A stretch of 64,000 bases of DNA from Lysinibacillus agricola. GTDB taxonomy: Bacteria > Bacillota > Bacilli > Bacillales_A > Planococcaceae. The notes below the pieces were generated by a model. The model was not told the DNA's origin and did no database searches. It saw only the letters and a list, made by a program, of their open reading frames with translations. Location: assembly GCF_016638705.1 (NCBI RefSeq), contig NZ_CP067341.1, positions 2,607,501-2,671,500 on the forward strand, given 5' to 3'. A program made the position numbers and the translations under genes. Positions 1-64,000 of the stretch are shown here, piece after piece (the stretch's first letter is position 1; every line of letters begins with the position of its first letter).

Positions 1-131
1 CTGGTATAATGAGTTTTGGCGCATTATGGGGAGAAGGCAATAAAGATAAATTAGTAGGTGCATTCCCTACTGATATATTACATAACCCTGAAGATATTTT
101 AGCTATTAATCGACTTTATATTACTCGATAA
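1..131 (+). CDS. 3' end of an unknown protein (partial)
   Basis: The frame is open from the left edge and closes with TAA at 129-131. The visible C-terminus includes FGALWGEGNKDKLVGAFPTD and ends NRLYITR. An internal ATG lies at 9, but the frame also runs to the window edge, so this is probably the tail of a longer gene. A terminator hairpin follows within 10 bases, which supports a real gene end. The family was not recognised. Confidence 0.55.
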   Translation, partial: GIMSFGALWGEGNKDKLVGAFPTDILHNPEDILAINRLYITR

Positions 132-136
132 ACATG

Positions 137-177
137 AAAATCACCAGCTACTCCAATTTCAGTTTTCTGGTGATTTT
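137..177. terminator. Bidirectional terminator hairpin
   Basis: AAAATCACCAG (137-147) pairs with CTGGTGATTTT (167-177) and is followed by T-rich sequence. It lies between the converging partial gene on the plus strand and the EamA gene on the minus strand and can serve both. Confidence 0.8.
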
Positions 178-197
178 TATTGATTAATTAAATTTTG

Positions 198-1106
198 TTA
201 GACTCGTGTTTTTTTTCTGTTTTTTTGAACTAAGTTTTTCTCAGAAATAAAAAGACCAGATAATGTTAGAACTATACCGAATGCCGCCAAATAAGTTATT
301 TGTTCATGTAATACAATTATAGATGTTAGTACTGTAATGACAGGAACCGCGTAAATATAAATACTACTTTTAATGGTGCCTAGCGTTTTAACAGCATAGC
401 CCCATGTAATAAAACAAAGAGCAGAAGCACCAAGACCTAAGAATATTATATTGAATAAAGAAACTGGATTTGTAAAACGTTTCAGTTCCCATTCAAAATC
501 AAACAGGAAAAGGGCAGGCATCATAAATAGAATCCCGTAAAAAAACACCCTTCTTGTCGTTTGAATTGTATGATATCCGTAACCACTTATTTTTTTAGTC
601 AATACAGAATAAGTAGCCCAAACGAGCGTAGCAATTACAGCTAATAAATCTCCTAAGGGGTTTAGCTGGAACTTTGAAGTACTGTTAAAGCTGATGAGGT
701 AGATTCCAGTAATTGCAACAATAAATCCAATGAAAAAGTTGATCCGTAATGGTTCCTCCTTCAAAAATAGGTAGGTGAGAATGGCTGTGAAAAAGGGAAC
801 GACGGAACTGATAACGCCAACATTAGAAGCCATTGTAAAGGTTAAGGCAATATTCTCTAAAAGGTAATAAAACGTAACACCACATAAACCAGCACTAGCA
901 AAAATAAATTCATGTTTTTTATTCGTTAATTTTAGTCGGTACGGGTAGATCATCATTAACGCAACGAAACCTATGACAAAACGAAAAAATAGGATTTCAA
1001 TAGGGGTAAAATCATTCAATAATATTTTAGTAGAGATAAAAGTTGTTCCCCAAATCAAAATGGTAATAAGTGCTGCTGTATGACCAACAGTATTTTTTTT
1101 CTCCAT
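198..1106 (-). CDS. EamA-family drug/metabolite exporter
   Basis: This 302-residue protein has about ten hydrophobic segments arranged as two EamA repeats of roughly 140 residues each, the usual DMT (drug/metabolite transporter) layout. Motifs such as ILIWGTTFISTK near the N-terminus and the second-repeat start LLAVIATLVWATYSVLTKK are typical. It would export a small metabolite across the cytoplasmic membrane; the substrate cannot be read from sequence. The start ATG is four bases past the stop of the upstream AraC gene, and its AAAGGA ribosome site lies at the end of that gene. The two are almost certainly co-transcribed and the regulator probably controls the exporter. Confidence 0.9.
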   Translation of the reverse strand: MEKKNTVGHTAALITILIWGTTFISTKILLNDFTPIEILFFRFVIGFVALMMIYPYRLKLTNKKHEFIFASAGLCGVTFYYLLENIALTFTMASNVGVISSVVPFFTAILTYLFLKEEPLRINFFIGFIVAITGIYLISFNSTSKFQLNPLGDLLAVIATLVWATYSVLTKKISGYGYHTIQTTRRVFFYGILFMMPALFLFDFEWELKRFTNPVSLFNIIFLGLGASALCFITWGYAVKTLGTIKSSIYIYAVPVITVLTSIIVLHEQITYLAAFGIVLTLSGLFISEKNLVQKNRKKTRV

Positions 1107-1109
1107 ATA

Positions 1110-1952
1110 CTAGTCCTTTCTAATAGTCGATTGTTCATCAAGTTTAGTAAAAAAATATTGATATTGTTTAGGTGTTAAACCGATAAATTCCATAAAAAAA
1201 TGGCTAAAGTGACTTTGATCGCCGAAGCCACTATACAGGGCCGCATCTAATGGCGGCACTCCCTGTTCCAAAAGCTTCTTTGCCTCATTGATACGTATTG
1301 TTTGTAGATAGCGATACGGCGTAATGCCGCGAACACGGGTAAATGCTCGAACTAAAGAATATTTATTCATATTTGCCATTCTCGCTAAATCATCTAAAGT
1401 AATTCGCTCTTGATAATGTGCTTCTATATATTGACAAAGATTTTTAATCATTTCTGTTTTTGCACCAGAATCAGCTTCATTAGGAGGCTCTGTATATTCG
1501 TCAATTAACTGCTTGATAAAAATATAAAATGTTTCTTGCTTTTCATCATTTGGTAATTCGTTCATGATCATCTGATGAAGATTATGTAATATGCTTGTTT
1601 GTTCACTTAAATAAGCAACTGGAGTTTTAAACTGGGGCAGATAGTCTTTTCCAGTAATCTCTTTGGTTACTTTTCGCATGATTTCAGGCTTAATATTTAA
1701 ACATCGATAATCTAATGTTTTGTTGTCAATCTGTTCACAAGCATGATTATCCAGAGGATTAAAACATATTAAATCACCGGTATTGATGATATATTCTTTG
1801 TTCTTGCAAGTTAATCGTCTTTGGCCACTCTCTATGAACCCAATCACATAGTATTCATGGAAGTGGTTTGGGAATTTTTGCATGATTCCACAGAAACGAT
1901 AGGCTTCAATCTGAAGATCATTATCAAAGTGAACGGTTCTTTCTTCTAACAT
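1110..1952 (-). CDS. AraC-family transcriptional regulator
   Basis: The N-terminal half resembles the cupin-like sensing domain of AraC proteins (FPNHFHEYYVIGFIESG). The last 100 residues hold two helix-turn-helix motifs, including ITLDDLARMANMNKYSLVRA and GFGDQSHFSHFFMEFIGLTP, which is the AraC signature. An upstream in-frame ATG exists at 1997, but the ATG at 1952 has a GAAGGTG ribosome site eight bases ahead and gives the normal family length (280 residues), so it is preferred. It is the first gene of a two-gene unit with the EamA exporter. The inducer is unknown. Confidence 0.9.
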   Translation of the reverse strand: MLEERTVHFDNDLQIEAYRFCGIMQKFPNHFHEYYVIGFIESGQRRLTCKNKEYIINTGDLICFNPLDNHACEQIDNKTLDYRCLNIKPEIMRKVTKEITGKDYLPQFKTPVAYLSEQTSILHNLHQMIMNELPNDEKQETFYIFIKQLIDEYTEPPNEADSGAKTEMIKNLCQYIEAHYQERITLDDLARMANMNKYSLVRAFTRVRGITPYRYLQTIRINEAKKLLEQGVPPLDAALYSGFGDQSHFSHFFMEFIGLTPKQYQYFFTKLDEQSTIRKD

Positions 1953-2244
1953 CTCATGAACACCTTCTTTTCGGTAATATGGAAGTAAGTGTAGCACAAA
2001 TCTTTCAGCTTTTATTGTACGATATTGACTACCTAAAATTTGACTCTTGCATTAAACCACCTGTTAAACAATCATCGACATTATAAATATTGCAGAATTG
2101 TAAAATTTGGATTTAAGACAAAAAATTAGATTTAAAAATAATAGTAACTCTGATAGGATAATATATCGTAGGAGGTGTAGTTTGGCCTAAGGAACTTGTG
2201 TTAATAATAGAAAAACACAAACTACCTTTTGACAATTATTTTTA

Positions 2245-5200
2245 ATGAAAAAGAGAAAAATTGTTCTCATCATTAGCTTGTTTTTTATATTTCTAACAGG
2301 CTCACGAATTTTATGGCTGGAGTTATTTAAAAATTCAGATCAACCATATGCTGTAAAAGGGCAAATCGATTTAAGAAATTGGAATTTTTTTGACGGCCAT
2401 TCCATTACCCTTGATGGAGAGTGGGAGTTTTATCCTTATTATTGGTTGATTAGTGAAGAGAAGAATTTACAATCAACGGAGGATCATGCTAAATACATAC
2501 AGGTTCCAAAGGGATGGGGTACTTCTTTACAAGAGGGAGAGATGACCCCTTATGGTTACGGTTCATATCGCTTAAAATTACTCGTCAATCCAGAAGACAA
2601 TATAACTTACAGTATTCGAGTTCCGAGTGTTCGGAGTTCCTCAGAAATTTATGTAAATGGACGACGGTTGGAAAAATCAGGAGAAATAGGGGAGAATGCA
2701 GAAAATACAGTTGCCAAAAATGTTCCATATACGGCTTCCTTTGAAGCAAACGGTCATAAAGAAATCGAAATTATTGTTCAGGCTTCTAACTTTAAGGATC
2801 CTCGTGGCGGTGGAATTGTTCGCTCCATTAAATTAGGAAAAGAAGATATATTAGCTTGGGAAACTCAATTGTCAGTAACAATGCAGCAACTGGTGGCTGT
2901 AGTTTTTCTAATACACGCTATCTATTCCATCATTTTATATTTGGTAGGAAACAAGGATAAAAGATTTCTTTACTTTTCTCTGTTATCGATATGCACTATG
3001 TTTTATTACCTATTAGCAAGCGATGACAAATTATTATCTTATTGGTTTCCGATTAATTACGACTGGGGTTTTAAATTAGTTCATCTTGCTATGGTAGGGA
3101 TAGGCTTTTCACTACTCCAATGCATAAAACATTGGTTGCCTCACCATGTGAGAAAATATATAAGTTGGTTTAGTATTTTTTGTGGTATAGCTACATTTAT
3201 GGCAATCGTGCTGCCTACTCGCTATATAGTAACTAATCAAGAAATATATATAATAATTTTAGGTATTGCGTTGGTAATAACGATCCTAACAGTAATGCGA
3301 AAATCTATTAAAGAGATCAGAAGTAATATATTTTTACTTCTTGCCATATTAGCATTTGGCAATAATATGATTTGGGATGGCCTACTTCTCATCTTTGGGA
3401 TAAAAGTGATCATGTATCCATTTGATCTTATTATCACAATGGCTTGTTTGGCTACTTTATGGTTTAAAGGATATTCTAAAGTTTATTCGGATACAAAAGA
3501 CCTTGCTAGTAAGCTACAAAAAACAGATAAGTTAAAGGATGAATTCCTCGCCAATACGTCTCATGAGTTACGAAATCCACTCCATGGGATACTTAACATT
3601 TCTAAAGCTGTTTTGGAAAGAGAAGAACATGTACTCAGTGACAAAAGTGTCAAGGATTTAGAAACAGTGCTGTCAGTAGGGCGTCGTATGTCACTTATGT
3701 TAAATGATTTACTGGACGTTATGAGCTTAAAAGACAATACACCCAAGCTACAACTTAGAACTTTTTCGATTCACACAATTGTATCGGGTGTATTAGATAT
3801 GCTCTATGTAATGAGAGAAGGAAAGCAGATTCAGTTAATTAATAAAATCCCTGAAAATTTTCCAAAAGTAGTTGCTGATGAAAATAGGGTTATTCAAATT
3901 GTTTTCAATTTACTTCATAATGCAGTGAAATACACGAACGAGGGTGAAGTAACCATATCAGGTCATGTGAAAAATGGTATGGCGGAAATTGTGATTTCGG
4001 ATACTGGTATTGGTATTGATAAGGAAGCCCTTCAGCGTATATTTGAACCTTATGAGCAGGGTACCCTTAGTAAGGCAATGATTGAAGGCGGATTTGGGCT
4101 AGGACTTAGTATTAGTAAACGTTTGGTTGAACTACATGGGGGAACATTACAAGCAAATTCAGTTGTAGGTAAAGGGTCAGAATTTACTTTTACCCTACCA
4201 ATATCAAATCTAAGAGATGAGCAAAATACAGAAAATGTGGCTCTGCGATCAAATGCGAAGGATGCTTTAACAGGAGTGACTTTTACAAATCCAATTAATT
4301 ATCACGCTGAAAACCATTCAATCTTTGAAGCAAATCGACCTAGAGTATTGGTCGTGGATGATGATCCAGTTAACTTAAGAGTTATCGAAACAATTCTTTC
4401 AATAGAAAAATATGACTTAGTAACAGTCACAAGTGGTAGTAAAGCTCTCGAAATATTAATGTCTCAAGAGTGGGATTTGGTCATATCAGACGTGATGATG
4501 CCAAATATGTCTGGATACGAATTAGTACGTACGATTCGTCAGCAATTTTCAATAACAGAACTCCCTGTTTTGCTTCTTACAGCAAGAAGTCAGCCTCAAG
4601 ACATTGAAAATGGATTTTTAGCTGGTGCTAATGATTACGTCACAAAGCCTGTTGATGCTCTGGAGTTAAGTTCAAGAGTAAAAGCACTTACTGACGTTAA
4701 ACAATCTGCACAAGAAAGACTTCGAATGGAGGCAGCTTGGCTTCAGGCACAAATACAGCCTCATTTTTTATTCAATACATTAAATTCCATTATCACATTA
4801 AGTGAAATTGATCTTGAGCGTACAAGTAAGCTGCTCGAAGCACTCAGTGATTTTTTAAGGGAATCATTTAAGTTCCAAAATATTGATGAACTTGTTCCAA
4901 TTGAGGATGAGTTAAATCTTGTACGATCCTATCTATATATTCATAAGGAACGTTTTGGGGAGCGGATAAATATAACGTGGGATGTGGACGTTTCTACAGA
5001 CGTCATGATCCCATCACTGACCATTCAACCATTGATTGAAAATGCTTTGAAACATGGTATTTTGCCCCGTGAAAATGGCGGGAATATTCATCTTCGCATT
5101 GTAGATTATGACACATACATTGAGATCACTGTGTCGGATGATGGTATTGGCATGGATGAAGCGACGATGGAACGTTTACTTGTAAGAAAATCGGAGATAT

Positions 5201-5361
5201 CAACTGGAATTGGATTGCTGAATACAGACCTCCGTTTAAAACAACATTACGGTGAGGGACTTCAAATTAACAGTAAACTAAATCAAGGTACATCCATATC
5301 GTTCGTTGTTCTGAAAAAGAAAGAAAAATCAAAGCAATGGAGTAAGGCACTGTCTAATTAA
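2245..5361 (+). CDS. Hybrid sensor kinase: 7TMR-DISM sensor, HisKA kinase, receiver, LytS-like kinase
   Basis: This 1038-residue protein carries two different kinase modules. Residues 1-30 hold a membrane anchor, followed by an extracellular beta-sandwich-like region (to about 200) and a seven-helix membrane block (about 210-410) typical of 7TMR-DISM receptors. A HisKA domain follows with phosphoacceptor His440 in SHELRNP, then an HATPase domain with DTGIGID and GFGLGLSISK. A receiver domain starts at Arg700 with phosphoacceptor Asp749 (SDVMMP). The C-terminus is a LytS/YehU-type kinase with His840 in QIQPHFLFN and a second HATPase (DDGIGMD). The only possible start is 2245, because an in-frame stop lies at 2230. 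The ribosome site is weak. No separate response regulator lies next to it, so its output partner must be elsewhere. Confidence 0.9.
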   Translation: MKKRKIVLIISLFFIFLTGSRILWLELFKNSDQPYAVKGQIDLRNWNFFDGHSITLDGEWEFYPYYWLISEEKNLQSTEDHAKYIQVPKGWGTSLQEGEMTPYGYGSYRLKLLVNPEDNITYSIRVPSVRSSSEIYVNGRRLEKSGEIGENAENTVAKNVPYTASFEANGHKEIEIIVQASNFKDPRGGGIVRSIKLGKEDILAWETQLSVTMQQLVAVVFLIHAIYSIILYLVGNKDKRFLYFSLLSICTMFYYLLASDDKLLSYWFPINYDWGFKLVHLAMVGIGFSLLQCIKHWLPHHVRKYISWFSIFCGIATFMAIVLPTRYIVTNQEIYIIILGIALVITILTVMRKSIKEIRSNIFLLLAILAFGNNMIWDGLLLIFGIKVIMYPFDLIITMACLATLWFKGYSKVYSDTKDLASKLQKTDKLKDEFLANTSHELRNPLHGILNISKAVLEREEHVLSDKSVKDLETVLSVGRRMSLMLNDLLDVMSLKDNTPKLQLRTFSIHTIVSGVLDMLYVMREGKQIQLINKIPENFPKVVADENRVIQIVFNLLHNAVKYTNEGEVTISGHVKNGMAEIVISDTGIGIDKEALQRIFEPYEQGTLSKAMIEGGFGLGLSISKRLVELHGGTLQANSVVGKGSEFTFTLPISNLRDEQNTENVALRSNAKDALTGVTFTNPINYHAENHSIFEANRPRVLVVDDDPVNLRVIETILSIEKYDLVTVTSGSKALEILMSQEWDLVISDVMMPNMSGYELVRTIRQQFSITELPVLLLTARSQPQDIENGFLAGANDYVTKPVDALELSSRVKALTDVKQSAQERLRMEAAWLQAQIQPHFLFNTLNSIITLSEIDLERTSKLLEALSDFLRESFKFQNIDELVPIEDELNLVRSYLYIHKERFGERINITWDVDVSTDVMIPSLTIQPLIENALKHGILPRENGGNIHLRIVDYDTYIEITVSDDGIGMDEATMERLLVRKSEISTGIGLLNTDLRLKQHYGEGLQINSKLNQGTSISFVVLKKKEKSKQWSKALSN

Positions 5362-5386
5362 AACAATAAAAACATTTCAATATGAG

Positions 5387-5435
5387 CTGCACCTCCAATT
5401 GTTAGTTAAATGTCTAATAATGGAGGTGCAGTTTT
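5387..5435 (+). terminator. Terminator after the hybrid kinase gene
   Basis: CTGCACCTCCA (5387-5397) pairs perfectly with TGGAGGTGCAG (5421-5431) and is followed by TTTT. A closely related hairpin occurs at 57969-58012, so this is a member of a dispersed terminator-like repeat. Confidence 0.85.
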
Positions 5436-5570
5436 CAATATTAAGAGCTTGGACTATAGAATTTTGGAGTTATTTTGTAAATAGGTCCATAATTTGTTTG
5501 GAAAGAAAAAATATCACCTATTTTTAAAAATATTTATAGCATCAGCTTTTGTAAATAACGTTTCACTACT

Positions 5571-5725
5571 TTCAGCAGAAGTCTCCCACCTCTATAGATG
5601 GTGAGATGAATGCGGATTTAAGTTACTTTTCAGCGAGTGTCCAAACACCTGTACCTTGTCGCTACGCTTTCGGCATAAAAGACATATTAAAGCCTCCGGA
5701 CGCAATTATACCGAGGCATAATTGA
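5571..5725 (+). repeat. Dispersed palindromic repeat, copy A
   Basis: The right part (5690-5725) contains GCCTCCGGACGCAATTATAC and ends with the palindromic CAATTATACC-GA-GGCATAATTG arms found in the other copies. The left part (5571-5650) matches, in reverse, the outer segment of copy E near 55015-55098, with the CAGCAGAAG and GTGTCCAAACACCTG blocks. Between them is one degenerate mini-hairpin unit (5656-5681). The variable central palindrome seen in copies B and E is missing here, so this copy is internally deleted. The remainder of 5441-5842 shows no gene. Confidence 0.7.
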
Positions 5726-5842
5726 TTTGCGCACCCTATTTACAATTCCTGTTGCTCTCTATCCCGTTTTGTACGATAGGTGATAACAACCATTTGTGAA
5801 TAAAGACAGACAAACTTATTAGTAAAGAAAATACAATAAAGA

Positions 5843-5868
5843 ACAGATAACCTTCATTAGTTATCTGT
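5843..5868 (-). terminator. Terminator for the small lipoprotein gene
   Basis: ACAGATAAC (5843-5851) pairs with GTTATCTGT (5860-5868). Read on the minus strand it is followed by TCTTTATT and lies 27 bases after the stop of the small lipoprotein gene. Confidence 0.65.
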
Positions 5869-5894
5869 CTTCAACGGTTATAATATTTCTTCAA

Positions 5895-6074
5895 TCATTT
5901 TTCAGATGGATCTACCATTTCATCTAGAAAAAAATTTTCAAGATTTTCTTTTGTTTCAGCATTGACGGTTTTTTCTTTTGCCTCTGCGTGTTCACTAGCT
6001 GGAGCTTCATCTTTAGAAGAACATGCAGTTAGTAGTAATGCTGCTAACGCTCCCATATACAATAATTTTTTCAT
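5895..6074 (-). CDS. Small lipoprotein (59 residues)
   Basis: The product begins MKKLLYMGALAALLLTACSS, a complete lipoprotein signal with lipobox LLTAC and lipidation Cys18. The mature part is short, acidic and Lys/Glu-rich, without a recognised domain, and ends DEMVDPSEK. A GGAGG ribosome site sits eight bases before the ATG and a terminator follows. It would be anchored on the outer face of the membrane. Function unknown. Confidence 0.8.
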   Translation of the reverse strand: MKKLLYMGALAALLLTACSSKDEAPASEHAEAKEKTVNAETKENLENFFLDEMVDPSEK

Positions 6075-6218
6075 TGTTAAATCCTCCGATAATGTTTATT
6101 GGTTACGTTTTAGATTGCGCAATTACACGTAGAATATAACGGAAATGGCAATGATAAAATTTGGATTTGTAACAAATAATGAATAATAGTCGTTAAACAA
6201 TAAAAAGGGGAAATATGT

Positions 6219-6707
6219 ATGAAAAAATTTTTAGGCTTCATAATTTGTGGGTTGTTATTAGTAGGTTGCTCACCTAAAGAATCAAACGATATTATTCAAC
6301 AGGATAAAAGCTCGAAACTTGTTGGAGAAGCTTTGGCAAAAGAAATTGAATGGAAAGAAAGTGAGTATTTCACATCCAAAAACTTAAGCATGATTGGTGA
6401 ACCGCAATTATTAGGATTTTCGCATAGTAAAGACGAAAAAATATTTGCTCGCAAAACAGGAAAGTATGGCTGGCACTTTTGGGGAAATCGCGTCAAAACA
6501 GGAGAGATACTTAGCATCAAGAGAACTCACCAATTGACAAATAAAGAAATTGAATTAGTTACAGATGCTAAGTTACTTGGACCGAACAGTGGGGCAGATA
6601 ACCATGCTCCGACCAATATGACTTTCCCAGAAGGCGGCATGTGGAAGCTAGATGCTTATACTGATGGAAGGTTAATTGGTAGTGTTTATGTTAAAGTGGA
6701 GAATTAA
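6219..6707 (+). CDS. DUF4871-like lipoprotein
   Basis: This 162-residue protein has a lipoprotein signal with lipobox LVGC (Cys17). The rest is a secreted domain with GKYGWHFWG near the middle and a Gly/Pro-rich NHAPTNMTFPEGGMW stretch, which I associate with the DUF4871 family of Bacillus surface lipoproteins. The domain assignment is from memory of family pattern, not a search. AAGGGG precedes the ATG. It is a single-gene unit followed by a large palindromic element. Confidence 0.75.
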   Translation: MKKFLGFIICGLLLVGCSPKESNDIIQQDKSSKLVGEALAKEIEWKESEYFTSKNLSMIGEPQLLGFSHSKDEKIFARKTGKYGWHFWGNRVKTGEILSIKRTHQLTNKEIELVTDAKLLGPNSGADNHAPTNMTFPEGGMWKLDAYTDGRLIGSVYVKVEN

Positions 6708-6716
6708 AATAAATAA

Positions 6717-6888
6717 GTGAAAAATACCAGGCAATCCAAAGGGCACTGAAAAACTAAAGGAATTCATTTTTTATATTATAAATCTGTCTTTTGTTGGATT
6801 TAGAAACTCGAAAAAGTCGATTTGCATCACATTTTTTGTGGCAAATCGACTTTTTCAGTGCCCTAGGAAATCTCTGGTATTTCACTAT
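6717..6888. repeat. Nested inverted-repeat element between converging genes
   Basis: An outer imperfect inverted repeat of about 38 bases (6717-6755 with 6849-6888) encloses a perfect 16-bp stem, GAAAAAGTCGATTTGC (6810-6825) with GCAAATCGACTTTTTC (6841-6856). The outer arms share AGTGAAA, ATACCAG and GGGCACTGAAAAA. The element fills the space between the converging DUF4871 and Lrp genes, and its right end touches the Lrp stop codon. It is MITE-like in form and can act as a bidirectional terminator. Confidence 0.7.
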
Positions 6889-7295
6889 TTACTAATGACA
6901 ATAGACAATTTATAGTTTGCATGCTTATTTAAATCGACTAAAAACTGATCTAGTACCTCATTTGACGGGAATCTGCATTCAAGAAGATAGCAACTATCTC
7001 CGCTAATTTTAAAGTTATTAATAATATAATGCTGCTGCGTTTTTATAAATGAAAGAAAAGGTTCATGGTACGGACTTTTTGTATAAATATTAAGAAATGC
7101 ATGGACAATGCTCCCTAATTTTACTTGATTAACGTTAATTGTATAGCCCTCAATGACTCCATTATCTTCTAGTTTTGCAACCCTCGATGACGCTGCTTGC
7201 CCAGTCAAATGAACTTTCTCACCCAATTCTTTCATCGTAATACGGCTGTTCTTGGAAAGCTCATCTATAATACGCATATCCGTACTATCTAACAT
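6885..7295 (-). CDS. Lrp/AsnC-family transcriptional regulator
   Basis: The N-terminus is an Lrp-type winged helix (DMRIIDELSKNSRITMKELG, then VHLTGQAASSRVAKLEDNGVI). The C-terminal half is a RAM-like effector domain (ISGDSCYLLECRF). The ATG at 7295 is preferred over 7319, because the upstream ATG lies inside the AAAGGAG ribosome site that serves 7295. This gives 136 residues, normal for the family. It is divergent from the MBL hydrolase at 7523 and is a natural candidate to regulate it. The ligand is unknown. Confidence 0.88.
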   Translation of the reverse strand: MLDSTDMRIIDELSKNSRITMKELGEKVHLTGQAASSRVAKLEDNGVIEGYTINVNQVKLGSIVHAFLNIYTKSPYHEPFLSFIKTQQHYIINNFKISGDSCYLLECRFPSNEVLDQFLVDLNKHANYKLSIVISK

Positions 7296-7410
7296 GTAGT
7301 AACTCCTTTCATTATTCAAGTCAAATCACTGAAAGACTTGATTTTATCTATGTAATTACTATTTGGACATAGTATAAACTAAATGTAATTTAACTTCTAC
7401 TGAAAGAAGT

Positions 7411-7503
7411 TAAAGCCTCCGGCGGATGTCACGGAATCGGAAAAGAGTTCTTTGTGCTTGCACAAAGCCGATTCCGGACGCAATTATGCCGAGGCATAAT
7501 TGA
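7411..7503 (+). repeat. Dispersed palindromic repeat, copy B
   Basis: The element runs from AAAGCCTCCGGCGGATGTCA to the terminal CAATTATGCC-GA-GGCATAATTG palindrome. The centre holds two stems: GGAATCGG with CCGATTCC, and CTTTGTGC with GCACAAAG. It sits in the divergent promoter region between the Lrp regulator and the MBL hydrolase, ending 20 bases before the MBL start. Confidence 0.75.
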
Positions 7504-7522
7504 TAGAAAAGGAGTTATTAAT

Positions 7523-8281
7523 ATGAACATTCAACAAATTCGCAATGCCACTTTAGTACTCGAATATGCAGGGAAAAAGTTTTTAGTTGACCCATTTTTA
7601 GCAAATAAAGGTGCTTATACACCTTATCCAAATTCTTTAAGACAGGATCAAAATAACCCATTAGTTCCATTACCAACATCAATTGACAATCTCATTAATG
7701 TCGATGCTGTAATCGTTACTCATTTGCATTTAGATCATTTTGATGAAGTCGCTAAAGAAGTACTACCAAAAGATCTTAAAATGTTTGTACAAAATGAAGA
7801 AGATGCTAAAGAGGTTAAAAATGCTGGCTTTTCCAATGTGGAAGTTTTACAAGAAGATACAGTTTTTGAAGGTATTCAATTAATTAAAACAGAAGGTGAA
7901 CATGGCAGGGGAGAAATTTTAAAATTTACTGGTCAAGTGTGTGGCGTTGTCTTTAACCACCCAAATGAAAAAAGATTATATATCGCTGGTGATACTGTAT
8001 GGTATGACGGAGTACAAGAAGTTTTAGAAAAAAATCAACCAGAAATTATAATTGTTAATGGGGGAGACAATCAATTTTTAGAGGGAGGCTCTCTCATAAT
8101 GGGAAAAGATGATATTTATGAAGTATATAAAGCTGCTCCAAACGCAAAAATTATCGTAAGTCATATGGAAGCTGTCAATCATTGGACATTATCAAGAGAG
8201 GATTTAAGAAGCTTTATAAATGAAAAAGGAATCACTGCTCATGTGTTCGTGCCGGAAGACGGTGAAGAATATATATTTTAA
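7523..8281 (+). CDS. MBL-fold metal-dependent hydrolase
   Basis: The 252-residue protein has the metallo-beta-lactamase motif THLHLDH (His67, His69, Asp71, His72), further metal ligands in EGEHGRG and AGDTVW, and a C-terminal SHMEAVNHW. The arrangement resembles UlaG/YtnP-like cytoplasmic hydrolases. The frame is open upstream to 7454, but that extension is the palindromic repeat. The ATG at 7523 has AAAGGAG upstream and starts right at the MBL fold. The substrate is unknown. Confidence 0.87.
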   Translation: MNIQQIRNATLVLEYAGKKFLVDPFLANKGAYTPYPNSLRQDQNNPLVPLPTSIDNLINVDAVIVTHLHLDHFDEVAKEVLPKDLKMFVQNEEDAKEVKNAGFSNVEVLQEDTVFEGIQLIKTEGEHGRGEILKFTGQVCGVVFNHPNEKRLYIAGDTVWYDGVQEVLEKNQPEIIIVNGGDNQFLEGGSLIMGKDDIYEVYKAAPNAKIIVSHMEAVNHWTLSREDLRSFINEKGITAHVFVPEDGEEYIF

Positions 8282-8336
8282 ATAAAGCGATTTTAATTGT
8301 AGCTAATTCCTGTAAAATTGATACAGGAGGGGTTTT

Positions 8337-9212
8337 ATGAAGCATACAATTTATAACAGTGATAACGGTAGATTGAAAATTTTAACGCACTATGAACAGT
8401 ATTTAAATTCATTTGATTTTGAAGTTGAAAGGGCTTTTGTGGATACATCCTTTGGAAAAACACATGTGCTTATGGCTGGTCCAAAAGAAGGAAAGCCATT
8501 GTTTATTTTTCAAGGTGGGAATTGCGTTAATCCGATGACACTCTCCTGGTTAAAGCCCTTAATACAAAAATATAGAATTTATGCGCCTGATACGATTGGT
8601 CATCCAGGATATAGTGAGCAAAAGAGAATTTCAGCTAAGGATGATAGCTTTGCGCAATGGATAGCTGAATTGATGGATTATTTTAACATTAAAAAATGTG
8701 CTTTTTTAGGGCCATCGTACGGAGCGGGTATCGTTTTAAGGTTAGCTACTTATATGCCAGATAGGATAGATTGTGCTGTGCTTGTTTCTCCTGCTGGATT
8801 AAAACTTGGCTCCAAAATGGAGATGATTCAACATATCTTAATCCCTTTGCTCTTGTTTAAAAATACTTCGTCAGCAAAGTATCTTGAAAAAATTACCGAT
8901 AGAATGTCTGCTGATTGTATGAAGGAGATGGACCGGCAGATTATTGGAGATATTTTTCGTTACGTAAAATTAGAGCAAGAGATGCCAAAATTAACAGTTA
9001 GAAAAGAATTAGAAAATTACTTTTCACCTACATTAATTATCGCTGGAGAGAAGGACATTTTCTTTCCGAAAAAGAAGATTAAAAGAAGAGCTGAACAAGT
9101 CATACCGAATTTGACTATTTTTCAATCATTTAACATGGGGCATTTCCCTTCGGATGATTACTTAGAAAAAATAAATAACGTTATTATTAATTTTTTAAAT
9201 AATTATTATTGA
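8337..9212 (+). CDS. Alpha/beta-hydrolase
   Basis: The 291-residue protein has a nucleophile elbow GPSYGAG with Ser127, an acid in GEKDIFFP (Asp240) and a late histidine in NMGHFPSDD (His269), a complete catalytic triad in the expected order. The oxyanion region is QGGNCVNP. It belongs to the general alpha/beta-hydrolase superfamily. AGGAGGGG precedes the ATG. It lies 55 bases after the MBL gene and may share its transcript. The substrate cannot be assigned. Confidence 0.88.
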   Translation: MKHTIYNSDNGRLKILTHYEQYLNSFDFEVERAFVDTSFGKTHVLMAGPKEGKPLFIFQGGNCVNPMTLSWLKPLIQKYRIYAPDTIGHPGYSEQKRISAKDDSFAQWIAELMDYFNIKKCAFLGPSYGAGIVLRLATYMPDRIDCAVLVSPAGLKLGSKMEMIQHILIPLLLFKNTSSAKYLEKITDRMSADCMKEMDRQIIGDIFRYVKLEQEMPKLTVRKELENYFSPTLIIAGEKDIFFPKKKIKRRAEQVIPNLTIFQSFNMGHFPSDDYLEKINNVIINFLNNYY

Positions 9213-9221
9213 ATGATTTTT

Positions 9222-9251
9222 AAGAGGGCGTCCAAAGGGGATGCTCTTTTT
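9222..9251 (+). terminator. Terminator after the hydrolase
   Basis: AAGAGGGCGTCC and GGGGATGCTCTT form an imperfect stem with a three-base loop, followed by TTTTTG. Confidence 0.65.
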
Positions 9252-9337
9252 GATTGGCTGTTTTCGTAATAGATTGTTGCTCTCTTGAAAATACTGAATA
9301 TGGTTGAATATAATGCATTTTTAGGAGGTGTTCAATA

Positions 9338-9816
9338 ATGTGGAGATATGTGTATGAAGCAGTCGAAGAATTAGGAAGAGCAGATCAACTAGCCTTATTT
9401 AAGGCAATGAAACAAGATCTATATCCAAAAGAAGAAATAAAATGGAAAAATTACTTCCTAAGATCAAGGAGTCTCGCTTTTCGTCTAGTTTAGGTTGTCT
9501 TCATTGCGGAAATACTGCCGTAAAACGCAATGGTAAATATCGTTCTAGACAAAGATATTTATGTAAGGATTGTGGAAAAACATTTAATGATATGACTAAT
9601 ATGCCTTTTACAGATTCGCGTTATCCGGAAAATTGGATTAAATACATTAAAATGATGATAAACGGTGTTACATTACCAAAGATTTCAGACTCTTTAAAAA
9701 TTCATATATCTACCGCATTTTATTGGAGACACAAGATTTTAAATGCTTTAGGAAGTCACGGTTTCAACCAATTATCTGTAATCCACTACTTATTAAGAAT
9801 ATCCAAGAATTTATGA
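9338..9816 (+). pseudogene. IS1595-like transposase remnant
   Basis: An N-terminal part (from ATG 9338: EELGRADQLALFKAMKQDL) continues in a different frame from about 9440. That second part has a zinc ribbon with CLHCGN and CKDCGKTF, and then YWRHKILNAL. This is the N-terminal architecture of IS1595-type transposases. The gene is frameshifted near 9440 and ends at 9816, long before the catalytic DDE domain, so it is not functional. No terminal repeats were recognised. Confidence 0.75.
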
Positions 9817-9880
9817 GAAATCATATTTAAACTAACTGAGTGCTTTAGTTAAAAATTCGGTTTGCGAAATATCAAAACAA

Positions 9881-9928
9881 AAAGACAGAGTTCATTCTCT
9901 ACATATTTTGTAGATTTAATCTGTCTTT
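9881..9928 (+). terminator. Hairpin with T-rich tail
   Basis: AAAGACAG (9881-9888) pairs with CTGTCTTT (9921-9928), with an inner CTACA/TGTAG stem. It follows the transposase remnant. Apart from this and the repeat fragment at 10012, 9817-10232 shows nothing recognisable. Confidence 0.5.
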
Positions 9929-10011
9929 ATGTTTTTAGCAACAATTTTTTAGAAAACAGCCTTCTGATTTTATGAAATACTATTGTTAGACAATAATTTT
10001 CGATGTACCAC

Positions 10012-10059
10012 TGATCTCTAAGGAGTCGCCAAGCCTCCACCTCTCCATTCCAATCAACC
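10012..10059 (-). repeat. Fragment of the GGAACGG-type dispersed repeat
   Basis: This stretch (AAGGAGTCGCCAAGCCTCCA, then CCAATCAACC) matches one end of the longer repeat at 34651-34848, where the related GAGGAGTCGCCGAGTCTCCA is followed by CCAATCAACC. Only the end is preserved. Confidence 0.55.
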
Positions 10060-10232
10060 TATATCCATTGCTAATTTTTAAAAATGTCATCTCCAACTTT
10101 TGTGATGGGCCAATAATTAGTAAATTAAACAAGATTTAAAAGCTCTTATAGCTTATACAGTATAAACCGTATCTGATTTCCAATACTAAAGTTGTTTTAA
10201 AATATTTAATATGAGAAAGGAGGCTTTCATTA

Positions 10233-10409
10233 GTGAGATTTTTAACATGGGGAATTATAGGGGCTGCTATTTTTGGTGCGCTGAAAGGCTTAGGGAAATT
10301 AAATTTCAACAATGCACAACAAATGACACAGTCTACTCAGCAAGCTACGACACCAGTACAATTAGTAGCAAACAGTAATCCACTTACCGCAAATACACCA
10401 AAACAGTAA
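10233..10409 (+). CDS. Small membrane-associated protein (58 residues)
   Basis: A GTG start with a strong AAAGGAGG site eight bases upstream opens a frame beginning MRFLTWGIIGAAIFGALKGL. One hydrophobic segment is followed by a Gln/Thr-rich tail ending TANTPKQ. It is too short for most gene finders, but the ribosome site is convincing. Function unknown. An inverted repeat follows 18 bases after the stop. Confidence 0.65.
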   Translation: MRFLTWGIIGAAIFGALKGLGKLNFNNAQQMTQSTQQATTPVQLVANSNPLTANTPKQ

Positions 10410-10426
10410 ATAGAATAAGACAACAT

Positions 10427-10468
10427 CAAGCTTATAGACTTTTGATTTGCTATAGGTCTATAAGCTTG
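10427..10468 (+). terminator. Hairpin after the small protein gene
   Basis: CAAGCTTATAGAC (10427-10439) pairs perfectly with GTCTATAAGCTTG (10456-10468). There is no clear T run, so termination is uncertain. It could instead stabilise the 3' end of the message. The stretch 10469-10748 shows no gene. Confidence 0.45.
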
Positions 10469-10748
10469 TACATAAAAACCGCACATATAGGGCTATAAGC
10501 AATAACTTTTATTTAGTCTTTACAAAAGTATCCATAAAAATGTATAGTTGGGATAAATACATGTTGAAATGAGGTTTTGATTGTTTATGATGAAACTTAT
10601 TAATGGCTAATGGAATTCAACAGAATTTTATAGTGCAATAGGCAAAAATTAAGGTTTATTCCTTAGTTCTTTTTAGTTCGCCCATTTGCTCATTAGCGAT
10701 TAGAAGACATCATATCTATTCAAATCACATATTCAATATTTCCTATAT

Positions 10749-10910
10749 GCCTCTAGCCGGTGTCAAGGCAAAACCTGGTCGCAAAGTTTTTGTGCGGAAG
10801 CCAAGGCGCCAACGGCAATTTTTTTCTGTGCGAAAGCGAAGCGACAGCAACAATCTTTATCTGTGCGAAAGCGAAGCGACAGCAACAACAATTACTCTGA
10901 GGCGTAATGA
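10749..10910 (+). repeat. Dispersed palindromic repeat, copy C, with two 35-bp units
   Basis: The ends match the other copies of the family (GCCTCTAGCCGGTGTCA at the left, CAATTACTCTGAGGCGTAAT at the right). Inside, two tandem units start at 10826 and 10861, exactly 35 bases apart. Each has CTGTGCGAAAGCGAAGCGAC followed by AGCAACAA. The long open frame across this stretch (10747-10977) is an artefact of the repeat. Confidence 0.75.
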
Positions 10911-10989
10911 TTTTATATTGAATTTAAATTTGACTATGAGAAGAATTTCTTCTTATAGTCTTTTTTATGTTTTTTAGGAGGTGAGGACG

Positions 10990-11004
10990 ATGGTAATGTT
11001 TTAA
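10990..11004 (+). other. Possible four-codon leader ORF
   Basis: AGGAGGTGAGGACG precedes ATG-GTA-ATG-TTT-TAA, a near-perfect ribosome site on a four-codon frame 43 bases before the acetyltransferase start. It may be a leader peptide or the remains of a lost gene. Confidence 0.25.
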
Positions 11005-11047
11005 TTATTTACTTCGAAGTAACCAAATCAAGAAAAGGGGCGTAATT

Positions 11048-11926
11048 ATGACAAATTATCAATTAGTATATGATTACAAGGACAATCAAAAATATAGAGA
11101 AAGTTTCAATGACTTAGCAAAGTTAGTTTTTGATTTAGATTTTAACCAATGGTATGAAAAAGGATGCTGGAACGATCAATATATCTGTTATTCATATTTG
11201 GATGGAGATAAAGTTATTGCCAACGCATCAATAAGTAAAATGACTGTAGTTGTAAACGGTAAGGAATATAAAGCCATACAAATTGGTTCAGTAATGACAC
11301 ATCCAGATTATCGTCATAAAGGTTTAGCAAGAAAATTAATGGATGACATCATTGACAAATATGAGGAGCAATGTGAATTTATCTATTTATTTGCGAATGA
11401 AACAGTCCTTGATTTTTATCCGAAGTTTGGGTTTTCGAGAGTACAAGAAAGTAGGTATTTTTTAAATGCTGATAATTTAAAGAAAAAATCAAATACAGCA
11501 ATCCGAAAATTAGATATTGAAAATAGCAACGATTTATCTTTATTGAAATTGTATGCGAAGGAGAGAATTCCAGCGTCGTCGATCTTAAGTGTGAAAGATA
11601 ATGAAAGTTTACTTATGTTCTATTTTCTTATTGCATTTCCTAATTCAATTTATTTTGTCGAAGAAGAAGGCATTATTGTATTATTCGAAAAAGAGGATGA
11701 GGAATTACATCTTTTTGATGTTATTAGTCGAAGAAAAATTGATGTAGAAGAGGTTTTAAGCTATATTACATCATCGGATATAAAAAGAATTATCTTTCAT
11801 TTTATCTCTGATTGTAATGATGTGGAATCTGAAGTAATAGAAGCGGAGGACGATGTGTTGTTTATTCGACCGATGATAAAATTTGGGATAGAACGACCTT
11901 TATTTCCATTAACATCACATTCGTAA
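11048..11926 (+). CDS. GNAT-family N-acetyltransferase
   Basis: The 292-residue protein has a GNAT acetyl-CoA site near residue 90 (IGSVMTHPDYRHKGLARKLM), with the R/QxxGxA loop present as RHKGLA. The domain ends in DFYPKFGFSRV. The extra C-terminal 130 residues suggest an Eis-like or two-domain GNAT; the second half shows no intact acetyl-CoA motif. AAAAGGGG precedes the ATG. The acceptor substrate is unknown. Confidence 0.85.
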   Translation: MTNYQLVYDYKDNQKYRESFNDLAKLVFDLDFNQWYEKGCWNDQYICYSYLDGDKVIANASISKMTVVVNGKEYKAIQIGSVMTHPDYRHKGLARKLMDDIIDKYEEQCEFIYLFANETVLDFYPKFGFSRVQESRYFLNADNLKKKSNTAIRKLDIENSNDLSLLKLYAKERIPASSILSVKDNESLLMFYFLIAFPNSIYFVEEEGIIVLFEKEDEELHLFDVISRRKIDVEEVLSYITSSDIKRIIFHFISDCNDVESEVIEAEDDVLFIRPMIKFGIERPLFPLTSHS

Positions 11927-12134
11927 GATGAAAGATCTATGGTTGATTTTCAGCTAGAAGACTTCACATATTAATATTAATGAATGTACTCCAAAACTAA
12001 CAATTGGGGTTCTATTATGGGTGGTTACTTTAAAGCTGAGTAAAAGCCTATTTGACGGTAGAATGCTTGTTTACAGTTATACCCATGTACAATATGATTG
12101 TCTTAAGATAGAAGATAACATTTGATATAGAAAA

Positions 12135-12164
12135 GGGATAGCACGTTTTAAATCGTGTTCTCCC
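12135..12164 (-). terminator. Terminator for the LysE gene
   Basis: On the minus strand GGGAGAACACG and CGTGCTATCCC form an imperfect stem followed by TTTTC, 15 bases after the LysE stop. The preceding stretch 11927-12134 shows no gene. Confidence 0.55.
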
Positions 12165-12178
12165 TAAGAAACTAAATC

Positions 12179-12799
12179 TTATCTACTTTGAGTTTGAAGT
12201 GCTAATTTAACGCCTAGTCCTATATAAACGAACCCAACAGCCTTTTCAATCCAACGTGAACCATTGTTTGTTGTCTTCGTAAAGATTTTCTCGCCGATGA
12301 AGCTAGTAATAATTGCTAATAAAATAGTATACAAAGCGCTCATCACAACAAATGTAATGCCCAAAATCAATAATTGTACAGTGACTGATTGGCCATTATG
12401 CTGAATAAATTGTGGTAAAAATGCTAAGAAAAACAATGCCGTTTTTGGATTTAAAATTTCCGCTAAAAACCCTTGTCGGAATGAAGTACTTGCAGGGCTT
12501 TGCTCAACAGTTGGTTTTTCTATTTTTTGTGGTTTTGTTAATAGCATTTGAATACCTAAATAAACAAGGTATGCAACACCTATAAATTTCACCACTTCAA
12601 AGGCAGTGGCAGAGTTCATTAAAATTGCTGATAACCCTAATACAGCTGCTAACGTATGAACTAAATCACCTAGTCCAATGCCTAATGCAGTGGAAATACC
12701 GTTCTTTTTTCCACCTTTCAGTGTTTGCGTAATGGTAATGATAACTGCAGGACCAGGAATTAAAAATAAGAGAAGAACTATTGCAATAAAAGATAACAT
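12179..12799 (-). CDS. LysE/RhtB-family amino-acid exporter
   Basis: The 206-residue membrane protein begins MLSFIAIVLLLFLIPGPAVI, with the IPGPA motif characteristic of the family. It also has the GISTALGIGLGDLVH segment and EILNPKTALFFLAFLPQF. Six hydrophobic segments are expected. These proteins export amino acids or homoserine-lactone-like compounds; the substrate here is unknown. It is a single gene with its own terminator. Confidence 0.9.
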   Translation of the reverse strand: MLSFIAIVLLLFLIPGPAVIITITQTLKGGKKNGISTALGIGLGDLVHTLAAVLGLSAILMNSATAFEVVKFIGVAYLVYLGIQMLLTKPQKIEKPTVEQSPASTSFRQGFLAEILNPKTALFFLAFLPQFIQHNGQSVTVQLLILGITFVVMSALYTILLAIITSFIGEKIFTKTTNNGSRWIEKAVGFVYIGLGVKLALQTQSR

Positions 12800-13034
12800 G
12801 TTTACCCATCCTATTCTAATAAAACTAACATTCAGTTAAGACAATAATAAGATTGATCTAATGAATGCAAAAAATATTATAATCTATCTCCTGTATAACT
12901 GTCGATATGAAATACGGAAAAGTCGTGATTATAATTATTGTCAGAAAATACAAACGAATAAATAATATTCATATAATATTATTTGTTATTGAATTATAGA
13001 GAAATGGTTGAGTTGATAAATTGAAAACAATGAG

Positions 13035-13160
13035 ATGGGATTTAACTTTCGTCGCACAAATTATTTGATATGTTTTCATTATGATCATAAGTTGTTTATT
13101 ATTTTTGTAGTGCTTACCTTCATCATTATAGGACTTCGAGAGTGGAACAGTGCAAAATAA
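13035..13160 (+). CDS. Possible 41-residue membrane peptide or gene fragment
   Basis: An ATG frame contains the hydrophobic run LFIIFVVLTFIIIGL followed by REWNSAK. No clear ribosome site is visible, so it may be the remnant of a membrane protein. A terminator-like hairpin lies 110 bases downstream. The rest of 12800-13384 shows no gene. Confidence 0.25.
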   Translation: MGFNFRRTNYLICFHYDHKLFIIFVVLTFIIIGLREWNSAK

Positions 13161-13269
13161 TGAAGCTTACTCTATTTAGGTGTAGCGATTTTTATATTAC
13201 TTGTTGTTGGACAAATACTTTTATTTTAAGGATTAATTCATTTATGAAAGAGCTTTCTTAAAGAATATC

Positions 13270-13295
13270 AAGTCACATCTAAGGAGGTGTGACTT
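13270..13295 (+). terminator. Terminator hairpin upstream of fabZ
   Basis: AAGTCACATCT (13270-13280) pairs with AGGTGTGACTT (13285-13295) around a four-base loop, followed by TTTATT. Confidence 0.7.
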
Positions 13296-13384
13296 TTATT
13301 ATGCAATCAAAAACGTCTAAAAATAGTACCAACTACTAATATTTAATGATAGAATTAGGTAATAAATTATTTGGAGGTTTTTTA

Positions 13385-13810
13385 ATGCTAGATATTCAAC
13401 AAATACAAGAAGTCATTAGACATCGTTACCCATTTCTTTTAGTGGATAGAGTATTGGAGTTAGAGGAAGGCAAGAGAGCGGTAGCCATTAAAAATGTAAC
13501 AATAAACGAAGAATTTTTTAATGGGCATTTTCCTAATTATCCAGTAATGCCGGGTGTGCTAATTGTGGAAGCATTAGCACAAGTAAGTGCGATTATTATG
13601 CTCACAAAAGAAGGAAATCAAGGGAGACTTGGATTACTAGCAGGTATTGATAATTGTCGCTTTAAAAAACAAGTTAAACCTGGTGATCAACTGCGACTTG
13701 AAGTGGAAATTACACGCTTAAAGGGTGCCATTGGTAAGGGACGTGGAATAGCAACGGTTGATGGAAAAATAGCTTGTGAGGCAGAACTTATTTTTGCATT
13801 TGGAAGCTAA
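13385..13810 (+). CDS. fabZ: 3-hydroxyacyl-ACP dehydratase FabZ
   Basis: This enzyme dehydrates beta-hydroxyacyl-ACP in type II fatty acid synthesis in the cytoplasm. The 141-residue protein starts [20 protein letters not shown] and has the active-site His48 in [11 protein letters not shown] and Glu62 in VEALAQ, as in known FabZ. The open frame extends to 13346, but the ATG at 13385 has GGAGG seven bases upstream and matches the family start. It is monocistronic here, unlike some genomes where it sits in a larger operon. Confidence 0.93.
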
Positions 13811-13825
13811 ATCAATAGATTTAAG

Positions 13826-13852
13826 AGTACTGCAAAAAATCATTGCAGTACT
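13826..13852 (+). terminator. Terminator of fabZ
   Basis: AGTACTGCA (13826-13834) pairs with TGCAGTACT (13844-13852), followed by TTTTGTT. Confidence 0.85.
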
Positions 13853-13952
13853 TTTGTTCTGTATATAAAGGATTTTTAAAATAGTAGTTGAATCATACAA
13901 TAAATGGAATACTTCGAAATGGAGGTGGTTACAGATTTGCCAAACGAGAAAG

Positions 13953-14363
13953 CCCATGCAGGGTGTAGCACGTCTTTAGACATGGGATGAAAGTGAGGTC
14001 AGACAAGAGGTACCTTAATTGTCTGAAAGGGTGTTATACTTCATGTATAGACAAGTAAAGTCTATAAAATACGCTCGTTCATTGAAAATTGGATATTGTA
14101 TAAAGGTTCGATAGCCTAATTCATGCTATCGGTAAAACAATATGTGTCGTCATGAAAAAGACGCTAAAACACATCGAACGAAACCAACTATACGCTATGG
14201 TAACAGTAGTGTAGCCCTATCTGCTATATGCACTGGATAGGGAGGGGTAATGGGATACCCCAATCTTGAGAGCTGTTCAAAACAGAAATGGACTGCGAAC
14301 GCTTAGTTACTCAGGAATCCCACTGACATTAGTCAGCTTGTCCCTTTAGGGGTGGGAGTCTCA
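13953..14363 (+). ncRNA. Structured RNA resembling an IS200/IS605 or ISC guide RNA, without ORF
   Basis: About 410 bases without a useful ORF fold into a dense series of local helices. Clear pairs are 13953-13958 with 13981-13986, 13999-14006 with 14019-14026, 14029-14034 with 14071-14076, 14046-14052 with 14060-14066, 14110-14115 with 14125-14130, and 14043-14051 region excluded. Further pairs are 14143-14151 with 14160-14173, 14215-14221 with 14236-14242, 14244-14249 with 14256-14261 and 14273-14277 with 14281-14285. The 3' end is TACTCAGGAATCCCAC followed by two small hairpins and GTGGGAGTCTCAA, where TCCCAC (14318-14323) closes with GTGGGA (14352-14357). That ending is what I recall for right ends and omega RNAs of TnpB elements. 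GTGA and ATGA, target motifs known for HEARO/ISC RNAs, occur at 13987-13996. No tnpB or iscB gene is present. Assignment to one family is not certain. Confidence 0.55.
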
Positions 14364-14364
14364 A

Positions 14365-14541
14365 ATGAACTATCCCTTCGCTCTTTATATAGCTACTTGT
14401 TTCATGCAATTTATCATCCTCACGAACATCAGATTATTAAATGGTCAATGGAAGGGAATTACGATGTGGCTATGTACAGGTATCTTTATTTTCTCAAGTG
14501 CGATTTTCATCTCAAGCAGATTAAATAAAGTGAAACGTTAA
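14365..14541 (+). CDS. Small two-helix membrane protein (58 residues), 5' end possibly displaced
   Basis: The frame begins MNYPFALYIATCFMQF immediately at the end of the structured RNA element and contains two hydrophobic segments (about residues 5-22 and 33-50), ending SRLNKVKR. No good ribosome site lies directly upstream. A GGAGGTGG site lies at 13921-13928, just before the element, so the element may have been inserted at the start of this gene. Function unknown. Confidence 0.45.
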   Translation: MNYPFALYIATCFMQFIILTNIRLLNGQWKGITMWLCTGIFIFSSAIFISSRLNKVKR

Positions 14542-14628
14542 TCCTTTGGGGTCTTCACCAATCGGGCTTTTACGGGCAGTTAATCTCTCAATTCGCTGAA
14601 TTTTGAGGGGGGGCCTTGTGTAGCTTTG

Positions 14629-14688
14629 TAATAAAGATTGATTATTTATAATAAAGATCGATAATTTGTAATAAAGTTTGATTAAAAT
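14629..14688 (+). repeat. Three 20-bp tandem repeats
   Basis: Units start at 14629, 14649 and 14669 with exactly 20-base spacing and share TAATAAAG-TTGAT-type sequence. They are AT-rich and run into the terminator at 14684. Confidence 0.6.
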
Positions 14689-14730
14689 CATCTCTCCTCT
14701 GTAGATTTCTTAGAGGTTAGATGATTTTTT
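14684..14730 (+). terminator. Terminator hairpin
   Basis: AAAATCATCT (14684-14693) pairs with AGATGATTTT (14719-14728) with an inner CCTCT/AGAGG stem and a T run. The rest of 14542-14943 shows only the repeat at 14756. Confidence 0.65.
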
Positions 14731-14755
14731 GTTGGATATTTATGTTAATGTAACT

Positions 14756-14808
14756 ATAAAGATTGTGAAGAAATGTACTTAAACTAACGGCGCAGTTTAA
14801 TTGAAGAA
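14756..14808 (+). repeat. Dispersed AACGG-CAGTTTA-TTGAAG repeat
   Basis: AAGATTGTGAAGAAATGTAC followed by ACTAACGGCGCAGTTTAATT matches a second copy at 15822-15868 (AAGATTGTGAAGAAGTGTAC, then AACGTGGCAGTTTAGTTGAA) and a shorter one at 15733-15756. These lie upstream of the 14944 and 15917 genes. Confidence 0.6.
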
Positions 14809-14943
14809 GGACAATAATTGCTTTACATAGAAGTAAATAAAATGTCTTAAAAATAATGGGGTGTATAAACGGTGGTTATTAATAGAAATCTAAAAAAAAG
14901 TGAATTTGATTTTTTGATATAAAAGTAGCAAAGGGGATATTAA

Positions 14944-15588
14944 ATGGGAAGTAAAATAGAATTATACGAAAAAGAGTCTCAGGAATTCAAACCTTTTAAA
15001 CACTTTATTTCACGCATTCAAGTAATGCGGAAAGAATCCAGCTATGGGGTTGAAGTTGCCTCAAAATGGACTGATATTTTAAACCAAACTCTTGTAGATG
15101 AAACTTACCCAGTGATACATCCAATTGGTCAGGAGACATTCTCGTTATATGCAGAGTTCACGACTGGGGTATTTGAGTATACCTTAGACATAGACGGGGC
15201 TACTACATTTATAAAAGAAAAAAACATTAAACCCATAAAGACTTCTCCATCGAATATAATCGAAGCTGTTGACCAAGGTAACATAAATAAAGACCCAAAC
15301 CGAATAAAACCCAATCATAAAAATCCTGTAATGGTACTTCAGAGTCGATATTTAACCAACAACAAACCTTATTGTATCAATGGAAACCATCGTATATTTG
15401 AAGCATATAGAAATAATGATGAACAAATAGAAGTTTATGTTTTTAAAGATTTGGAGTTTGTTCCTTTCTTTTATGACGTTCTAAGTAAAGCAACATATTT
15501 TTTAGAAATTGATTACCATAATGTAGTTAATGATAAAAGATATTTATTGCATAACGAAAATGGTGCATTTGCAAATGAATTTAAGTAG
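14944..15588 (+). CDS. Hypothetical protein with ParB/sulfiredoxin-like NGNHR motif
   Basis: The 214-residue protein has no signal peptide or membrane segment. Residues 126-156 read KNPVMVLQSRYL, then NGNHRIFEAYR after a short loop. That order, a beta strand then a GxHR turn and helix, is the core of ParB N-terminal and sulfiredoxin-like folds, which bind or cleave nucleotides or nucleic acids. The flanking 120 N-terminal residues are not recognised. AAAGGGG precedes the ATG. It lies in an accessory region between the structured RNA element and a lone recombinase, so a role linked to mobile DNA is possible but not shown. Confidence 0.6.
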   Translation: MGSKIELYEKESQEFKPFKHFISRIQVMRKESSYGVEVASKWTDILNQTLVDETYPVIHPIGQETFSLYAEFTTGVFEYTLDIDGATTFIKEKNIKPIKTSPSNIIEAVDQGNINKDPNRIKPNHKNPVMVLQSRYLTNNKPYCINGNHRIFEAYRNNDEQIEVYVFKDLEFVPFFYDVLSKATYFLEIDYHNVVNDKRYLLHNENGAFANEFK

Positions 15589-15607
15589 ATACGTTTCTTC
15601 AACTCCC

Positions 15608-15632
15608 ATGAAAGAACGTAATAATCTTTCAT
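15608..15632 (+). terminator. Terminator after the NGNHR protein gene
   Basis: ATGAAAGA (15608-15615) pairs with TCTTTCAT (15625-15632), followed by TTTC. Between here and 15917 there are only repeats and a broken hydrophobic frame. Confidence 0.6.
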
Positions 15633-15821
15633 TTTCTGTGGTGAAGTGCTGATTTTTGCGCTACTTGGATGGCTAACGGGTTCTTTACTTGAAGATCATT
15701 GAGTTGCATATGCGGCTATTTTTTTCTTATTGAATTAACGGGGCGGTTAGTTGAAGAGTGTTGTTTAACTTGTGTTCAACAAACGGGCCAGATTATGGAG
15801 TGACTTTATTAATTGTTTCGT

Positions 15822-15868
15822 AAGATTGTGAAGAAGTGTACTTATGCCAACGTGGCAGTTTAGTTGAA
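15822..15868 (+). repeat. Dispersed AACGG-CAGTTTA-TTGAAG repeat, second copy
   Basis: This matches 14756-14808 over most of its length and ends 49 bases before the lipoprotein gene. A shorter relative is at 15733-15756. Confidence 0.6.
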
Positions 15869-15916
15869 TGGAAAATGTTATAATATTATTAAAATTTAGG
15901 AAATGGAGTTTGGGAA

Positions 15917-16777
15917 ATGAAGAGTATTAAAAGATTGATTCAAGTCATCTTAGCAAGTACATCAATCCTAATTCTTAGTGGATGTTTCTCTAAAGATGAT
16001 CTGAATCAACCAATACAAGAATATTTAAAAACAAACTATGGAATACAAGATGAGTTTTCTATTATTAAGACAACTAATAATTGGTTTGAAGGTATTGACC
16101 ATCAAACTTATATAGAAATGAAAAAGCCGTATCGTGCTTATCCGTCCCTAATGATTGAAAGAGATACTTTGAAAATTTTAAAAGAGAAAAGTAGTGATAT
16201 CTATTTCGAACAATTCAAGGGTGCATATATTGAGCAACATCCAGAAGTAGTTCAAGTAATGAGACAGATCATAAAAAATTATGGGTTAGTAAAATATCCT
16301 AATAAAACTGTCCCAGAAGAAAATGGTCCTATTCGTATATTTCCTTACGATAACATGGAGTTTAATATAAATGATTCTCAAGAGCTACTTGATAATTTTA
16401 AAAAGACTCAAAAGATTGATACTATTGATCTTTTACCTACATTAATACCAAGTGACCCCCGACGTGAAAATTATAATAGCAGGTATGTAGGTGTGGTGAA
16501 TTTTCTATTTGAATTTGATATAAATAAAAATAAACATCCTATTCCAAAGGCAAAGGATCTAATTGAGGACTTTCAAAAGAGTGGAGTATTAACAAAAGGT
16601 ATATACAACATAGATATATTAGTAGATGATTCAAATGCGGGATCGGAATATAATAATGTAGCTTTGTTTGAAGTCGATGAAAATGGTAAATATACCATAA
16701 TTGCTACTCCTAAATATGATGATTTAAGGGACACTTACTTTTATGGTGATTACGCAGCTGAAAAAAATATAAAATAG
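15917..16777 (+). CDS. Lipoprotein of unknown function
   Basis: The 286-residue protein has a lipoprotein signal ending LILSGC (Cys23). The mature domain is hydrophilic, with many Asp, Asn and Lys residues and no recognised motif. Notable segments are PIRIFPYDNMEF and FEFDINKNKHPIPKAKDLI. It would be anchored on the outer membrane face. GGAG lies upstream of the ATG. It is a single gene in an accessory region, with no partner visible. Confidence 0.8.
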   Translation: MKSIKRLIQVILASTSILILSGCFSKDDLNQPIQEYLKTNYGIQDEFSIIKTTNNWFEGIDHQTYIEMKKPYRAYPSLMIERDTLKILKEKSSDIYFEQFKGAYIEQHPEVVQVMRQIIKNYGLVKYPNKTVPEENGPIRIFPYDNMEFNINDSQELLDNFKKTQKIDTIDLLPTLIPSDPRRENYNSRYVGVVNFLFEFDINKNKHPIPKAKDLIEDFQKSGVLTKGIYNIDILVDDSNAGSEYNNVALFEVDENGKYTIIATPKYDDLRDTYFYGDYAAEKNIK

Positions 16778-16804
16778 AACTTTAGGTGAATTACTTAATT
16801 GGAA

Positions 16805-16950
16805 TTGACCCAAAATACACGTGGTACTACTCCTATTAGTAATAAACTTCCTCATATTACTCATATCGAGAAAAGCTCGAGACAGGAAAGGCGCATGATA
16901 TTGAATTATCACAAAGTCCAATCATACATTTAATTATATGGATTAAATAA
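16805..16950 (+). pseudogene. 3' remnant of an unknown gene
   Basis: One frame reads TRGTTPISNKLPHITHIEKS. After a one-base shift near 16870 it continues ETGKAHDIELSQSPIIHLII to TAA at 16948. The composition looks coding, but no family was recognised and no start is present. The remaining part of 16778-17215 has a weak hairpin at 17057-17090. Confidence 0.35.
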
Positions 16951-17215
16951 TTATTTCCCCCAAAAAACTATTGGAGATTTAAGGGGATAGAATGAATCTT
17001 CTTCAACTAATGATAAGTTAGTTAAAGAAGACATGTGCTTATTATCTTCCACAATCGGGCGCTTTTCTGGAAACAAGGAAAGTGCCTTTTTAGATTAATT
17101 AGAGTTCGAAACTATCAATATTTTTAGGTTGTTGAATATCCTCGTATGAAAAAGTCTTTCATTGAACATAATAGAATTTAGAATTAATAGATTTAAGTGG
17201 GAGAGTGAAAGACAC

Positions 17216-18058
17216 ATGTTATTATCCGAAGCATGGAAAAAGTATCAACAGGATAAAAAAATCGAGGGATATTCATCACTTACATTAAAAACATATTGTT
17301 TTCAATATAATCTATTATTGCGATTTTTTGGTGATATTGATATGAACGAATTTAATACAGATAAATTAAAAGAATATTTAATACGATCAGGAGACCACTT
17401 AAAGCCTTCTAGTTTAGGACATAGAATTCGGTGTGTTAAATCACTATTTAGATGGTCACATGAAGAGGGTTATATTCCAAAAAATCCTGCAGCTAAATTA
17501 AAAGAGCCGAAATTAGGTAAAAGGATTCCTAAGTTTCTCTCAGAATTAGAGATAGAGCATTTAAGGGAAGCTTGTCAAACAACGATGGAGAAGGCACTAT
17601 TTGAGTTTATGTATTCAACCGGCTGCCGTATTGGTGAAGTTGTAAAATTAAATCGCGAAGATATCGATTTTCAAACGAATTCAGTTATTGTACATGGGAA
17701 AGGTGATAAAGAAAGGGAAGTGTACTTTAATACCCGCTGTTCAATTTGGTTAAAAAGGTATTTAGATGAACGAGAGGATAAGGAACCTTGTTTGTTTATT
17801 ACGGATAGAAGGCCGAAAAGGCGGATGAGCATTGATAATTTAAGATATATTATCAAGCGCATATCAAATCGAGCTGGTATAAAAAAGAGTATACATCCGC
17901 ATCAATTACGACACAGCTATGCAACGCATATGATTAATAACGGTGCTCCAATTGATGTCATTCAAAGTTTACTAGGTCATGAAAAGAGTGAGACTACAAA
18001 GATATACGCTCAGCTAAGCGGAAAGCTAAGACAGGATTTTTACAGTAAATACTTTTGA
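17216..18058 (+). CDS. Tyrosine recombinase (phage-type integrase)
   Basis: The 280-residue protein has an N-terminal SAM-like core-binding domain and a C-terminal catalytic domain with all key residues: Arg138 (GCRIGEV), Lys163 (GKGDKER), His229 and Arg232 (HQLRHSYATH), His255 (LLGHEK) and Tyr264 (TTKIYAQ). It resembles XerC/D and short integrases. A TTG frame opens at 17162, but the ATG at 17216 behind GGGAGAG gives normal length. No phage, plasmid or excisionase genes are adjacent, so it is orphaned or resolves an element not visible here. Confidence 0.88.
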   Translation: MLLSEAWKKYQQDKKIEGYSSLTLKTYCFQYNLLLRFFGDIDMNEFNTDKLKEYLIRSGDHLKPSSLGHRIRCVKSLFRWSHEEGYIPKNPAAKLKEPKLGKRIPKFLSELEIEHLREACQTTMEKALFEFMYSTGCRIGEVVKLNREDIDFQTNSVIVHGKGDKEREVYFNTRCSIWLKRYLDEREDKEPCLFITDRRPKRRMSIDNLRYIIKRISNRAGIKKSIHPHQLRHSYATHMINNGAPIDVIQSLLGHEKSETTKIYAQLSGKLRQDFYSKYF

Positions 18059-18088
18059 AATTAAATAAATTAAACTTTAATTTCAATT

Positions 18089-18120
18089 AAGACACTCATG
18101 TAGAAATTGGGTGTCTTTTT
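18089..18120 (+). terminator. Terminator after the recombinase
   Basis: AAGACAC (18089-18095) pairs with GTGTCTT (18111-18117), followed by a T run. Confidence 0.75.
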
Positions 18121-18292
18121 GTTATAGGGCCATTTAATTGAGGAACATTATTTATAGGTAGCGTCAGAAAAGATGCAGATTTACAACGATAAGAAATATA
18201 CTATACATGTTTTTATGCAAATTAAAGAACAACCCCAGCAAGTATAAATGCTGTTGCATCAACTGTTTGTGCTATATAAATAATAGTCCTCA

Positions 18293-18336
18293 AAAAAAGG
18301 CACGAACGTTGATTAAACAACCTTCATGCCTTTTTG
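18293..18336. terminator. Terminator-like hairpin
   Basis: AAAAAGGCA and TGCCTTTTT form a stem with an inner GTTG/CAAC helix and T/A runs on both sides. It could terminate in either direction. The short open frame across this stretch does not look coding. Confidence 0.5.
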
Positions 18337-18423
18337 GTGTATTCCCAAATTTTTATTTGGAAATGTTATTTAGGTTTACTTTAAATTAAGTTTACACTGT
18401 AACACTTAATTAAGTAATCCCTT

Positions 18424-18534
18424 CTATAACCAATTATCCCCTAAGTTAACATTCTGAAGTTGGAATAATACATAGGCAGCTGTTGCATCATCTAAATGAC
18501 TATAAGTAGCATCAAATACTGCTAAAACAGCAAT
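18424..18534 (-). pseudogene. C-terminal remnant of an unknown gene
   Basis: On the minus strand a frame reads IAVLAVFDATYSHLDDATAA and then YVLFQLQNVNLGDNWL before a stop. The composition is protein-like, but there is no start or ribosome site. The family is not recognised. Confidence 0.3.
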
Positions 18535-18597
18535 CTTTTAAGTAAGCACTTAAAATGTAAATATAAAAAGGCTATTCTAAAAATATTTTCAGGAGAT

Positions 18598-18626
18598 TGA
18601 ACAATTTTTTAGGAAACGAGCGTCTA
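18598..18626 (+). promoter_or_regulatory. ECF-type promoter of the sigma/anti-sigma operon
   Basis: TGAACA (18598-18603) and CGTCTA (18621-18626) are separated by 17 bases. The TGAAC/CGTC pattern is the known recognition pattern of Bacillus ECF sigma factors such as SigM, SigV and SigW. It lies 32 bases before the TTG start of an ECF sigma gene, suggesting autoregulation. Confidence 0.7.
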
Positions 18627-18657
18627 AGTAGTAGGATTGAAACGAGGTGAGTTGTCG

Positions 18658-19155
18658 TTGGAACAAATCGTAGAACAATATGGTGAATATTTATATCATC
18701 TTAATTATTTGTATATGAAGGATTTTCAGCTTGCAGAGGAAGTTACACAGGACGTACTAATGAAGTATCTATTACATAAAGACGATTTTAGAAATGATGC
18801 TTCATTGAAAACCTATTTAACTCGTATCGCTATTAATTGTTGTCATGATGAACTACGAAAACAAAAGAGAAAATCATTTATTTCAAAACTTTTACCACTA
18901 GGCAGAACTGAACCATCAGTGGAGCAAACGTATATATCAACTGAAGATTATTCAACTTTAAAGCAAATTGTCTTCGCATTACCACTTCATTATAGGGAAG
19001 TCATTATACTGTTTTATTATGAAGAATTTGATGTTTCTGAAATTGCAAGTTTATTAAATGTATCACAAAACACCGTTCGTACAAGGATTCGTCGAGCGAG
19101 AGAATTGTTGAAAACAAATCAGGAACTGGAGGCAATATTTTATGAAGGAATTTAA
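18658..19155 (+). CDS. ECF sigma factor
   Basis: The 165-residue protein has sigma region 2 (EEVTQDVLMKYLLHKDDFRN, then LKTYLTRIAINCCHDELRK) and region 4 (LPLHYREVIILFYYEEFDVS, then VSQNTVRTRIRRARELL). Regions 1 and 3 are lacking, which defines the ECF group. The TTG at 18658 is chosen because GAGGTG lies eight bases upstream; another TTG at 18637 has no such site. It overlaps the next gene by 14 bases, the usual sigma/anti-sigma coupling. Its own promoter at 18598 has an ECF pattern. Confidence 0.9.
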   Translation: MEQIVEQYGEYLYHLNYLYMKDFQLAEEVTQDVLMKYLLHKDDFRNDASLKTYLTRIAINCCHDELRKQKRKSFISKLLPLGRTEPSVEQTYISTEDYSTLKQIVFALPLHYREVIILFYYEEFDVSEIASLLNVSQNTVRTRIRRARELLKTNQELEAIFYEGI

Positions 19156-20260
19156 AGCCAAGCTAAAAGAAGAATTGCGACAAGATGCCCCATTTACAAA
19201 CGACATAAAGCAACGCATATTGCAACCTAAACCAATAAAAAGAAAGTGTAACTGGCAGGTCGTCTCAGTATCTATTGCAGCTTGTTTCATTATTGGGTTA
19301 ATGCTATTCGTTGAATTTTCTCAAAAGAATAACCTACAAACAGCTAGTCAGCAAAATGAGCTACTACCGATTGTCGATGATGTTTCCTCTTTAGATGTAA
19401 TTGAACCGAAATATGCCCATCTACTTGGGGAACAATGGATGCTGCATTTTTTGCCAATGATTATCGATAAGGAAGCCACGATTACGTATGGAGATTATAT
19501 TGCCTTTTATGGAACTGATGGGCTTGTAGTTTCAACTGTATTAGGATTAGGTAATGATAATGTAACAATGAATCAAGGGCAAATTTTAGTAGATAATACC
19601 GCATTAAAAGTTCATGGATTAAATGAGCAAATAAAAAATGAGGATATCAATGACCCATTTAATAATTCTTACTTATTTCATAATTGGGGAACAAAGCCAG
19701 AGCCATTCATTGACAAATCGATTTCTACGAAAGAAAAAGAATTTGTTGTTTATGAAAATGACGAAGGCCACACGATTATGAAAATTAATGAAGGGCAATT
19801 AGTAGGTAAGGTCGTAGGATTCCAAAATTTTGAGCTAACATTTGAATTGACTGAACAGGAGCAGCAAGTTTTTGATGCCTTTAAAACGGATTATAATGTT
19901 GAAAAGTTAAAAAATATGACACCACAAGCGATTACTAAAATGTTTTTATTGAGCGATATTGAAAAAGATTATGAAACATATGAAGCATTGTTTACAACAA
20001 ATATTAACGAAGAAACAGAAAGTGTTCGAAGATATTATGAGAAAACGAAAATCGTACGTCAGGAGTTGTTTACAGAGGAAATAAATCGCCTTATTATTGC
20101 AAACCTCTTTGCTGGGTTAGAGAATGCAGAGTTTGAGCAACAAACAGATACAATCGGGGTTGTAAAATTTATTTCTATTGAAGGAACACAAACAGAGCTA
20201 GGTATGGAGAAAAATGCACAAGGAATTTGGCAGCCAGCCTTTAGTAGAGGAATCTATTAG
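19142..20260 (+). CDS. Membrane anti-sigma factor
   Basis: The 372-residue protein has a short cytoplasmic N-terminus (about 38 residues), one membrane helix (about 39-58) and a long extracellular domain, matching single-pass anti-sigma proteins paired with ECF factors. The overlap with the sigma gene supports this. No zinc-binding HxxxCxxC motif is seen in the N-terminus, so it is not a ZAS-type anti-sigma. The extracellular domain probably senses an envelope signal. AGGAGG-like GGAGG lies before the ATG inside the sigma gene. Confidence 0.8.
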   Translation: MKEFKAKLKEELRQDAPFTNDIKQRILQPKPIKRKCNWQVVSVSIAACFIIGLMLFVEFSQKNNLQTASQQNELLPIVDDVSSLDVIEPKYAHLLGEQWMLHFLPMIIDKEATITYGDYIAFYGTDGLVVSTVLGLGNDNVTMNQGQILVDNTALKVHGLNEQIKNEDINDPFNNSYLFHNWGTKPEPFIDKSISTKEKEFVVYENDEGHTIMKINEGQLVGKVVGFQNFELTFELTEQEQQVFDAFKTDYNVEKLKNMTPQAITKMFLLSDIEKDYETYEALFTTNINEETESVRRYYEKTKIVRQELFTEEINRLIIANLFAGLENAEFEQQTDTIGVVKFISIEGTQTELGMEKNAQGIWQPAFSRGIY

Positions 20261-20269
20261 CTTTTAAGA

Positions 20270-20311
20270 AAGGACATCAATTCACTCTTAAATGCTTGCA
20301 TTGATGTCCTT
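20270..20311 (+). terminator. Terminator of the sigma operon
   Basis: AAGGACATCAAT (20270-20281) pairs with ATTGATGTCCTT (20300-20311). The T run is short. Confidence 0.65.
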
Positions 20312-20566
20312 CTGATTCTGTTTGGGCGCATCAAAAATCCTTTATGAAGTAAAAACCTTTCCAAAGCGTCATTTGGCAATTTTCATTCCCACGCTATTAT
20401 AATCCCACCCCTTTACCAAAATCGTATTTGGGAAGTCTTTTGTGCTTAATGTTGTAAAGCATCATATATATGAGGACACCTTATACAACAATCGGGCGCT
20501 ATTATTGAGTAACACAGTTAGAAAATGATCAATCTTTTTTATAAAATCCAATCTTAAATATACTAG

Positions 20567-20611
20567 AAAAGAAGCCATTTTGATCAATCTTTTTTCAAAA
20601 TGGCTTCTTTT
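20567..20611. terminator. Strong bidirectional hairpin
   Basis: AAAAGAAGCCATTTTGA (20567-20583) pairs perfectly with TCAAAATGGCTTCTTTT (20595-20611). The sequence between this and the previous terminator shows no gene. Confidence 0.75.
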
Positions 20612-20683
20612 AATTTATTGTAAAATGTAGGATTGAGTGGTATTTTTGATTAAACTTTATTTTAAAGTAACACCTTGTACCTG

Positions 20684-20703
20684 ACGCTTCGCTTTCGGTA
20701 TAG
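20684..20703 (-). repeat. Single mini-hairpin repeat unit
   Basis: GACGCTTCGCTTTCGG is the reverse of the GCGAAAGCGAAGCG core found in tandem at 10826, 34677 and 54458. Only one partial unit is present here. Confidence 0.5.
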
Positions 20704-20801
20704 ATAAATTACTACCCGTTAATGCGGGATAAAAGAAGTTCTAATGAATAAAAATCCTAAATAAAATAAAACAAAAGAGTTGATAATCACAAAATCTAAT
20801 A

Positions 20802-22264
20802 TGGTACCTGTAGTTAGGACACTTGAAAAAGAGTGTGCTAACTGCGGGTATTTTTTATATACTAGACTTTCAAGATTAAAGGACGGAACTAGGGGCTACT
20901 ATGAGTAAAATTATATTTTCACCAAAACAGATACTACAACTTCAAAAAAATCCAAACGTACAACAGGTTAGCGAACGTACGATTACCTATACAGATACAT
21001 TTAAGAGTCAATTCATTGATGAATACTTCGCAGGGAAAACACCGAGACAAATTTTTAAGGAATATGGCTTTGATGAAGAGATAATTGGGATCAAACGTAT
21101 TGAACAATCAGCCTTTCGTTGGCGTAAAGCGTATGAAAAGAACGGCTTAATTGGCTTAACGGATACACGAAAATCTGGATCAGGTAGACCAATTAAACGC
21201 GAATTAACAGCCGCAGAAGTCATTGAAAGACAAGCTGCACGCATTCAACTATTGGAGGGGCAAGTAGATTTACTAAAAAAGCTCGAAGCGACAGAAAGGG
21301 GGCTGCTAAACGACAGCCAAAAACTAAGCACAAATAAGGTCTTTCAACTCATTTCAGATACGCTCACTCAGTTTCCATTTGAACGGATGGTGACGTATTT
21401 TTGTAACCTCTTAAAGGTTTCTCGTTCAGGCTATTATAGCTATTTACAGGCGAGTGATGCGCGAGCCTTGAGAGAACAGAAGGATTTAAAGGCACGCGAT
21501 TTGATTTTAAAAGCCTTTGATCGTCGTGGTTATAAGAAAGGCTCTCGTTCGATTAAAATGACACTCGAGCAGGATTTTCAATGTGTGATGAGCCGTAAAA
21601 AAATCCAGCGTATTATGCGCAAGTTCGGGATTGTCTGCCCGCATCGTAAACCGAATCCATATAAACAAATGGCGAAAGCAACGAAGGAACATCGTGTTGT
21701 GCCAAATAAATTAAATCGTGAATTTAAGCAAGGTATCCCTGGGAAAGTATTATTAACGGACATCAGCTATGTGCCATATAACGGAAAGTGTATGGCTTAT
21801 TTGTCGACGATAAAAGATGCCTCGACGAACGAAATTTTAGCGTACCATGTCTCAGATCGAATCACGCTCGAAATCGCTACGGAAACGATTAAAAAATTGA
21901 TCAGTAATAAGCGCGTTCAGCTTCATTCAGAGGCCTTTATCCATTCAGATCAAGGGGTTCACTATACAAGCCCACGCTATCAAACGCTCTTAAAAAAACA
22001 TGGCTTAGGTCAATCGATGTCACGCCGAGGAAACTGTTGGGACAATGCGCCACAGGAATCGTTTTTCGGTCATTTTAAAGACGAAGTAGACTTTAGCTCC
22101 TTGAAGACACTTGAGGAACTAAAAGCCAAAATCAATCACTACATGGTCTATTACAATAATTATCGTTATCAATGGAATCTAAAAAGGATGGCTCCTGTAC
22201 AATACAGAAACCATCTCTTAGCTGCTTAATCTCTTTTTTTAGTTTGTCCTTGACTTGGGTACCA
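20802..22264 (+). mobile_element. IS3-family insertion sequence
   Basis: The element is bounded by TGGTACCTGTAGTTAGGACA on the left and, inverted, TGGTACCCAAGTCAAGGACA on the right. It carries one intact transposase. No exact duplication abuts the ends. TAAT occurs just outside at 20797-20800 and at 22268-22271, three bases beyond the assigned right end, so the ends may need adjusting by a few bases. It looks intact. Confidence 0.85.
20901..22229 (+). CDS. IS3-family transposase, single fused ORF
   Basis: The 442-residue protein has an N-terminal helix-turn-helix region, a leucine-zipper-like stretch (IERQAARIQLLEGQVDLLKK), an HTH_21-like region (AFDRRGYKKGSRSIKMTLEQ) and an rve integrase domain. 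The DDE residues lie in LLTDISYV, IHSDQGVHYTS and NAPQESFFGHFK. Most IS3 elements encode OrfA and OrfB joined by a programmed -1 frameshift. Here one continuous frame encodes the full protein, as in a subset of the family. Confidence 0.92.
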   Translation: MSKIIFSPKQILQLQKNPNVQQVSERTITYTDTFKSQFIDEYFAGKTPRQIFKEYGFDEEIIGIKRIEQSAFRWRKAYEKNGLIGLTDTRKSGSGRPIKRELTAAEVIERQAARIQLLEGQVDLLKKLEATERGLLNDSQKLSTNKVFQLISDTLTQFPFERMVTYFCNLLKVSRSGYYSYLQASDARALREQKDLKARDLILKAFDRRGYKKGSRSIKMTLEQDFQCVMSRKKIQRIMRKFGIVCPHRKPNPYKQMAKATKEHRVVPNKLNREFKQGIPGKVLLTDISYVPYNGKCMAYLSTIKDASTNEILAYHVSDRITLEIATETIKKLISNKRVQLHSEAFIHSDQGVHYTSPRYQTLLKKHGLGQSMSRRGNCWDNAPQESFFGHFKDEVDFSSLKTLEELKAKINHYMVYYNNYRYQWNLKRMAPVQYRNHLLAA

Positions 22265-22443
22265 CATTAATCAGCTCTCTTTTTTTGTCCAGAAATTTAG
22301 AGGTTAACATATAGATAATGTGTGAGTTAATTCATTTTGTTGCAAAATAGACATAAAAATCCAAAAATAAAAAATTGAGTGAAACATTTGAACGTATACT
22401 TAAATTAGAATAACGAGAGCTAATTATTGAGAGGAGATTTTAT

Positions 22444-23204
22444 ATGTCGGAAAGCACACCATTTATAAAAGATGTTCCTGGTGAAGATGTGAAATTTTCT
22501 ATTATCATACCTGCTCATAACGAAGAAAATTATATTGGTGGGTGTTTAGAGTCAATTGCAAAGTCTGCACAACCTTATAAAGATCAAGTAGAAGTGATAG
22601 TTGTGCTAAATCGTTGTGCGGATAAAACGAAAGAAATTGCACAGTCCTACAATTGTGTGACATTGGAAAATAGCGATAAAAATTTATCCAAAATTAGAAA
22701 TGCTGGAGCTGCGTTAGCAAAAGGCGAGATTTTGATTACAATTGATGCTGATACTCGAATGACAGAACATATGCTAGCTGAGATTGAAAAGCATTTAGCT
22801 TCCAATCATGTCATTGGAGGAGGCGTGAACGGTAATTTTGAAAGAATGTCCTTAGGTATAATAGTTTCTACCATGCTGCTAATTGTTCCCTTACTGTTCA
22901 AGTATGGTTTTATCTCGGTAGGGATCTTTTGGTGCTATAAAAAGGACTTTCAGGCGATAAAAGGTTTTAACGAGAATATGCTGATGGCAGAAGATGCTGA
23001 TTTTGCGAAGCGTTTAAAACAATGGGGCAAGAGAACAGTAAAAAATACGGAACGATAAAAAATGGAATGATTACTTCGTGCAGACGATTTGATCATTATG
23101 GAGACTGGATGTTACTGAAACGACCTGATATGATTTTAGCTTATTTAAAGGGTACCAATGAAGAGGCTGCTAATGAAGCCTACTATGATGATCAAGCAAG
23201 ATAA
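22444..23204 (+). pseudogene. Glycosyltransferase family 2, frameshifted in an A6 run
   Basis: The GT-A start FSIIIPAHNEENYIGGCLES and metal-binding IDADTRMT are intact. A hydrophobic segment near residue 140 and the AEDADFAKRLKQWGK motif follow. The frame then ends at 23058 after VKNTER. One extra A in the run at 23040-23046 would restore a frame reading VKKYGTIKNGMITSCRRFDH and ending DDQAR at 23204, a normal C-terminus. AGAGGAG precedes the ATG at 22444. Either the gene is inactivated, is phase-variable, or the sequence has a homopolymer error. Confidence 0.8.
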
Positions 23205-23247
23205 TGAAAGCTCAAATGGTTCGTATTTCACTTTGATAATCATTTAG

Positions 23248-23282
23248 ACCACTTCGTTGCAAAAAACGAGTGGTTTTTTTTA
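23248..23282 (+). terminator. Terminator after the glycosyltransferase
   Basis: ACCACT (23248-23253) pairs with AGTGGT (23269-23274) with an inner CGTT/AACG stem and a run of eight Ts. Confidence 0.85.
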
Positions 23283-23440
23283 TGTGTAATTCTTTAGATT
23301 TTCTTAATTAATAAGACTTTTCATGACAGTAGTTTGGTGGAATGATATGATGGTGGATGCATTAGTAGAACCTCTGGAAATATTGTTAAATCAAGGTTTT
23401 TAATAAAGATGAAGCTATTTGAATAAAGGTGGTTATGAGT

Positions 23441-24136
23441 ATGGATATAAATATTCTTGTAGTTGATGACGAAAAGGAAATTGCGGATTTAATTGAGCTT
23501 TATTTAAAAAATGAAAATTTTAATGTTTATAAATTTTATGATGCTCAGGAAGCGTTAGCGTGCATACATTCGATCAAATTGGATCTTGCTATTCTTGATG
23601 TGATGATGCCTGACATCGATGGTTTCGAAATTTGCCGAAGAATTCGCGAACAATATCATTTTCCGGTGATTATGTTAACAGCGAAGGAAGAAGAAATAGA
23701 TAAAATTACGGGGCTTACACTTGGGGCTGATGACTACATAACTAAGCCATTTCGCCCATTGGAGGTTATTGCAAGGGTTAAGGCTCAAATTCGCAGATTT
23801 ACAAAGTACAATCATCAGGAGACATTACAAAATGATCCGATTATTGATTTTTCGGGTTTGATTTTAGAGCAAAATACTCGGAGATGTATGTTAAATGAAA
23901 AACAACTGTCTCTAACACCTACAGAGTTCTCTATATTGTGGTTTTTATGTGTAAATCGAGGGCGTGTCGTTTCATCAGAAGAAGTATTTCAAGAAGTATG
24001 GGGGGAGAAATATTATAGCGGTAACAATACGGTAATGGTTCACATTAGGCATTTACGGGAAAAGATGTATGATTCCGCAGAGAACCCTAAATTTATAAAA
24101 ACTGTCTGGGGAGTGGGATATACCATTGAAAAATGA
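23441..24136 (+). CDS. VanR-like OmpR-family response regulator
   Basis: The 231-residue protein has a receiver domain with phosphoacceptor Asp53 (ILDVMMPDIDG) and Lys in ITKPF, and a C-terminal OmpR winged helix (LTPTEFSILWFLCVNRGRVV). The pattern is that of VanR-type regulators. Longer starts at 23429 and 23435 exist, but the ATG at 23441 has GGTGG eight bases upstream and begins at the receiver fold. Its stop overlaps the kinase start. The pair probably controls the carboxypeptidase gene at 25342. Confidence 0.9.
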   Translation: MDINILVVDDEKEIADLIELYLKNENFNVYKFYDAQEALACIHSIKLDLAILDVMMPDIDGFEICRRIREQYHFPVIMLTAKEEEIDKITGLTLGADDYITKPFRPLEVIARVKAQIRRFTKYNHQETLQNDPIIDFSGLILEQNTRRCMLNEKQLSLTPTEFSILWFLCVNRGRVVSSEEVFQEVWGEKYYSGNNTVMVHIRHLREKMYDSAENPKFIKTVWGVGYTIEK

Positions 24137-25253
24137 CTTTGGAAAATTAAAAAGGACAATAATGCTTCAAATTTTGCTGATTTTAGTAATAGCATTGTTG
24201 GTCGGCTATATCATAAGCTATGTGTTTATTGATGGTGTCTTACAAGCCCCATTCGCTGATTGGTTTATTCGATTTTGTGAAAACGTGCTACAGCTTGACT
24301 ATTATTCGGCACAGAGAGCCTATGGAGTTTTATTTCAACAAAATAAGTCCCTTTGGTTATCGATAGGCTTAATTATTTTGCTTTTAGTAATTTTTTATTT
24401 TGCACTTTCTCGATTTACGAAGTATTTTAATCAAATTGCTATAGGTGTTAATATGCTTTCAGAGGAATCAAATCAGGAAATAACTCTTCCTTCTGAGTTA
24501 GATTTTATGGAGAAAAAACTAAATGATGTTAAAAATAAATTAGAAAAACGGGCAAGGGATGCACAGGAGGCTGAGCAGCGCAAAAGTGATTTAGTTGTTT
24601 ACTTAGCCCATGATATTAAAACACCGCTGACATCTATGATTGGTTACTTGAGTCTGTTGGATGAGGCAAAGGACATGCCTGTAGACCAAAAAGAAAAGTA
24701 TGTGAAGATTTCACTAGAAAAATCATATAGGCTAGAACAGTTGATTAATGAATTTTTTGAAATCAGTAGATTTAACTTACAGTCCATTATTTTAGATAAA
24801 GAATCCATTAATTTAAATTATATGTTAATGCAATTGGCAGATGAATTTTATCCCTTATTGGCCCCTAAAGGACAGCAAGCAATTGTGAATATCGAGGGAG
24901 AAATGAAGGTTTTTGCGGATGCCAATAAATTAGCGAGGGTATTTAATAATATTTTAAAAAATGCCATAGCCTATAGCGATGATAACAGTATAATTCATAT
25001 TAGCGCACACCATCAAAATGATCAGACATTTATTTCTTTTACAAATAAGAAAAAAACAATTCCACCACAAAAATTAAAGACGATTTTTGAAAAGTTCTAT
25101 CGTTTGGATTCTGCCAGATCGACCCAATCAGGTGGGGCGGGGCTTGGTCTTGCAATTGCCAATGAAATAGTTCATGCACATGGAGGAACGATATCAGCTT
25201 CAAGTAATGATGAAAAAACAGTTTTCACTGTTATGCTTCCAACACTTTCTTAA
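24126..25253 (+). CDS. VanS-like sensor histidine kinase
   Basis: The 375-residue protein has two membrane helices (about 11-34 and 77-94) flanking a short extracellular loop of about 40 residues. A linker and a HisKA domain follow, with His162 in YLAHDIKTPLTSMIGYLSLL, a motif typical of VanS-type kinases. An HATPase domain with GGAGLGLAIANEIV completes it. The start is a TTG overlapping the regulator stop (ATTGAAAAATGA). The small sensor loop suggests a ligand at the membrane surface. No vanA/B-type ligase or vanX is nearby, so this is not a glycopeptide resistance cluster. Confidence 0.88.
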   Translation: MKNDFGKLKRTIMLQILLILVIALLVGYIISYVFIDGVLQAPFADWFIRFCENVLQLDYYSAQRAYGVLFQQNKSLWLSIGLIILLLVIFYFALSRFTKYFNQIAIGVNMLSEESNQEITLPSELDFMEKKLNDVKNKLEKRARDAQEAEQRKSDLVVYLAHDIKTPLTSMIGYLSLLDEAKDMPVDQKEKYVKISLEKSYRLEQLINEFFEISRFNLQSIILDKESINLNYMLMQLADEFYPLLAPKGQQAIVNIEGEMKVFADANKLARVFNNILKNAIAYSDDNSIIHISAHHQNDQTFISFTNKKKTIPPQKLKTIFEKFYRLDSARSTQSGGAGLGLAIANEIVHAHGGTISASSNDEKTVFTVMLPTLS

Positions 25254-25292
25254 GAAATCTTAAGAATTCTATAATAGATTATTAAAAAAGAG

Positions 25293-25333
25293 CTCCTTCT
25301 TTTATGTTTCAATAGAGGCATAGAGAGAAGGAG
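25293..25333 (+). promoter_or_regulatory. Hairpin that can sequester the carboxypeptidase ribosome site
   Basis: CTCCTTCT (25293-25300) is perfectly complementary to AGAAGGAG (25326-25333), which is the ribosome binding site of the next gene. Pairing would hide the site. A T run follows, so the hairpin could also act as a terminator for the upstream operon. Confidence 0.55.
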
Positions 25334-25341
25334 TTGTTTTT

Positions 25342-26268
25342 ATGTTTAAAAGAAAAAGATTTTATAGCCTAATATTACTGATTATTAGTTTTCTGGTGTA
25401 CATGTTTGTAAAAGAATATCCATTTCAACATTCAAAGCTAGAAATATTTGATAATCCCCAGCTGGAAATGCCAAAGAAAAGTGATAAAAATCTTGATGTG
25501 AATTTACACAGCTCAAATGCTATATTAGTGAACTTAGATACCAATAAAATTTTACTGGACAAAGGTAGCGATGAAGTTATTTATCCTGCTTCTTTGACGA
25601 AGATCATGACGGTTCTAGTTGCAATTGAAAATATCCCGAATTTACAGGAAAAGATTTTGCTTCCTAAAAGTATATTTAAGGATTTGTATGAAGAGAATGC
25701 TTCTATGGCAGGCTTTCTTCCTAATGAGGAGGTAACAGCAGAGGATTTACTTTATGGTGCAATGCTGCCTTCTGGTGCGGATGCTTCTATTGGTTTAGCC
25801 GATTACATTGCTGGATCGGAGAGTAAATTTGTAAAGTTAATGAACGAAAAAGCTAAACAGCTAGGTATGAATAACACACATTTTATGAATGCAACAGGAC
25901 TCCATCATCCTGATCATTATACGAGTGTGAAAGATATTTCGATACTTTTACAATATGCTTTAACCAATAACACCTTTCGGGATATCTATACGGCGGAAAG
26001 ATACTCAATAAAGTCAACGAATCTTCATCCAGAGGGAATAACGGTGACGAGTCGAATGTTTAATAATTTGCATTCTATTGAAAAGACGAGAGGTGAAATA
26101 ATTGGCGGCAAAACTGGCTACACAGAGCAAGCAGGCTTATGCTTAGCAAGTCTAGCGACAATTAAAGGCGAGGAGTATATTCTAGTAACAGTAGGTGCTA
26201 AGGGTGACCCACGAACAGAGCAGTTCAATATTACAGATGCATTAGCCGTGTATCAACAACTTTATTAA
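25342..26268 (+). CDS. Serine-type D-Ala-D-Ala carboxypeptidase (S11)
   Basis: The enzyme removes the terminal D-Ala from peptidoglycan stem peptides outside the cell. The 308-residue protein has an uncleaved-looking N-terminal membrane anchor (residues 8-23), the SxxK motif SLTK (Ser84, Lys87) and KTG at 257-259. The second motif is SGA at 144-146 (LPSGADAS) where many family members have SxN. It sits right after the VanR/VanS-like pair and is probably its target. It lacks the long C-terminal beta domain and amphipathic anchor of DacA. Confidence 0.88.
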   Translation: MFKRKRFYSLILLIISFLVYMFVKEYPFQHSKLEIFDNPQLEMPKKSDKNLDVNLHSSNAILVNLDTNKILLDKGSDEVIYPASLTKIMTVLVAIENIPNLQEKILLPKSIFKDLYEENASMAGFLPNEEVTAEDLLYGAMLPSGADASIGLADYIAGSESKFVKLMNEKAKQLGMNNTHFMNATGLHHPDHYTSVKDISILLQYALTNNTFRDIYTAERYSIKSTNLHPEGITVTSRMFNNLHSIEKTRGEIIGGKTGYTEQAGLCLASLATIKGEEYILVTVGAKGDPRTEQFNITDALAVYQQLY

Positions 26269-26480
26269 CGATGTACTTAATTAAGTCTTTATGTATGCTC
26301 TCAGACAAATACTTACTTACAATAAAATTTTGTCGAAAATAACATACTACCTTTCCGCTCCTTCATATACTTATATTGTCTGAAAGAATTAAAAATGACT
26401 TTGTTTTGACTATAAACAAACTTTCTATTCATAATACGGTCATTAAATCAGGTAAACCAGTATGAGAGGATGAGGGGATT

Positions 26481-26957
26481 TTGAAACATCCCAGCACAAA
26501 TATTTTAGAAAATAAAGAGGAATTATTTATACCTGAAAAAGCATTAGATAAAGATTTTTGTGATCGATTAGTGAAAAAAATTCATAAAAATATACTGAAT
26601 GAAAATATAGCAAACGATGTTTATATGTCCTATTTTGTTATTTTTGATCAACAATATAAATTGAAAGAAATTCGATATTTATTAGATGTTTTGAAATTGC
26701 AAGCAGATGAAATTATTAGATCTAAACCAGTTTATATTACATTGAGTGGTGTGATATTATCATTGATTGTAATAATTGCTTCTGCCATTAATACTAAGCT
26801 GATGTTTGGGATCTCGTTTGTCCAAATAATTGCCCTAGCAGTTTTGAGTTTTACTGTAGCTGTATTGTGTATTTCCTATAAAATAGAAAAAGAATATAAA
26901 AAAATATATGAAGTCATTAAATTAATTGACTATTATTTAAGTTTTCACAAGAAGTAG
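26481..26957 (+). CDS. Hypothetical two-helix membrane protein
   Basis: The 158-residue protein starts at a TTG behind GAGGGG. Its N-terminal 80 residues are hydrophilic and helical. Two membrane helices follow (about 84-105 and 109-130), and then a short charged tail ending YYLSFHKK. No family was recognised. It is seven bases upstream of the longest DinB frame and probably shares that transcript. Confidence 0.65.
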   Translation: MKHPSTNILENKEELFIPEKALDKDFCDRLVKKIHKNILNENIANDVYMSYFVIFDQQYKLKEIRYLLDVLKLQADEIIRSKPVYITLSGVILSLIVIIASAINTKLMFGISFVQIIALAVLSFTVAVLCISYKIEKEYKKIYEVIKLIDYYLSFHKK

Positions 26958-27035
26958 CTGAATATGCCACATCCTTTTTGTCAGTTCTTAATCTGTCATA
27001 AAGTAACAAAATATCAACTTCTAGAGGTGGGAAAT

Positions 27036-27503
27036 ATGCAAAGTACTATTGATCGACTAAATTTTTGGATAAGCAAGGTTCCAGAGGAGTTTCATCAAAT
27101 GTCTGATTCAGAGATATCAAAACGACCTGCGCCTCAAAAGTGGTCAAAAAAAGAGATATTAGGCCACTTATGCGACTCTGCCATTAATAATTTGGAAAGG
27201 TTCATTAAAATACAATACGATAAGCAGCCTTTTGTACTAACTTCTTATGATCAAGTACAGTGGGTAAAAATCCAAGGGTATCAAGAGTTACCTATTGATG
27301 AAGTATTAAATTTATGGGTGAGCTTAAATAAAAAAATTATAAATGTTATTAAAAATATCCCCAATGAAAGGCTAGCCCTTCAATGTGACGTAGGAAATAA
27401 TCAAATAATGACTCTCCAATGGCTTATCCAAGACTACCTGGAACATACGGAACATCATTTGAAAAAACAAATTTTAATAAAAATTGAGCAGTTTTCTCAA
27501 TAG
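27036..27503 (+). CDS. DinB-family protein
   Basis: The 155-residue protein is a four-helix bundle of the DinB/YfiT type. The presumed metal ligands are His in KEILGHLCDSAINN and two in the C-terminal YLEHTEHHLKKQ. The substrate is unknown; related proteins are thiol-dependent transferases or metal-dependent hydrolases. The open frame reaches back to 26964, but the ATG at 27036 has GAGGTGGG upstream and starts at the first helix (MQSTIDRLNFWISKVP). Confidence 0.8.
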   Translation: MQSTIDRLNFWISKVPEEFHQMSDSEISKRPAPQKWSKKEILGHLCDSAINNLERFIKIQYDKQPFVLTSYDQVQWVKIQGYQELPIDEVLNLWVSLNKKIINVIKNIPNERLALQCDVGNNQIMTLQWLIQDYLEHTEHHLKKQILIKIEQFSQ

Positions 27504-27512
27504 CAGTAACAT

Positions 27513-27537
27513 GAATCGCAATCGCAATCGCAATCAA
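27513..27537 (+). repeat. Short ATCGCA tandem repeat
   Basis: The hexamer ATCGCA is repeated three times and then decays into ATCAAAATCAAT, directly after the DinB gene. It is non-coding. Confidence 0.6.
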
Positions 27538-27649
27538 AATCAATTAGACAACCTTTAACTACGATATGTAATTTTTGGATGATTTACTTCTATTCAGTTT
27601 CAAAGAATACACTGCAACAAAAAATCAAAAAAGAGCATTTTTTTTATCA

Positions 27650-27689
27650 TTCCTCAAATAATAAGGTACTAAATATTTTATTTGAGGAA
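27650..27689 (+). promoter_or_regulatory. Hairpin overlapping the deacetylase ribosome site
   Basis: TTCCTCAAATA (27650-27660) pairs perfectly with TATTTGAGGAA (27679-27689). The right arm contains the GAGGAA ribosome site for the TTG start at 27698. This could be an RNA switch, or a DNA operator with 11-bp arms. Confidence 0.55.
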
Positions 27690-27697
27690 GTGGAAAT

Positions 27698-28438
27698 TTG
27701 AAAAAATTCCTGTTTTTATTACCTATTTGCCTTTTAACTATCTCCTTTTTTTATGTAAAAGCCGACGCAGAAAGATATGAAAATAAAGGAAGAAAGTTTT
27801 ATGAAGAAGCAGGACAAATTGTATGGGAAATCAATACGGATGAAAAAATTATTGCTCTTACCTTTGATGATGGGCCACATCGCAAGTACACATCTCAGAT
27901 TTTAGATTTATTAGCCAAATACAATGCAAAAGCAACTTTCTTTATTGTTGGTCAAAATGCACAAAAAAATCCCGAGGTCATATCAAGAATGTATACGGAA
28001 GGTCATGAGCTAGCCAATCATACATTTACTCATCCCTTAAGGACGAATGTCTCGAACTTACTTAATGAGATAAAGCAAACGAATGAAACCATTCATAACA
28101 TAACCGGCTTTACTCCTACTTTATTCCGGCCTGTTGAAGGGCAGTATTCGGATGCAATGATTGAAGCGATTGCTAAAGAAGGATATAAAGTTGTTATGTG
28201 GTCATGGCATCTAGATACTTTAGACTGGAAAAGTCCAGGTGCGAATAGAATTGTGGAAACTGTGTTAAAAGGTGTTAAAGAAGGCAATATCGTTCTTTTT
28301 CATGATGGAGGCGGAAATCGCCAGCAGACTGTCAAAGCAATGGAAAAAATATTACCCGAACTTGAAAAGCAAGGATATCGTTTTGTCACGGTTTCTGAAT
28401 TACTCGACGTGCAGAGTAAAAAAGGCAAAAAGAAATAA
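27698..28438 (+). CDS. Polysaccharide deacetylase (CE4)
   Basis: The 246-residue enzyme removes acetyl groups from peptidoglycan or chitin-like sugars outside the cell. It has a signal peptide or anchor (residues 3-20) and all NodB motifs: TFDDGP (55-60), the zinc ligands in HTFTH (His108, His112), RPVEGQY (144-150), DTLDW and the C-terminal VLFHDGG (His202). The C-terminus ends in a Lys-rich QSKKGKKK tail. Translation starts at TTG behind GAGGAAG. Confidence 0.9.
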   Translation: MKKFLFLLPICLLTISFFYVKADAERYENKGRKFYEEAGQIVWEINTDEKIIALTFDDGPHRKYTSQILDLLAKYNAKATFFIVGQNAQKNPEVISRMYTEGHELANHTFTHPLRTNVSNLLNEIKQTNETIHNITGFTPTLFRPVEGQYSDAMIEAIAKEGYKVVMWSWHLDTLDWKSPGANRIVETVLKGVKEGNIVLFHDGGGNRQQTVKAMEKILPELEKQGYRFVTVSELLDVQSKKGKKK

Positions 28439-28533
28439 GTATCCGTAATGCTTGAACTACAACTAAATGTGCTGTAATTCAGAATTTTCAATAATAAATT
28501 TGTTAAAAATAATTAAATTATTTTCTTGTGGAA

Positions 28534-28564
28534 ATCAGGCTAAAATGTAAATAGCCTGATTTTT
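28534..28564 (+). terminator. Terminator of the deacetylase gene
   Basis: ATCAGGCTA (28534-28542) pairs with TAGCCTGAT (28552-28560), followed by TTTTC. Confidence 0.8.
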
Positions 28565-28643
28565 CATTTTCTAAGAATGACTCATCCATAATAAGGATTA
28601 AATACAGAAAGATTATTTTATTAGAACATATGCCATGAATATT

Positions 28644-28754
28644 TGTTGATTGGAGTGGAGGATGGGCGACTCCTTGGGATAGCGTCACAGATGAGACCCT
28701 GGGGCGAAGCGGCCTCAGGAAAGCGCCCAGCCGGAACGGAAGTCAACCACACGT
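28644..28754 (+). repeat. GGAACGG-type dispersed repeat
   Basis: The element starts TTGATTGGAGTGGAGGATGG and ends CCGGAACGGAAGTCAACCAC, with GCGTCACAGATGAGACCCTG inside. The same blocks occur, inverted, at 34651-34848 and, partly, at 49829-49934. GC content is clearly higher than in neighbouring DNA. It is non-coding. Confidence 0.7.
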
Positions 28755-28805
28755 TATGTTTATAATTCAGAAAAGGTATAATTACCATAATAAATAGGGG
28801 GGGGA

Positions 28806-29588
28806 TTGCCATTGTCTAAGGTTGAAATGGTTGAATTAAATAATGAACTTTTAGAGGGTGTTGGGAGCTATTGTCTTAGAAGTAAGAAGAAATCAACTGG
28901 CTATATAAATAAGAATAGATGGCTGAATAATAGATTTGAAGAAGGCTTGAAATATGTGCAACTTCTTGATAATAAAAAACAAGCAGGGTTTATTGAATAT
29001 ACAGATGCAGAATATTCTTCAAGAGTTGTTCATGCTGATGGTTATTTAGTGATTCATTGTTTGTGGGTAAGTGAAGTTGGAAAAGGTTACGGTACTCGAT
29101 TAATCAATAAATGTTTAGAAGATGCAAAAAAGCTAAGCAAAAAGGGTGTTGTCGTTATTACGAATTCAAAAACATCTTGGACGCCGAGTAAAGAGATTTT
29201 TTTGAAAAACGATTTTCAACTTATTGATACGGCGCCATATGATTTTGAATTACTTGTCTATCCATTGAGCAACGAAGCCGAACAACCATATTTTCCAAAT
29301 GATTGGGAAGCGCGATTAAAAAAATTTAATGACTTAACTATTCTGCGTTCATTTCAATGTCCATACGTAGAAATTGCAACTGAAAACATTATGGCTGGTG
29401 CAAATAAATTGAATATACCCGTTGAACTTATTGATTTCAAAAATAGAGAAGAGTTGATGGGATTTTCGCCAACCCCGTACGGTATTTTTTCTGTCATCTT
29501 TAAGGGGCAGCTTATTACTTTTCATAGGCTAACAGTCCATTCGGTTGTCAAAAAATTAAGAGAACTTACTAAAAACAGCTTAATGTAA
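28806..29588 (+). CDS. GNAT acetyltransferase with YoaP-like C-terminal domain
   Basis: The 260-residue protein has an acetyl-CoA site in LWVSEVGKGYGTRLINKCLE and a C-terminal region of about 100 residues that I associate with the YoaP-type extension (LRSFQCPYVEIATENIMAGA, then FSPTPYGIFSVIFKG). The start is TTG at 28806 or 28812, since the GGGGGGG ribosome site fits both. The acceptor is unknown. It stands alone, behind the dispersed repeat. Confidence 0.75.
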   Translation: MPLSKVEMVELNNELLEGVGSYCLRSKKKSTGYINKNRWLNNRFEEGLKYVQLLDNKKQAGFIEYTDAEYSSRVVHADGYLVIHCLWVSEVGKGYGTRLINKCLEDAKKLSKKGVVVITNSKTSWTPSKEIFLKNDFQLIDTAPYDFELLVYPLSNEAEQPYFPNDWEARLKKFNDLTILRSFQCPYVEIATENIMAGANKLNIPVELIDFKNREELMGFSPTPYGIFSVIFKGQLITFHRLTVHSVVKKLRELTKNSLM

Positions 29589-29790
29589 ATACTAATACTA
29601 GTAAATTCTGGGTGAAAATAGTGTGGTTATTAATGCTTATAAAAACACAGTAGAAGTTACAAAAAGGTGCATAATATAGAATGGAATCCATTTCTATCTT
29701 TGAACTACGAGCGATAAGATAGTTTGATTCTTTCCAAAACAATTTCAATAATCCGGATTAAATAAAACAAAAGGAAGGGAGGGAAAACCT

Positions 29791-30529
29791 TTGGTAACAA
29801 TCCGCCAAAAATTAGTAACAGCTTCACAAGCAGTCAAAATTACAAATGGTAAAAATAATGCAAAAAAATATATTGTCGTTCATGAAACAGATAATACAAA
29901 CATCGGAGCCGATGCTGATGCCCATGCTCGTCTACAGGTAAATGGTAATAGCAGGCAAGCTAGCTGGCATTGGCAAGTGGATGATAAGGAAGCAGTACAA
30001 TCATTTGAACATTATTGGGAATGCTGGGGAGCAGGGACTTATATCGGTAATAAACAAGGAATTCAAGTGGAGATTTGTGTAAATAGCGATGGAAATTATT
30101 TAAAAGCTGTGCAAAATGCTGCGAGTCTTATCGCAAAAATTATTAAAGACGAAAATATAGCGTTACAAAATATTGTTCAACACAATTATTTTAGTGGGAA
30201 AAATTGCCCCCGTAATATTCGTGCTGGCAAAAGTACCTTGGACGCAATTTATTAATATGGTAAAAAAATGCTAAAAAAATATACAAAACCCGCCAGTAGA
30301 TACGAAAAAATATCGAATTTTAACTGGGACGTATAGTACCCTTAAAGCGGCAGAAAGTGCAACAAAGGTGATGAAAACAACATTTGGCTGGCTTGTTCAC
30401 ATTGAGCAAGACGGCAAAAATTATCGTATTAAAACAGGAACTTTTACAGGGATTAACGCAGCGAAAAATGCAGAAATTAAAATTAAAAATGCGAAATTGG
30501 CGCAAGTTACGTATATTAAAGATGCCTAA
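29791..30529 (+). pseudogene. N-acetylmuramoyl-L-alanine amidase with SPOR tail, broken
   Basis: A TTG start behind GGAAGGGAGGG opens an Amidase_2 domain with zinc-ligand candidates in YIVVHETDNT, ASWHWQVDD and QHNYFSGKNCPRNIR. The frame ends at 30255. A second frame continues (INMVKK) with a stop near 30266 and then NIQNPPVDTKKYRILTGTYS through GINAAKNAEIKIKN to TAA at 30529. This is a SPOR peptidoglycan-binding domain. One frameshift near 30236 and one stop near 30266 therefore separate the catalytic and binding domains. The catalytic domain itself is complete and could still be made. Confidence 0.75.
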
Positions 30530-30640
30530 GAGAACAATGAATTTCTATAATTTCATGAGTATTTTAGTTGACTGCTTCTAAGAAACGGGTAAAATAGAAA
30601 AGCAGTACCATTATATACCTATAACTTAGCAGATAACAGA

Positions 30641-30672
30641 GGTGCCTCAGAAAGTGCTTCTGATGCACCTTT
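30641..30672 (+). terminator. Terminator after the amidase remnant
   Basis: GGTGC-TCAGAA pairs with TTCTGA-GCACC (30641-30669), then TTTACC. Confidence 0.65.
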
Positions 30673-30900
30673 ACCACTAGTGAAATCTAAGCAATAACTC
30701 CTACATAGAATAAAATGGCTTAACAATATAGCGATTAAGGTGAAAAGTTGCTTTAAAATGCTAGATTTTATGAAGAGTGTTGTAGGACAAGATCTGTCGT
30801 GAAATTTTGTCAGTCTTTTTCTTTTCGTCTTCTCTATAACCTGTTAAGATGGTAGTAGTGTGACAACAAGTTAGTGTATATGAGAGTGGTGACAATCAAG

Positions 30901-32403
30901 ATGGATGAACAGAAAAAAGATGGTATAGAACAGCAGCAAGAACAAACAGTAGCTGAAGTAAAACCAGCAGGACAATTTATACGAATGAAACCGTTTAAAT
31001 TTATTATGCTGATGTTCTTTACAATCCTCATTACTGCAGGCTTAACGATATTTGCGTTAACATTCGGTGAAAAGAAAGTAGTTGAAGTAAAAGTACCGAT
31101 TGAACGTGCAGAGTTTACAAAATTATACGAAGCCTTTGATTTACTTAAAAACAACTATTACAAAGATATCGATGATGCAAAAGTGGTCGATGGCGCTATT
31201 AACGGCATGTTCGACGCATTAGATGATCCGTATTCTGATTTTATGGTGAAGGAAGAAGCAGACCAATTTAATTCTGGATTGTCTTCTAGCTTCCAAGGAA
31301 TTGGTGCGGAAATTCAAGAGCGTAATGGCTTTATTACAGTTGTGTCACCTATAAAAAATTCTCCTGCTGAAAAGGCTGGATTACTTCCGAAAGATATTAT
31401 ATTAACGGTTGATGAGAAAAGCATTCAAGGATTCAGTGCTTCTGAAGCGGTAGCACTAATTCGTGGTGAAAAAGGTACACCTGTGAAATTAACCGTGAAA
31501 CGTGGCGAAAATACTGAGCCTATTAAAATGACGATTATTCGTGATGAAATTCCGGTTGAAACGGTCTACGGTGAAATGCTTGATGGCAATATTGCCCATA
31601 TCCAAATTACCTCTTTCAGCGAACAAACTGCTCAAGAGCTAGAAAAAATTCTTGCAGATTATGAAGGTAAAGGTATGAAAGGTATCGTATTAGATTTACG
31701 CCAAAATCCTGGTGGCTACCTAGATGCTGCAATAGAAATTTCGAATTTATTCGTTCCTGATGGCAAACCGATTGTACAAGTTCAACAAAAAGACGAAGAA
31801 CCGAAGATTACAAATGCTATTGCTGGTAAAAAATATAATTTACCTGTAACAGTTCTTGTCGATAGTGGCAGTGCTTCTGCATCTGAAATATTAGCCGGTG
31901 CATTAAAAGAATCTGTCGGTGCTAAAATTGTTGGAGAAACATCTTTCGGTAAAGGTACAGTGCAAAATGTTGCACCATTAAAAGATGGCTCTAACCTTAA
32001 ATTCACAACAGGTAAATGGCTAACGCCAAATGGTAACTGGATTAATGAAAAGGGCATTGCTCCTGATGTGAAAGTGGAATACCCTTCTTATGCATCATTA
32101 CCATACTTGGATCCATCTATGGAGATGAAAGCGGGCGTGCAGTCTAACTCTGTAAAAGCGGCTCAAGAAATGCTAGAAGTTCTAGGATACGAGCCTGGTG
32201 AAGCAGACGGTATTTTTGAACAATATACAGAACGTGCAGTGAAAAAACTGCAAGCTGCAAGTGATCTTGAAGAAACTGGTATTTTAACTGGCGATACAAC
32301 GTATGCTTTAATGGATGCATTACGTGCAAAAATAAAAGCAGAAGATCCTCAATTGTTAAAAGCAAAAGAACTACTTACTGGTACGCCAGCAAAAACTGAG
32401 TAA
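30901..32403 (+). CDS. C-terminal processing peptidase (S41) with PDZ and peptidoglycan-binding domains
   Basis: The protease is anchored by one N-terminal helix (about residues 29-48) and acts outside the membrane. A PDZ domain (GIGAEIQERNGFITVVSPIK onwards) is followed by the S41 catalytic core with Ser326 (GSASASEI) and Lys351 (SFGKGTVQ), spaced 25 residues as in CtpB and Tsp. The C-terminus is a PG_binding_1 domain (SVKAAQEMLEVLGYEPGEAD). This is the CtpA/CtpB architecture. The ATG at 30901 is preferred over 30874 because GAGAGTGGTG lies before it; the choice is not certain. Confidence 0.9.
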   Translation: MDEQKKDGIEQQQEQTVAEVKPAGQFIRMKPFKFIMLMFFTILITAGLTIFALTFGEKKVVEVKVPIERAEFTKLYEAFDLLKNNYYKDIDDAKVVDGAINGMFDALDDPYSDFMVKEEADQFNSGLSSSFQGIGAEIQERNGFITVVSPIKNSPAEKAGLLPKDIILTVDEKSIQGFSASEAVALIRGEKGTPVKLTVKRGENTEPIKMTIIRDEIPVETVYGEMLDGNIAHIQITSFSEQTAQELEKILADYEGKGMKGIVLDLRQNPGGYLDAAIEISNLFVPDGKPIVQVQQKDEEPKITNAIAGKKYNLPVTVLVDSGSASASEILAGALKESVGAKIVGETSFGKGTVQNVAPLKDGSNLKFTTGKWLTPNGNWINEKGIAPDVKVEYPSYASLPYLDPSMEMKAGVQSNSVKAAQEMLEVLGYEPGEADGIFEQYTERAVKKLQAASDLEETGILTGDTTYALMDALRAKIKAEDPQLLKAKELLTGTPAKTE

Positions 32404-32421
32404 ACTACAAACAAACAAAGT

Positions 32422-32467
32422 AGCTGTCGCAGCAGGCGTCTCTAACGGCCTTTTGCGACAGCTTTTT
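32422..32467 (+). terminator. Terminator of the S41 protease gene
   Basis: AGCTGTCGCA (32422-32431) pairs with TGCGACAGCT (32454-32463), followed by six Ts. Confidence 0.85.
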
Positions 32468-32485
32468 TCATGGGAGGCAACGATT

Positions 32486-33388
32486 GTGAAGGACGTATAC
32501 TTATTTAGTGGCTTTTTAGGTAGCGGAAAAACATCCATGCTAACAGATGTTATTCGACAACTAAAGGAAAAGAATTTAAAGCCAGCTGTCATTATGAATG
32601 AGCTTGGAAAGCTACCATTTGACTCACAGGCTGTGGAAAAGGATATACCGCTAAAGGAGATGCTAGAGGGCTGTATTTGCTGTTCAGGCGCTGAAAAAAC
32701 AGAGGCGCAAATCCAATCTCTTCTATTAGATAGTGATTTTGATGTGCTAATTATTGAAACAACAGGTGCTGCACATCCTGTTGAAGCATTAGATGCTGTT
32801 TATTCACCGTTATTTGCGGAAAAGTTAAATGTCAAAGGAATTGTCACGGTTGCTGACTCAAAGCTTTGGCTGAATCGTGAGGCATTAACCCCGCAAGTGC
32901 GCTCCTTATTTATGGAACAAATCCGTCACGCACATTTATTACTGGCCAATAAAACGGATTTGCTAACGGAGGCAGAGCAAGCTCAAGTTGTCTATGAGCT
33001 ACAAGGCTTTAATCCTCATGCCTTTATTTTGCAAACAACAAATGGCCGAGTACCATTACGTTTATTAGAAGATTTAAAGGCAACAGCACAGGTAGATAAA
33101 CAAAATATTGTGAAAACCCCTATAGCATCGATGCATCTGGGCTCGCGATTAGTTGAATTTAAGGACGTTGATTTTACGCAAGAGCAATTCGAGGATTGGG
33201 TACGTACATTACCTGAAACCGTATATCGAATGAAAGGCTACGTGCCAATTGAAGGTGTAAAAAACCCTCTGTTATTTCAATATGCTTATGGCATGGTCCA
33301 ATGGCTTCCAGAGTACGTAAAAATGCCTGCAAAACTCGTTATCATTGGTGAGGATGTAGGTAGCTTACACGTTATAGGTCTTGAGTAA
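32486..33388 (+). CDS. COG0523/CobW-family GTPase (metallochaperone type)
   Basis: The 300-residue protein has a Walker A motif GFLGSGKT (9-16), the metal-binding CxCC motif in EGCICC (Cys63, 65, 66), a Walker B-like IIETTGAA and the NKTDLL guanine-specificity motif. Such proteins deliver or sense metals (Zn, Co, Ni). The GTG at 32486 is chosen because GGGAGG lies upstream; the frame upstream runs through the preceding terminator. The metal served is not evident, and no Zur box was identified. Confidence 0.87.
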   Translation: MKDVYLFSGFLGSGKTSMLTDVIRQLKEKNLKPAVIMNELGKLPFDSQAVEKDIPLKEMLEGCICCSGAEKTEAQIQSLLLDSDFDVLIIETTGAAHPVEALDAVYSPLFAEKLNVKGIVTVADSKLWLNREALTPQVRSLFMEQIRHAHLLLANKTDLLTEAEQAQVVYELQGFNPHAFILQTTNGRVPLRLLEDLKATAQVDKQNIVKTPIASMHLGSRLVEFKDVDFTQEQFEDWVRTLPETVYRMKGYVPIEGVKNPLLFQYAYGMVQWLPEYVKMPAKLVIIGEDVGSLHVIGLE

Positions 33389-33417
33389 AGATTTGCTAGG
33401 CTGGTCATAGACATTTT

Positions 33418-33498
33418 AAATCTGCCGATTTCTACTATTAAGGCGAAAATTCTGTTCTTTTCGTCTTACTTTTAGTAGAAATCATGGCAGATTTTTTT
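33418..33498 (+). terminator. Terminator of the CobW-family gene
   Basis: AAATCTGCC (33418-33426) pairs with GGCAGATTT (33486-33494) with a second inner helix TTCTACTA/TAGTAGAA and a T run. The stretch 33499-33780 shows no gene. Confidence 0.75.
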
Positions 33499-33780
33499 AT
33501 GTGGATTAGTAGAATGAACGATGCGACTTTAGATGTTTTAAGATTTCATTGCTATGATAATCTATTTGAATATTAAAGATATTTAATAGTTTTTTAGGGA
33601 TGTCAACCCTATTTAAAACGTAAGTATTTCATAGGCTGGCGAAACTTGCTAAAAAATATTGTAAAAAAACCTCTATTTGACGCGAATCGATTTCTCTGAT
33701 GGTGTTGTTAGCAGATGCTGGTAAGAAATTTAATAAATTCGTCCTTTACGATTGGTTGCAGAGAAGGAGGAATTGCAAAA

Positions 33781-34500
33781 ATGAAAAAAACACTAACTGC
33801 AATTTGTGCAACATTTCTATTAGCAGCTCCCATTCAAATGGCTTCCGCTGCATCTAATACTTCAGAGGGGAATTCAGTAAAGCAGACAACAGACTGTAAT
33901 AATGTTTATTATTATAAATGGTCAGATAAATGGTCAAATCATAAATGGCATGTAAATTTACCACAAACACAAGCACCATCAAAAGAAACACAAATACCAG
34001 AAAATAATCAAACACCAAATAACAATACGCAAGCAACAAATAATAATAATACACAAACAACTCAAAAAGATAATACAGCAACTGCACCATCTCAATCTAC
34101 ACCATCAACAACTACTTCAGATGTGAATGCATTCGAACAAGAGGTAGTAAAATTAACAAATGCTGAACGTACAAAAGCTGGTTTAGCACCATTTAAAACA
34201 GATGATCAATTGATGGCAGCTGCACGTGAAAAATCACAAGATATGCAATCTAAAAACTATTTTTCACATACAAGCCCAACATTCGGTTCACCATTTGATC
34301 GTATGAAAGCTTTAGGTATTAGTTATAAGAGTGCAGGTGAAAACATTGCACAAGGTCAACGAACACCTCAAGAAGTAGTACAAGGTTGGATGAATTCACC
34401 AGGTCACCGTGCGAATATCTTAAATGAGAAATTTACGCATATTGGTGTTGGCTATGTGAAATCAGGTAACTACTGGACACAACAATTTATCCAAAAATAA
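33781..34500 (+). CDS. Secreted CAP-domain (SCP/YkwD-like) protein
   Basis: The 239-residue protein has a signal peptide (cleavage after MASAA near residue 24), an Asn/Gln/Thr-rich low-complexity linker (about 60-115) and a C-terminal CAP domain (VVKLTNAERTKAGLAPFKTD, HTSPTFGSPFDRM, AGENIAQG, WMNSPGHRANIL). It resembles YkwD and SafA-associated YabG-family partners only in the CAP domain. The role of bacterial CAP proteins is unclear. The ATG at 33781 has GAAGGAGG upstream. Confidence 0.9.
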   Translation: MKKTLTAICATFLLAAPIQMASAASNTSEGNSVKQTTDCNNVYYYKWSDKWSNHKWHVNLPQTQAPSKETQIPENNQTPNNNTQATNNNNTQTTQKDNTATAPSQSTPSTTTSDVNAFEQEVVKLTNAERTKAGLAPFKTDDQLMAAAREKSQDMQSKNYFSHTSPTFGSPFDRMKALGISYKSAGENIAQGQRTPQEVVQGWMNSPGHRANILNEKFTHIGVGYVKSGNYWTQQFIQK

Positions 34501-34533
34501 TAGTATAAATTAAATAGCTTCATTGAATAAAAG

Positions 34534-34577
34534 GATGTCCACTAAGTCGTAAAAGGCTTAGTGGACATCTTTTTTTT
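34534..34577 (+). terminator. Terminator of the CAP gene
   Basis: GATGTCCACTAAG (34534-34546) pairs with CTTAGTGGACATC (34557-34569) followed by eight Ts. Confidence 0.9.
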
Positions 34578-34650
34578 ATACTATGTAGTAGGAAATTAAG
34601 GTGAGGTGTCATATTAAATAAAGTATGGGACTTCAGCAAAACGAGGGGTG

Positions 34651-34848
34651 GGTTTCCGTTCCAACTGGGCGTGACGCTTCGCTTTCGCGCAGATAAAATA
34701 TTGTTGCTGTCGCTACGCTTTCGCACAGAGCAAAAATTCCTGGGGGCGTCTGATGAGCCTCTTCACTCGCATGGTTCGCTCCAGGGTCTCATCTGTGACG
34801 CTGTGATCCCCGAGGAGTCGCCGAGTCTCCATCCCAATCAACCACTTC
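34651..34848 (-). repeat. GGAACGG-type dispersed repeat carrying two mini-hairpin units
   Basis: Read on the minus strand this is a long copy of the 28644 repeat. It is interrupted by two tandem GCGAAAGCG-type units spaced about 36 bases (ending at 34692 and 34728 on the plus strand). It therefore shows the small unit nested inside the large repeat. The downstream stretch to 35009 shows no gene. Confidence 0.7.
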
Positions 34849-35009
34849 ATTTAACATGAACCCTCTGGCATGTTACAACTAATTTATAGTGATTAAAGCA
34901 AGGCGTAGGAATTGGCTCGACGCTCACTCATAGGAAAGCGAGTAGTTCGGAGCCGAAATTACCCTTATTTAAAATTCCACAACATACATAAAATTTTCTT
35001 GACCATATT

Positions 35010-36260
35010 TTAATCAACGTCTTTAATAACGTTTGACTTAAATATATACAACAAAGATATACACATAATTAGACATCCGCAATACAACATTATATTGGAT
35101 ATAGTTAAATTCATAACAAGGGCCATAGAAACAAAAGCATATGAGACTGGGACAAGTCCGTTCGAAAATGCGTTGACTAGACTCATCACTCTGCCTATTT
35201 TATCTTCCTGGCTCTTTTCTTGAATGATTGAAATAAGTGATACATTGATGACAGAGGAAAGTATCCCCATGATTGATAATAAAAAAATACCCTGCCAAAG
35301 CAAATTAATGAACCCGAGCAATGATAAACAAATTCCAAGTACATTTATAATTATTAAGATGGACAACCCTCTTTTTTTTCTGAAATTAACTATTCCTACT
35401 GTTAACGCCCCTGCAAGCATTCCGCCCTGATAGGAACTCTGTAAAAAACTTAAATGCAATGCTTCACCATTAATTACATTAGTAACAATAAGAGGAATTC
35501 CCATTTGAAGGGGACCAAAAAAGAAAAAATTAATAATTATTAGAATGATGAGCATGTTTTTTAGAAATGACATATTCCAAACATACTTTAGCCCATCTAA
35601 TAGTTCGTCTTTAGTAGAATTATTATTTGGGGGAACATTTCTTTTTTGCTCTCCAATACAAAATGAAAATAGGAAGGTCGTGAACAAGAAAGCCGCAATT
35701 ATTGAAAACAAAAGACTAAACGATCCTTTAGATAGAATCCATCCGCCTATCATGGGTCCAGAAAACATTGCAATTTGATTCGAGCTTTGTATAAACGAAT
35801 TTGCTTTTGTTATTGAAGCGTTCGAAACTAACGATGGTAGCAGTGATGTATTGGCTGGAGAAAAGAAGGCATCCACAATTCCAAATAATATGGCAAAACC
35901 AATAAGCGACCAAATCTCAAGTATGCTCATTTGAAGGAAGAGAATCATAACAACAACTATAACGCATCGGATAAAGCTTGAAATAAGCATGATTCGTGAC
36001 CTTCTAAACCGGTCCGCCAACACTCCGCCAACAGTCATAAAGAGAACGCGAAAAATCATCGTCATCATCATAACTATTCCTAATGCTGATTCCATTTTTA
36101 ACACGGTAATAATATACCATTGTTCAGCAAATAAATAGGTTGATAAAGCTACAAAAGAGGTTGTACTTGATAGCCATAAAAATACAAAAGCACGATTTTT
36201 TAATAGAGATGAAGAATCTTTTTCCTCTGTGGGTGACCAAGGTACTTCCTGATTACTCAA
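35010..36260 (-). CDS. MFS-family exporter
   Basis: The 416-residue protein has about twelve hydrophobic segments. It shows the GGVLADRFRRSRIML motif between helices 2 and 3, characteristic of MFS drug and macrolide exporters of the MefA/MdrA type. The TTG at 36260 behind GGAGGG is preferred to the upstream ATG at 36293, which lies in the stop region of the preceding regulator gene. It is the second gene of a unit with the HTH regulator, which probably represses it until a drug-like ligand appears. Confidence 0.85.
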   Translation of the reverse strand: MSNQEVPWSPTEEKDSSSLLKNRAFVFLWLSSTTSFVALSTYLFAEQWYIITVLKMESALGIVMMMTMIFRVLFMTVGGVLADRFRRSRIMLISSFIRCVIVVVMILFLQMSILEIWSLIGFAILFGIVDAFFSPANTSLLPSLVSNASITKANSFIQSSNQIAMFSGPMIGGWILSKGSFSLLFSIIAAFLFTTFLFSFCIGEQKRNVPPNNNSTKDELLDGLKYVWNMSFLKNMLIILIIINFFFFGPLQMGIPLIVTNVINGEALHLSFLQSSYQGGMLAGALTVGIVNFRKKRGLSILIIINVLGICLSLLGFINLLWQGIFLLSIMGILSSVINVSLISIIQEKSQEDKIGRVMSLVNAFSNGLVPVSYAFVSMALVMNLTISNIMLYCGCLIMCISLLYIFKSNVIKDVD

Positions 36261-36292
36261 TCCAATCCCTCCATGACAAAAATGACTCCACA

Positions 36293-36883
36293 TTAATTCT
36301 TTTTCGTAAAAATAGGCTCTTCAATTTGAAACGCAGTCGTCATTACATAATAATGTTGCTTTTCTTCTTCAGTGTAATCGCTAGTTAATTCTTCTAGAAG
36401 AGTTCTATATTTTTGAGTGAATTCCAGAAATTTTTTTTGGCTAACCGTAAATTCTGTTTGGAGTGAAAGATTGTTCCATTCCTCTACATTTGAAGAATGT
36501 AAATTGAATGTTTCATCAGGTGCGGCTAACACTCGCGTTTTAGCACGACTTAATACCTCTAAGAATGATTGTCTAGTAGCTTCTTTAGATTCAACATAAT
36601 TAAGCAAATGATCTGCAGGGATAAACCCTCTTGCTATAGCTTGATAATACTTTAATAAATTGCCTCCTCGTTCTTCAGTTCTTACTAGCTTAATGATTCC
36701 GTATTTCTCCAATTCTCGTATATGATATAGAATCTTGGCTCTGGATAGGTTAAGTTCATTAGCTAGCATGTGTACTGTATAGGGCTCTTCGACTAAATAC
36801 ATTAGCATCTTTGTTCTAAGTGGATCACTTATAGCTTTTAATTGTTCATAAGTTTCAATAATTGAAATAGATTTTTGCTTCAT
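36293..36883 (-). CDS. ArsR-like winged-helix regulator of the MFS exporter
   Basis: The 196-residue protein has an N-terminal winged helix (KAISDPLRTKMLMYLVEEPY, then ANELNLSRAKILYHIRELEK) and a C-terminal domain of about 110 residues with several Trp, Phe and Tyr. No Cys or His metal site typical of ArsR sensors is visible, so the ligand is more likely organic. AAAGGTGG precedes the ATG. Its promoter and a palindrome lie directly upstream. Confidence 0.83.
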   Translation of the reverse strand: MKQKSISIIETYEQLKAISDPLRTKMLMYLVEEPYTVHMLANELNLSRAKILYHIRELEKYGIIKLVRTEERGGNLLKYYQAIARGFIPADHLLNYVESKEATRQSFLEVLSRAKTRVLAAPDETFNLHSSNVEEWNNLSLQTEFTVSQKKFLEFTQKYRTLLEELTSDYTEEEKQHYYVMTTAFQIEEPIFTKKN

Positions 36884-36898
36884 ACGATAACCACCTTT

Positions 36899-36910
36899 TT
36901 AACCGGTTAA
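36899..36910. promoter_or_regulatory. Candidate operator palindrome
   Basis: TTAACCGGTTAA is a perfect 12-bp palindrome between the -10 box and the ribosome site of the HTH regulator gene. A repressor bound here would block the start of transcription, which suggests autoregulation. Confidence 0.55.
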
Positions 36911-36924
36911 TAAATCTTAACTGT

Positions 36925-36953
36925 ATTATAAGCTGTAAAAAAACACCTGTAAA
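36925..36953 (-). promoter_or_regulatory. SigmaA promoter of the regulator-MFS operon
   Basis: On the minus strand TTTACA (36953-36948) and TATAAT (36930-36925) are separated by exactly 17 bases. Confidence 0.75.
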
Positions 36954-37060
36954 TCATTTTTGTGATAATTTTACTTTTTCGGAGTTTAGGGATGGGCTTA
37001 GATGTTGGGGAAAGAGGTTGCAGAAAATTGGGGATGTTGATGAATTTCTAAAGCAAAAAA

Positions 37061-37086
37061 GCAAACTAGAAATATGTCTAGTTTGC
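37061..37086 (-). terminator. Terminator of the MATE gene
   Basis: GCAAACTAG (37061-37069) pairs with CTAGTTTGC (37078-37086). On the minus strand it is followed by TTTTTTGC. The left arm begins within the stop-codon region of the gene. Confidence 0.75.
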
Positions 37087-38448
37087 CAGTTTTGCTTTGG
37101 ACGTACTTGAAAATCTTTTTTGAACAAGTAATAACCGTATTAATAAAGTAATCGCACCTGTAGTCAGACCTGCCACTAATCCAATCCAATAGCCAAACGG
37201 CCCGAAGTCTGTATAAGTTGCAAGTGCATAACCGACAGGCAAACCAATAATCCAATACGAAATGATGGCCATGATGAAGGTCACTGTAACATCCTTATAG
37301 CCTCTCAAAGCCCCTTGGACTGGCGCTTGAATAGCATCGGATAGTTGGAAAATGGCTGCGAATACTAAAAATTGTACGGCATATTCTAGCACTTTTCCAT
37401 CAGTTGTATACATATTTGCAACAGGTTCACGAAGGATAAATAGGATACAAGCTGATATAAAGCTAAATAAAATCGCAGTACCAACACATAAATAACTATA
37501 GAGTTTAGCATCATGCATACGACCTGCACCTATTTCAAAACCTACTAATATCGTAATGCCCATCGAAATACTTAGTGGAACCATATATAGTAAGGAGGTG
37601 AAATTTAAAGCTATTTGATGAGCCGCGATGATTTCTGTACTAAAGCTACTCATCATCATGGTGACAGCGGAAAAAATACTCGTTTCTGCAAATAAGGATA
37701 TCCCAATAGGCACACCAATGATTAAAATTTCCTTCCAACGAAGCCATTCTAATTTTGGCCAGTCATGGAATATGCGGAAGCGTTCAAAGGGCACGCGTTT
37801 TGCAATAATCCAAACGGTGATAAAGAAAACTAGCCAGTAGGTAATTGCCGTTGCAACGCCAGCACCGATTCCACCAAGCTCTGGCGCTCCAAATTTCCCG
37901 AAAATAAATATGTAATTTAACACAATATTAATCGGCGTTGTCAGCAATGTAATAATCATTGTGACGCGTGTTTGTCCGAGCGCATCGATAAAACAGCGCA
38001 TGACAAAAAATAAAAAAAGCGGTAAAAGACCAGCACACATTGCATGAATATAGGATTTAGCAATATTATGTACAGAGGCTTCTAAATTCATATTACCTAG
38101 AATCCAATCAATACCGACTAGTAACACAATAAAAATAACAACCACTAGTACGATGGCTACATAAAGACCTTGCTGAACAGCCTTCTTTGCTGCCGACTCT
38201 TTTTTGGCTCCAACAAGCTGTGAGACAATAGGTGTGATCGCAAGTAAAATTCCAGATAGTCCTATATAAACAGGCATCCAAATGGAAGAGCCAATTGATA
38301 CTCCAGCTAAGTCAGCGGTGCCGTAGCGACTCGACATTAAAATATCGAAGAAAGAAATAAGATAAAAAGCTACTTGTGTGACTAAAATGGGTACGATTAT
38401 TTTTAATATTAATGCGTATTTTTCTTTTAACGTAGTTGTTTGATACAT
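37078..38448 (-). CDS. MATE-family multidrug/Na+ antiporter
   Basis: The 456-residue protein has twelve expected membrane helices in two homologous halves. It shows typical MATE stretches such as PILVTQVAFYLISFFDILMS and the RCFIDALGQTRVTMIITLLT region. It would expel cationic compounds in exchange for Na+ or H+. GGAAG precedes the ATG. It is a single gene with its own terminator. Confidence 0.9.
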   Translation of the reverse strand: MYQTTTLKEKYALILKIIVPILVTQVAFYLISFFDILMSSRYGTADLAGVSIGSSIWMPVYIGLSGILLAITPIVSQLVGAKKESAAKKAVQQGLYVAIVLVVVIFIVLLVGIDWILGNMNLEASVHNIAKSYIHAMCAGLLPLFLFFVMRCFIDALGQTRVTMIITLLTTPINIVLNYIFIFGKFGAPELGGIGAGVATAITYWLVFFITVWIIAKRVPFERFRIFHDWPKLEWLRWKEILIIGVPIGISLFAETSIFSAVTMMMSSFSTEIIAAHQIALNFTSLLYMVPLSISMGITILVGFEIGAGRMHDAKLYSYLCVGTAILFSFISACILFILREPVANMYTTDGKVLEYAVQFLVFAAIFQLSDAIQAPVQGALRGYKDVTVTFIMAIISYWIIGLPVGYALATYTDFGPFGYWIGLVAGLTTGAITLLIRLLLVQKRFSSTSKAKLAN

Positions 38449-38619
38449 ATTGTTTAACTTCCTTCATTAACATGATTAATTAGTATAGCATATTAAATAG
38501 GTGAAAGCTGAAAAATTAAAAGCTTCATCTATATCTTTTCGTTCGCATATAGTAAAATAAGAGACTGTAAATAAAAAGTAGTATGGCTACAATGGCTTTT
38601 AAGGAATAGGAGAATTTAC

Positions 38620-39696
38620 GTGAAACAACAAACAATCATTTTAACCGGTGGAGGGACAGCTGGTCATGTATCGCTCAATCAAGCGATACTCCCGTCTTTA
38701 CAAGAACTAGGTTATGATGTCCACTATATTGGCTCAGAGCAGGGCATTGAAAAAGAATTAATAGGCGAGGCATTCCCTAGTGTTCCGTTTTACGGTATTT
38801 CAAGTGGAAAATTGCGTCGTTATTTCTCAATGAAAAATTTTACAGATCCATTTAAAGTGCTTGCAGGAATTATGCAGGCTTTTCGTATTATTAAGAAAGT
38901 GAAGCCACAAGTCATTTTTTCAAAGGGTGGCTTTGTTTCTGTACCCGTTGTCATGGCTGCGAAACTTGCTGGCGTTCCAGTGGTCATCCATGAATCAGAT
39001 GTTACACCTGGCTTGGCCAATAAAATTGCGCTACCATTTGCATCACATATCTTTACGATTTTTGAGGAAACATTGCAGCACTTACCGAAAGAAAAGGCCA
39101 CATGCACAGGCTCCATTATTCGCCAAGAGTTATTTATGGGAGATCGAGCGAAAGGATTATCACAATGTGGCTTTACAACATTAAAGCCTGTCCTTCTTGT
39201 TATGGGAGGGAGTCTAGGTTCGGTTGTATTGAATGATGCGCTTCGTCAAAATTTACCAGAGCTTGTCAAACAGTTTCAGATTATTCATTTGTGCGGTAAA
39301 GGGAATTATGACAAAACATTTGAGTCTATGCCTGGTTACAAGCAATTTGAATATGTGACTACAGAATTACCGGATTTATTACATGCGGCAGATTTTATCG
39401 TCTCACGTGCAGGCTCCAATTCGATTTTTGAATTTTTAGCACTTCACAAGCCGATGTTGTTAGTGCCATTATCCGCACAAAAAAGTCGTGGTGACCAAAT
39501 TTTAAATGCCAAGTTATTTAAAAGACAAGGCTACGCAGAAGTATTACAAGAGGAAGAGTTAACAAAAGAATCCTTTAAGAAATCGGTTTATGTGTTAACT
39601 GAGCGCAAAGAAGAAATGGTAGCAACCATGGAGAAAACACAAAGACCGAAAACGCCAGATGAAATGGCGAAATTGATTTTACACTATAAAAAGTAG
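38620..39696 (+). CDS. murG: UDP-GlcNAc transferase MurG
   Basis: MurG converts lipid I to lipid II on the inner face of the membrane. The 358-residue GT-B protein has the GGGTAGH loop (10-16), [10 protein letters not shown], the [14 protein letters not shown] segment and the C-terminal donor-binding [20 protein letters not shown]. It starts at GTG behind AGGAG. It is not in a division/cell-wall cluster here: neighbours are a MATE exporter and a GNAT. It may be a second copy or a relocated sole copy. Confidence 0.9.
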
Positions 39697-39815
39697 GCAC
39701 TTTACTCGACATGCTCCAGACAATAGCTACAGAACAGTAGCGAGCGTCACGTTGAAGTCGTTGCCTACTCTAACATCCCAATTACACATTGATATGAAGC
39801 AAAGCCAGAAAACAA

Positions 39816-39853
39816 AAGCTATGTGCCTGTCATCATGACGGAGCACATAGCTT
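39816..39853. terminator. Bidirectional terminator between murG and the GNAT gene
   Basis: AAGCTATGTGC (39816-39826) pairs with GCACATAGCTT (39843-39853) followed by ATTTTTA. Confidence 0.8.
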
Positions 39854-39877
39854 ATTTTTATAAAAATAACATGTAGT

Positions 39878-40426
39878 TTACATCGCTTGTTCTTCGCCTT
39901 CTTGCATTTGATTGGCAGTTGTAAGGTAGAACAAGTCTTTTTGAATTTTATATAAATTAAATTGTGCCTCGCCGCTGTTTACCTGTGCTAATAATGTCGG
40001 ATGACTGTCATTCGCGCTCATGACATAGGGTAGCTTTAAGGCTGCACGCTGTGATTTTATATTTTCAACACGAATACGGAGAAATACCGTATGGAAGTTA
40101 TAGTCAAAAAAAAGTTCATTCAAAAAAAGTGTTTTTGCCTTTTGGTTATAGCCTTGACCTTGATAAGGGAGTCCAATCCACGTTCCTAAAAAACCTGCAC
40201 CATCCTCGACATCATGAATGCTAATGGTGCCGATGGGCTGACCCCAATCATCAGTAATTGTCCTTGAAATAGCGAGTCCCTCCGCTTCTTCTTCAATCAG
40301 TTGTTTTGTCATAAACCAATATTCATCAGCTGATGTGGCTTTTTGACGGACAAATGGGGAAACAGAAGGGTGTGATAATAGCTCATAAAGCTCTGTACAT
40401 TCATGTAGGTCTCGATGTTTAAGCAT
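39878..40426 (-). CDS. RimJ/RimL-type GNAT acetyltransferase
   Basis: The 182-residue protein has the GNAT beta-bulge and acetyl-CoA loop in GTWIGLPYQGQGYNQKAKTL, followed by LRIRVENIKSQRAALKL, the RimJ/RimL pattern (alanine acetylation of ribosomal proteins or small molecules). The substrate is unassigned. It converges on murG and shares a terminator. AAAGGAGG precedes the ATG. Confidence 0.83.
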   Translation of the reverse strand: MLKHRDLHECTELYELLSHPSVSPFVRQKATSADEYWFMTKQLIEEEAEGLAISRTITDDWGQPIGTISIHDVEDGAGFLGTWIGLPYQGQGYNQKAKTLFLNELFFDYNFHTVFLRIRVENIKSQRAALKLPYVMSANDSHPTLLAQVNSGEAQFNLYKIQKDLFYLTTANQMQEGEEQAM

Positions 40427-40977
40427 ACGAAACGCCTCCTTTACAAGGGTAGTTAAAACAATTCCTTTAAAACATAAAGAAGAAAACTAAAATTCGTACT
40501 GGAATTAAAACCCAAAGAACTAGACGTTATAACTATGAAATCCATAATCTCCCGCTGTCTTACTGATTTTTCGACCATACCGAAAAATGGCTAGTTTTTT
40601 TAATATAATATAACAATCATTCTGCTTTATGCAATCATTTTACTCGCTAAAACAAAAAATATTTTTATCGATCGGATAATTCTGAAAAATGTATAATTAT
40701 AGAGATAATTAAATTATGTTTAATTGTTATTTACGATGCATTGAGTCTAAAATAACAATTTTATTGCTGAAAATATTTAATAAGTGTTTCTTTAGGATTA
40801 TGTTATTTCTTCGAAAGAGGTAAAATATCAAAAAATACCCTAAAAAGGATATAATTTTTCTTAATCGAGAAAGGTGATTCTTTTAAATTATGTTATAATA
40901 GTAGTATTGATTTTTTTGTATAAACAAATAATATATAAAAATTCTATATTAATATTACCGACTTATGGGGTGACAGC
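40427..40977. other. AT-rich intergenic region
   Basis: These 550 bases separate the divergent GNAT and PAS-GGDEF genes. Several short open frames lack ribosome sites. A TATAAT sequence at 40894-40899 may be the -10 box of the PAS-GGDEF gene, but no matching -35 box was found. Nothing else was recognised. Confidence 0.4.
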
Positions 40978-43006
40978 ATGGAATATCTTTTAAGCGAAGA
41001 TTTATTTAATGAATTGTTTATTGGCAAAGATTTTGTCTTTCTAATGAAAAAAGAGGGAGACGATTATCAATATATAAGCTTAAACCAAGCAGCTCGAGCT
41101 TTGTTTTCACCTGAGGTCATTGGGAAAATGCTTTCTACCGTTACCTCAAGTCGCAATTTCCCTATAATTAAAGAAAATTACCATCAAGCAATTGCGAAGC
41201 ATAGTCAAATTGATTTTGTGGATTATGCTTATATTAAATCTGAAGTTCGTAAATATGAGACATCTGTTCGTCCGCTTAAATATAAAAATGAAGACTATAT
41301 TTTAGCCATAACAAAAGAGATTCGCTATGATCGCAGCATTGAAGATAAGTTTTTATTTATGCGTTCAATGTTTGATCATGCCTTTTTTTCAACAGTCATC
41401 TTATCAGCAGAAGGGTCTATTTACGATGTGAATTCCAGCTTTATGGAGGACTTTGATTTAGAAAATGAAGCGGTAAAACACCAATTATTCATTGACCTAC
41501 CAATTGTTCCTAAAGATGAGGTAGAAAACATACAAAATTATTTACAAAGAGCGGCTATGGGCGAAAAATATTGGGGAAAAACTTATTAAGCTTCATACAC
41601 TGGATAAAAAAGAGCGCATGTATTTACTTTCTCTCTCTCCTGTTATGCAGGGGGATAACTCTTTTGCTATTTTCCTTATCATGCAGGATTTCACGCAATT
41701 CATTGAACAAAAAGCGGAGTTACGCTCAAAATCTCATGGTTTTGAGGTTTTTAAGGCTGCTCTAAGTTCTGCAACGTCTATCACTATTTTGGATATTAAT
41801 GGGAAAATCCTAGAAGTGAATGATTTATTTTTGAATGCGTCTGGCTTCACGGCAGAAGAGTTAATTGGTCAATCTTATAAATTAATCGAGCCTCGTTACC
41901 ATACGGAGGACTTATTACAAGCCATTTATGAAACACTTGTAGCGGGAAATATTTGGCGAGGGGAGCTATGCTACCGTACAAAATTTCATGCGGATTTTTG
42001 GGTAGAAGCAGCTATAGTTCCATTAAAAAATGAATTTGGCAAGATAGAAAAATTTTTATCCATTAACTATGATATTACGGACAAGAAAAAAATGTTCACG
42101 GAATTAAAAAATATTGAACGCACATTCCGTCTCATTACCGAAAATACAAACGATTTGATTGTCATAACAAATGAAGACGGCATCATTATTTACGCCTCAC
42201 CATCCTATGAAATTTTCTTAGGCTACGAAAATGTAGAATTACAAGGTCAGTTTTACAGTAACATTGTCGATGACGAAAGTAAGAAGGCATGGCAAACGTT
42301 TCTAAATAATTATTCAGGTCAAACGGATACGCAGTTTGAGCTACTGCTAAAGGCAAAGGATGGTACGCCTGTTTGGACTGAAGGAAACGCAACAGTTGTT
42401 CATGATCCTGAGCGCGAAAAAGTTTCGCAAATTATGATGGTGTCCCGTGAAATTACCCATCGTAAGGAGCGAGAGAATGATCTATTATATTTAGCCTATC
42501 ACGATACGTTAACACAACTACCAAATCGTCGTTATTTACAGAAGGAGTTCCCAAAATTACTGGCAGAAGCACAAGGACATAATGCGTGTTTAGCGATGTT
42601 CTTTATCGATGGGGATGACTTTAAGGTTGTTAATGATCGTTACGGCCATGACACGGGGGATGATTTTATCCGGAAGTTTGGCCAGGTTTTAATTAATGCT
42701 GTGCGTAGCCATGATTTAGTTATTCGCATGGGTGGCGATGAATTTATTGTCGTGTTAACGGGTTTAACTCGGGATGATGAAAAAAGACATAAACAAATTA
42801 TGCATATTATTAATCGCATCCGTAATGAACTTAAAATAGGTTGGACCATCGAAAGTCATCACTTTGCGCCAACAGCCTCTATTGGTATCGCATATTATCC
42901 GGATCACGGTAAAACATTAAATGTTTTGCTGGAATTAGCAGATCAAGCCTTATATAAAGCGAAGGAAATCGGAAAAAATAATCTTTATATCGCTGATGCA
43001 CATTAA
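40978..43006 (+). pseudogene. PAS-PAS-GGDEF diguanylate cyclase, frameshifted in an A5 run
   Basis: The first frame (40978-41589) holds PAS-like sensing domains and ends GEKYWGKTY. The second (from 41618) continues with two more PAS domains and a GGDEF domain with intact active site RMGGDEF and an inhibitory I-site RSHD five residues before it. Removing one A from the run at 41577-41581 joins them as GEKYWGKLIKLHTLDKKERM, giving a soluble protein of about 675 residues. As written, the cyclase part could only be made from an internal start or by slippage. It would make c-di-GMP. Confidence 0.82.
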
Positions 43007-43009
43007 AAG

Positions 43010-43051
43010 AAGTCTGTACAAACAAGTAATTGCTTGTGGTACAGACTTTTT
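43010..43051 (+). terminator. Terminator of the GGDEF gene
   Basis: AAGTCTGTAC (43010-43019) pairs with GTACAGACTT (43039-43048) with an inner CAAG/CTTG helix and a T run. Confidence 0.85.
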
Positions 43052-43119
43052 GTTTGATGTTATGCTATAACAGTGTTGGAGGAGTCCCTCACAGTTACTT
43101 AGGAATAGAAGGTGATGAA

Positions 43120-43794
43120 ATGCCTAAAAAAATACTTTTGGTGGAAGATGAGAAACATATCGCTCGCTTTGTAGAGCTAGAATTAAAGCATGAAGGCTAT
43201 GATGTCTTAGTCGCTTTTGATGGGCGTGAAGGAATTGCACTAGCTTCATCTGAAAATTTTGATGTTCTGTTATTAGATGTTATGCTTCCCGGAATAAATG
43301 GTATTGAAATTTGTCGTCGAATACGAACGCAGTCAAAGGTACCGATTATATTGTTAACGGCACGAGATGCTGTGATGGATCGCGTAGCTGGCTTAGATGC
43401 TGGTGCCGATGACTACATAGTAAAACCATTCGCAATCGAAGAACTACTAGCTAGAATTCGTACCATTTTGCGTCGGGTGACACCTGATGAAAAGACAGCA
43501 GGATCATTAAATTTTCGTGATATCGAACTCGATATAGCAGCCTATGAAGTATTTGTACAAGGGAAAAAGCTTGATTTAACAAAAACGGAATACGATCTAC
43601 TTAAATTATTGATGGAGCATAAAAATAGAGTTTGTACTCGAGAGTTAATTTTAACCTCTGTTTGGGGATATGATACGGATATAGAGACAAATGTGGTAGA
43701 TGTATATATCCGGCATTTGCGAACAAAACTACCGGGTGATATGAATGCCTATATCGAAACCGTTCGTGGGGTTGGGTACGTGATGCGTGAATGA
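43120..43794 (+). CDS. ArlR-like OmpR-family response regulator
   Basis: The 224-residue protein has a receiver domain with Asp53 ([11 protein letters not shown]) and [15 protein letters not shown], and an OmpR winged helix ([20 protein letters not shown]). The longer frame from 43030 crosses a terminator; the ATG at 43120 has GAAGGTG upstream. It overlaps the kinase gene by four bases (ATGA). The pattern is closest to ArlR/YkoG-type regulators; the regulon is unknown. Confidence 0.9.
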
Positions 43795-45176
43795 AAAAAT
43801 TAAGAGATTATTTAGTCAATCAATCCTTACAAAGAAAATGGATGCTAACATCTAGTGCTGTAATATTTTTTAGCTATGCGATTATTTGTATTGTCGTTTA
43901 TATTTCGTTACATACATGGCTTTTAAATGATGAACAAAGCAAAATCAAACGGACAAGCGATGATTTGGTGTATTTTTTAGAGTCACAAGGACCCGGTCTT
44001 ACAATGCAGGAAATTCAGCAAAATAAAGGTCTTTTAGATTCAATTGCGGATCGTGATCAAACAGTTAAATTGTATAATTTAGATGGCAGAAAGATTTTAA
44101 GTATTAATGATAATAAACAGGTTGCACCTCTTACCTCGATAGGTGAAATTATTGAAATGACGATTGATAAAAAGGATGTTTTTGTCATAAATCAACAGAT
44201 TCAACTTGGTTTCTTTCAAGGGTATATTCAAGTGATTCATCCATTATCAAAGTTCCAGTCTTTGATGCATTATTTATTGACTACAATGCTAATAGCGGGC
44301 TTGGGAGCATTATTGTTATCAGCTTCTATTGGCTATTACCTTGCCAACTATTTGATGAAACCACTACATGAGTTACGCTCATCTATGAAAACCGTTATGG
44401 ATAAAGGATTTAATGAGCCAATACAATTAACCTACACATCCCATGATGAGATTGGCGATTTATTGAAAATGTACAATACGATGATGAATGAATTGCAAAT
44501 TTCATTTACACAGCAGCAACAATTTGTTGCAGATGCTTCTCATGAGTTACGAACGCCTATTCAAGCTATTGAAGGACATCTCTCACTTTTAAAAAGATGG
44601 GGGAAGGATGATCCAGAAATTTTAGAGGAATCTATTGATACTTCACTATCGGAAATTGCACGGATGCGTAAAATGATTGAAGAATTACTAGAGCTTGCTC
44701 GTCGTGAAGAAAAGGACGATCAGAGTGAGGCTGACGCAGTAGCTGTTATAGAAACTGTTATAGAGGAAATAAAGCATTTGCATCCAGAAGCTCGAATAAC
44801 GCTGTCGAAAAATGAAGAAATAGGGCGGTTATTTATAACAGAAAATGCACTTAGTCAAATTGTTCGTAATATTATAGAAAATGCAATTCGTTATTGTGAA
44901 AAAATTCCTGAGATTCAAATTTCACTTTCTGTCTCTGGGAATGAGGCACTTTTAAAAATAGAAGATAATGGAATTGGCGTTGCGGAAGAATACATTCCTT
45001 TCATTTTCGATCGCTTTTATCGGATTGATGAGGCTAGAAATCGTCAAATAGGCGGTACAGGCTTAGGACTTAGTATCACAAAAATGTTACTCGAAAAATA
45101 TAATAGCTCTGTGGAAGTCAAGAGTGAAAAAAATGTTGGAACCGTTTTCTTCATGAAATTCCCGCTAAAATATTGA
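43791..45176 (+). CDS. ArlS-like sensor histidine kinase
   Basis: The 461-residue kinase has two membrane helices (about 20-41 and 163-186) around a 120-residue extracellular domain. A HAMP domain follows ([20 protein letters not shown] onwards). HisKA has His251 in [20 protein letters not shown], and the HATPase has [17 protein letters not shown]. It is the partner of the regulator at 43120. Signal unknown. Confidence 0.9.
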
Positions 45177-45408
45177 GAAAAATACACGCTTTATTTAATT
45201 ATTCTATCCTTTGAGAAAAAAATTGCTTAATTTGCTAAAAAGAGTTGTATTTTTTGTGAAGAGTAGTAAGATTGAGATGGAAAAAACGTTCTTTAAATTA
45301 TGGGTATGTTGTGTTAAACATCCTTTTAAAGAGCGGAGAAATATTATATAATTAATTGTAATTTAATTAATGGAACTGCCGAAAGGCAAAATTTGGAGGT
45401 CATTTTTC

Positions 45409-48231
45409 ATGTCGAACAACGTTACAACTGTAAGTTCTCCATGGTCTGCTTTTTCTGGTCCTAACCTAGGATATGTGATGGAGCAATACGACTTATTCTT
45501 ACAGTCTCCTGAAGAAGTAGAACCGGAGTTAGTATTATTATTCCAACAATTTGGTGCACCAGTGGTAGTAGAGGGTGAAGTAGCTGTAGCTAGTAATGCA
45601 GCAACTCCTGCTGGCGATTACAAAAAAGTGTTAGCAGCTGTGAAACTAGCAGATGCAATTCGAACACATGGTCATTTAGCGGCAGATATTTACCCTTTGA
45701 AAAACCGTGAACTACAAACAGCTCAAATTGAAGAAAGCGCGTTCAACTTAAGCGCTGCAGATTTAGCTGAAATTCCTGCAGCTATCTTCTTCAAAGATGT
45801 GCCAGCAAACGTGAAAAATGGTAAGGATGCAATCAATTACTTAAAATCCGTTTATACAGAAAAAGTAGCATTTGAATATAATCACGTAGTAGCAACAGAA
45901 GAACGTGATTGGATTCAAGCACAAATTGAAACAGGTTCATTTAAACAAGCATTAGCTTCTGATGAGAAAAAAGCTTTATTAGATCGTTTAACTCGCGTTG
46001 AAAATTTCGAGAAGTTTATTCATAAAACTTTTGTAGGTCAAAAGCGATTCTCTGGTGAAGGTTTAGATACTCAAATCGTCCTATTCGATGAAATTATTAA
46101 AACATCTGAAGCAAATAACGTAGAAAAAGTACGTATTGGAATGGCTCACCGTGGTCGCTTAAATGTTTTAACACATATTTTAAATAAACCGTATGACATG
46201 ATGTTCTCTGATTTTGCACATGTATCTAATGATTTATTTATTCCAGAACATGGTCGCCTTGAAATAACAAAAGGTTGGACAGGTGATGTAAAATACCACA
46301 TGGGTGCTTCTTACAACCGTGAATCGGGTATGAATGTTAAACTTGCCTATAACCCATCTCACTTAGAAGTAGGAAATCCAGTTGTTTTAGGTACTGCTCG
46401 AGCAGCACAAGATGATACTTCTAAGCCAGGGCAAGCTGTCCATGACCGCACAAAAGGATTAGGAATCCTAGTGCATGGTGACGCTGCATTCCCAGGTCAA
46501 GGTATCGTAACAGAAGTATTAAACTTTGCAAAAACTGAAGGTTTCACTACTGGTGGTACAATCCACATCATTGCTAACAACATGATTGGATTTACAACTG
46601 AACACCAAGACTCTCGCTCATCTGTTTACTCTTCTGACCCAGCAAAAGGTTATGAAGTGCCGGTTATACACGTAAATGCAGATAGCCCTGAGGCTGTAAC
46701 TTTAGTAGGTCGTTTTGCAGCTAGCTACCGTCAAAAATTCGGTAAAGATATCGTTGTTGACTTAGTTGGTTACCGTCGTCACGGTCACAATGAAACTGAC
46801 GATCCAACTGTTACAAACCCTGAAACATACAAATTAGTTGCTAAACATGAAACAGTTCGTGCTTTATACGGTGCGCAATTAGCAGCTGAGGGTGTAGTTT
46901 CTGCTGATGAAGTAGCAGCATTAGATGCAGCTATTTATGCAGAAATGCAAGCAGCTTATGATCATGTAAAAGAAATGGCAGATAAAGATGAGCACAAGCA
47001 TTTAGAAATGCCAGAGGAATTAAAAGTAGAATTCCCACAAATTGATACAGCAGTTGGTGCGGAACGTCTAGAAACAATTAACGAAGAGCTTTTAGTGTTT
47101 GAAGAAAACTTCGAGCCACAGAAAAAGCTTGGCAAAATTTTAGAAAAACGCCGTGATGCATTTGCTTCTGCAAAAATCGACTGGGGTCATGCAGAAACTT
47201 TAGCTTATGCAACAATTATTCAAGATGGCACACCAGTACGTTTTACAGGTCAAGATGCACAACGTGGTACGTTCTCTCAACGCCACTTAGTGTTACATGA
47301 CAAAAACAATGGCAATGTATTCACGCCACTTCACCATATTTCTGGTTCAAATGCATCATTTACAGTACACAACTCTCCACTGACAGAAGCAGGGGTAGTG
47401 GGCTTTGAATATGGTTATAATTTAGAAAATGGTAATGTTTTATCTGTTTGGGAAGCTCAATTCGGTGACTTTGCAAACATGGCACAAGTTATGTTTGATA
47501 ACTTTATTTCAGGTGCACGTGCTAAATGGGGTCAAAAATCTGGTTTAGTTATACTTTTACCACATGGTTATGAAGGTCAAGGTCCAGAACACTCTTCAAG
47601 CCGTATGGAACGTTATTTACAAATGTCAGCTGAAAATAACTGGTTTGTAGCAAACTGTTCAAATGCAGGTAACTACTACCACTTATTACGCCGTCAAGCA
47701 GCATTATTAGGAACAGAAGGTGTTCGTCCGCTTGTAGTTGTAGCACCTAAATTCTTACTTCGTCACCCATTAGCTGCTGCAAATGCTGATCAATTAGCAA
47801 ATGGCTCATTCCAAGAAGTAATTGAGCAACCAGGTTTAGGTTCAAAAGAAAACGCTGTAGAGCGTATTGTATTAGGTACAGGTAAAGTAATGATTGACAT
47901 AGCTGACCGTGTAAAAGATGGTGAAGGCTTCGATCACGTACACATTGTTCGTGTAGAACAGCTTTACCCATTCCCAAAAGAACAAGTTGCTGGTATTATT
48001 GCTAAGTATCCTAATGTAAAAGAAGTTGTTTGGGTACAAGAAGAACCTAAAAACCAAGGTACTTGGAATTATGCATTAGAAACATTACATGAAATTTCTG
48101 AAGGTAAAAAGCTACGTTATGTAGGTCGTCCTGCAATGAGCTCTACTTCTGAAGGTGATGCAGATTCTCATAAAGCAGCTCAAGCCGCACTTGTTGAAGA
48201 AGCAGTTGCTGAGCCTGTAAAGGTTAAATAG
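45409..48231 (+). CDS. odhA: 2-oxoglutarate dehydrogenase E1 component
   Basis: E1 is the thiamine-diphosphate enzyme of the TCA cycle that decarboxylates 2-oxoglutarate and passes succinyl to the E2 lipoyl arm. The 940-residue protein has the family stretches RIGMAHRGRLNVLTHILNKP, MGASYNRESGMNVKLAYNPS, YRRHGHNETDDPTVTNPETY and GQDAQRGTFSQRH, all intact. The ATG at 45409 has GGAGG upstream and begins MSNNVTTVSSPWSAFSGPN, as in Bacillus OdhA. odhB follows. Codon choice favours abundant tRNAs, as expected for a highly expressed gene. Confidence 0.96.
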   Translation: MSNNVTTVSSPWSAFSGPNLGYVMEQYDLFLQSPEEVEPELVLLFQQFGAPVVVEGEVAVASNAATPAGDYKKVLAAVKLADAIRTHGHLAADIYPLKNRELQTAQIEESAFNLSAADLAEIPAAIFFKDVPANVKNGKDAINYLKSVYTEKVAFEYNHVVATEERDWIQAQIETGSFKQALASDEKKALLDRLTRVENFEKFIHKTFVGQKRFSGEGLDTQIVLFDEIIKTSEANNVEKVRIGMAHRGRLNVLTHILNKPYDMMFSDFAHVSNDLFIPEHGRLEITKGWTGDVKYHMGASYNRESGMNVKLAYNPSHLEVGNPVVLGTARAAQDDTSKPGQAVHDRTKGLGILVHGDAAFPGQGIVTEVLNFAKTEGFTTGGTIHIIANNMIGFTTEHQDSRSSVYSSDPAKGYEVPVIHVNADSPEAVTLVGRFAASYRQKFGKDIVVDLVGYRRHGHNETDDPTVTNPETYKLVAKHETVRALYGAQLAAEGVVSADEVAALDAAIYAEMQAAYDHVKEMADKDEHKHLEMPEELKVEFPQIDTAVGAERLETINEELLVFEENFEPQKKLGKILEKRRDAFASAKIDWGHAETLAYATIIQDGTPVRFTGQDAQRGTFSQRHLVLHDKNNGNVFTPLHHISGSNASFTVHNSPLTEAGVVGFEYGYNLENGNVLSVWEAQFGDFANMAQVMFDNFISGARAKWGQKSGLVILLPHGYEGQGPEHSSSRMERYLQMSAENNWFVANCSNAGNYYHLLRRQAALLGTEGVRPLVVVAPKFLLRHPLAAANADQLANGSFQEVIEQPGLGSKENAVERIVLGTGKVMIDIADRVKDGEGFDHVHIVRVEQLYPFPKEQVAGIIAKYPNVKEVVWVQEEPKNQGTWNYALETLHEISEGKKLRYVGRPAMSSTSEGDADSHKAAQAALVEEAVAEPVKVK

Positions 48232-48255
48232 TCATATAATAAATTTTTGAGAGCC

Positions 48256-48285
48256 GGGCTACTTGCTTAGGCAGTAGCCCTTTTA
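48256..48285 (+). terminator. Hairpin between odhA and odhB
   Basis: GGGCTACT (48256-48263) pairs with AGTAGCCC (48273-48280) followed by TTTTA. It may cause partial termination or set the 3' end of odhA mRNA, lowering odhB relative to odhA. Confidence 0.65.
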
Positions 48286-48322
48286 TGTGCACAATGCACG
48301 TTAATTAAAGGAGGAAATGAAA

Positions 48323-49555
48323 GTGGCTGAAATTAAAGTCCCTGAATTAGCAGAATCGATTACAGAAGGTAGTATCGCACAATGGGTAAAAAAAGTGGGC
48401 GATCGCGTTGAAAAAGGTGAATTCATCGTTGAACTTGAAACAGACAAAGTAAACGCTGAAATCATTTCTGAAGAAGCGGGAGTTTTAACTCAAATTTTAG
48501 CTGAAGAAGGCGATACTGTACTTGTAGGTCAAGTAATCGCAGTAGTAGAAGCCGGCGAAGGTGCAGCACCTGCTCCAGCGGCACCAGTTGCAGCAGCAGC
48601 TCCAGCTCCAGCAGCGCCACAAGCGGCACCTGCTCCGGTTGCAGCAGCTCCAGTTGTAGAAGAAACTTCTGGTGAGCGTGTAATCGCATCTCCAGCAGCT
48701 CGTAAACTTGCTCGTGAAAAAGGTATTGACCTTGCTGCTGTATCTCCAGTAGATCCACAAGGCCGTGTACGTGTACAAGACGTAGCAGCTCATGGTACAG
48801 CTCCAGTGGCAGCACCACAAGCAGCTCCAGCAGCACCTAAAGCAGCTGTAGATGAATCACGTGTAACAGTTGAAAAAATGAGCCGTCGTCGCCAAACAAT
48901 TGCAAAACGTTTACTTGAAGTAAAACAATCTACAGCAATGTTAACAACATTCAACGAAGTAGATATGACAAACATTATGGCTTTACGTTCTCGTAAAAAA
49001 GACCAATTCTTCGAGTCAACTGGCTCAAAACTTGGTTTCATGTCATTCTTCACAAAAGCAGTAGTGGCAGCACTTAAAAAATACCCATATGTGAACGCAC
49101 AAATCGCTGGTGATGAAATTCACTTAAACAACTTCTTTGATATCGGTGTAGCTGTATCAACAGAAGAAGGTTTAGTAGTACCAGTTGTACGTGACGCTGA
49201 CCGCAAAAACTTCGCTGAAATTGAAGATTCAATTGCAGACCTAGCGAAAAAAGCACGCGACAAAAAATTAGGTTTAGCAGATCTTCAAGGTGGCTCATTC
49301 ACAATTACAAATGGTGGAGTATTCGGTTCATTAATGTCTACACCTATCATGAATGGTACACAAGCAGCTATCCTAGGTATGCACACTATCAAAAAACGTC
49401 CAGTTGAAGTGAATGGTGAAGTAGAAGTTCGCCCAATGATGTACTTAGCTCTTTCTTATGACCACCGTATTATCGATGGTAAAGATTCTGTAGGCTTCCT
49501 TAAAACTGTTAAAGAACTACTTGAAAACCCAGAAGATTTATTATTAAATTCTTAA
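48323..49555 (+). CDS. odhB: Dihydrolipoamide succinyltransferase E2 component
   Basis: E2 forms the core of the 2-oxoglutarate dehydrogenase complex. The 410-residue protein has an N-terminal lipoyl domain with lipoylated Lys42 (ETDKVNAE), an Ala/Pro-rich linker (about 80-115), an E3-binding domain ([16 protein letters not shown]) and a catalytic domain with DHRIIDG. The GTG at 48323 lies eight bases after GGAGG and begins [16 protein letters not shown] like B. subtilis OdhB. The ATG six bases upstream is too close to the site. The lpd gene for E3 is not adjacent. Confidence 0.95.
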
Positions 49556-49563
49556 TTCCAATG

Positions 49564-49604
49564 ATTTATTACCCCTGCGAACATTGTTTTGCAGGGGTTT
49601 TTTT
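49564..49604 (+). terminator. Terminator of odhAB
   Basis: CCCCTGC pairs with GCAGGGG, followed by seven Ts. Confidence 0.9.
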
Positions 49605-49828
49605 CTTTATGAAACATTCAATGAAAGCGCCGGAAAGAATCATTAGGCAGCCGCCACAATGTTATGAAAGCTTCATATAGTAAAAAAGTATATGGTAGAT
49701 AAGGTATCAATTATCCTAACTAATAGCTTCTTTTGAATCATTAGAATGAAAGTTTAGTAGTAAATATTTGCGAATTTTCTAAAAAAGATCGTTATCAAAA
49801 GGTAGGGATAAAAAGAATGCCATGTATT

Positions 49829-49934
49829 TGATTGAAGTGTAAACTGGACCTCCTTAGAGATCAGTATCACAAGTGGCTCATCGGACGCCCCCAAGAAAGC
49901 ACCTAGCCGGAACGGAAATCAACCACACGTTATG
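49829..49934 (+). repeat. GGAACGG-type dispersed repeat, partial
   Basis: The right half AGCACCTAGCCGGAACGGAA followed by ATCAACCACACGTTATGG matches the end of the 28644 copy closely. The left half is diverged. The flanking sequence 49605-49828 shows no gene. Confidence 0.65.
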
Positions 49935-50000
49935 GTGATGATCCTTTAAGAAAAATAAAACCCTAATATTGTAATTAGTCAGAAAAGTAATAAAATTATC

Positions 50001-50030
50001 TTGACGAATAACTTAGTTTTATAGTAGTAT
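50001..50030 (+). promoter_or_regulatory. SigmaA promoter of the lysine transporter operon
   Basis: TTGACG (50001-50006) and TAGTAT (50025-50030) are separated by 18 bases. The implied start lies just ahead of the riboswitch. Confidence 0.6.
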
Positions 50031-50065
50031 CTAATTATCAATTAAATAAACAAACCTCACTTTTG

Positions 50066-50330
50066 TTCTATTGTGAGGTAGAGGCGCGGTATTTATTAGT
50101 TCATTGTTGAGTGCAAGCAAGCGAAGACGCAATGGAGAAGGAAATATCGCCGAAGTATAAAAGGAGCTCGTACTTTTATGCTGGGTCTGCAGTGAATAAG
50201 TGCAGGACTGTCCTAGTAAATTACTTTCCAGATTTACTAGGTTGTGCTATCTCGGAATGATGGAATAATAGTGAGGATTTGGGCAACTGTTAAAAAAGTA
50301 AGACCTAAGTTCAGAACTTAGGTCTTTTTT
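50066..50330 (+). promoter_or_regulatory. Lysine riboswitch (L-box) with terminator
   Basis: The conserved L-box blocks are all present in order: GTGAGGTAGAGGCGC (50073-50087), GAAGGAAATATCGCCGAAG, GCTGGGTCTGC and GTGCAGGACTGTC. A terminator follows: AAGACCTAAGTT (50300-50311) with AACTTAGGTCTT (50315-50326) and a T run. Lysine binding would favour the terminator and switch off the downstream ABC transporter. This identifies lysine as the probable transport substrate. Confidence 0.93.
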
Positions 50331-50372
50331 GGTACAGTTGTCTTATTTTTTTACAGAAAAGGGGAGTTTTAC

Positions 50373-51239
50373 ATGAAAAGAAAATGGTTGGTATTAATGT
50401 TGACCGTAATGACAGCAATTTTGCTAGCAGCTTGTGGTACTGGTGACAAAAAGGATACGACGTCATCTAGTAATGAGGGTAGTAAAACGAATAAGGATGA
50501 AGGTGGCGGCCAATTCCGTATCGGGATGGAAGCAGGCTATGCTCCGTTTAACTGGACCCAGCAAGGTGATGCAAATGGCGCAGTAAAAATTGCCGATAAT
50601 GCAGAGTATGCAGGCGGTTATGATGTGCAAATGGCGAAAAAAATAGCTGAAGGCTTAGGAAAAGAATTAGTCATCGTAAAATTGGAATGGGATGGCTTAG
50701 TACCAGCTCTACAATCAAATAAAATCGATGCAATCATTGCAGGTATGTCACCTACTGAAGAACGTAAGCAAACTATCGATTTCACAGAAAACTACTATAC
50801 ATCTGATTTTGTAATGGTTATTAAAAAAGGCAGTAAATATGAAAAAGCAAAATCTATCCAAGATTTTTCTGGAGCAAAGATCACATCACAATTAAATACA
50901 TCTAACTACACTGTTATTGATCAAATCAAAGATGTAAAAAAACAAACAGCAATGGATAGCTTCCCAGCAATGCGTGTAGCATTAGAAGCTGGAAAAATTG
51001 ATGGCTATGTAGCAGAACGCCCAGAAGGTATTTCCGCTGCTGCTGCAAACGATAAATTCACATATGTAAAGTTTGAAAAAGGCTTTGACACTGATGTTTC
51101 AAATACATCTATTGCAGTTGGTTTACGTAAAAATGATGCAGATCTTGAAAAAATCAATGAAATCCTAAAAGGTATTTCTGAAGATGATCGCCAAAAAATT
51201 ATGGAAGAAGCAATTCATCAACAACCAGCAGCACAATAA
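50373..51239 (+). CDS. Lysine ABC transporter, substrate-binding lipoprotein
   Basis: The 288-residue protein has a lipobox LLAAC (Cys21) and an SBP_bac_3 fold: FRIGMEAGYAPFNWTQQ, GGYDVQMAKKIAEGLGKELV, VPALQSNKIDAIIAGMSPTE and a C-terminal DDRQKIMEEA. It would bind the amino acid outside and deliver it to the permease. The lysine assignment comes from the L-box upstream. It is the first gene of a three-gene operon. A hairpin after its stop may leave more of its message than of the downstream genes. Confidence 0.92.
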   Translation: MKRKWLVLMLTVMTAILLAACGTGDKKDTTSSSNEGSKTNKDEGGGQFRIGMEAGYAPFNWTQQGDANGAVKIADNAEYAGGYDVQMAKKIAEGLGKELVIVKLEWDGLVPALQSNKIDAIIAGMSPTEERKQTIDFTENYYTSDFVMVIKKGSKYEKAKSIQDFSGAKITSQLNTSNYTVIDQIKDVKKQTAMDSFPAMRVALEAGKIDGYVAERPEGISAAAANDKFTYVKFEKGFDTDVSNTSIAVGLRKNDADLEKINEILKGISEDDRQKIMEEAIHQQPAAQ

Positions 51240-51246
51240 CATGACT

Positions 51247-51274
51247 GCACGGGCTGCTTACTAGTCCGTGCAAT
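51247..51274 (+). promoter_or_regulatory. Intercistronic hairpin
   Basis: GCACGG (51247-51252 region) pairs with CCGTGC near 51269-51274. No T run follows. It probably stabilises the message of the binding-protein gene. The gap to the permease is 194 bases, long for an operon. Confidence 0.5.
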
Positions 51275-51433
51275 ATCATTTCATCATTATTCTACAAGAA
51301 TCTCTCTAAATAATGATAATGTCTTAGCTAAAAGTTTCATAAAATAAAAGAAACAGAAGCTCCAATCAAAAAGGGAGATTGCTAAGACGATACTGGAACG
51401 AACAAGCAACACGACGTTGTTAGGAGGAACATC

Positions 51434-52159
51434 ATGAGTTTTGAATGGATTATTTCAATTGTTGAGAACAACTGGCAAATGTTTTTACGGGGTGCGTATT
51501 ATACATTACTTATTTCGATTATTAGTACAATTATTGGTGCACTTATCGGATTTTTTATCGGGATTATGCATACCATCAAAGTTCGTAAAAAGGGTGTAAA
51601 ATATTATTGCTTGAAGCTCATTAATTTTATACTAACATGCTATGTTGAATTCTTCCGTGGTACACCAATGATTGTACAAGCGATGGTTGTATTTTACGGA
51701 CTAGATATGGCATTTGGCATTGATATGCACTTTATTACGGCCGGTATTTTAGTCGTTTCACTAAATACAGGGGCTTATATGACGGAAATTGTGCGTGGTG
51801 GTATTGTTTCAATTGATAAAGGACAGTATGAGGCTGCTTCAGCAATCGGTATGAATCATTTCCAAATCATGCTACACGTTGTTTTACCTCAAGTTGCACG
51901 AAATGTATTACCTGCTACAGGTAACCAATTAATTATGAATATTAAAGATACAGCAGTATTAAACGTTATCGGGGTTACGGAATTATTCTTCCAAACAAAA
52001 TCGATTGCCGGTAATAACTTCCGCTATTTTGAATCCTTCTTTGTAGCTTGTGTCCTTTACTTCATCATGACATTCACAGCATCAAGAATTTTACTGTATG
52101 TAGAAAAACGACTGGATGGTCCAGATGCTTACCAAAAAGAACAGAAAGAAGCAGTATAG
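51434..52159 (+). CDS. Lysine ABC transporter, permease
   Basis: The 241-residue membrane protein has the HisM-type layout: five hydrophobic segments and the EAA loop YEAASAIGMNHFQIMLHVVL. The motif EFFRGTPMIVQAMVVFYG is characteristic of polar amino-acid permeases. It forms the channel of the importer together with the ATPase 12 bases downstream. AGGAGG precedes the ATG. Confidence 0.93.
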   Translation: MSFEWIISIVENNWQMFLRGAYYTLLISIISTIIGALIGFFIGIMHTIKVRKKGVKYYCLKLINFILTCYVEFFRGTPMIVQAMVVFYGLDMAFGIDMHFITAGILVVSLNTGAYMTEIVRGGIVSIDKGQYEAASAIGMNHFQIMLHVVLPQVARNVLPATGNQLIMNIKDTAVLNVIGVTELFFQTKSIAGNNFRYFESFFVACVLYFIMTFTASRILLYVEKRLDGPDAYQKEQKEAV

Positions 52160-52171
52160 GGGGACGAACAA

Positions 52172-52903
52172 ATGACGGTTATTAAAATAGAGCATTTAAG
52201 TAAATCATTTGGGCGTAACCAAGTGTTAAAGGATGTAAATTTCCAAGTAGAAAAGGGCGAGGTTGTCTGCTTAATCGGTTCTTCAGGATCTGGTAAATCA
52301 ACACTACTACGCTGCATTAATTTACTGGAAACGCCAAGTGGTGGTCAAATTATTTACAAAGGTGAAAACATTTTAGACGAAAAGCATAATATTCAAGAAT
52401 ATCGTACACATTTAGGTATGGTATTCCAGCAATTTAACTTATTCAATAATCATAATGTGCTAAAAAATTGCACTGTTGGTCAAATAAAAGTATTAAAGCG
52501 TTCAAAAGAAGAAGCTGAGGAAGTTGCTCTAAAATATCTGCAAATCGTTGGCATGGATCAATATGTCAATGCAAAGCCACGACAGCTCTCTGGCGGTCAA
52601 AAACAGCGTGTAGCCATTGCACGAGCATTGTCCATGAGCCCAGAAGTAATGCTCTTTGATGAACCGACGTCAGCCCTTGACCCAGAAATGGTGGGTGAAG
52701 TATTAAAGGTAATGCGTCAGCTAGCGGATTCCGGAAATACGATGTTAATTGTTACACATGAAATGGAATTTGCCAAAGAAGTAGCAGATCGCGTTGTCTT
52801 TATGGATAAAGGTGTTATTGTAGAGGAAGGCCCTCCAGCACAGGTTTTAGTAACCCCTCAGCATGAACGGACAAAAGAGTTTTTAAAACGGACATTAAAA
52901 TAA
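52172..52903 (+). CDS. Lysine ABC transporter, ATP-binding protein
   Basis: The 243-residue protein has Walker [11 protein letters not shown]-loop MVFQQFNLF, signature [15 protein letters not shown], Walker [16 protein letters not shown] and the switch His in [15 protein letters not shown], a complete GlnQ/HisP-type ATPase. It drives lysine import through the permease encoded just upstream. A terminator follows at 52965. Confidence 0.95.
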
Positions 52904-52964
52904 ATAAGTTTCCGCCTCTGGTTATGAATAACTAAAAGTGAATCCAAACAATTTTATTACTATT

Positions 52965-52994
52965 AAGCTGGACGTATTAGTTCAGCTTTTTTTT
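52965..52994 (+). terminator. Terminator of the lysine transporter operon
   Basis: AAGCTGGAC (52965-52973) pairs with GTTCAGCTT (52980-52988) with one mismatch, followed by six Ts. Confidence 0.8.
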
Positions 52995-53120
52995 GCGATT
53001 AAAGATATAATCTGGGCTACTTCAATTAACGGAGCATTTTAGTCTAGGAACTTCCTTCCACTGATAGCGTCAAATTTATAAATTTTATGCAGTTATTAAC
53101 CCTTTAATAATGGAGGTAGT

Positions 53121-53351
53121 ATGTTGAAAAAATTATTTATTCTATTTACCATAATTAGTGTTCTGTTAGTTGGCTGTTCGCAAGAAAAAAAATATTACGT
53201 ATGGGTTGATTCATCAACACAAACTCAAGAAAGTATTGATTCAGCGATAGAAAGGCTTACTATTGCCAAGGTTGATTTCATTATTGATGATCATGGTAGT
53301 GTTTTAATAAATGAAAAAGATATGGATAAGGCTGTGATGTGCTGTTCTTAA
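53121..53351 (+). CDS. Small lipoprotein (76 residues)
   Basis: A lipoprotein signal with lipobox LLVGC (Cys19) is followed by a short domain YYVWVDSSTQTQESIDSAIE and then VDFIIDDHGSVLINEKDMDK, ending in CCS. It looks like a small ferredoxin-like or FlhB-like beta-alpha-beta fold, but no family was recognised. GGAGG precedes the ATG. It lies next to a second, broken lipoprotein gene. Confidence 0.75.
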   Translation: MLKKLFILFTIISVLLVGCSQEKKYYVWVDSSTQTQESIDSAIERLTIAKVDFIIDDHGSVLINEKDMDKAVMCCS

Positions 53352-53484
53352 GCTAAAGGGAGCTATTTTTCAAGAAGGATAATGCCTTTTTTTGAAGTTA
53401 AGAGGTCGTTTAGTGGAATGATTTTGAAATTTATTGAAACGAAAACTACGAAATTCAGTCAAGTTTTTAAAAGGAGTGATGATT

Positions 53485-53831
53485 TTGAAAAAATTTAGTT
53501 TAATTATATCTGTAATATTTTTATCAATTGGATTATTGGGCTGTAAAAAAGTGGGGATGAGGAGGAACTCGACAAAGAGATTTCAAAGTCAACTGAGAAA
53601 ATAACAGATAAGCCTACAATCATAGGCGAAATTGTTCAAATAGAAGGTAAAAGATTTTTAGTGGAAAACAAAACTGAAAAATTACCAGATGGCAGATCAG
53701 GTGCGATATGGTTTTCAACTGATGAAATTGAATCTTTAAAAGTAGGACTTACTGTTTCTGTTTGGACAACCAAAATAGAAGAAAGTTATCCAGCACAAGC
53801 AGTTGCAGAAAAAATTGAGATTAATGAATAA
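53485..53831 (+). pseudogene. DUF3221-like lipoprotein, frameshifted in an A6 run
   Basis: The TTG at 53485 behind AAGGAG opens a lipoprotein signal (FLSIGLLGC). The frame then runs out at RRNSTKR. Adding one A to the A6 run at about 53546-53551 gives GCKKSGDEEELDKE and continues through IIGEIVQIEGKRFLVENK and SGAIWFSTDEIESLKVG to TAA at 53831. The domain resembles DUF3221. It is inactive, phase-variable, or a homopolymer error. Confidence 0.72.
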
Positions 53832-54227
53832 TGGGCGAGATTAAACAAATGAGGTATTAAACTTCCATGAAAATAAAATTTCTGGCACTAAAAATAAAGG
53901 CCTAGTCATTAAAAAAAATGGAGATCTGGTTTAGATTGTATTAGGCAGGATGGTCACATTGTAACCTAAACTTTCAAGACTCTGAACAGAATATCGAATA
54001 GTGGATTGTTTTTTTTGTTAAGTCTACATACATTTCTTTCCTTGTTAGAAGGTAATAAGCAATTAGCCTTGAGTGACGGATGAGCGTGCTCACTTTTTAC
54101 CCTTTCGAGCTGCAGTCCGTCTACTTCTAGTCCCATTTGTTTATGACTTCTAAAAATTAAAACGTACACCACTAAAATTGAATTTAGCAATGTACATTTA
54201 ACGTTTTTTTCTAGAAAATAGGTTACT
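53832..54227. other. Intergenic region without clear genes
   Basis: A 104-codon frame exists on the minus strand (53966-54280) but begins inside the small membrane protein gene at 54228 in another frame, has no ribosome site and resembles no family. I see no gene here. Confidence 0.4.
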
Positions 54228-54323
54228 TTATTTTCTAGAATTCCATTCTGCGTATAAAATAAAGCAAATTGCAAATGCAACGGCTAGGATAAAAAACCAT
54301 TGCGGTACACCACCAAAGCTCAT
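54228..54323 (-). CDS. Small membrane protein (31 residues)
   Basis: The frame encodes MSFGGVPQWFFILAVAFAIC followed by FILYAEWNSRK, a single membrane helix with a positively charged end. GAGGTG lies six bases upstream of the ATG. It is too short for usual gene finding. It resembles small membrane peptides of Bacilli in form only; function unknown. Confidence 0.6.
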   Translation of the reverse strand: MSFGGVPQWFFILAVAFAICFILYAEWNSRK

Positions 54324-54436
54324 GTTAACACCTCGAAGTAAAATTTTTATTAGTTATCTTCATTCGTTAAGGGACGCCCAATTCTAAATGTGTTGGGATG
54401 AGTCCTACAGTGAAACATCTACTGAATGAGAATATT

Positions 54437-54575
54437 GCCTCCAGACGCATTGATCATCTGTGCGAAAGAGAAGAGACAGCACCAAATGTTTTCTGTGCGA
54501 AAGCGAAGAGACAGCAACAAATGTTTTCTGTGTGAAAGCAAAGCGACAGCAACAATTACGCCAAGACGAAATTGA
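54437..54575 (+). repeat. Dispersed palindromic repeat, copy D, with three 35-bp units
   Basis: The ends match the family (GCCTCCAGACGCA at the left; CAATTACGCCAAGACGAAAT at the right). Three tandem units start at 54458, 54493 and 54528, exactly 35 bases apart, each with a CTGTG-GAAAG-ACAGC core. This is the longest array in the window. Confidence 0.75.
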
Positions 54576-54708
54576 TATAGTTAAAAAAATGGATAGTTAC
54601 GGAGAAAATATAGGTTTTCTATGGTTTTTTTCTCCACAAAAGTTCAAAAATATTATAAAATAAACAGTAGACATTAGCTTCATGCTAGTAAAGAGAGGTA
54701 GAGAGATT

Positions 54709-54906
54709 ATGTTACATTTAAAATGGAAAGATGCTCCAACAGTACGTACAGTTACTTGTAAGCATACAAATGCATCAAAATATTTAGTTTCAAACGTATT
54801 AACAGTAGGGAACCAATATGATGTTAAAAATGAAACAGAAGAATTCATTTTTATTATCGATAACACTGGTAATATTGGTGGCTACTATAAAGATTATTTC
54901 GAATAA
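54709..54906 (+). CDS. DUF6501-like small protein (65 residues)
   Basis: The protein MLHLKWKDAPTVRTVTCKHT ends NTGNIGGYYKDYFE and contains SNVLTVGNQYDVKNETEEFI. This matches the pattern I recall for the DUF6501 family of small Bacillus cytoplasmic proteins. The ATG at 54709 has AGAGGTAGAGAG upstream, and the extension to 54682 is not needed. It is flanked on both sides by copies of the dispersed repeat. Function unknown. Confidence 0.72.
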   Translation: MLHLKWKDAPTVRTVTCKHTNASKYLVSNVLTVGNQYDVKNETEEFIFIIDNTGNIGGYYKDYFE

Positions 54907-54910
54907 GTTT

Positions 54911-55098
54911 AATCAATTTCGCCTTGGCGTAATTGCGTCCGGATTTTGAATTGTGCTCGCACAATTCATTCCTTTTAAAATCCGTGACATCCGCCGGAGG
55001 CTTTATTTTCATTCAGTAGGTGTTTGGAAATCCCTGAAAAAGGGGAACTACATATGCATTCATTACCACCTTCAGAGGTGGGTTTCTTCTGCTGAATG
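54911..55098 (-). repeat. Dispersed palindromic repeat, copy E (most complete)
   Basis: On the minus strand the right part reads AAAGCCTCCGGCGGATGTCA, with central stems GGATTTT/AAAATCC and GAATTGTGC/GCACAATTC, then the CAATTACGCC-AA-GGCGAAATTG end. The outer part near 55015-55098 has GTGTTTGGA and GAGGTGGG-TTCTTCTGCTG blocks shared with copy A. Stem sequences differ from copy B, but pairing is kept. Confidence 0.75.
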
Positions 55099-55105
55099 AA
55101 AATAA

Positions 55106-55138
55106 AAGGGTGGTTCAGATGATTTCTGAGCCACCCTT
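55106..55138 (-). terminator. Terminator of the xpaC-telA operon
   Basis: AAGGGTGGTTCAGA (55106-55119) pairs with TCTGAGCCACCCTT (55125-55138). On the minus strand it is followed by TTATTTT. Confidence 0.85.
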
Positions 55139-55157
55139 GTTTGTTGGAAAAGTAGAA

Positions 55158-56225
55158 TCAGTCGCTGTTATTATGGCCCTTTAATTCAGCTACATCCTGT
55201 AATTGCTGTTTTTCCTGTTCCGTAGCTGTATGTAGGGCAAAGACATCTTTGATAGCCGTCTGAAGTTCATGCTGTGTTTCTTTGAATTTCGATACTTGCA
55301 GTTCAAAAGAAGGGCTCGTAAAACGGTCATTTGTGCGAGATAATCTTTCCTCAAGCTTCGCGTAGTGATGGTCCATATGCATGGATAACATCATGGCTAA
55401 CTGATTTTTCCAAAGTGGTATAAGGGTAACGATTGAAAATTCAATTTTTTCTGCTAGCGTTTGATTTGACTGCTGAATCATACGTATTTGTGGAGCAGTT
55501 TGTAAGGCAACCTGCTGTGATACTTGTAAGTCATAAATACGTTGATCTAGACGTTCGATTTGAGCGGCGAAGTCATTGAGCTGCTGGATAGCAAGTGGCT
55601 GTTTCGTTGCCTGTACACTAGTCACTTTTGCAGGAAGCTCAACTTCAATGATTTGCTGCTTCTTCATTTGTCCTGCCGAAATAGCAGTTGCTAACTCCTC
55701 AAAGAATCCTCTATTATGTGAATAAAGTTCCTCAAGCATTTCTACATCTTTAATCATTTGAAGCTGTGCACGTTCAAGCTGAACACCAATTCGTTCTACT
55801 TGAATACTAATACGTTCAAACTCCGTTAATGTTTGCTTAACAGTAGGCCCAATTTTACCAAACATTTTTTTGAAAAAGGACTGTTTTTTTGGCTCTAATG
55901 CGTTAGGGTCCACGCGGTCTAACGTTTGCATTAATGAATCTAACATTTGGCCAATTTTTGTGACGTCTTTCTGTTTTACTTGTGCAAGCATTCGATCGGC
56001 AAATTGAGAAAGTGCTCGCTGAGAATCTTGCCCTAAAGACAGCACTGATTCGAAGTTTGACAGGTCAAGTTGACTAGCATAAAGAAGTGCACGACTTTGT
56101 GCAAGAGGCGATAGCGTTTCATACGTCGCCATCGCCTCATTATTTGTAGTTTCTAAATAAGATTGCACAAGAGGGGAAATACCTTGTATTGAATTTAGTT
56201 GAAACGCGTGATCATTTGCTGTCAC
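55158..56225 (-). CDS. TelA/YaaN-family toxic anion resistance protein
   Basis: The 355-residue, largely helical cytoplasmic protein shows the TelA pattern (FFKKMFGKIGPTVKQTLTEF, AQLQMIKDVEMLEELYSHNR, IEFSIVTLIPLWKNQLAMML). The family is linked to tellurite and cell-envelope stress resistance; the biochemical role is not established. Its ATG overlaps the stop of xpaC by four bases, so the two are translationally coupled. xpaC-yaaN pairs are known in Bacillus. Confidence 0.9.
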   Translation of the reverse strand: MTANDHAFQLNSIQGISPLVQSYLETTNNEAMATYETLSPLAQSRALLYASQLDLSNFESVLSLGQDSQRALSQFADRMLAQVKQKDVTKIGQMLDSLMQTLDRVDPNALEPKKQSFFKKMFGKIGPTVKQTLTEFERISIQVERIGVQLERAQLQMIKDVEMLEELYSHNRGFFEELATAISAGQMKKQQIIEVELPAKVTSVQATKQPLAIQQLNDFAAQIERLDQRIYDLQVSQQVALQTAPQIRMIQQSNQTLAEKIEFSIVTLIPLWKNQLAMMLSMHMDHHYAKLEERLSRTNDRFTSPSFELQVSKFKETQHELQTAIKDVFALHTATEQEKQQLQDVAELKGHNNSD

Positions 56226-56872
56226 TTATCATCGCCTCGCCATTCCAATTGTTCTTTTCGTCTTATATTGGAACGATTCGCAAATTCGATTTCCATTTGA
56301 AGATGGTCGATATCATTGGAAAGCGCATCTTTTAAATCAATTTGAATCGTATCATTTAAATCTGTAAGCGTTTCTCGTGTTTTAGATAATGTAATCTGGA
56401 TTTCCTTATCCTTCACAGGCTGCTTCGATAACATCGTATATTTATCCGTTAATTCGACAGCGGAAGGTAGGTGTGCATAAAAAAATTGTTCAATATTATA
56501 AAATTTTCGTGGATCTGTTTTAACAATTTTCACGATGTTTTTGGAAATACGTGTCATTTCGAGTAATTGCTTAAATGCTGAAACAGAGCGTACACGTAAG
56601 TAGTTTTGGCTTAATGTTTGAATGTTTTTATTGGCTGTTGTAAGTTGTGTTTCGATATGTTTGTATTCTTCTTTTGTTATACCTGCTATTTGCATGACTT
56701 TCTTTTTCTGTCTATGTTTCAACAACGCTGTACTCGACGCGTATGTTCCAGCAAACAATAAACCACCAAGGAAGAATCCTGGATTTGCCGCAATTGCTGC
56801 AATAGAAACAGTTGTTAGCGAAATAAAGAAGCTAGCGGTATGTCTAGAGAAAAACTGTCCGACACTGAGCAT
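56222..56872 (-). CDS. xpaC: XpaC-family protein
   Basis: The 216-residue protein has two N-terminal membrane helices (about residues 12-50) followed by a helical cytoplasmic domain with KKKVMQIAGITKEEYKHIET and LLEMTRISKNIVKIVKTDPR. This is the XpaC family, named for hydrolysis of 5-bromo-4-chloroindolyl phosphate. The ATG at 56872 behind AGGAGG is preferred to 56890, which lies within the ribosome site region. First gene of the xpaC-telA operon. Confidence 0.85.
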   Translation of the reverse strand: MLSVGQFFSRHTASFFISLTTVSIAAIAANPGFFLGGLLFAGTYASSTALLKHRQKKKVMQIAGITKEEYKHIETQLTTANKNIQTLSQNYLRVRSVSAFKQLLEMTRISKNIVKIVKTDPRKFYNIEQFFYAHLPSAVELTDKYTMLSKQPVKDKEIQITLSKTRETLTDLNDTIQIDLKDALSNDIDHLQMEIEFANRSNIRRKEQLEWRGDDK

Positions 56873-57327
56873 GTTTCTTCCTCCTAGCATTTAAATATGT
56901 CTATCTTCTTATACGAAATAATCGACATAAAGTTTCAATGAAAAATTAAACCTTACATAAATTTTACTGCTATTTGTTAAGTTTCACAATGATAATACAT
57001 AAGAATAAGCAAATCCTTTGATTTATAGTAGAGAAAAGGAGCAAATGAAATAGAAGTCGGCCTAAGCAATGTCTGACATTGCTGCTGAGATTATTGATTT
57101 TTATTATATCGTATTCAAATTAAATGTAATTCGCGAATTTTTGTAATGTTGTTATTCATTTTTTTAGTTTAAACATTAGTATTGTTTTTTCATCTGTTGT
57201 TAATTCCTCATTATCAAATAAGATTCTAAAGTAATGCCTTAGCAAAAAATGTTGCTATGTCATAGAAATTCTTCGTTGCTATAAATTGGTGAATAGTAAA
57301 AAGTGATGGAGGTGAGTATAAATAAAA
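56873..57327. other. Intergenic region with one short palindrome
   Basis: GCAATGTC-T-GACATTGC (57072-57088 region) is an 8-bp inverted repeat. No gene or other structure was recognised in this AT-rich stretch. Confidence 0.4.
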
Positions 57328-57464
57328 ATGAGGGATCAATTCACTTGCCCATTAGATTTAACCCATGATATTACTCGAGGAAAGTGGAACATCATTTCAC
57401 TGAGAGAGGAAAAGAACTCTACGAAGCAGTAGAAATTATGCAAACTGTTGGTATTCAATTTTGA
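57328..57464 (+). pseudogene. HxlR-family regulator, internally deleted
   Basis: The frame starts MRDQFTCPLDLTHDITRGKW NII-type, matching the N-terminus of HxlR winged-helix regulators. Within about 15 residues it jumps to the C-terminal ERGKELYEAVEIMQTVGIQF. About 60 central residues with the DNA-binding helix are missing. GGAGGTG lies upstream. Confidence 0.6.
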
Positions 57465-57610
57465 TGATAAACAACTTAGAAAACCATATTCTAATGATTA
57501 TGAAGTCTACACTTCTTATTGAAAAAGAACTTTCTCTTAACATGTTTCTAGCAATTGTGTGTTATAAACTAAAATCAAATAAAAACAATTATTATAAAGG
57601 AAGAATTATT

Positions 57611-57932
57611 ATGATCTAAATCTTTATTGTTTTAGTAGAATTTTATCCATCTTGGCTTGCTATGACTCGTGAAGAAAGAGGGAAACGAGCTAATGAGCTT
57701 AAAGAAATTACTTTAAAATATCCAGAAGTACAGGTGCGTTTCCTTGATGCAGAAGCCTTACTTGGAAAGGATTATACAGATATTATCTTTTGTGAAACAA
57801 GTAATATTAATGTGGGAAGAAATACGAGATCATGCCGTATATACGGAAGGGCATATGAAAATTAAAGATGTGATTATGGGAATGGAAGAAGCCTATAAAA
57901 AGTTTGAAGCGGATTCATTACATAGTAATTAA
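57611..57932 (+). pseudogene. Darcynin-like gene, decayed
   Basis: After ATG-ATC-TAA the frame reads IFIVLVEFYPSWLAMTREER, then VRFLDAEALLGKDYTDIIFC. A frameshift near 57805 leads to WEEIRDHAVYTEGHMKIKDV and the end EADSLHSN. The order matches the darcynin family as I recall it. There is a stop at codon 3 and at least one frameshift. AAAGGAAG precedes the ATG. In other genomes such genes often sit beside HxlR regulators, as the remnant at 57328 does here. Confidence 0.6.
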
Positions 57933-57968
57933 AGCAATATTAACAAGTATTATTATTCAACAAAATTG

Positions 57969-58012
57969 AACTGCACCTCAATGTTAGACATTAACAGTTG
58001 GGTGCAGTTTTT
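57969..58012 (+). terminator. Terminator-like repeat
   Basis: AACTGCACC (57969-57977) pairs with GGTGCAGTT (58001-58009), followed by Ts. The stem and loop resemble the inverted sequence of the terminator at 5387. Confidence 0.8.
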
Positions 58013-58136
58013 ATATAGATAAATTCAGTTCTGGTGTAGTCATTTAATCGCTAGTGTTTTTAAATTGCGGATGCTTAAATAAAGGCGGTTCTCTTAAACG
58101 GTTCAAAATAAAAATAGCGTGAGTATGGTTAGATGA

Positions 58137-58592
58137 CTATTTTTCGATGACTAAAATATTGTTGTCTTCTATTGGAGGCTCACAATTTTCAAGAAGATAA
58201 TTTGTACTTTCATTCGTTTCAACTGCCTCAATTAAAGAGCATGCTGAATGAATGATACTTCCTTGGCCATATTGGTCTCTGCGTGGGTCTTTTGTTGATT
58301 TTATTATTTCGCCATCGTATTCAAGTTCGTGAACTATTGGGTCACCTTCTGTGGTATATCTAACCATTCTAATACTATCTTCTTTCCCTTGTTGTACATT
58401 ATGGAGAAAATCTTCAAATCTTTCTTGGTTTTTTAAATCAGCATGCGCATCTACTATATCTTCTGGAGTCGAAATGTAAGGTGGTGGTATATCATTAGGG
58501 TATATGTAAATATCCGTTGAACTATCTACTCGATTACAACTTGCAATTAAGAGCAAAATAAATAGAACAAATAAAACATTTATCTTTTTCAT
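58137..58592 (-). CDS. DUF4362-like lipoprotein
   Basis: The 151-residue protein has a lipobox LIASC (Cys19). The mature domain, with DIVDAHADLKNQERFEDFLH, IRMVRYTTEGDPIVHELEYD and a closing NCEPPIEDNNILVIE, resembles the DUF4362 family. The frame extends to 58655, but the ATG at 58592 with AAAGGA upstream starts right at the signal peptide. Function unknown. The stretch 58593-58908 shows no gene. Confidence 0.75.
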   Translation of the reverse strand: MKKINVLFVLFILLLIASCNRVDSSTDIYIYPNDIPPPYISTPEDIVDAHADLKNQERFEDFLHNVQQGKEDSIRMVRYTTEGDPIVHELEYDGEIIKSTKDPRRDQYGQGSIIHSACSLIEAVETNESTNYLLENCEPPIEDNNILVIEK

Positions 58593-58908
58593 GATAATAC
58601 ATTCCTTTATGCATTTAGTCGTTTTTTCCTTAAAAATGTTACATACCTTATTCAACTAACCTCCGTTGCTCACATCATTCTTCTTAAGAGTGATTATTTA
58701 TTTTTTTTAGTAATAGGGCCATATTGGCAGGAGCTTTTTAGCAGGGTGCAGAAGTTTAATTCAATGTACTTGTAGTTTATTATGATAATGAATAATTATT
58801 GAAATTATCTAATAGTATTAGACGTACAAAATAGCTTTTTCTTTCAACTTCTTGTGTAACCAAATCCATTTTTGATATCAAAATCTAATTATGAAGGAGA
58901 CTAAAATT

Positions 58909-59571
58909 ATGGAAATTTCTAAAGGAGTAGAAATGCTCCATCTTGAATTTCATGGGAATATTTTTCATCCAACTCTTTTATGGGATCAAGAAATGGCTGT
59001 TTTAATAGACACTGGGTTCCCTGGACAACTTGAAGATTTACGTGTGGCAATGGAAAAGGCAGGAGTGTCGTTCGACAAACTAAAAGTTATCATTTTGACA
59101 CATCAGGATATAGATCATATAGGTAGTCTTCCTGACATATTACAAGAATGTGGAAGTAATATTAAAGTATATGCTCACGATTTGGATAAGCCTTATATTC
59201 AAGGGGATTTAACTCTTTTGAAAGATGGGCACTTAGAGAACCCTCCAAAGGGCAAAGTGGATGATACCTTGAAAGATGGTCAAGAATTGCCGTATTGCGG
59301 TGGAATTCGTATTATCCATACGCCAGGGCATACTCCTGGCCATATCAGCTTATATTTGAAACAAAGTAAAACGCTGATTGCTGGGGATTCGATGTACAGT
59401 GTCAACGGCATAATTGAGGGAATTCATGTCCCGACAGTACTGGATATAAAAGAAGCTCAGCTTTCTTTGAAGAAATACTTAGACCTCGACATTGAATCTG
59501 TGATTTGTTACCACGGAGGATTAAGTAAGGAAAATATTAATGAGCAGCTTCAAGAAGTAATTTCATATTAA
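58909..59571 (+). CDS. MBL-fold hydrolase with THQDIDH variant motif
   Basis: The 220-residue protein is an MBL-fold enzyme with THQDIDHIGS in place of the usual HxHxDH, so one zinc-ligand position has Asp instead of His. It also has HTPGHTPGHISLYL, AGDSMY and a C-terminal CYHGG. Variants with this motif are common in Firmicutes and may bind one or different metals. AAGGAG lies before the ATG at 58909; the ATG at 58891 overlaps that site. Substrate unknown. Confidence 0.85.
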   Translation: MEISKGVEMLHLEFHGNIFHPTLLWDQEMAVLIDTGFPGQLEDLRVAMEKAGVSFDKLKVIILTHQDIDHIGSLPDILQECGSNIKVYAHDLDKPYIQGDLTLLKDGHLENPPKGKVDDTLKDGQELPYCGGIRIIHTPGHTPGHISLYLKQSKTLIAGDSMYSVNGIIEGIHVPTVLDIKEAQLSLKKYLDLDIESVICYHGGLSKENINEQLQEVISY

Positions 59572-59622
59572 ATTCTAGAGCTTTCTTCAGCTATCGACAG
59601 CTTTAGTTAAATAGTCTATAAA

Positions 59623-59650
59623 AAGGCCACTCTGTAATGGGTGGTCTTAA
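59623..59650 (+). terminator. Terminator of the MBL gene
   Basis: AAGGCCAC (59623-59630) pairs with GTGGTCTT (59641-59648) followed by AATTT. Confidence 0.55.
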
Positions 59651-59784
59651 TTTGTTAAACAAGCATTTTTGTACATATTTATTTCAACGTTTATGGGGCA
59701 TCTTTTTGTAATTGTCCAAATAAGTTAAATGCTGAATACAAGTTGATCTGGTTGCAATGTGTTATAGCCTAATTTAAAGTAATC

Positions 59785-60127
59785 TTGTTTTTGTCTTTTT
59801 TTCCATTATCGTGGAGGTCAGAGAGAGATATTGATAGAGAATCTTTGTGGTTTACTCAGATAACAAATCAATTACAGGAAACAAGTATTGGTATTGTGTG
59901 TATAACACAAGAAAATAAAAATAATCCTTGGATTTTATTTGAATCTGGTGCTTTAGCAAAAGGAGTATCGTCAAGTAGGATATGTACATTTCTAATTGAT
60001 TTAGACTAGTGATATTAGAGATCCATTAGCACTAGTTGATATTTACAAATCACTTAGTATCTATAGAAGAAGTGAAGTAATACGGGAAGTCATATCCAAC
60101 TGGGGATGGCTTTTTATTATGTCTTGA
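59785..60127 (+). pseudogene. TIR-like domain gene fragment
   Basis: The readable part is SWRSERDIDRESLWFTQITN, then SIGIVCITQENKNNPWILFE and SGALAKGVSSS. This is the pattern of bacterial TIR/TIR-like domains (the catalytic Glu region, then FExGALAK). The frame stops at 60009, and after a one-base shift it continues SDIRDPLALVDIYKSLSIYR and RRSEVIREV. No proper start is present. TIR proteins of this type act in NAD-consuming phage defence in known systems. Here the gene is truncated at the 5' side and frameshifted. Confidence 0.6.
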
Positions 60128-60150
60128 GATGTTGAGTATGAGGTAATTAA

Positions 60151-60180
60151 AAGGGTCACCCGGAGGAAGAGTGGACCCTT
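60151..60180 (-). terminator. Terminator of the YjcZ-like gene
   Basis: AAGGGTCA pairs with TGGACCCTT; on the minus strand it is followed by TTTTAATT. It lies 105 bases past the stop. Confidence 0.6.
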
Positions 60181-60284
60181 AGTAAAGGTAAGAGGGTGTA
60201 AGGTTAAATTAGAATTACCTTACTAAAGTTATGAGCACCAGGCTTTGATGATTTTTCTAAGGCAATAATAAAAAATTGGAAATA

Positions 60285-60395
60285 TTAATACGCTCTATTT
60301 TGCATGAAAGTAGCGCCGACAATAATCAGAAGAATGAATAGAACAACAATTAGAGCAAATGCTGAACCAGATCCACTACCATAGTACTCAGACAT
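60285..60395 (-). CDS. YjcZ-family sporulation-associated peptide (36 residues)
   Basis: The peptide has a Gly/Ser/Tyr-rich head (MSEYYGSGSGSAFA) and one membrane helix LIVVLFILLIIVGATF, the signature of the YjcZ/YhcZ family of tiny proteins linked to sporulation in Bacillus. GGAGGG precedes the ATG. It is too short for normal gene finding. Confidence 0.85.
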   Translation of the reverse strand: MSEYYGSGSGSAFALIVVLFILLIIVGATFMQNRAY

Positions 60396-60523
60396 AATGA
60401 TTTCCCTCCTCTCTATAATTTATAATATGCACAGTTGTCAAAAGGAGTTGCGATATTTATCTTAGGAGTGCCTTTTATTTGCCCTTGCTACGGCAGGTGT
60501 TTTTTGTGAAAGGGAAAATAAAA

Positions 60524-60549
60524 AGGACTGGGGTATTATTCCCAATCCT
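60524..60549 (-). terminator. Terminator of the acylphosphatase-like gene
   Basis: AGGACTGGG (60524-60532) pairs with CCCAATCCT (60541-60549) with one mismatch. On the minus strand it is followed by TTTTTATTTT. Confidence 0.7.
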
Positions 60550-60657
60550 AATTAATAAAATATAAACTTTGCCCCCAGCAACGTTATTTTAGATAAAACC
60601 GTATTCATTCAATGTTGAAAATAGCCAGTACTGCACTATAAAAATAGAGAAGCCAGA

Positions 60658-60939
60658 CTAAACAATGTCTGATTCCATGCGCACATAGCCTTTTAAATCA
60701 TCAAAAAGCTCTAATGCAAATGAATTGGAATCTGCTTGAGGGCTAACACCCTTTTGAACAAATACTAGGAATTCATCAATCGCTTTTTTTGATCCTTCTA
60801 CTTCAACTTCAATTTGTTCTTGATCATTTAGTTTACAATATCCTTTTAATCCTAGTTCAATCGCTTTTTGTTTAATGAAAAAACGGTAGCCTGTCCCATA
60901 AATATCTCCGAAAAATTTAATTAGCGCTCGCTTGTTCAA
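60658..60939 (-). CDS. Acylphosphatase-family protein, active site altered
   Basis: The 93-residue protein has the acylphosphatase fold pattern. The phosphate loop GDIYGTGYR keeps the catalytic Arg (residue 19), but the usual VQGVGFR spacing sequence is changed. Where the family has GxVxN with the catalytic Asn, this one has GYCKLND, so the Asn is shifted by one. It may be inactive or have another role. The start is a TTG behind GGAGG. Confidence 0.7.
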   Translation of the reverse strand: MNKRALIKFFGDIYGTGYRFFIKQKAIELGLKGYCKLNDQEQIEVEVEGSKKAIDEFLVFVQKGVSPQADSNSFALELFDDLKGYVRMESDIV

Positions 60940-60984
60940 GCTAAAACCTCCTACTAGTTAAGGGGGAAGAGCCCTCCTTTGTGC

Positions 60985-62712
60985 TTAGTGCATGACACGT
61001 TCTTTTTCTAAATACGCAATTAAGTTATTGATAAAGTAGAGAACCTGCTTAGAAGCTTGATCTACTTCTTTTAAATGAACTTCAGCCTGTTGAATATTTC
61101 CAATCTTATAAGCCTCCGCTGCTAACTTCGCCGATTCATGAACACGTAAATGATAGGCGTCTAATTCACGATAATCCTGCAAGTGTCCGAAACGTTCCAT
61201 AGAACGAGCAGCTGTATACCATTTACCGAGACGACATTCTGTATGAGAAGAAACATCACTTGGTTCGACGCTTTCAAGACCGAGGAACATATTATAAATG
61301 CGCCATTTCCATAAAATATGATCTGCCTTCGATAGTTGTAAAAGCGCTATAGAAGAAAGCTGAACATTGTTATTCGCAATAATGTCATTTCGGAAACGAT
61401 TAATTTCTTTCCCTAATGCATGAATATCGCTAGAAGTGTTATGGCTATAGTCGCGAATATCATCTTGAAGGTTAGAAATTTCAATCATTCTTGCAGATAC
61501 TTCATCGATAGCTGCTGCCTGCTCCTGTGAAATCGCAGCCGTATTTGTGACATCCATATTAATACCTTCAATGGCAGTAACAATTGCGTTTAATAATGGT
61601 AATGACTCTTTAGCTTCTACTGTAGCATCTTTAATAATCACTGTCGTTTCCGTAATCGAGTTTGACACTTCGTTTGAATAGCTCTTTAAATGATGTACAT
61701 TTGCAGATACCTCGGTAAGTGCTGATACAGTTCCTTCAGCAAGTTTTCGAACTTCCTGTGCAACTACAGCAAAGCCTTTACCATGTTCACCTGCACGAGC
61801 CGCCTCAATAGAAGCGTTCAAAGCAAGTAAATTCGTTTGATCGGCAATTTGATTTATTAAGGTTACAACATGTTCGATATCATTTACCCGCTTTTGTAAT
61901 TCTGAAAAGGATTCAACAATCGTTGTAAATGTCTCTTCTGTTTTAAAGATTTCAGAAAGGGCATGCTCAATTGCATTTTTTCCTTGTACAGCGTGATCAA
62001 CAGATTCAGTTGTTTTCTCAGAAATACGGGAAGACATTCGAGCAACCTCATTAATAGAAGCGGCAATTTCTTCAGTTGCTGCGGTAGAGGATTGGATTTC
62101 TTCATTTTGTTTATCCAAGCTAAATACTAAATCTTTCATGTACATGATTTTTGCGTTGACATCCATCAAAGAGGAAACTTCAGCAACTACATTTTCAATA
62201 ATACGTTCCGTTAATACTTCAACAAGTAATTCCTGATCAACATTGACTGCAGATTGAAAAGATTTCATGTATTCAAAAGCTTTATTAGGTTTTAAACCGA
62301 AATTATGTAAAATATAAGTTGTTATGTAAAATGCAAACTGATTGAAAACAACAATTAATTTACCTGGCTCGTATTGATTTTTTCTGAATAAATTGAAAAA
62401 TTTAACGGTTTCATCCACATATTCATCATCACGAGTAGCTAAGAAAAATTGAGTTAAGTATCGATTAATATTTTCTTCACTAATTGTTAGTTGAGAGGAG
62501 AGAGAGATTTCACTTAAATAATTATTAAAAATAGCATTCATTGAAGGCGTGATATCTTTTAATTTATTGTAGAGAGTTTTTAAATTCTCTTCATCTTGAG
62601 AATTGAAATGGTTAAATGCTAGTGTTTTATTAAAACGGCCAGTCGCATTTAAATTGGTACCACGCCTTAATAATTCATCGAGCTCTGCTTTAGGTCGAAT
62701 ACTTGAAAACAT
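60985..62712 (-). CDS. Soluble chemoreceptor: globin-like sensor, MCP signalling domain, CZB domain
   Basis: The 575-residue protein has no membrane helix after the chosen start. Residues 1-175 resemble the HemAT-type sensor globin, but the proximal heme ligand position (six residues before the EP of YEPGKL) is Phe109, not His. The MCP signalling tip is intact ([40 protein letters not shown]). The C-terminus is a zinc-binding CZB domain ([32 protein letters not shown]). The ATG at 62712 with GGGAGG upstream is preferred to 62760. It would signal to CheA from the cytoplasm. Confidence 0.87.
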
Positions 62713-62840
62713 AAAAATAATACCTCCCAAAAATAATGAATAATAAGGCAATAATAGCATATTTCAGAGTGTTTTAATAGACATTTCAGATGTGTTTGCT
62801 AAAATGGAAATATCTTAATACAGCAGGGAATGTGGCAAAT

Positions 62841-63128
62841 ATGTATACAATCATTTACATGAAAGCTGATTATGAGCCTTGGTGGAAATTTGAAGGCTGG
62901 GAGACTTTTATTCAAACAAATGAAACGTTTGAGACGGAAGAACAATTTGAGTCAGCATTACAAAGAAAATTGCATCACTTTCGTTTAACATATGACAATG
63001 AGGCAACTAAAGAAGGGAAGTTTTGGGCTTTTTGGTCAGAGGATGAGAGTGTTTTCTGTGAAGCCTGTGATGATGATGTCCAAATATATCACGGTATTAT
63101 CGCTTTAAAATCTGACGAATTGAAATAA
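62841..63128 (+). CDS. DUF1033-family protein
   Basis: The 95-residue protein begins MYTIIYMKADYEPWWKFEGW and continues with FWSEDESVFCEACDDDVQIY, the pattern of DUF1033 (small conserved Firmicutes proteins of unknown role). The frame extends upstream to 62790, but family members start at the ATG at 62841. The ribosome site GGGAATG is weak. No membrane segment. Confidence 0.8.
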   Translation: MYTIIYMKADYEPWWKFEGWETFIQTNETFETEEQFESALQRKLHHFRLTYDNEATKEGKFWAFWSEDESVFCEACDDDVQIYHGIIALKSDELK

Positions 63129-63163
63129 AATTTTGAAATTAATAAAAAAACATTTTTCTTTAT

Positions 63164-63192
63164 TTGACAAAATTATGAATGATGGTTATACT
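63164..63192 (+). promoter_or_regulatory. Strong sigmaA promoter of the cold-shock gene
   Basis: TTGACA (63164-63169) and TATACT (63187-63192) are separated by exactly 17 bases. Transcription would start near 63199, leaving a leader of about 147 bases. Confidence 0.85.
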
Positions 63193-63228
63193 TAAGTTAA
63201 CAATTTAATTGCTTCACCGGAAACATGA

Positions 63229-63290
63229 ATTCACATATTACAAAAAGTGATCGCGTTAGTTCGGTACTCTTTGTAATATGTGAATTTTTT
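63229..63290 (+). promoter_or_regulatory. Terminator-like hairpin in the cold-shock leader
   Basis: ATTCACATATTACAAA (63229-63244) pairs perfectly with TTTGTAATATGTGAAT (63270-63285), followed by six Ts. It lies between promoter and gene, so it would act as an attenuator or as a cold-sensitive leader structure. Confidence 0.75.
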
Positions 63291-63345
63291 ACATTCGTGA
63301 AGAAATTACATATTGTTCACTTTTATTTTTTGGAGGTTTTCTTAA

Positions 63346-63546
63346 ATGAAACAAGGTACAGTAAAATGGTTTAACTCAGAAAAAGGTTTTGGATTCATCG
63401 AAGTTGAAGGTGAAAACGACGTATTCGTACACTTCTCAGCTATCCAAGGCGAAGGTTTCAAAACTCTTGACGAAGGTCAAAAAGTGGAATTCGAAGTTGT
63501 AGATGGCAACCGCGGACCACAAGCTGCTAACGTAACTAAACTTTAA
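63346..63546 (+). CDS. Cold-shock protein (CspA family)
   Basis: The 66-residue protein is a complete cold-shock domain with RNA-binding motifs KGFGFI and VFVHF, beginning [12 protein letters not shown] and ending NVTKL. It binds single-stranded RNA as a chaperone in the cytoplasm. GGAGG lies ahead of the ATG. It has its own strong promoter, a long structured leader and a terminator, typical of csp genes. Which paralogue it is (B, C or D type) cannot be decided. Confidence 0.95.
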
Positions 63547-63581
63547 TTCTCAGTAATTAAAATTACATTCGTTAAACCTAA

Positions 63582-63612
63582 GGCATCCTATTGATATAGG
63601 ATGTCTTTTTTT
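63582..63612 (+). terminator. Terminator of the cold-shock gene
   Basis: GGCATCCTA (63582-63590) pairs with TAGGATGTC (63597-63605), followed by a T run. Confidence 0.85.
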
Positions 63613-63772
63613 GCATTCTTTGAGCGTATTTTCAATAGATTTAGACGCTAGGGAATAAGTAGTTAGATACTTAAACTACGCTTCGAGCAAGTTTATACGA
63701 ATTGAAAGGGTTTATATAATTTTATTATGTAAACTAAATGTTGCTTGTCTCGATAAAGTTGTTTAAAGAATA

Positions 63773-64000
63773 CTAGGCTATCTGCTCTTGGAGATGTATT
63801 AGGGAAAGAAGTCCATATACAGCAAGTCGATGATGCTACTTATACTGACATTATGAAAGGGGCAGGGATACCAAAAGCCTATATTCCTATGCTCGTAACC
63901 ACGCAAAAGATATTCGAGATGGTGGATTAGAGATTTTAGAAAAATTGTTCGGTCGCCCTGCTACACCAATAAACGAAGCTTTAAGCCTCAAACAGGAAAT
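63773..64000 (+). pseudogene. NmrA/SDR-type NAD(P)-binding oxidoreductase, 3' fragment
   Basis: The readable part LSALGDVLGKEVHIQQVDDA, then GAGIPKAYIPMLVTT, shifts frame near 63900 and continues AKDIRDGGLEILEKLFGRPA and TPINEALSL to the window edge. This is the C-terminal half of an NmrA-like or QOR2-type NAD(P)H-binding protein. There is no N-terminal Rossmann part upstream, so it is truncated and frameshifted. Confidence 0.6.

Follow-up and report, generated by a model that had tools for sequence, protein, structure and literature searches.

The closest described relatives of the element reported here are the IS200/IS605 tnpA-tnpB elements with an omega-RNA (reRNA). It resembles them in its TTAC-type target, hairpin ends, covarying right-end scaffold and a flank in guide position, but it lacks tnpA and tnpB and has a leader RNA instead. 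TnpB guide RNAs are usually described as derived from the tnpB transcript. Structured RNAs of transposon-linked nucleases are represented in Rfam by IS605-orfB-I (RF03065) and HEARO (RF02033); the element is like these in kind, but matches neither. Both families are named in PMC11701678. ORF-less IStrons, such as derivatives of BcISt1, also have no ORFs and retain RNA and ends; according to PMC4227781 they contain a group I intron and IS607-type parts, whereas neither was detected in our element. With the ORF-less IStrons, gene-less elements that keep their RNA are already known, and what is new here is the leader. This leader contains a sequence resembling boxA of rRNA operons. As described in PMC7862264, boxA also occurs upstream of CRISPR arrays (given as GTTCTTTAAAA for Legionella), and the likeness lies in a boxA-like sequence ahead of an untranslated RNA, which in CRISPR is a guide RNA. 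In contrast to both known settings, the sequence described here lies within a mobile element and is followed by a conserved nested hairpin, and its role in antitermination is putative.

Extent, insertion site and copies of the element

We analyzed a 64,000-nucleotide stretch of the Lysinibacillus agricola genome (the window). Copies and empty sites define a complete, ORF-less IS200/IS605-type element of 432 bp at 13933..14364 (+ strand), directly 3' of the motif TTAC (13929..13932, +). The earlier note had located a structured RNA at 13953-14363, which is the right place but slightly short. Its description as ORF-less and structured was borne out: the ORF listing contains no ORF of at least 50 amino acids wholly within the element, and neither the 432-nt element (z -3.1) nor the 337-nt likely transcript (z -3.5) was matched in folding by any of 100 shuffles. 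Covariation, described below, provided the stronger test.

A second copy with 98% identity is present in the same genome (C1:92663), and further copies were found in other genera. Among 32 genomes of the genus (the window's own among them), 12 matched the element or its flank, and five of these (L011, L012, L014, L018 and L025) have the flanking gene without the element. The uninterrupted junction reads GGTTAC|ATGAA in L018 and L025; other bases precede ATGAA in L011, L012 and L014, and this start of the gene is kept in all five. From these empty sites in congeners we conclude that the insertion was exact and that it cut a 58-residue gene (14365..14541, +), for which no Pfam family was found, off from its ribosome-binding site. 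That site (13921-13926) now lies 432 bp farther from the start codon, on the upstream side.

TTAC, which by analogy we take to be the TnpB TAM, stands in the 5' flank in 10 of 10 aligned copies, a set that leaves aside the other-ended copies of Ohessyouella and the L133 group. The insertion-site script left 9 of 26 sites unresolved. Exact insertion on the 3' side of one and the same short motif, the empty site in congeners, and ends common to tnpA-bearing elements agree with membership in IS200/IS605. Read from their flanks, the L087 copy lies within a permease-like coding frame on the same strand and the L082 copy within an integrase-like coding frame on the opposite strand. There was no blastn match to the element in phages and no exact match to one sequence pattern in viral contigs. 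The GTGA and ATGA motifs, previously suggested as HEARO-type targets, are uninformative: the neighboring gene starts with the ATGA that follows the right end, and the motif that recurs on the left side of the 10 aligned copies is TTAC.

Two observations concern the surroundings of the copies. Just beyond the left edge of the window (L003, C1:2607327-2607410) a related element has left a remnant of its right end (83-84% over approximately 82 nt), with no TnpB match at this locus. A Bacillaceae-1 RNA (RF01690) is located at L002 1107-1174, approximately 330 bp upstream of the second copy.

Ends and probable guide RNA scaffold

Element positions 1-71 (in some cases to 84) and 265-432 match both ends of tnpA-tnpB elements of the genus, the family and plasmids, while in the same comparison the middle had no match. 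The left end (13933..14003, +) includes a hairpin at 13952-13986, and parts of element positions 1-84 match the left ends of L019, L020, L056 and L057. The last approximately 168 nt (14197..14364, +) are homologous to the tnpB 3' end plus right end, with matches to L027, L055, L056 and L035. They terminate in a right-end hairpin (14315..14360, +) that comprises helices 8-10 of the right-part structure and contains the inverted repeat 14315-14323/14352-14360. Proteins representative of the tnpA-tnpB relatives belong to the Y1 transposases (PF01797) and to TnpB, the latter with a Cas12f1-like TNB domain (PF07282). The terminal sequences TACTCAGGAATCCCAC and GTGGGAGTCTCAA, likened in the earlier note to those of tnpB elements, are present, and the tnpA/tnpB relatives have the same ends.

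The right part was aligned for 31 sequences (19 ORF-less and 12 with tnpB), leaving out the loci that the pattern missed (ORF-less, 6 of 25; tnpB, 7 of 19). Of 1511 cells, 98.1% pair, compared to 84.5% after shuffling, and 186 double-change cells were counted versus 47 in shuffles; none of 500 shuffles reached the observed value in any of the five measures. Both sides have changed in 27 of 50 pairs, and slid controls pair in 32-44%. These figures, like those for the middle given below, are favored by the fact that the structures were derived from the tested alignments themselves. Pairing is kept in ORF-less copies (904/923 cells) and tnpB loci (578/588) alike, and in the window copy throughout (50/50). 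A tnpB-like GGTAATAGCCAATCAGCCTAA stretch persists in some ORF-less copies; in the window copy it is altered, yet the adjoining helix is kept through compensating changes. The covariation of the right part thus looks like that of a guide RNA scaffold under selection.

Together, homology to tnpB right ends and covariation uphold the earlier proposal of a TnpB-type (omega) RNA scaffold. The proposed guide position also held, since the flank right after 14364 occupies it: the predicted guide, the first approximately 16-20 nt of the flank (14365..14384, +), which we place there on the basis of TnpB biology, is the start of the 58-residue gene. Very probably, the locus is an IS200/IS605 element that is non-autonomous and carries a guide RNA scaffold of the TnpB type. 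Among the loci compared, L058 (CP079755.1, labeled Klebsiella grimontii plasmid) has a tnpA-tnpB element of Bacillota type next to genes for DUF4257 and signal peptidase, and this record is possibly a mixed assembly.

A conserved leader RNA with a boxA-like sequence

The middle of the element, which the earlier note had not singled out, holds a leader RNA module (14069..14193, +). Our model R1 scores it at 130 bits, the window copy being among the model's building sequences. Ahead of it lies hairpin P0 (TATAGAC/GTCTATA; 14046..14066, +), present in many near copies. The core common to the groups consists of the boxA-like sequence, helix P2, GGTT, hairpin P3 and GTAAAAY. In the window, P2 (14093-14099/14137-14143) encloses the P3 hairpin and GTAAAAC (14093..14143, +), and both sides have changed in 10 of 15 pairs. 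The stem-loop P4, GTGTCGTC...GACG..AAAACAC (14144..14172, +), was not seen in the L133-L148 group and has little covariation support because its inner stem is nearly invariant. In an alignment of 28 sequences, 96.0% of cells are paired versus 80.3% after shuffling, with 103 versus 31 double-change cells and a covariation score of 0.447 versus 0.148; each of these values was reached by 0 of 500 shuffles, and two cruder measures by 5 and 8 of 500. Left out of this alignment were two sequences cut at contig ends, those with fewer than 75 bases before the pattern (e.g., L034 and L052) and duplicates. A closing stem P1 around the leader was rejected as a part of it: its mean of 5.1 bp hardly exceeds the swapped and shuffled controls (4.7 each).

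The boxA-like sequence GTTCATTGAAAATTGGATA (14077..14095, +) shares 17 of its 19 bases with six 16S-23S spacers of its own genome, whose sequence we take to be boxA. The pattern GTTCNTTGAAAANTNRATA has eight matches in this genome, namely the two elements and six Rfam-confirmed 16S-23S spacers, and the reversed control has none. The likeness is less clear in other lineages. The strict form G.TC.TTGAAAA occurs in 22 of 36 nonredundant leader copies, and the sequence is degraded in the L125-L128 group. Its GTTC half reads GATC in D. acididurans; in Ohessyouella it reads GAAC, and the whole sequence there is GGAACATTGAAAA. A looser pattern gave 38 matches in 13 genomes versus 6 with the reversed control (in drafts, places not individually verified). 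No rRNA counterpart was seen in G262 and G263, because the matches there have the element's own form (4/4 and 5/6, respectively), and Ohessyouella has no clear rRNA counterpart by this pattern. The conservation of P3, GGTT and GTAAAAY equals or exceeds that of boxA. That the leader works as a boxA-type antitermination leader we consider slightly less likely than not.

We also looked for promoters. In the L137-L139 copies, a good promoter (TTTACA, spacing of 17, TGnTAAAAT-like) is located shortly ahead of boxA, and internal transcription is likely for some members of the element, as judged from such sequences. In the window copy, a consensus scan detected no sigma-70 promoter on the element's strand. 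A possible extended -10 (TGTTATACT; 14032..14040, +), TGnTAnAnT-like in several copies and weak in this one, is all that is visible there, and internal transcription of the window copy is putative.

The exact leader pattern matched 30 stretches in a collection of species genomes, from Lysinibacillus, Caryophanon, Metalysinibacillus, Virgibacillus, Bacillus, Aneurinibacillus, Brevibacillus, Desulfosporosinus and Ohessyouella. Model R1 found the leader in 41 of 398 sampled genomes of the class Bacilli (20 of 145 genera) and in 2 of 391 genomes of Ohessyouella's class; these counts are lower bounds, because the filters were strict and few candidates were scored per genome. The Ohessyouella leader core is 72% identical to that of the window. 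Six further leader matches (L150, L152, L154 and L156-L158) come from one genome, G725, of the same class as Ohessyouella, and the two of these loci that were read, L154 and L156, end differently again (...GAAGTAGTTCACA). Searches of open-licence literature found no title or beginning of an abstract describing the leader or such elements.

The leader was not seen beside tnpB in 57 TnpB loci searched with model R1. These comprise 37 of the 58 loci searched alongside the window, which hold a TnpB match of at least 150 residues, and all 20 loci of a second set, in which the best leader match was a 21-base piece (14 bits, E 0.7). Among the window and the 58 loci, strong leader matches were found in the window, L057, L062, L080, L087 (two) and L088. 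Of these, only L057 has a tnpB as well; it is a plasmid stretch of 50 kb, and approximately 19 kb separate tnpB from the leader. Two rRNA-spacer loci score 22 and 19 bits. Conversely, seven TnpB queries against 60 leader loci (some redundant, with limited flanks) gave matches in two, L127 and L068, neither of them between the leader and the right end.

Leaders of the different groups are joined to different ends. The ORF-less copies of Ohessyouella match a tnpA-tnpB element of their own genome (left end, 95% over 61 nt; right end, 97% over 190 nt) and, in the same search, had no match to window-type tnpB loci. Right ends likewise match tnpB loci of the same genome in D. acididurans (95%), Bacillus V3-13 (98%) and G063 (94%). 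Right ends of further groups match TnpB loci either of their own genome or of others: L125 (L176, 94%), L145 and L147 (L168 and L177, 90%), L133, L137 and L139 (L173, L159 and L172, 80-87%, with L133 at 87%) and L140 and L142 (L167, 75-80%, with L140 at 80%); L124, L141 and L144 gave weak matches. The TnpB proteins of the window type include those of D. acididurans (55%) and L176 (68%). Other groups are L167 (40% to the window type), L168/L177, L159/L173 (53-55% to L168/L177) and L099 of Ohessyouella; between the window type, the L168/L159 pair of groups and L099, identity is below 30% where alignable. In total, right ends belonging to five TnpB groups, with mutual identity of at most 55%, were found joined to the leader. 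The simplest account of these comparisons would be one leader joined repeatedly to different ends. Tentatively, a cassette of boxA and a nested, nut-like hairpin might have been joined again and again to unrelated IS200/IS605 ends, giving a widespread gene-less class that makes TnpB guide RNAs on their own, with antitermination in the manner of rRNA operons, parallel to the boxA leaders of CRISPR arrays.

TnpB in host genomes and weighing of explanations

In the sample of 398 genomes, TnpB is present in 40 of 41 leader-bearing genomes versus 170 of 357 without the leader (Fisher p 3e-11; compiled by eye from two genome lists; related genomes do not count as independent cases). The single leader-bearing genome without TnpB is that of the window, in which we found neither TnpB (PF07282) nor TnpA (PF01797), the search for the latter being positive in 5 of 5 other genomes; single-protein searches, run without a positive control, were also empty. 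The absence of TnpA lowers the present mobility of the element in this host and leaves its descent unaffected. Its two copies are probably stranded, because neither protein was found, unless a plasmid supplies them. The suggestion that a nuclease encoded elsewhere uses the RNA in trans is not supported for the window's genome; it is plausible in the other leader-bearing genomes, because TnpB is present in all 40 of them in the sample and in 15 of 15 in a separate search.

We consider it rather likely that this is a non-autonomous element which produces a guide RNA of its own downstream of a boxA-type leader, in the following manner. TnpA acting in trans would recognize the hairpin ends and insert the element 3' of TTAC. 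A leader RNA followed by the omega-RNA has taken the place of tnpA-tnpB, and transcription would begin within the element. The boxA-like sequence and the nested hairpin would recruit NusB and S10 for antitermination, or another RNA-binding factor of equivalent function, so that an untranslated RNA could run through the scaffold, across the right end and into the flank, the first bases of which would serve as the guide. After excision, TnpB supplied in trans would cut the empty TTAC site, and the element would be restored. If this is true, TnpB guides are produced in trans as well, by a class of elements that have no genes but a conserved leader of their own, and a single TnpB may serve several elements. 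Guide RNAs of mobile elements and CRISPR arrays would then have met the problem of transcribing an untranslated RNA similarly. The leader model makes such elements findable and opens clear tests of a role for boxA beyond rRNA in Bacillota.

IS elements commonly give rise to non-autonomous derivatives, and a plain, MITE-like deletion derivative whose ends are retained for TnpA and whose RNA is nonfunctional would suit a genome without TnpA and TnpB. Against it stand a middle unmatched in tnpA-tnpB elements, strong covariation in middle and scaffold, and a leader common to elements with different ends. Co-occurrence with TnpB also speaks against it, although a MITE too would need its IS family nearby; overall, we regard this explanation as improbable. 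Somewhat better placed, if still unlikely, is the reading that the leader is chiefly a domain for processing or protection (or a ribozyme), defining where the omega-RNA begins; the boxA likeness would then be incidental or serve something other than antitermination. In the window's group the right-end homology starts shortly after the leader, as such a domain would have it, and the high conservation of P3, GGTT and GTAAAAY points the same way. The agreement of the 19-mer with six rRNA spacers and the lack of a match to any Rfam family at E<=10 argue against this reading.

Self-splicing would repair an insertion between ribosome-binding site and ATG, and ORF-less IStrons, in which a group I intron is combined with an IS, do exist (PMC4227781). 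Nevertheless, the element is very improbably one of them: searches run without a positive control detected no Rfam intron, and no group I intron core, in the window at E<=10 or in 14 other ORF-less loci at gathering cutoffs, and the L082 copy, as its flanks read, interrupts its integrase-like frame in antisense. Even further from the evidence is a HEARO/IscB omega-RNA, which the earlier note had suggested. A cmscan of 13850-14600 matched neither HEARO (RF02033) nor any other known RNA family at E<=10, and the same-ended relatives carry tnpA and a TnpB with the Cas12f1-like domain, so this part of the earlier reading can practically be dismissed while its TnpB-type part stands.

Elsewhere in the window, Rfam identified a lysine riboswitch (50071-50257) and a cspA thermoregulator (63278-63610), and a 442-residue ORF (20901-22229) reads like an IS3-type transposase.
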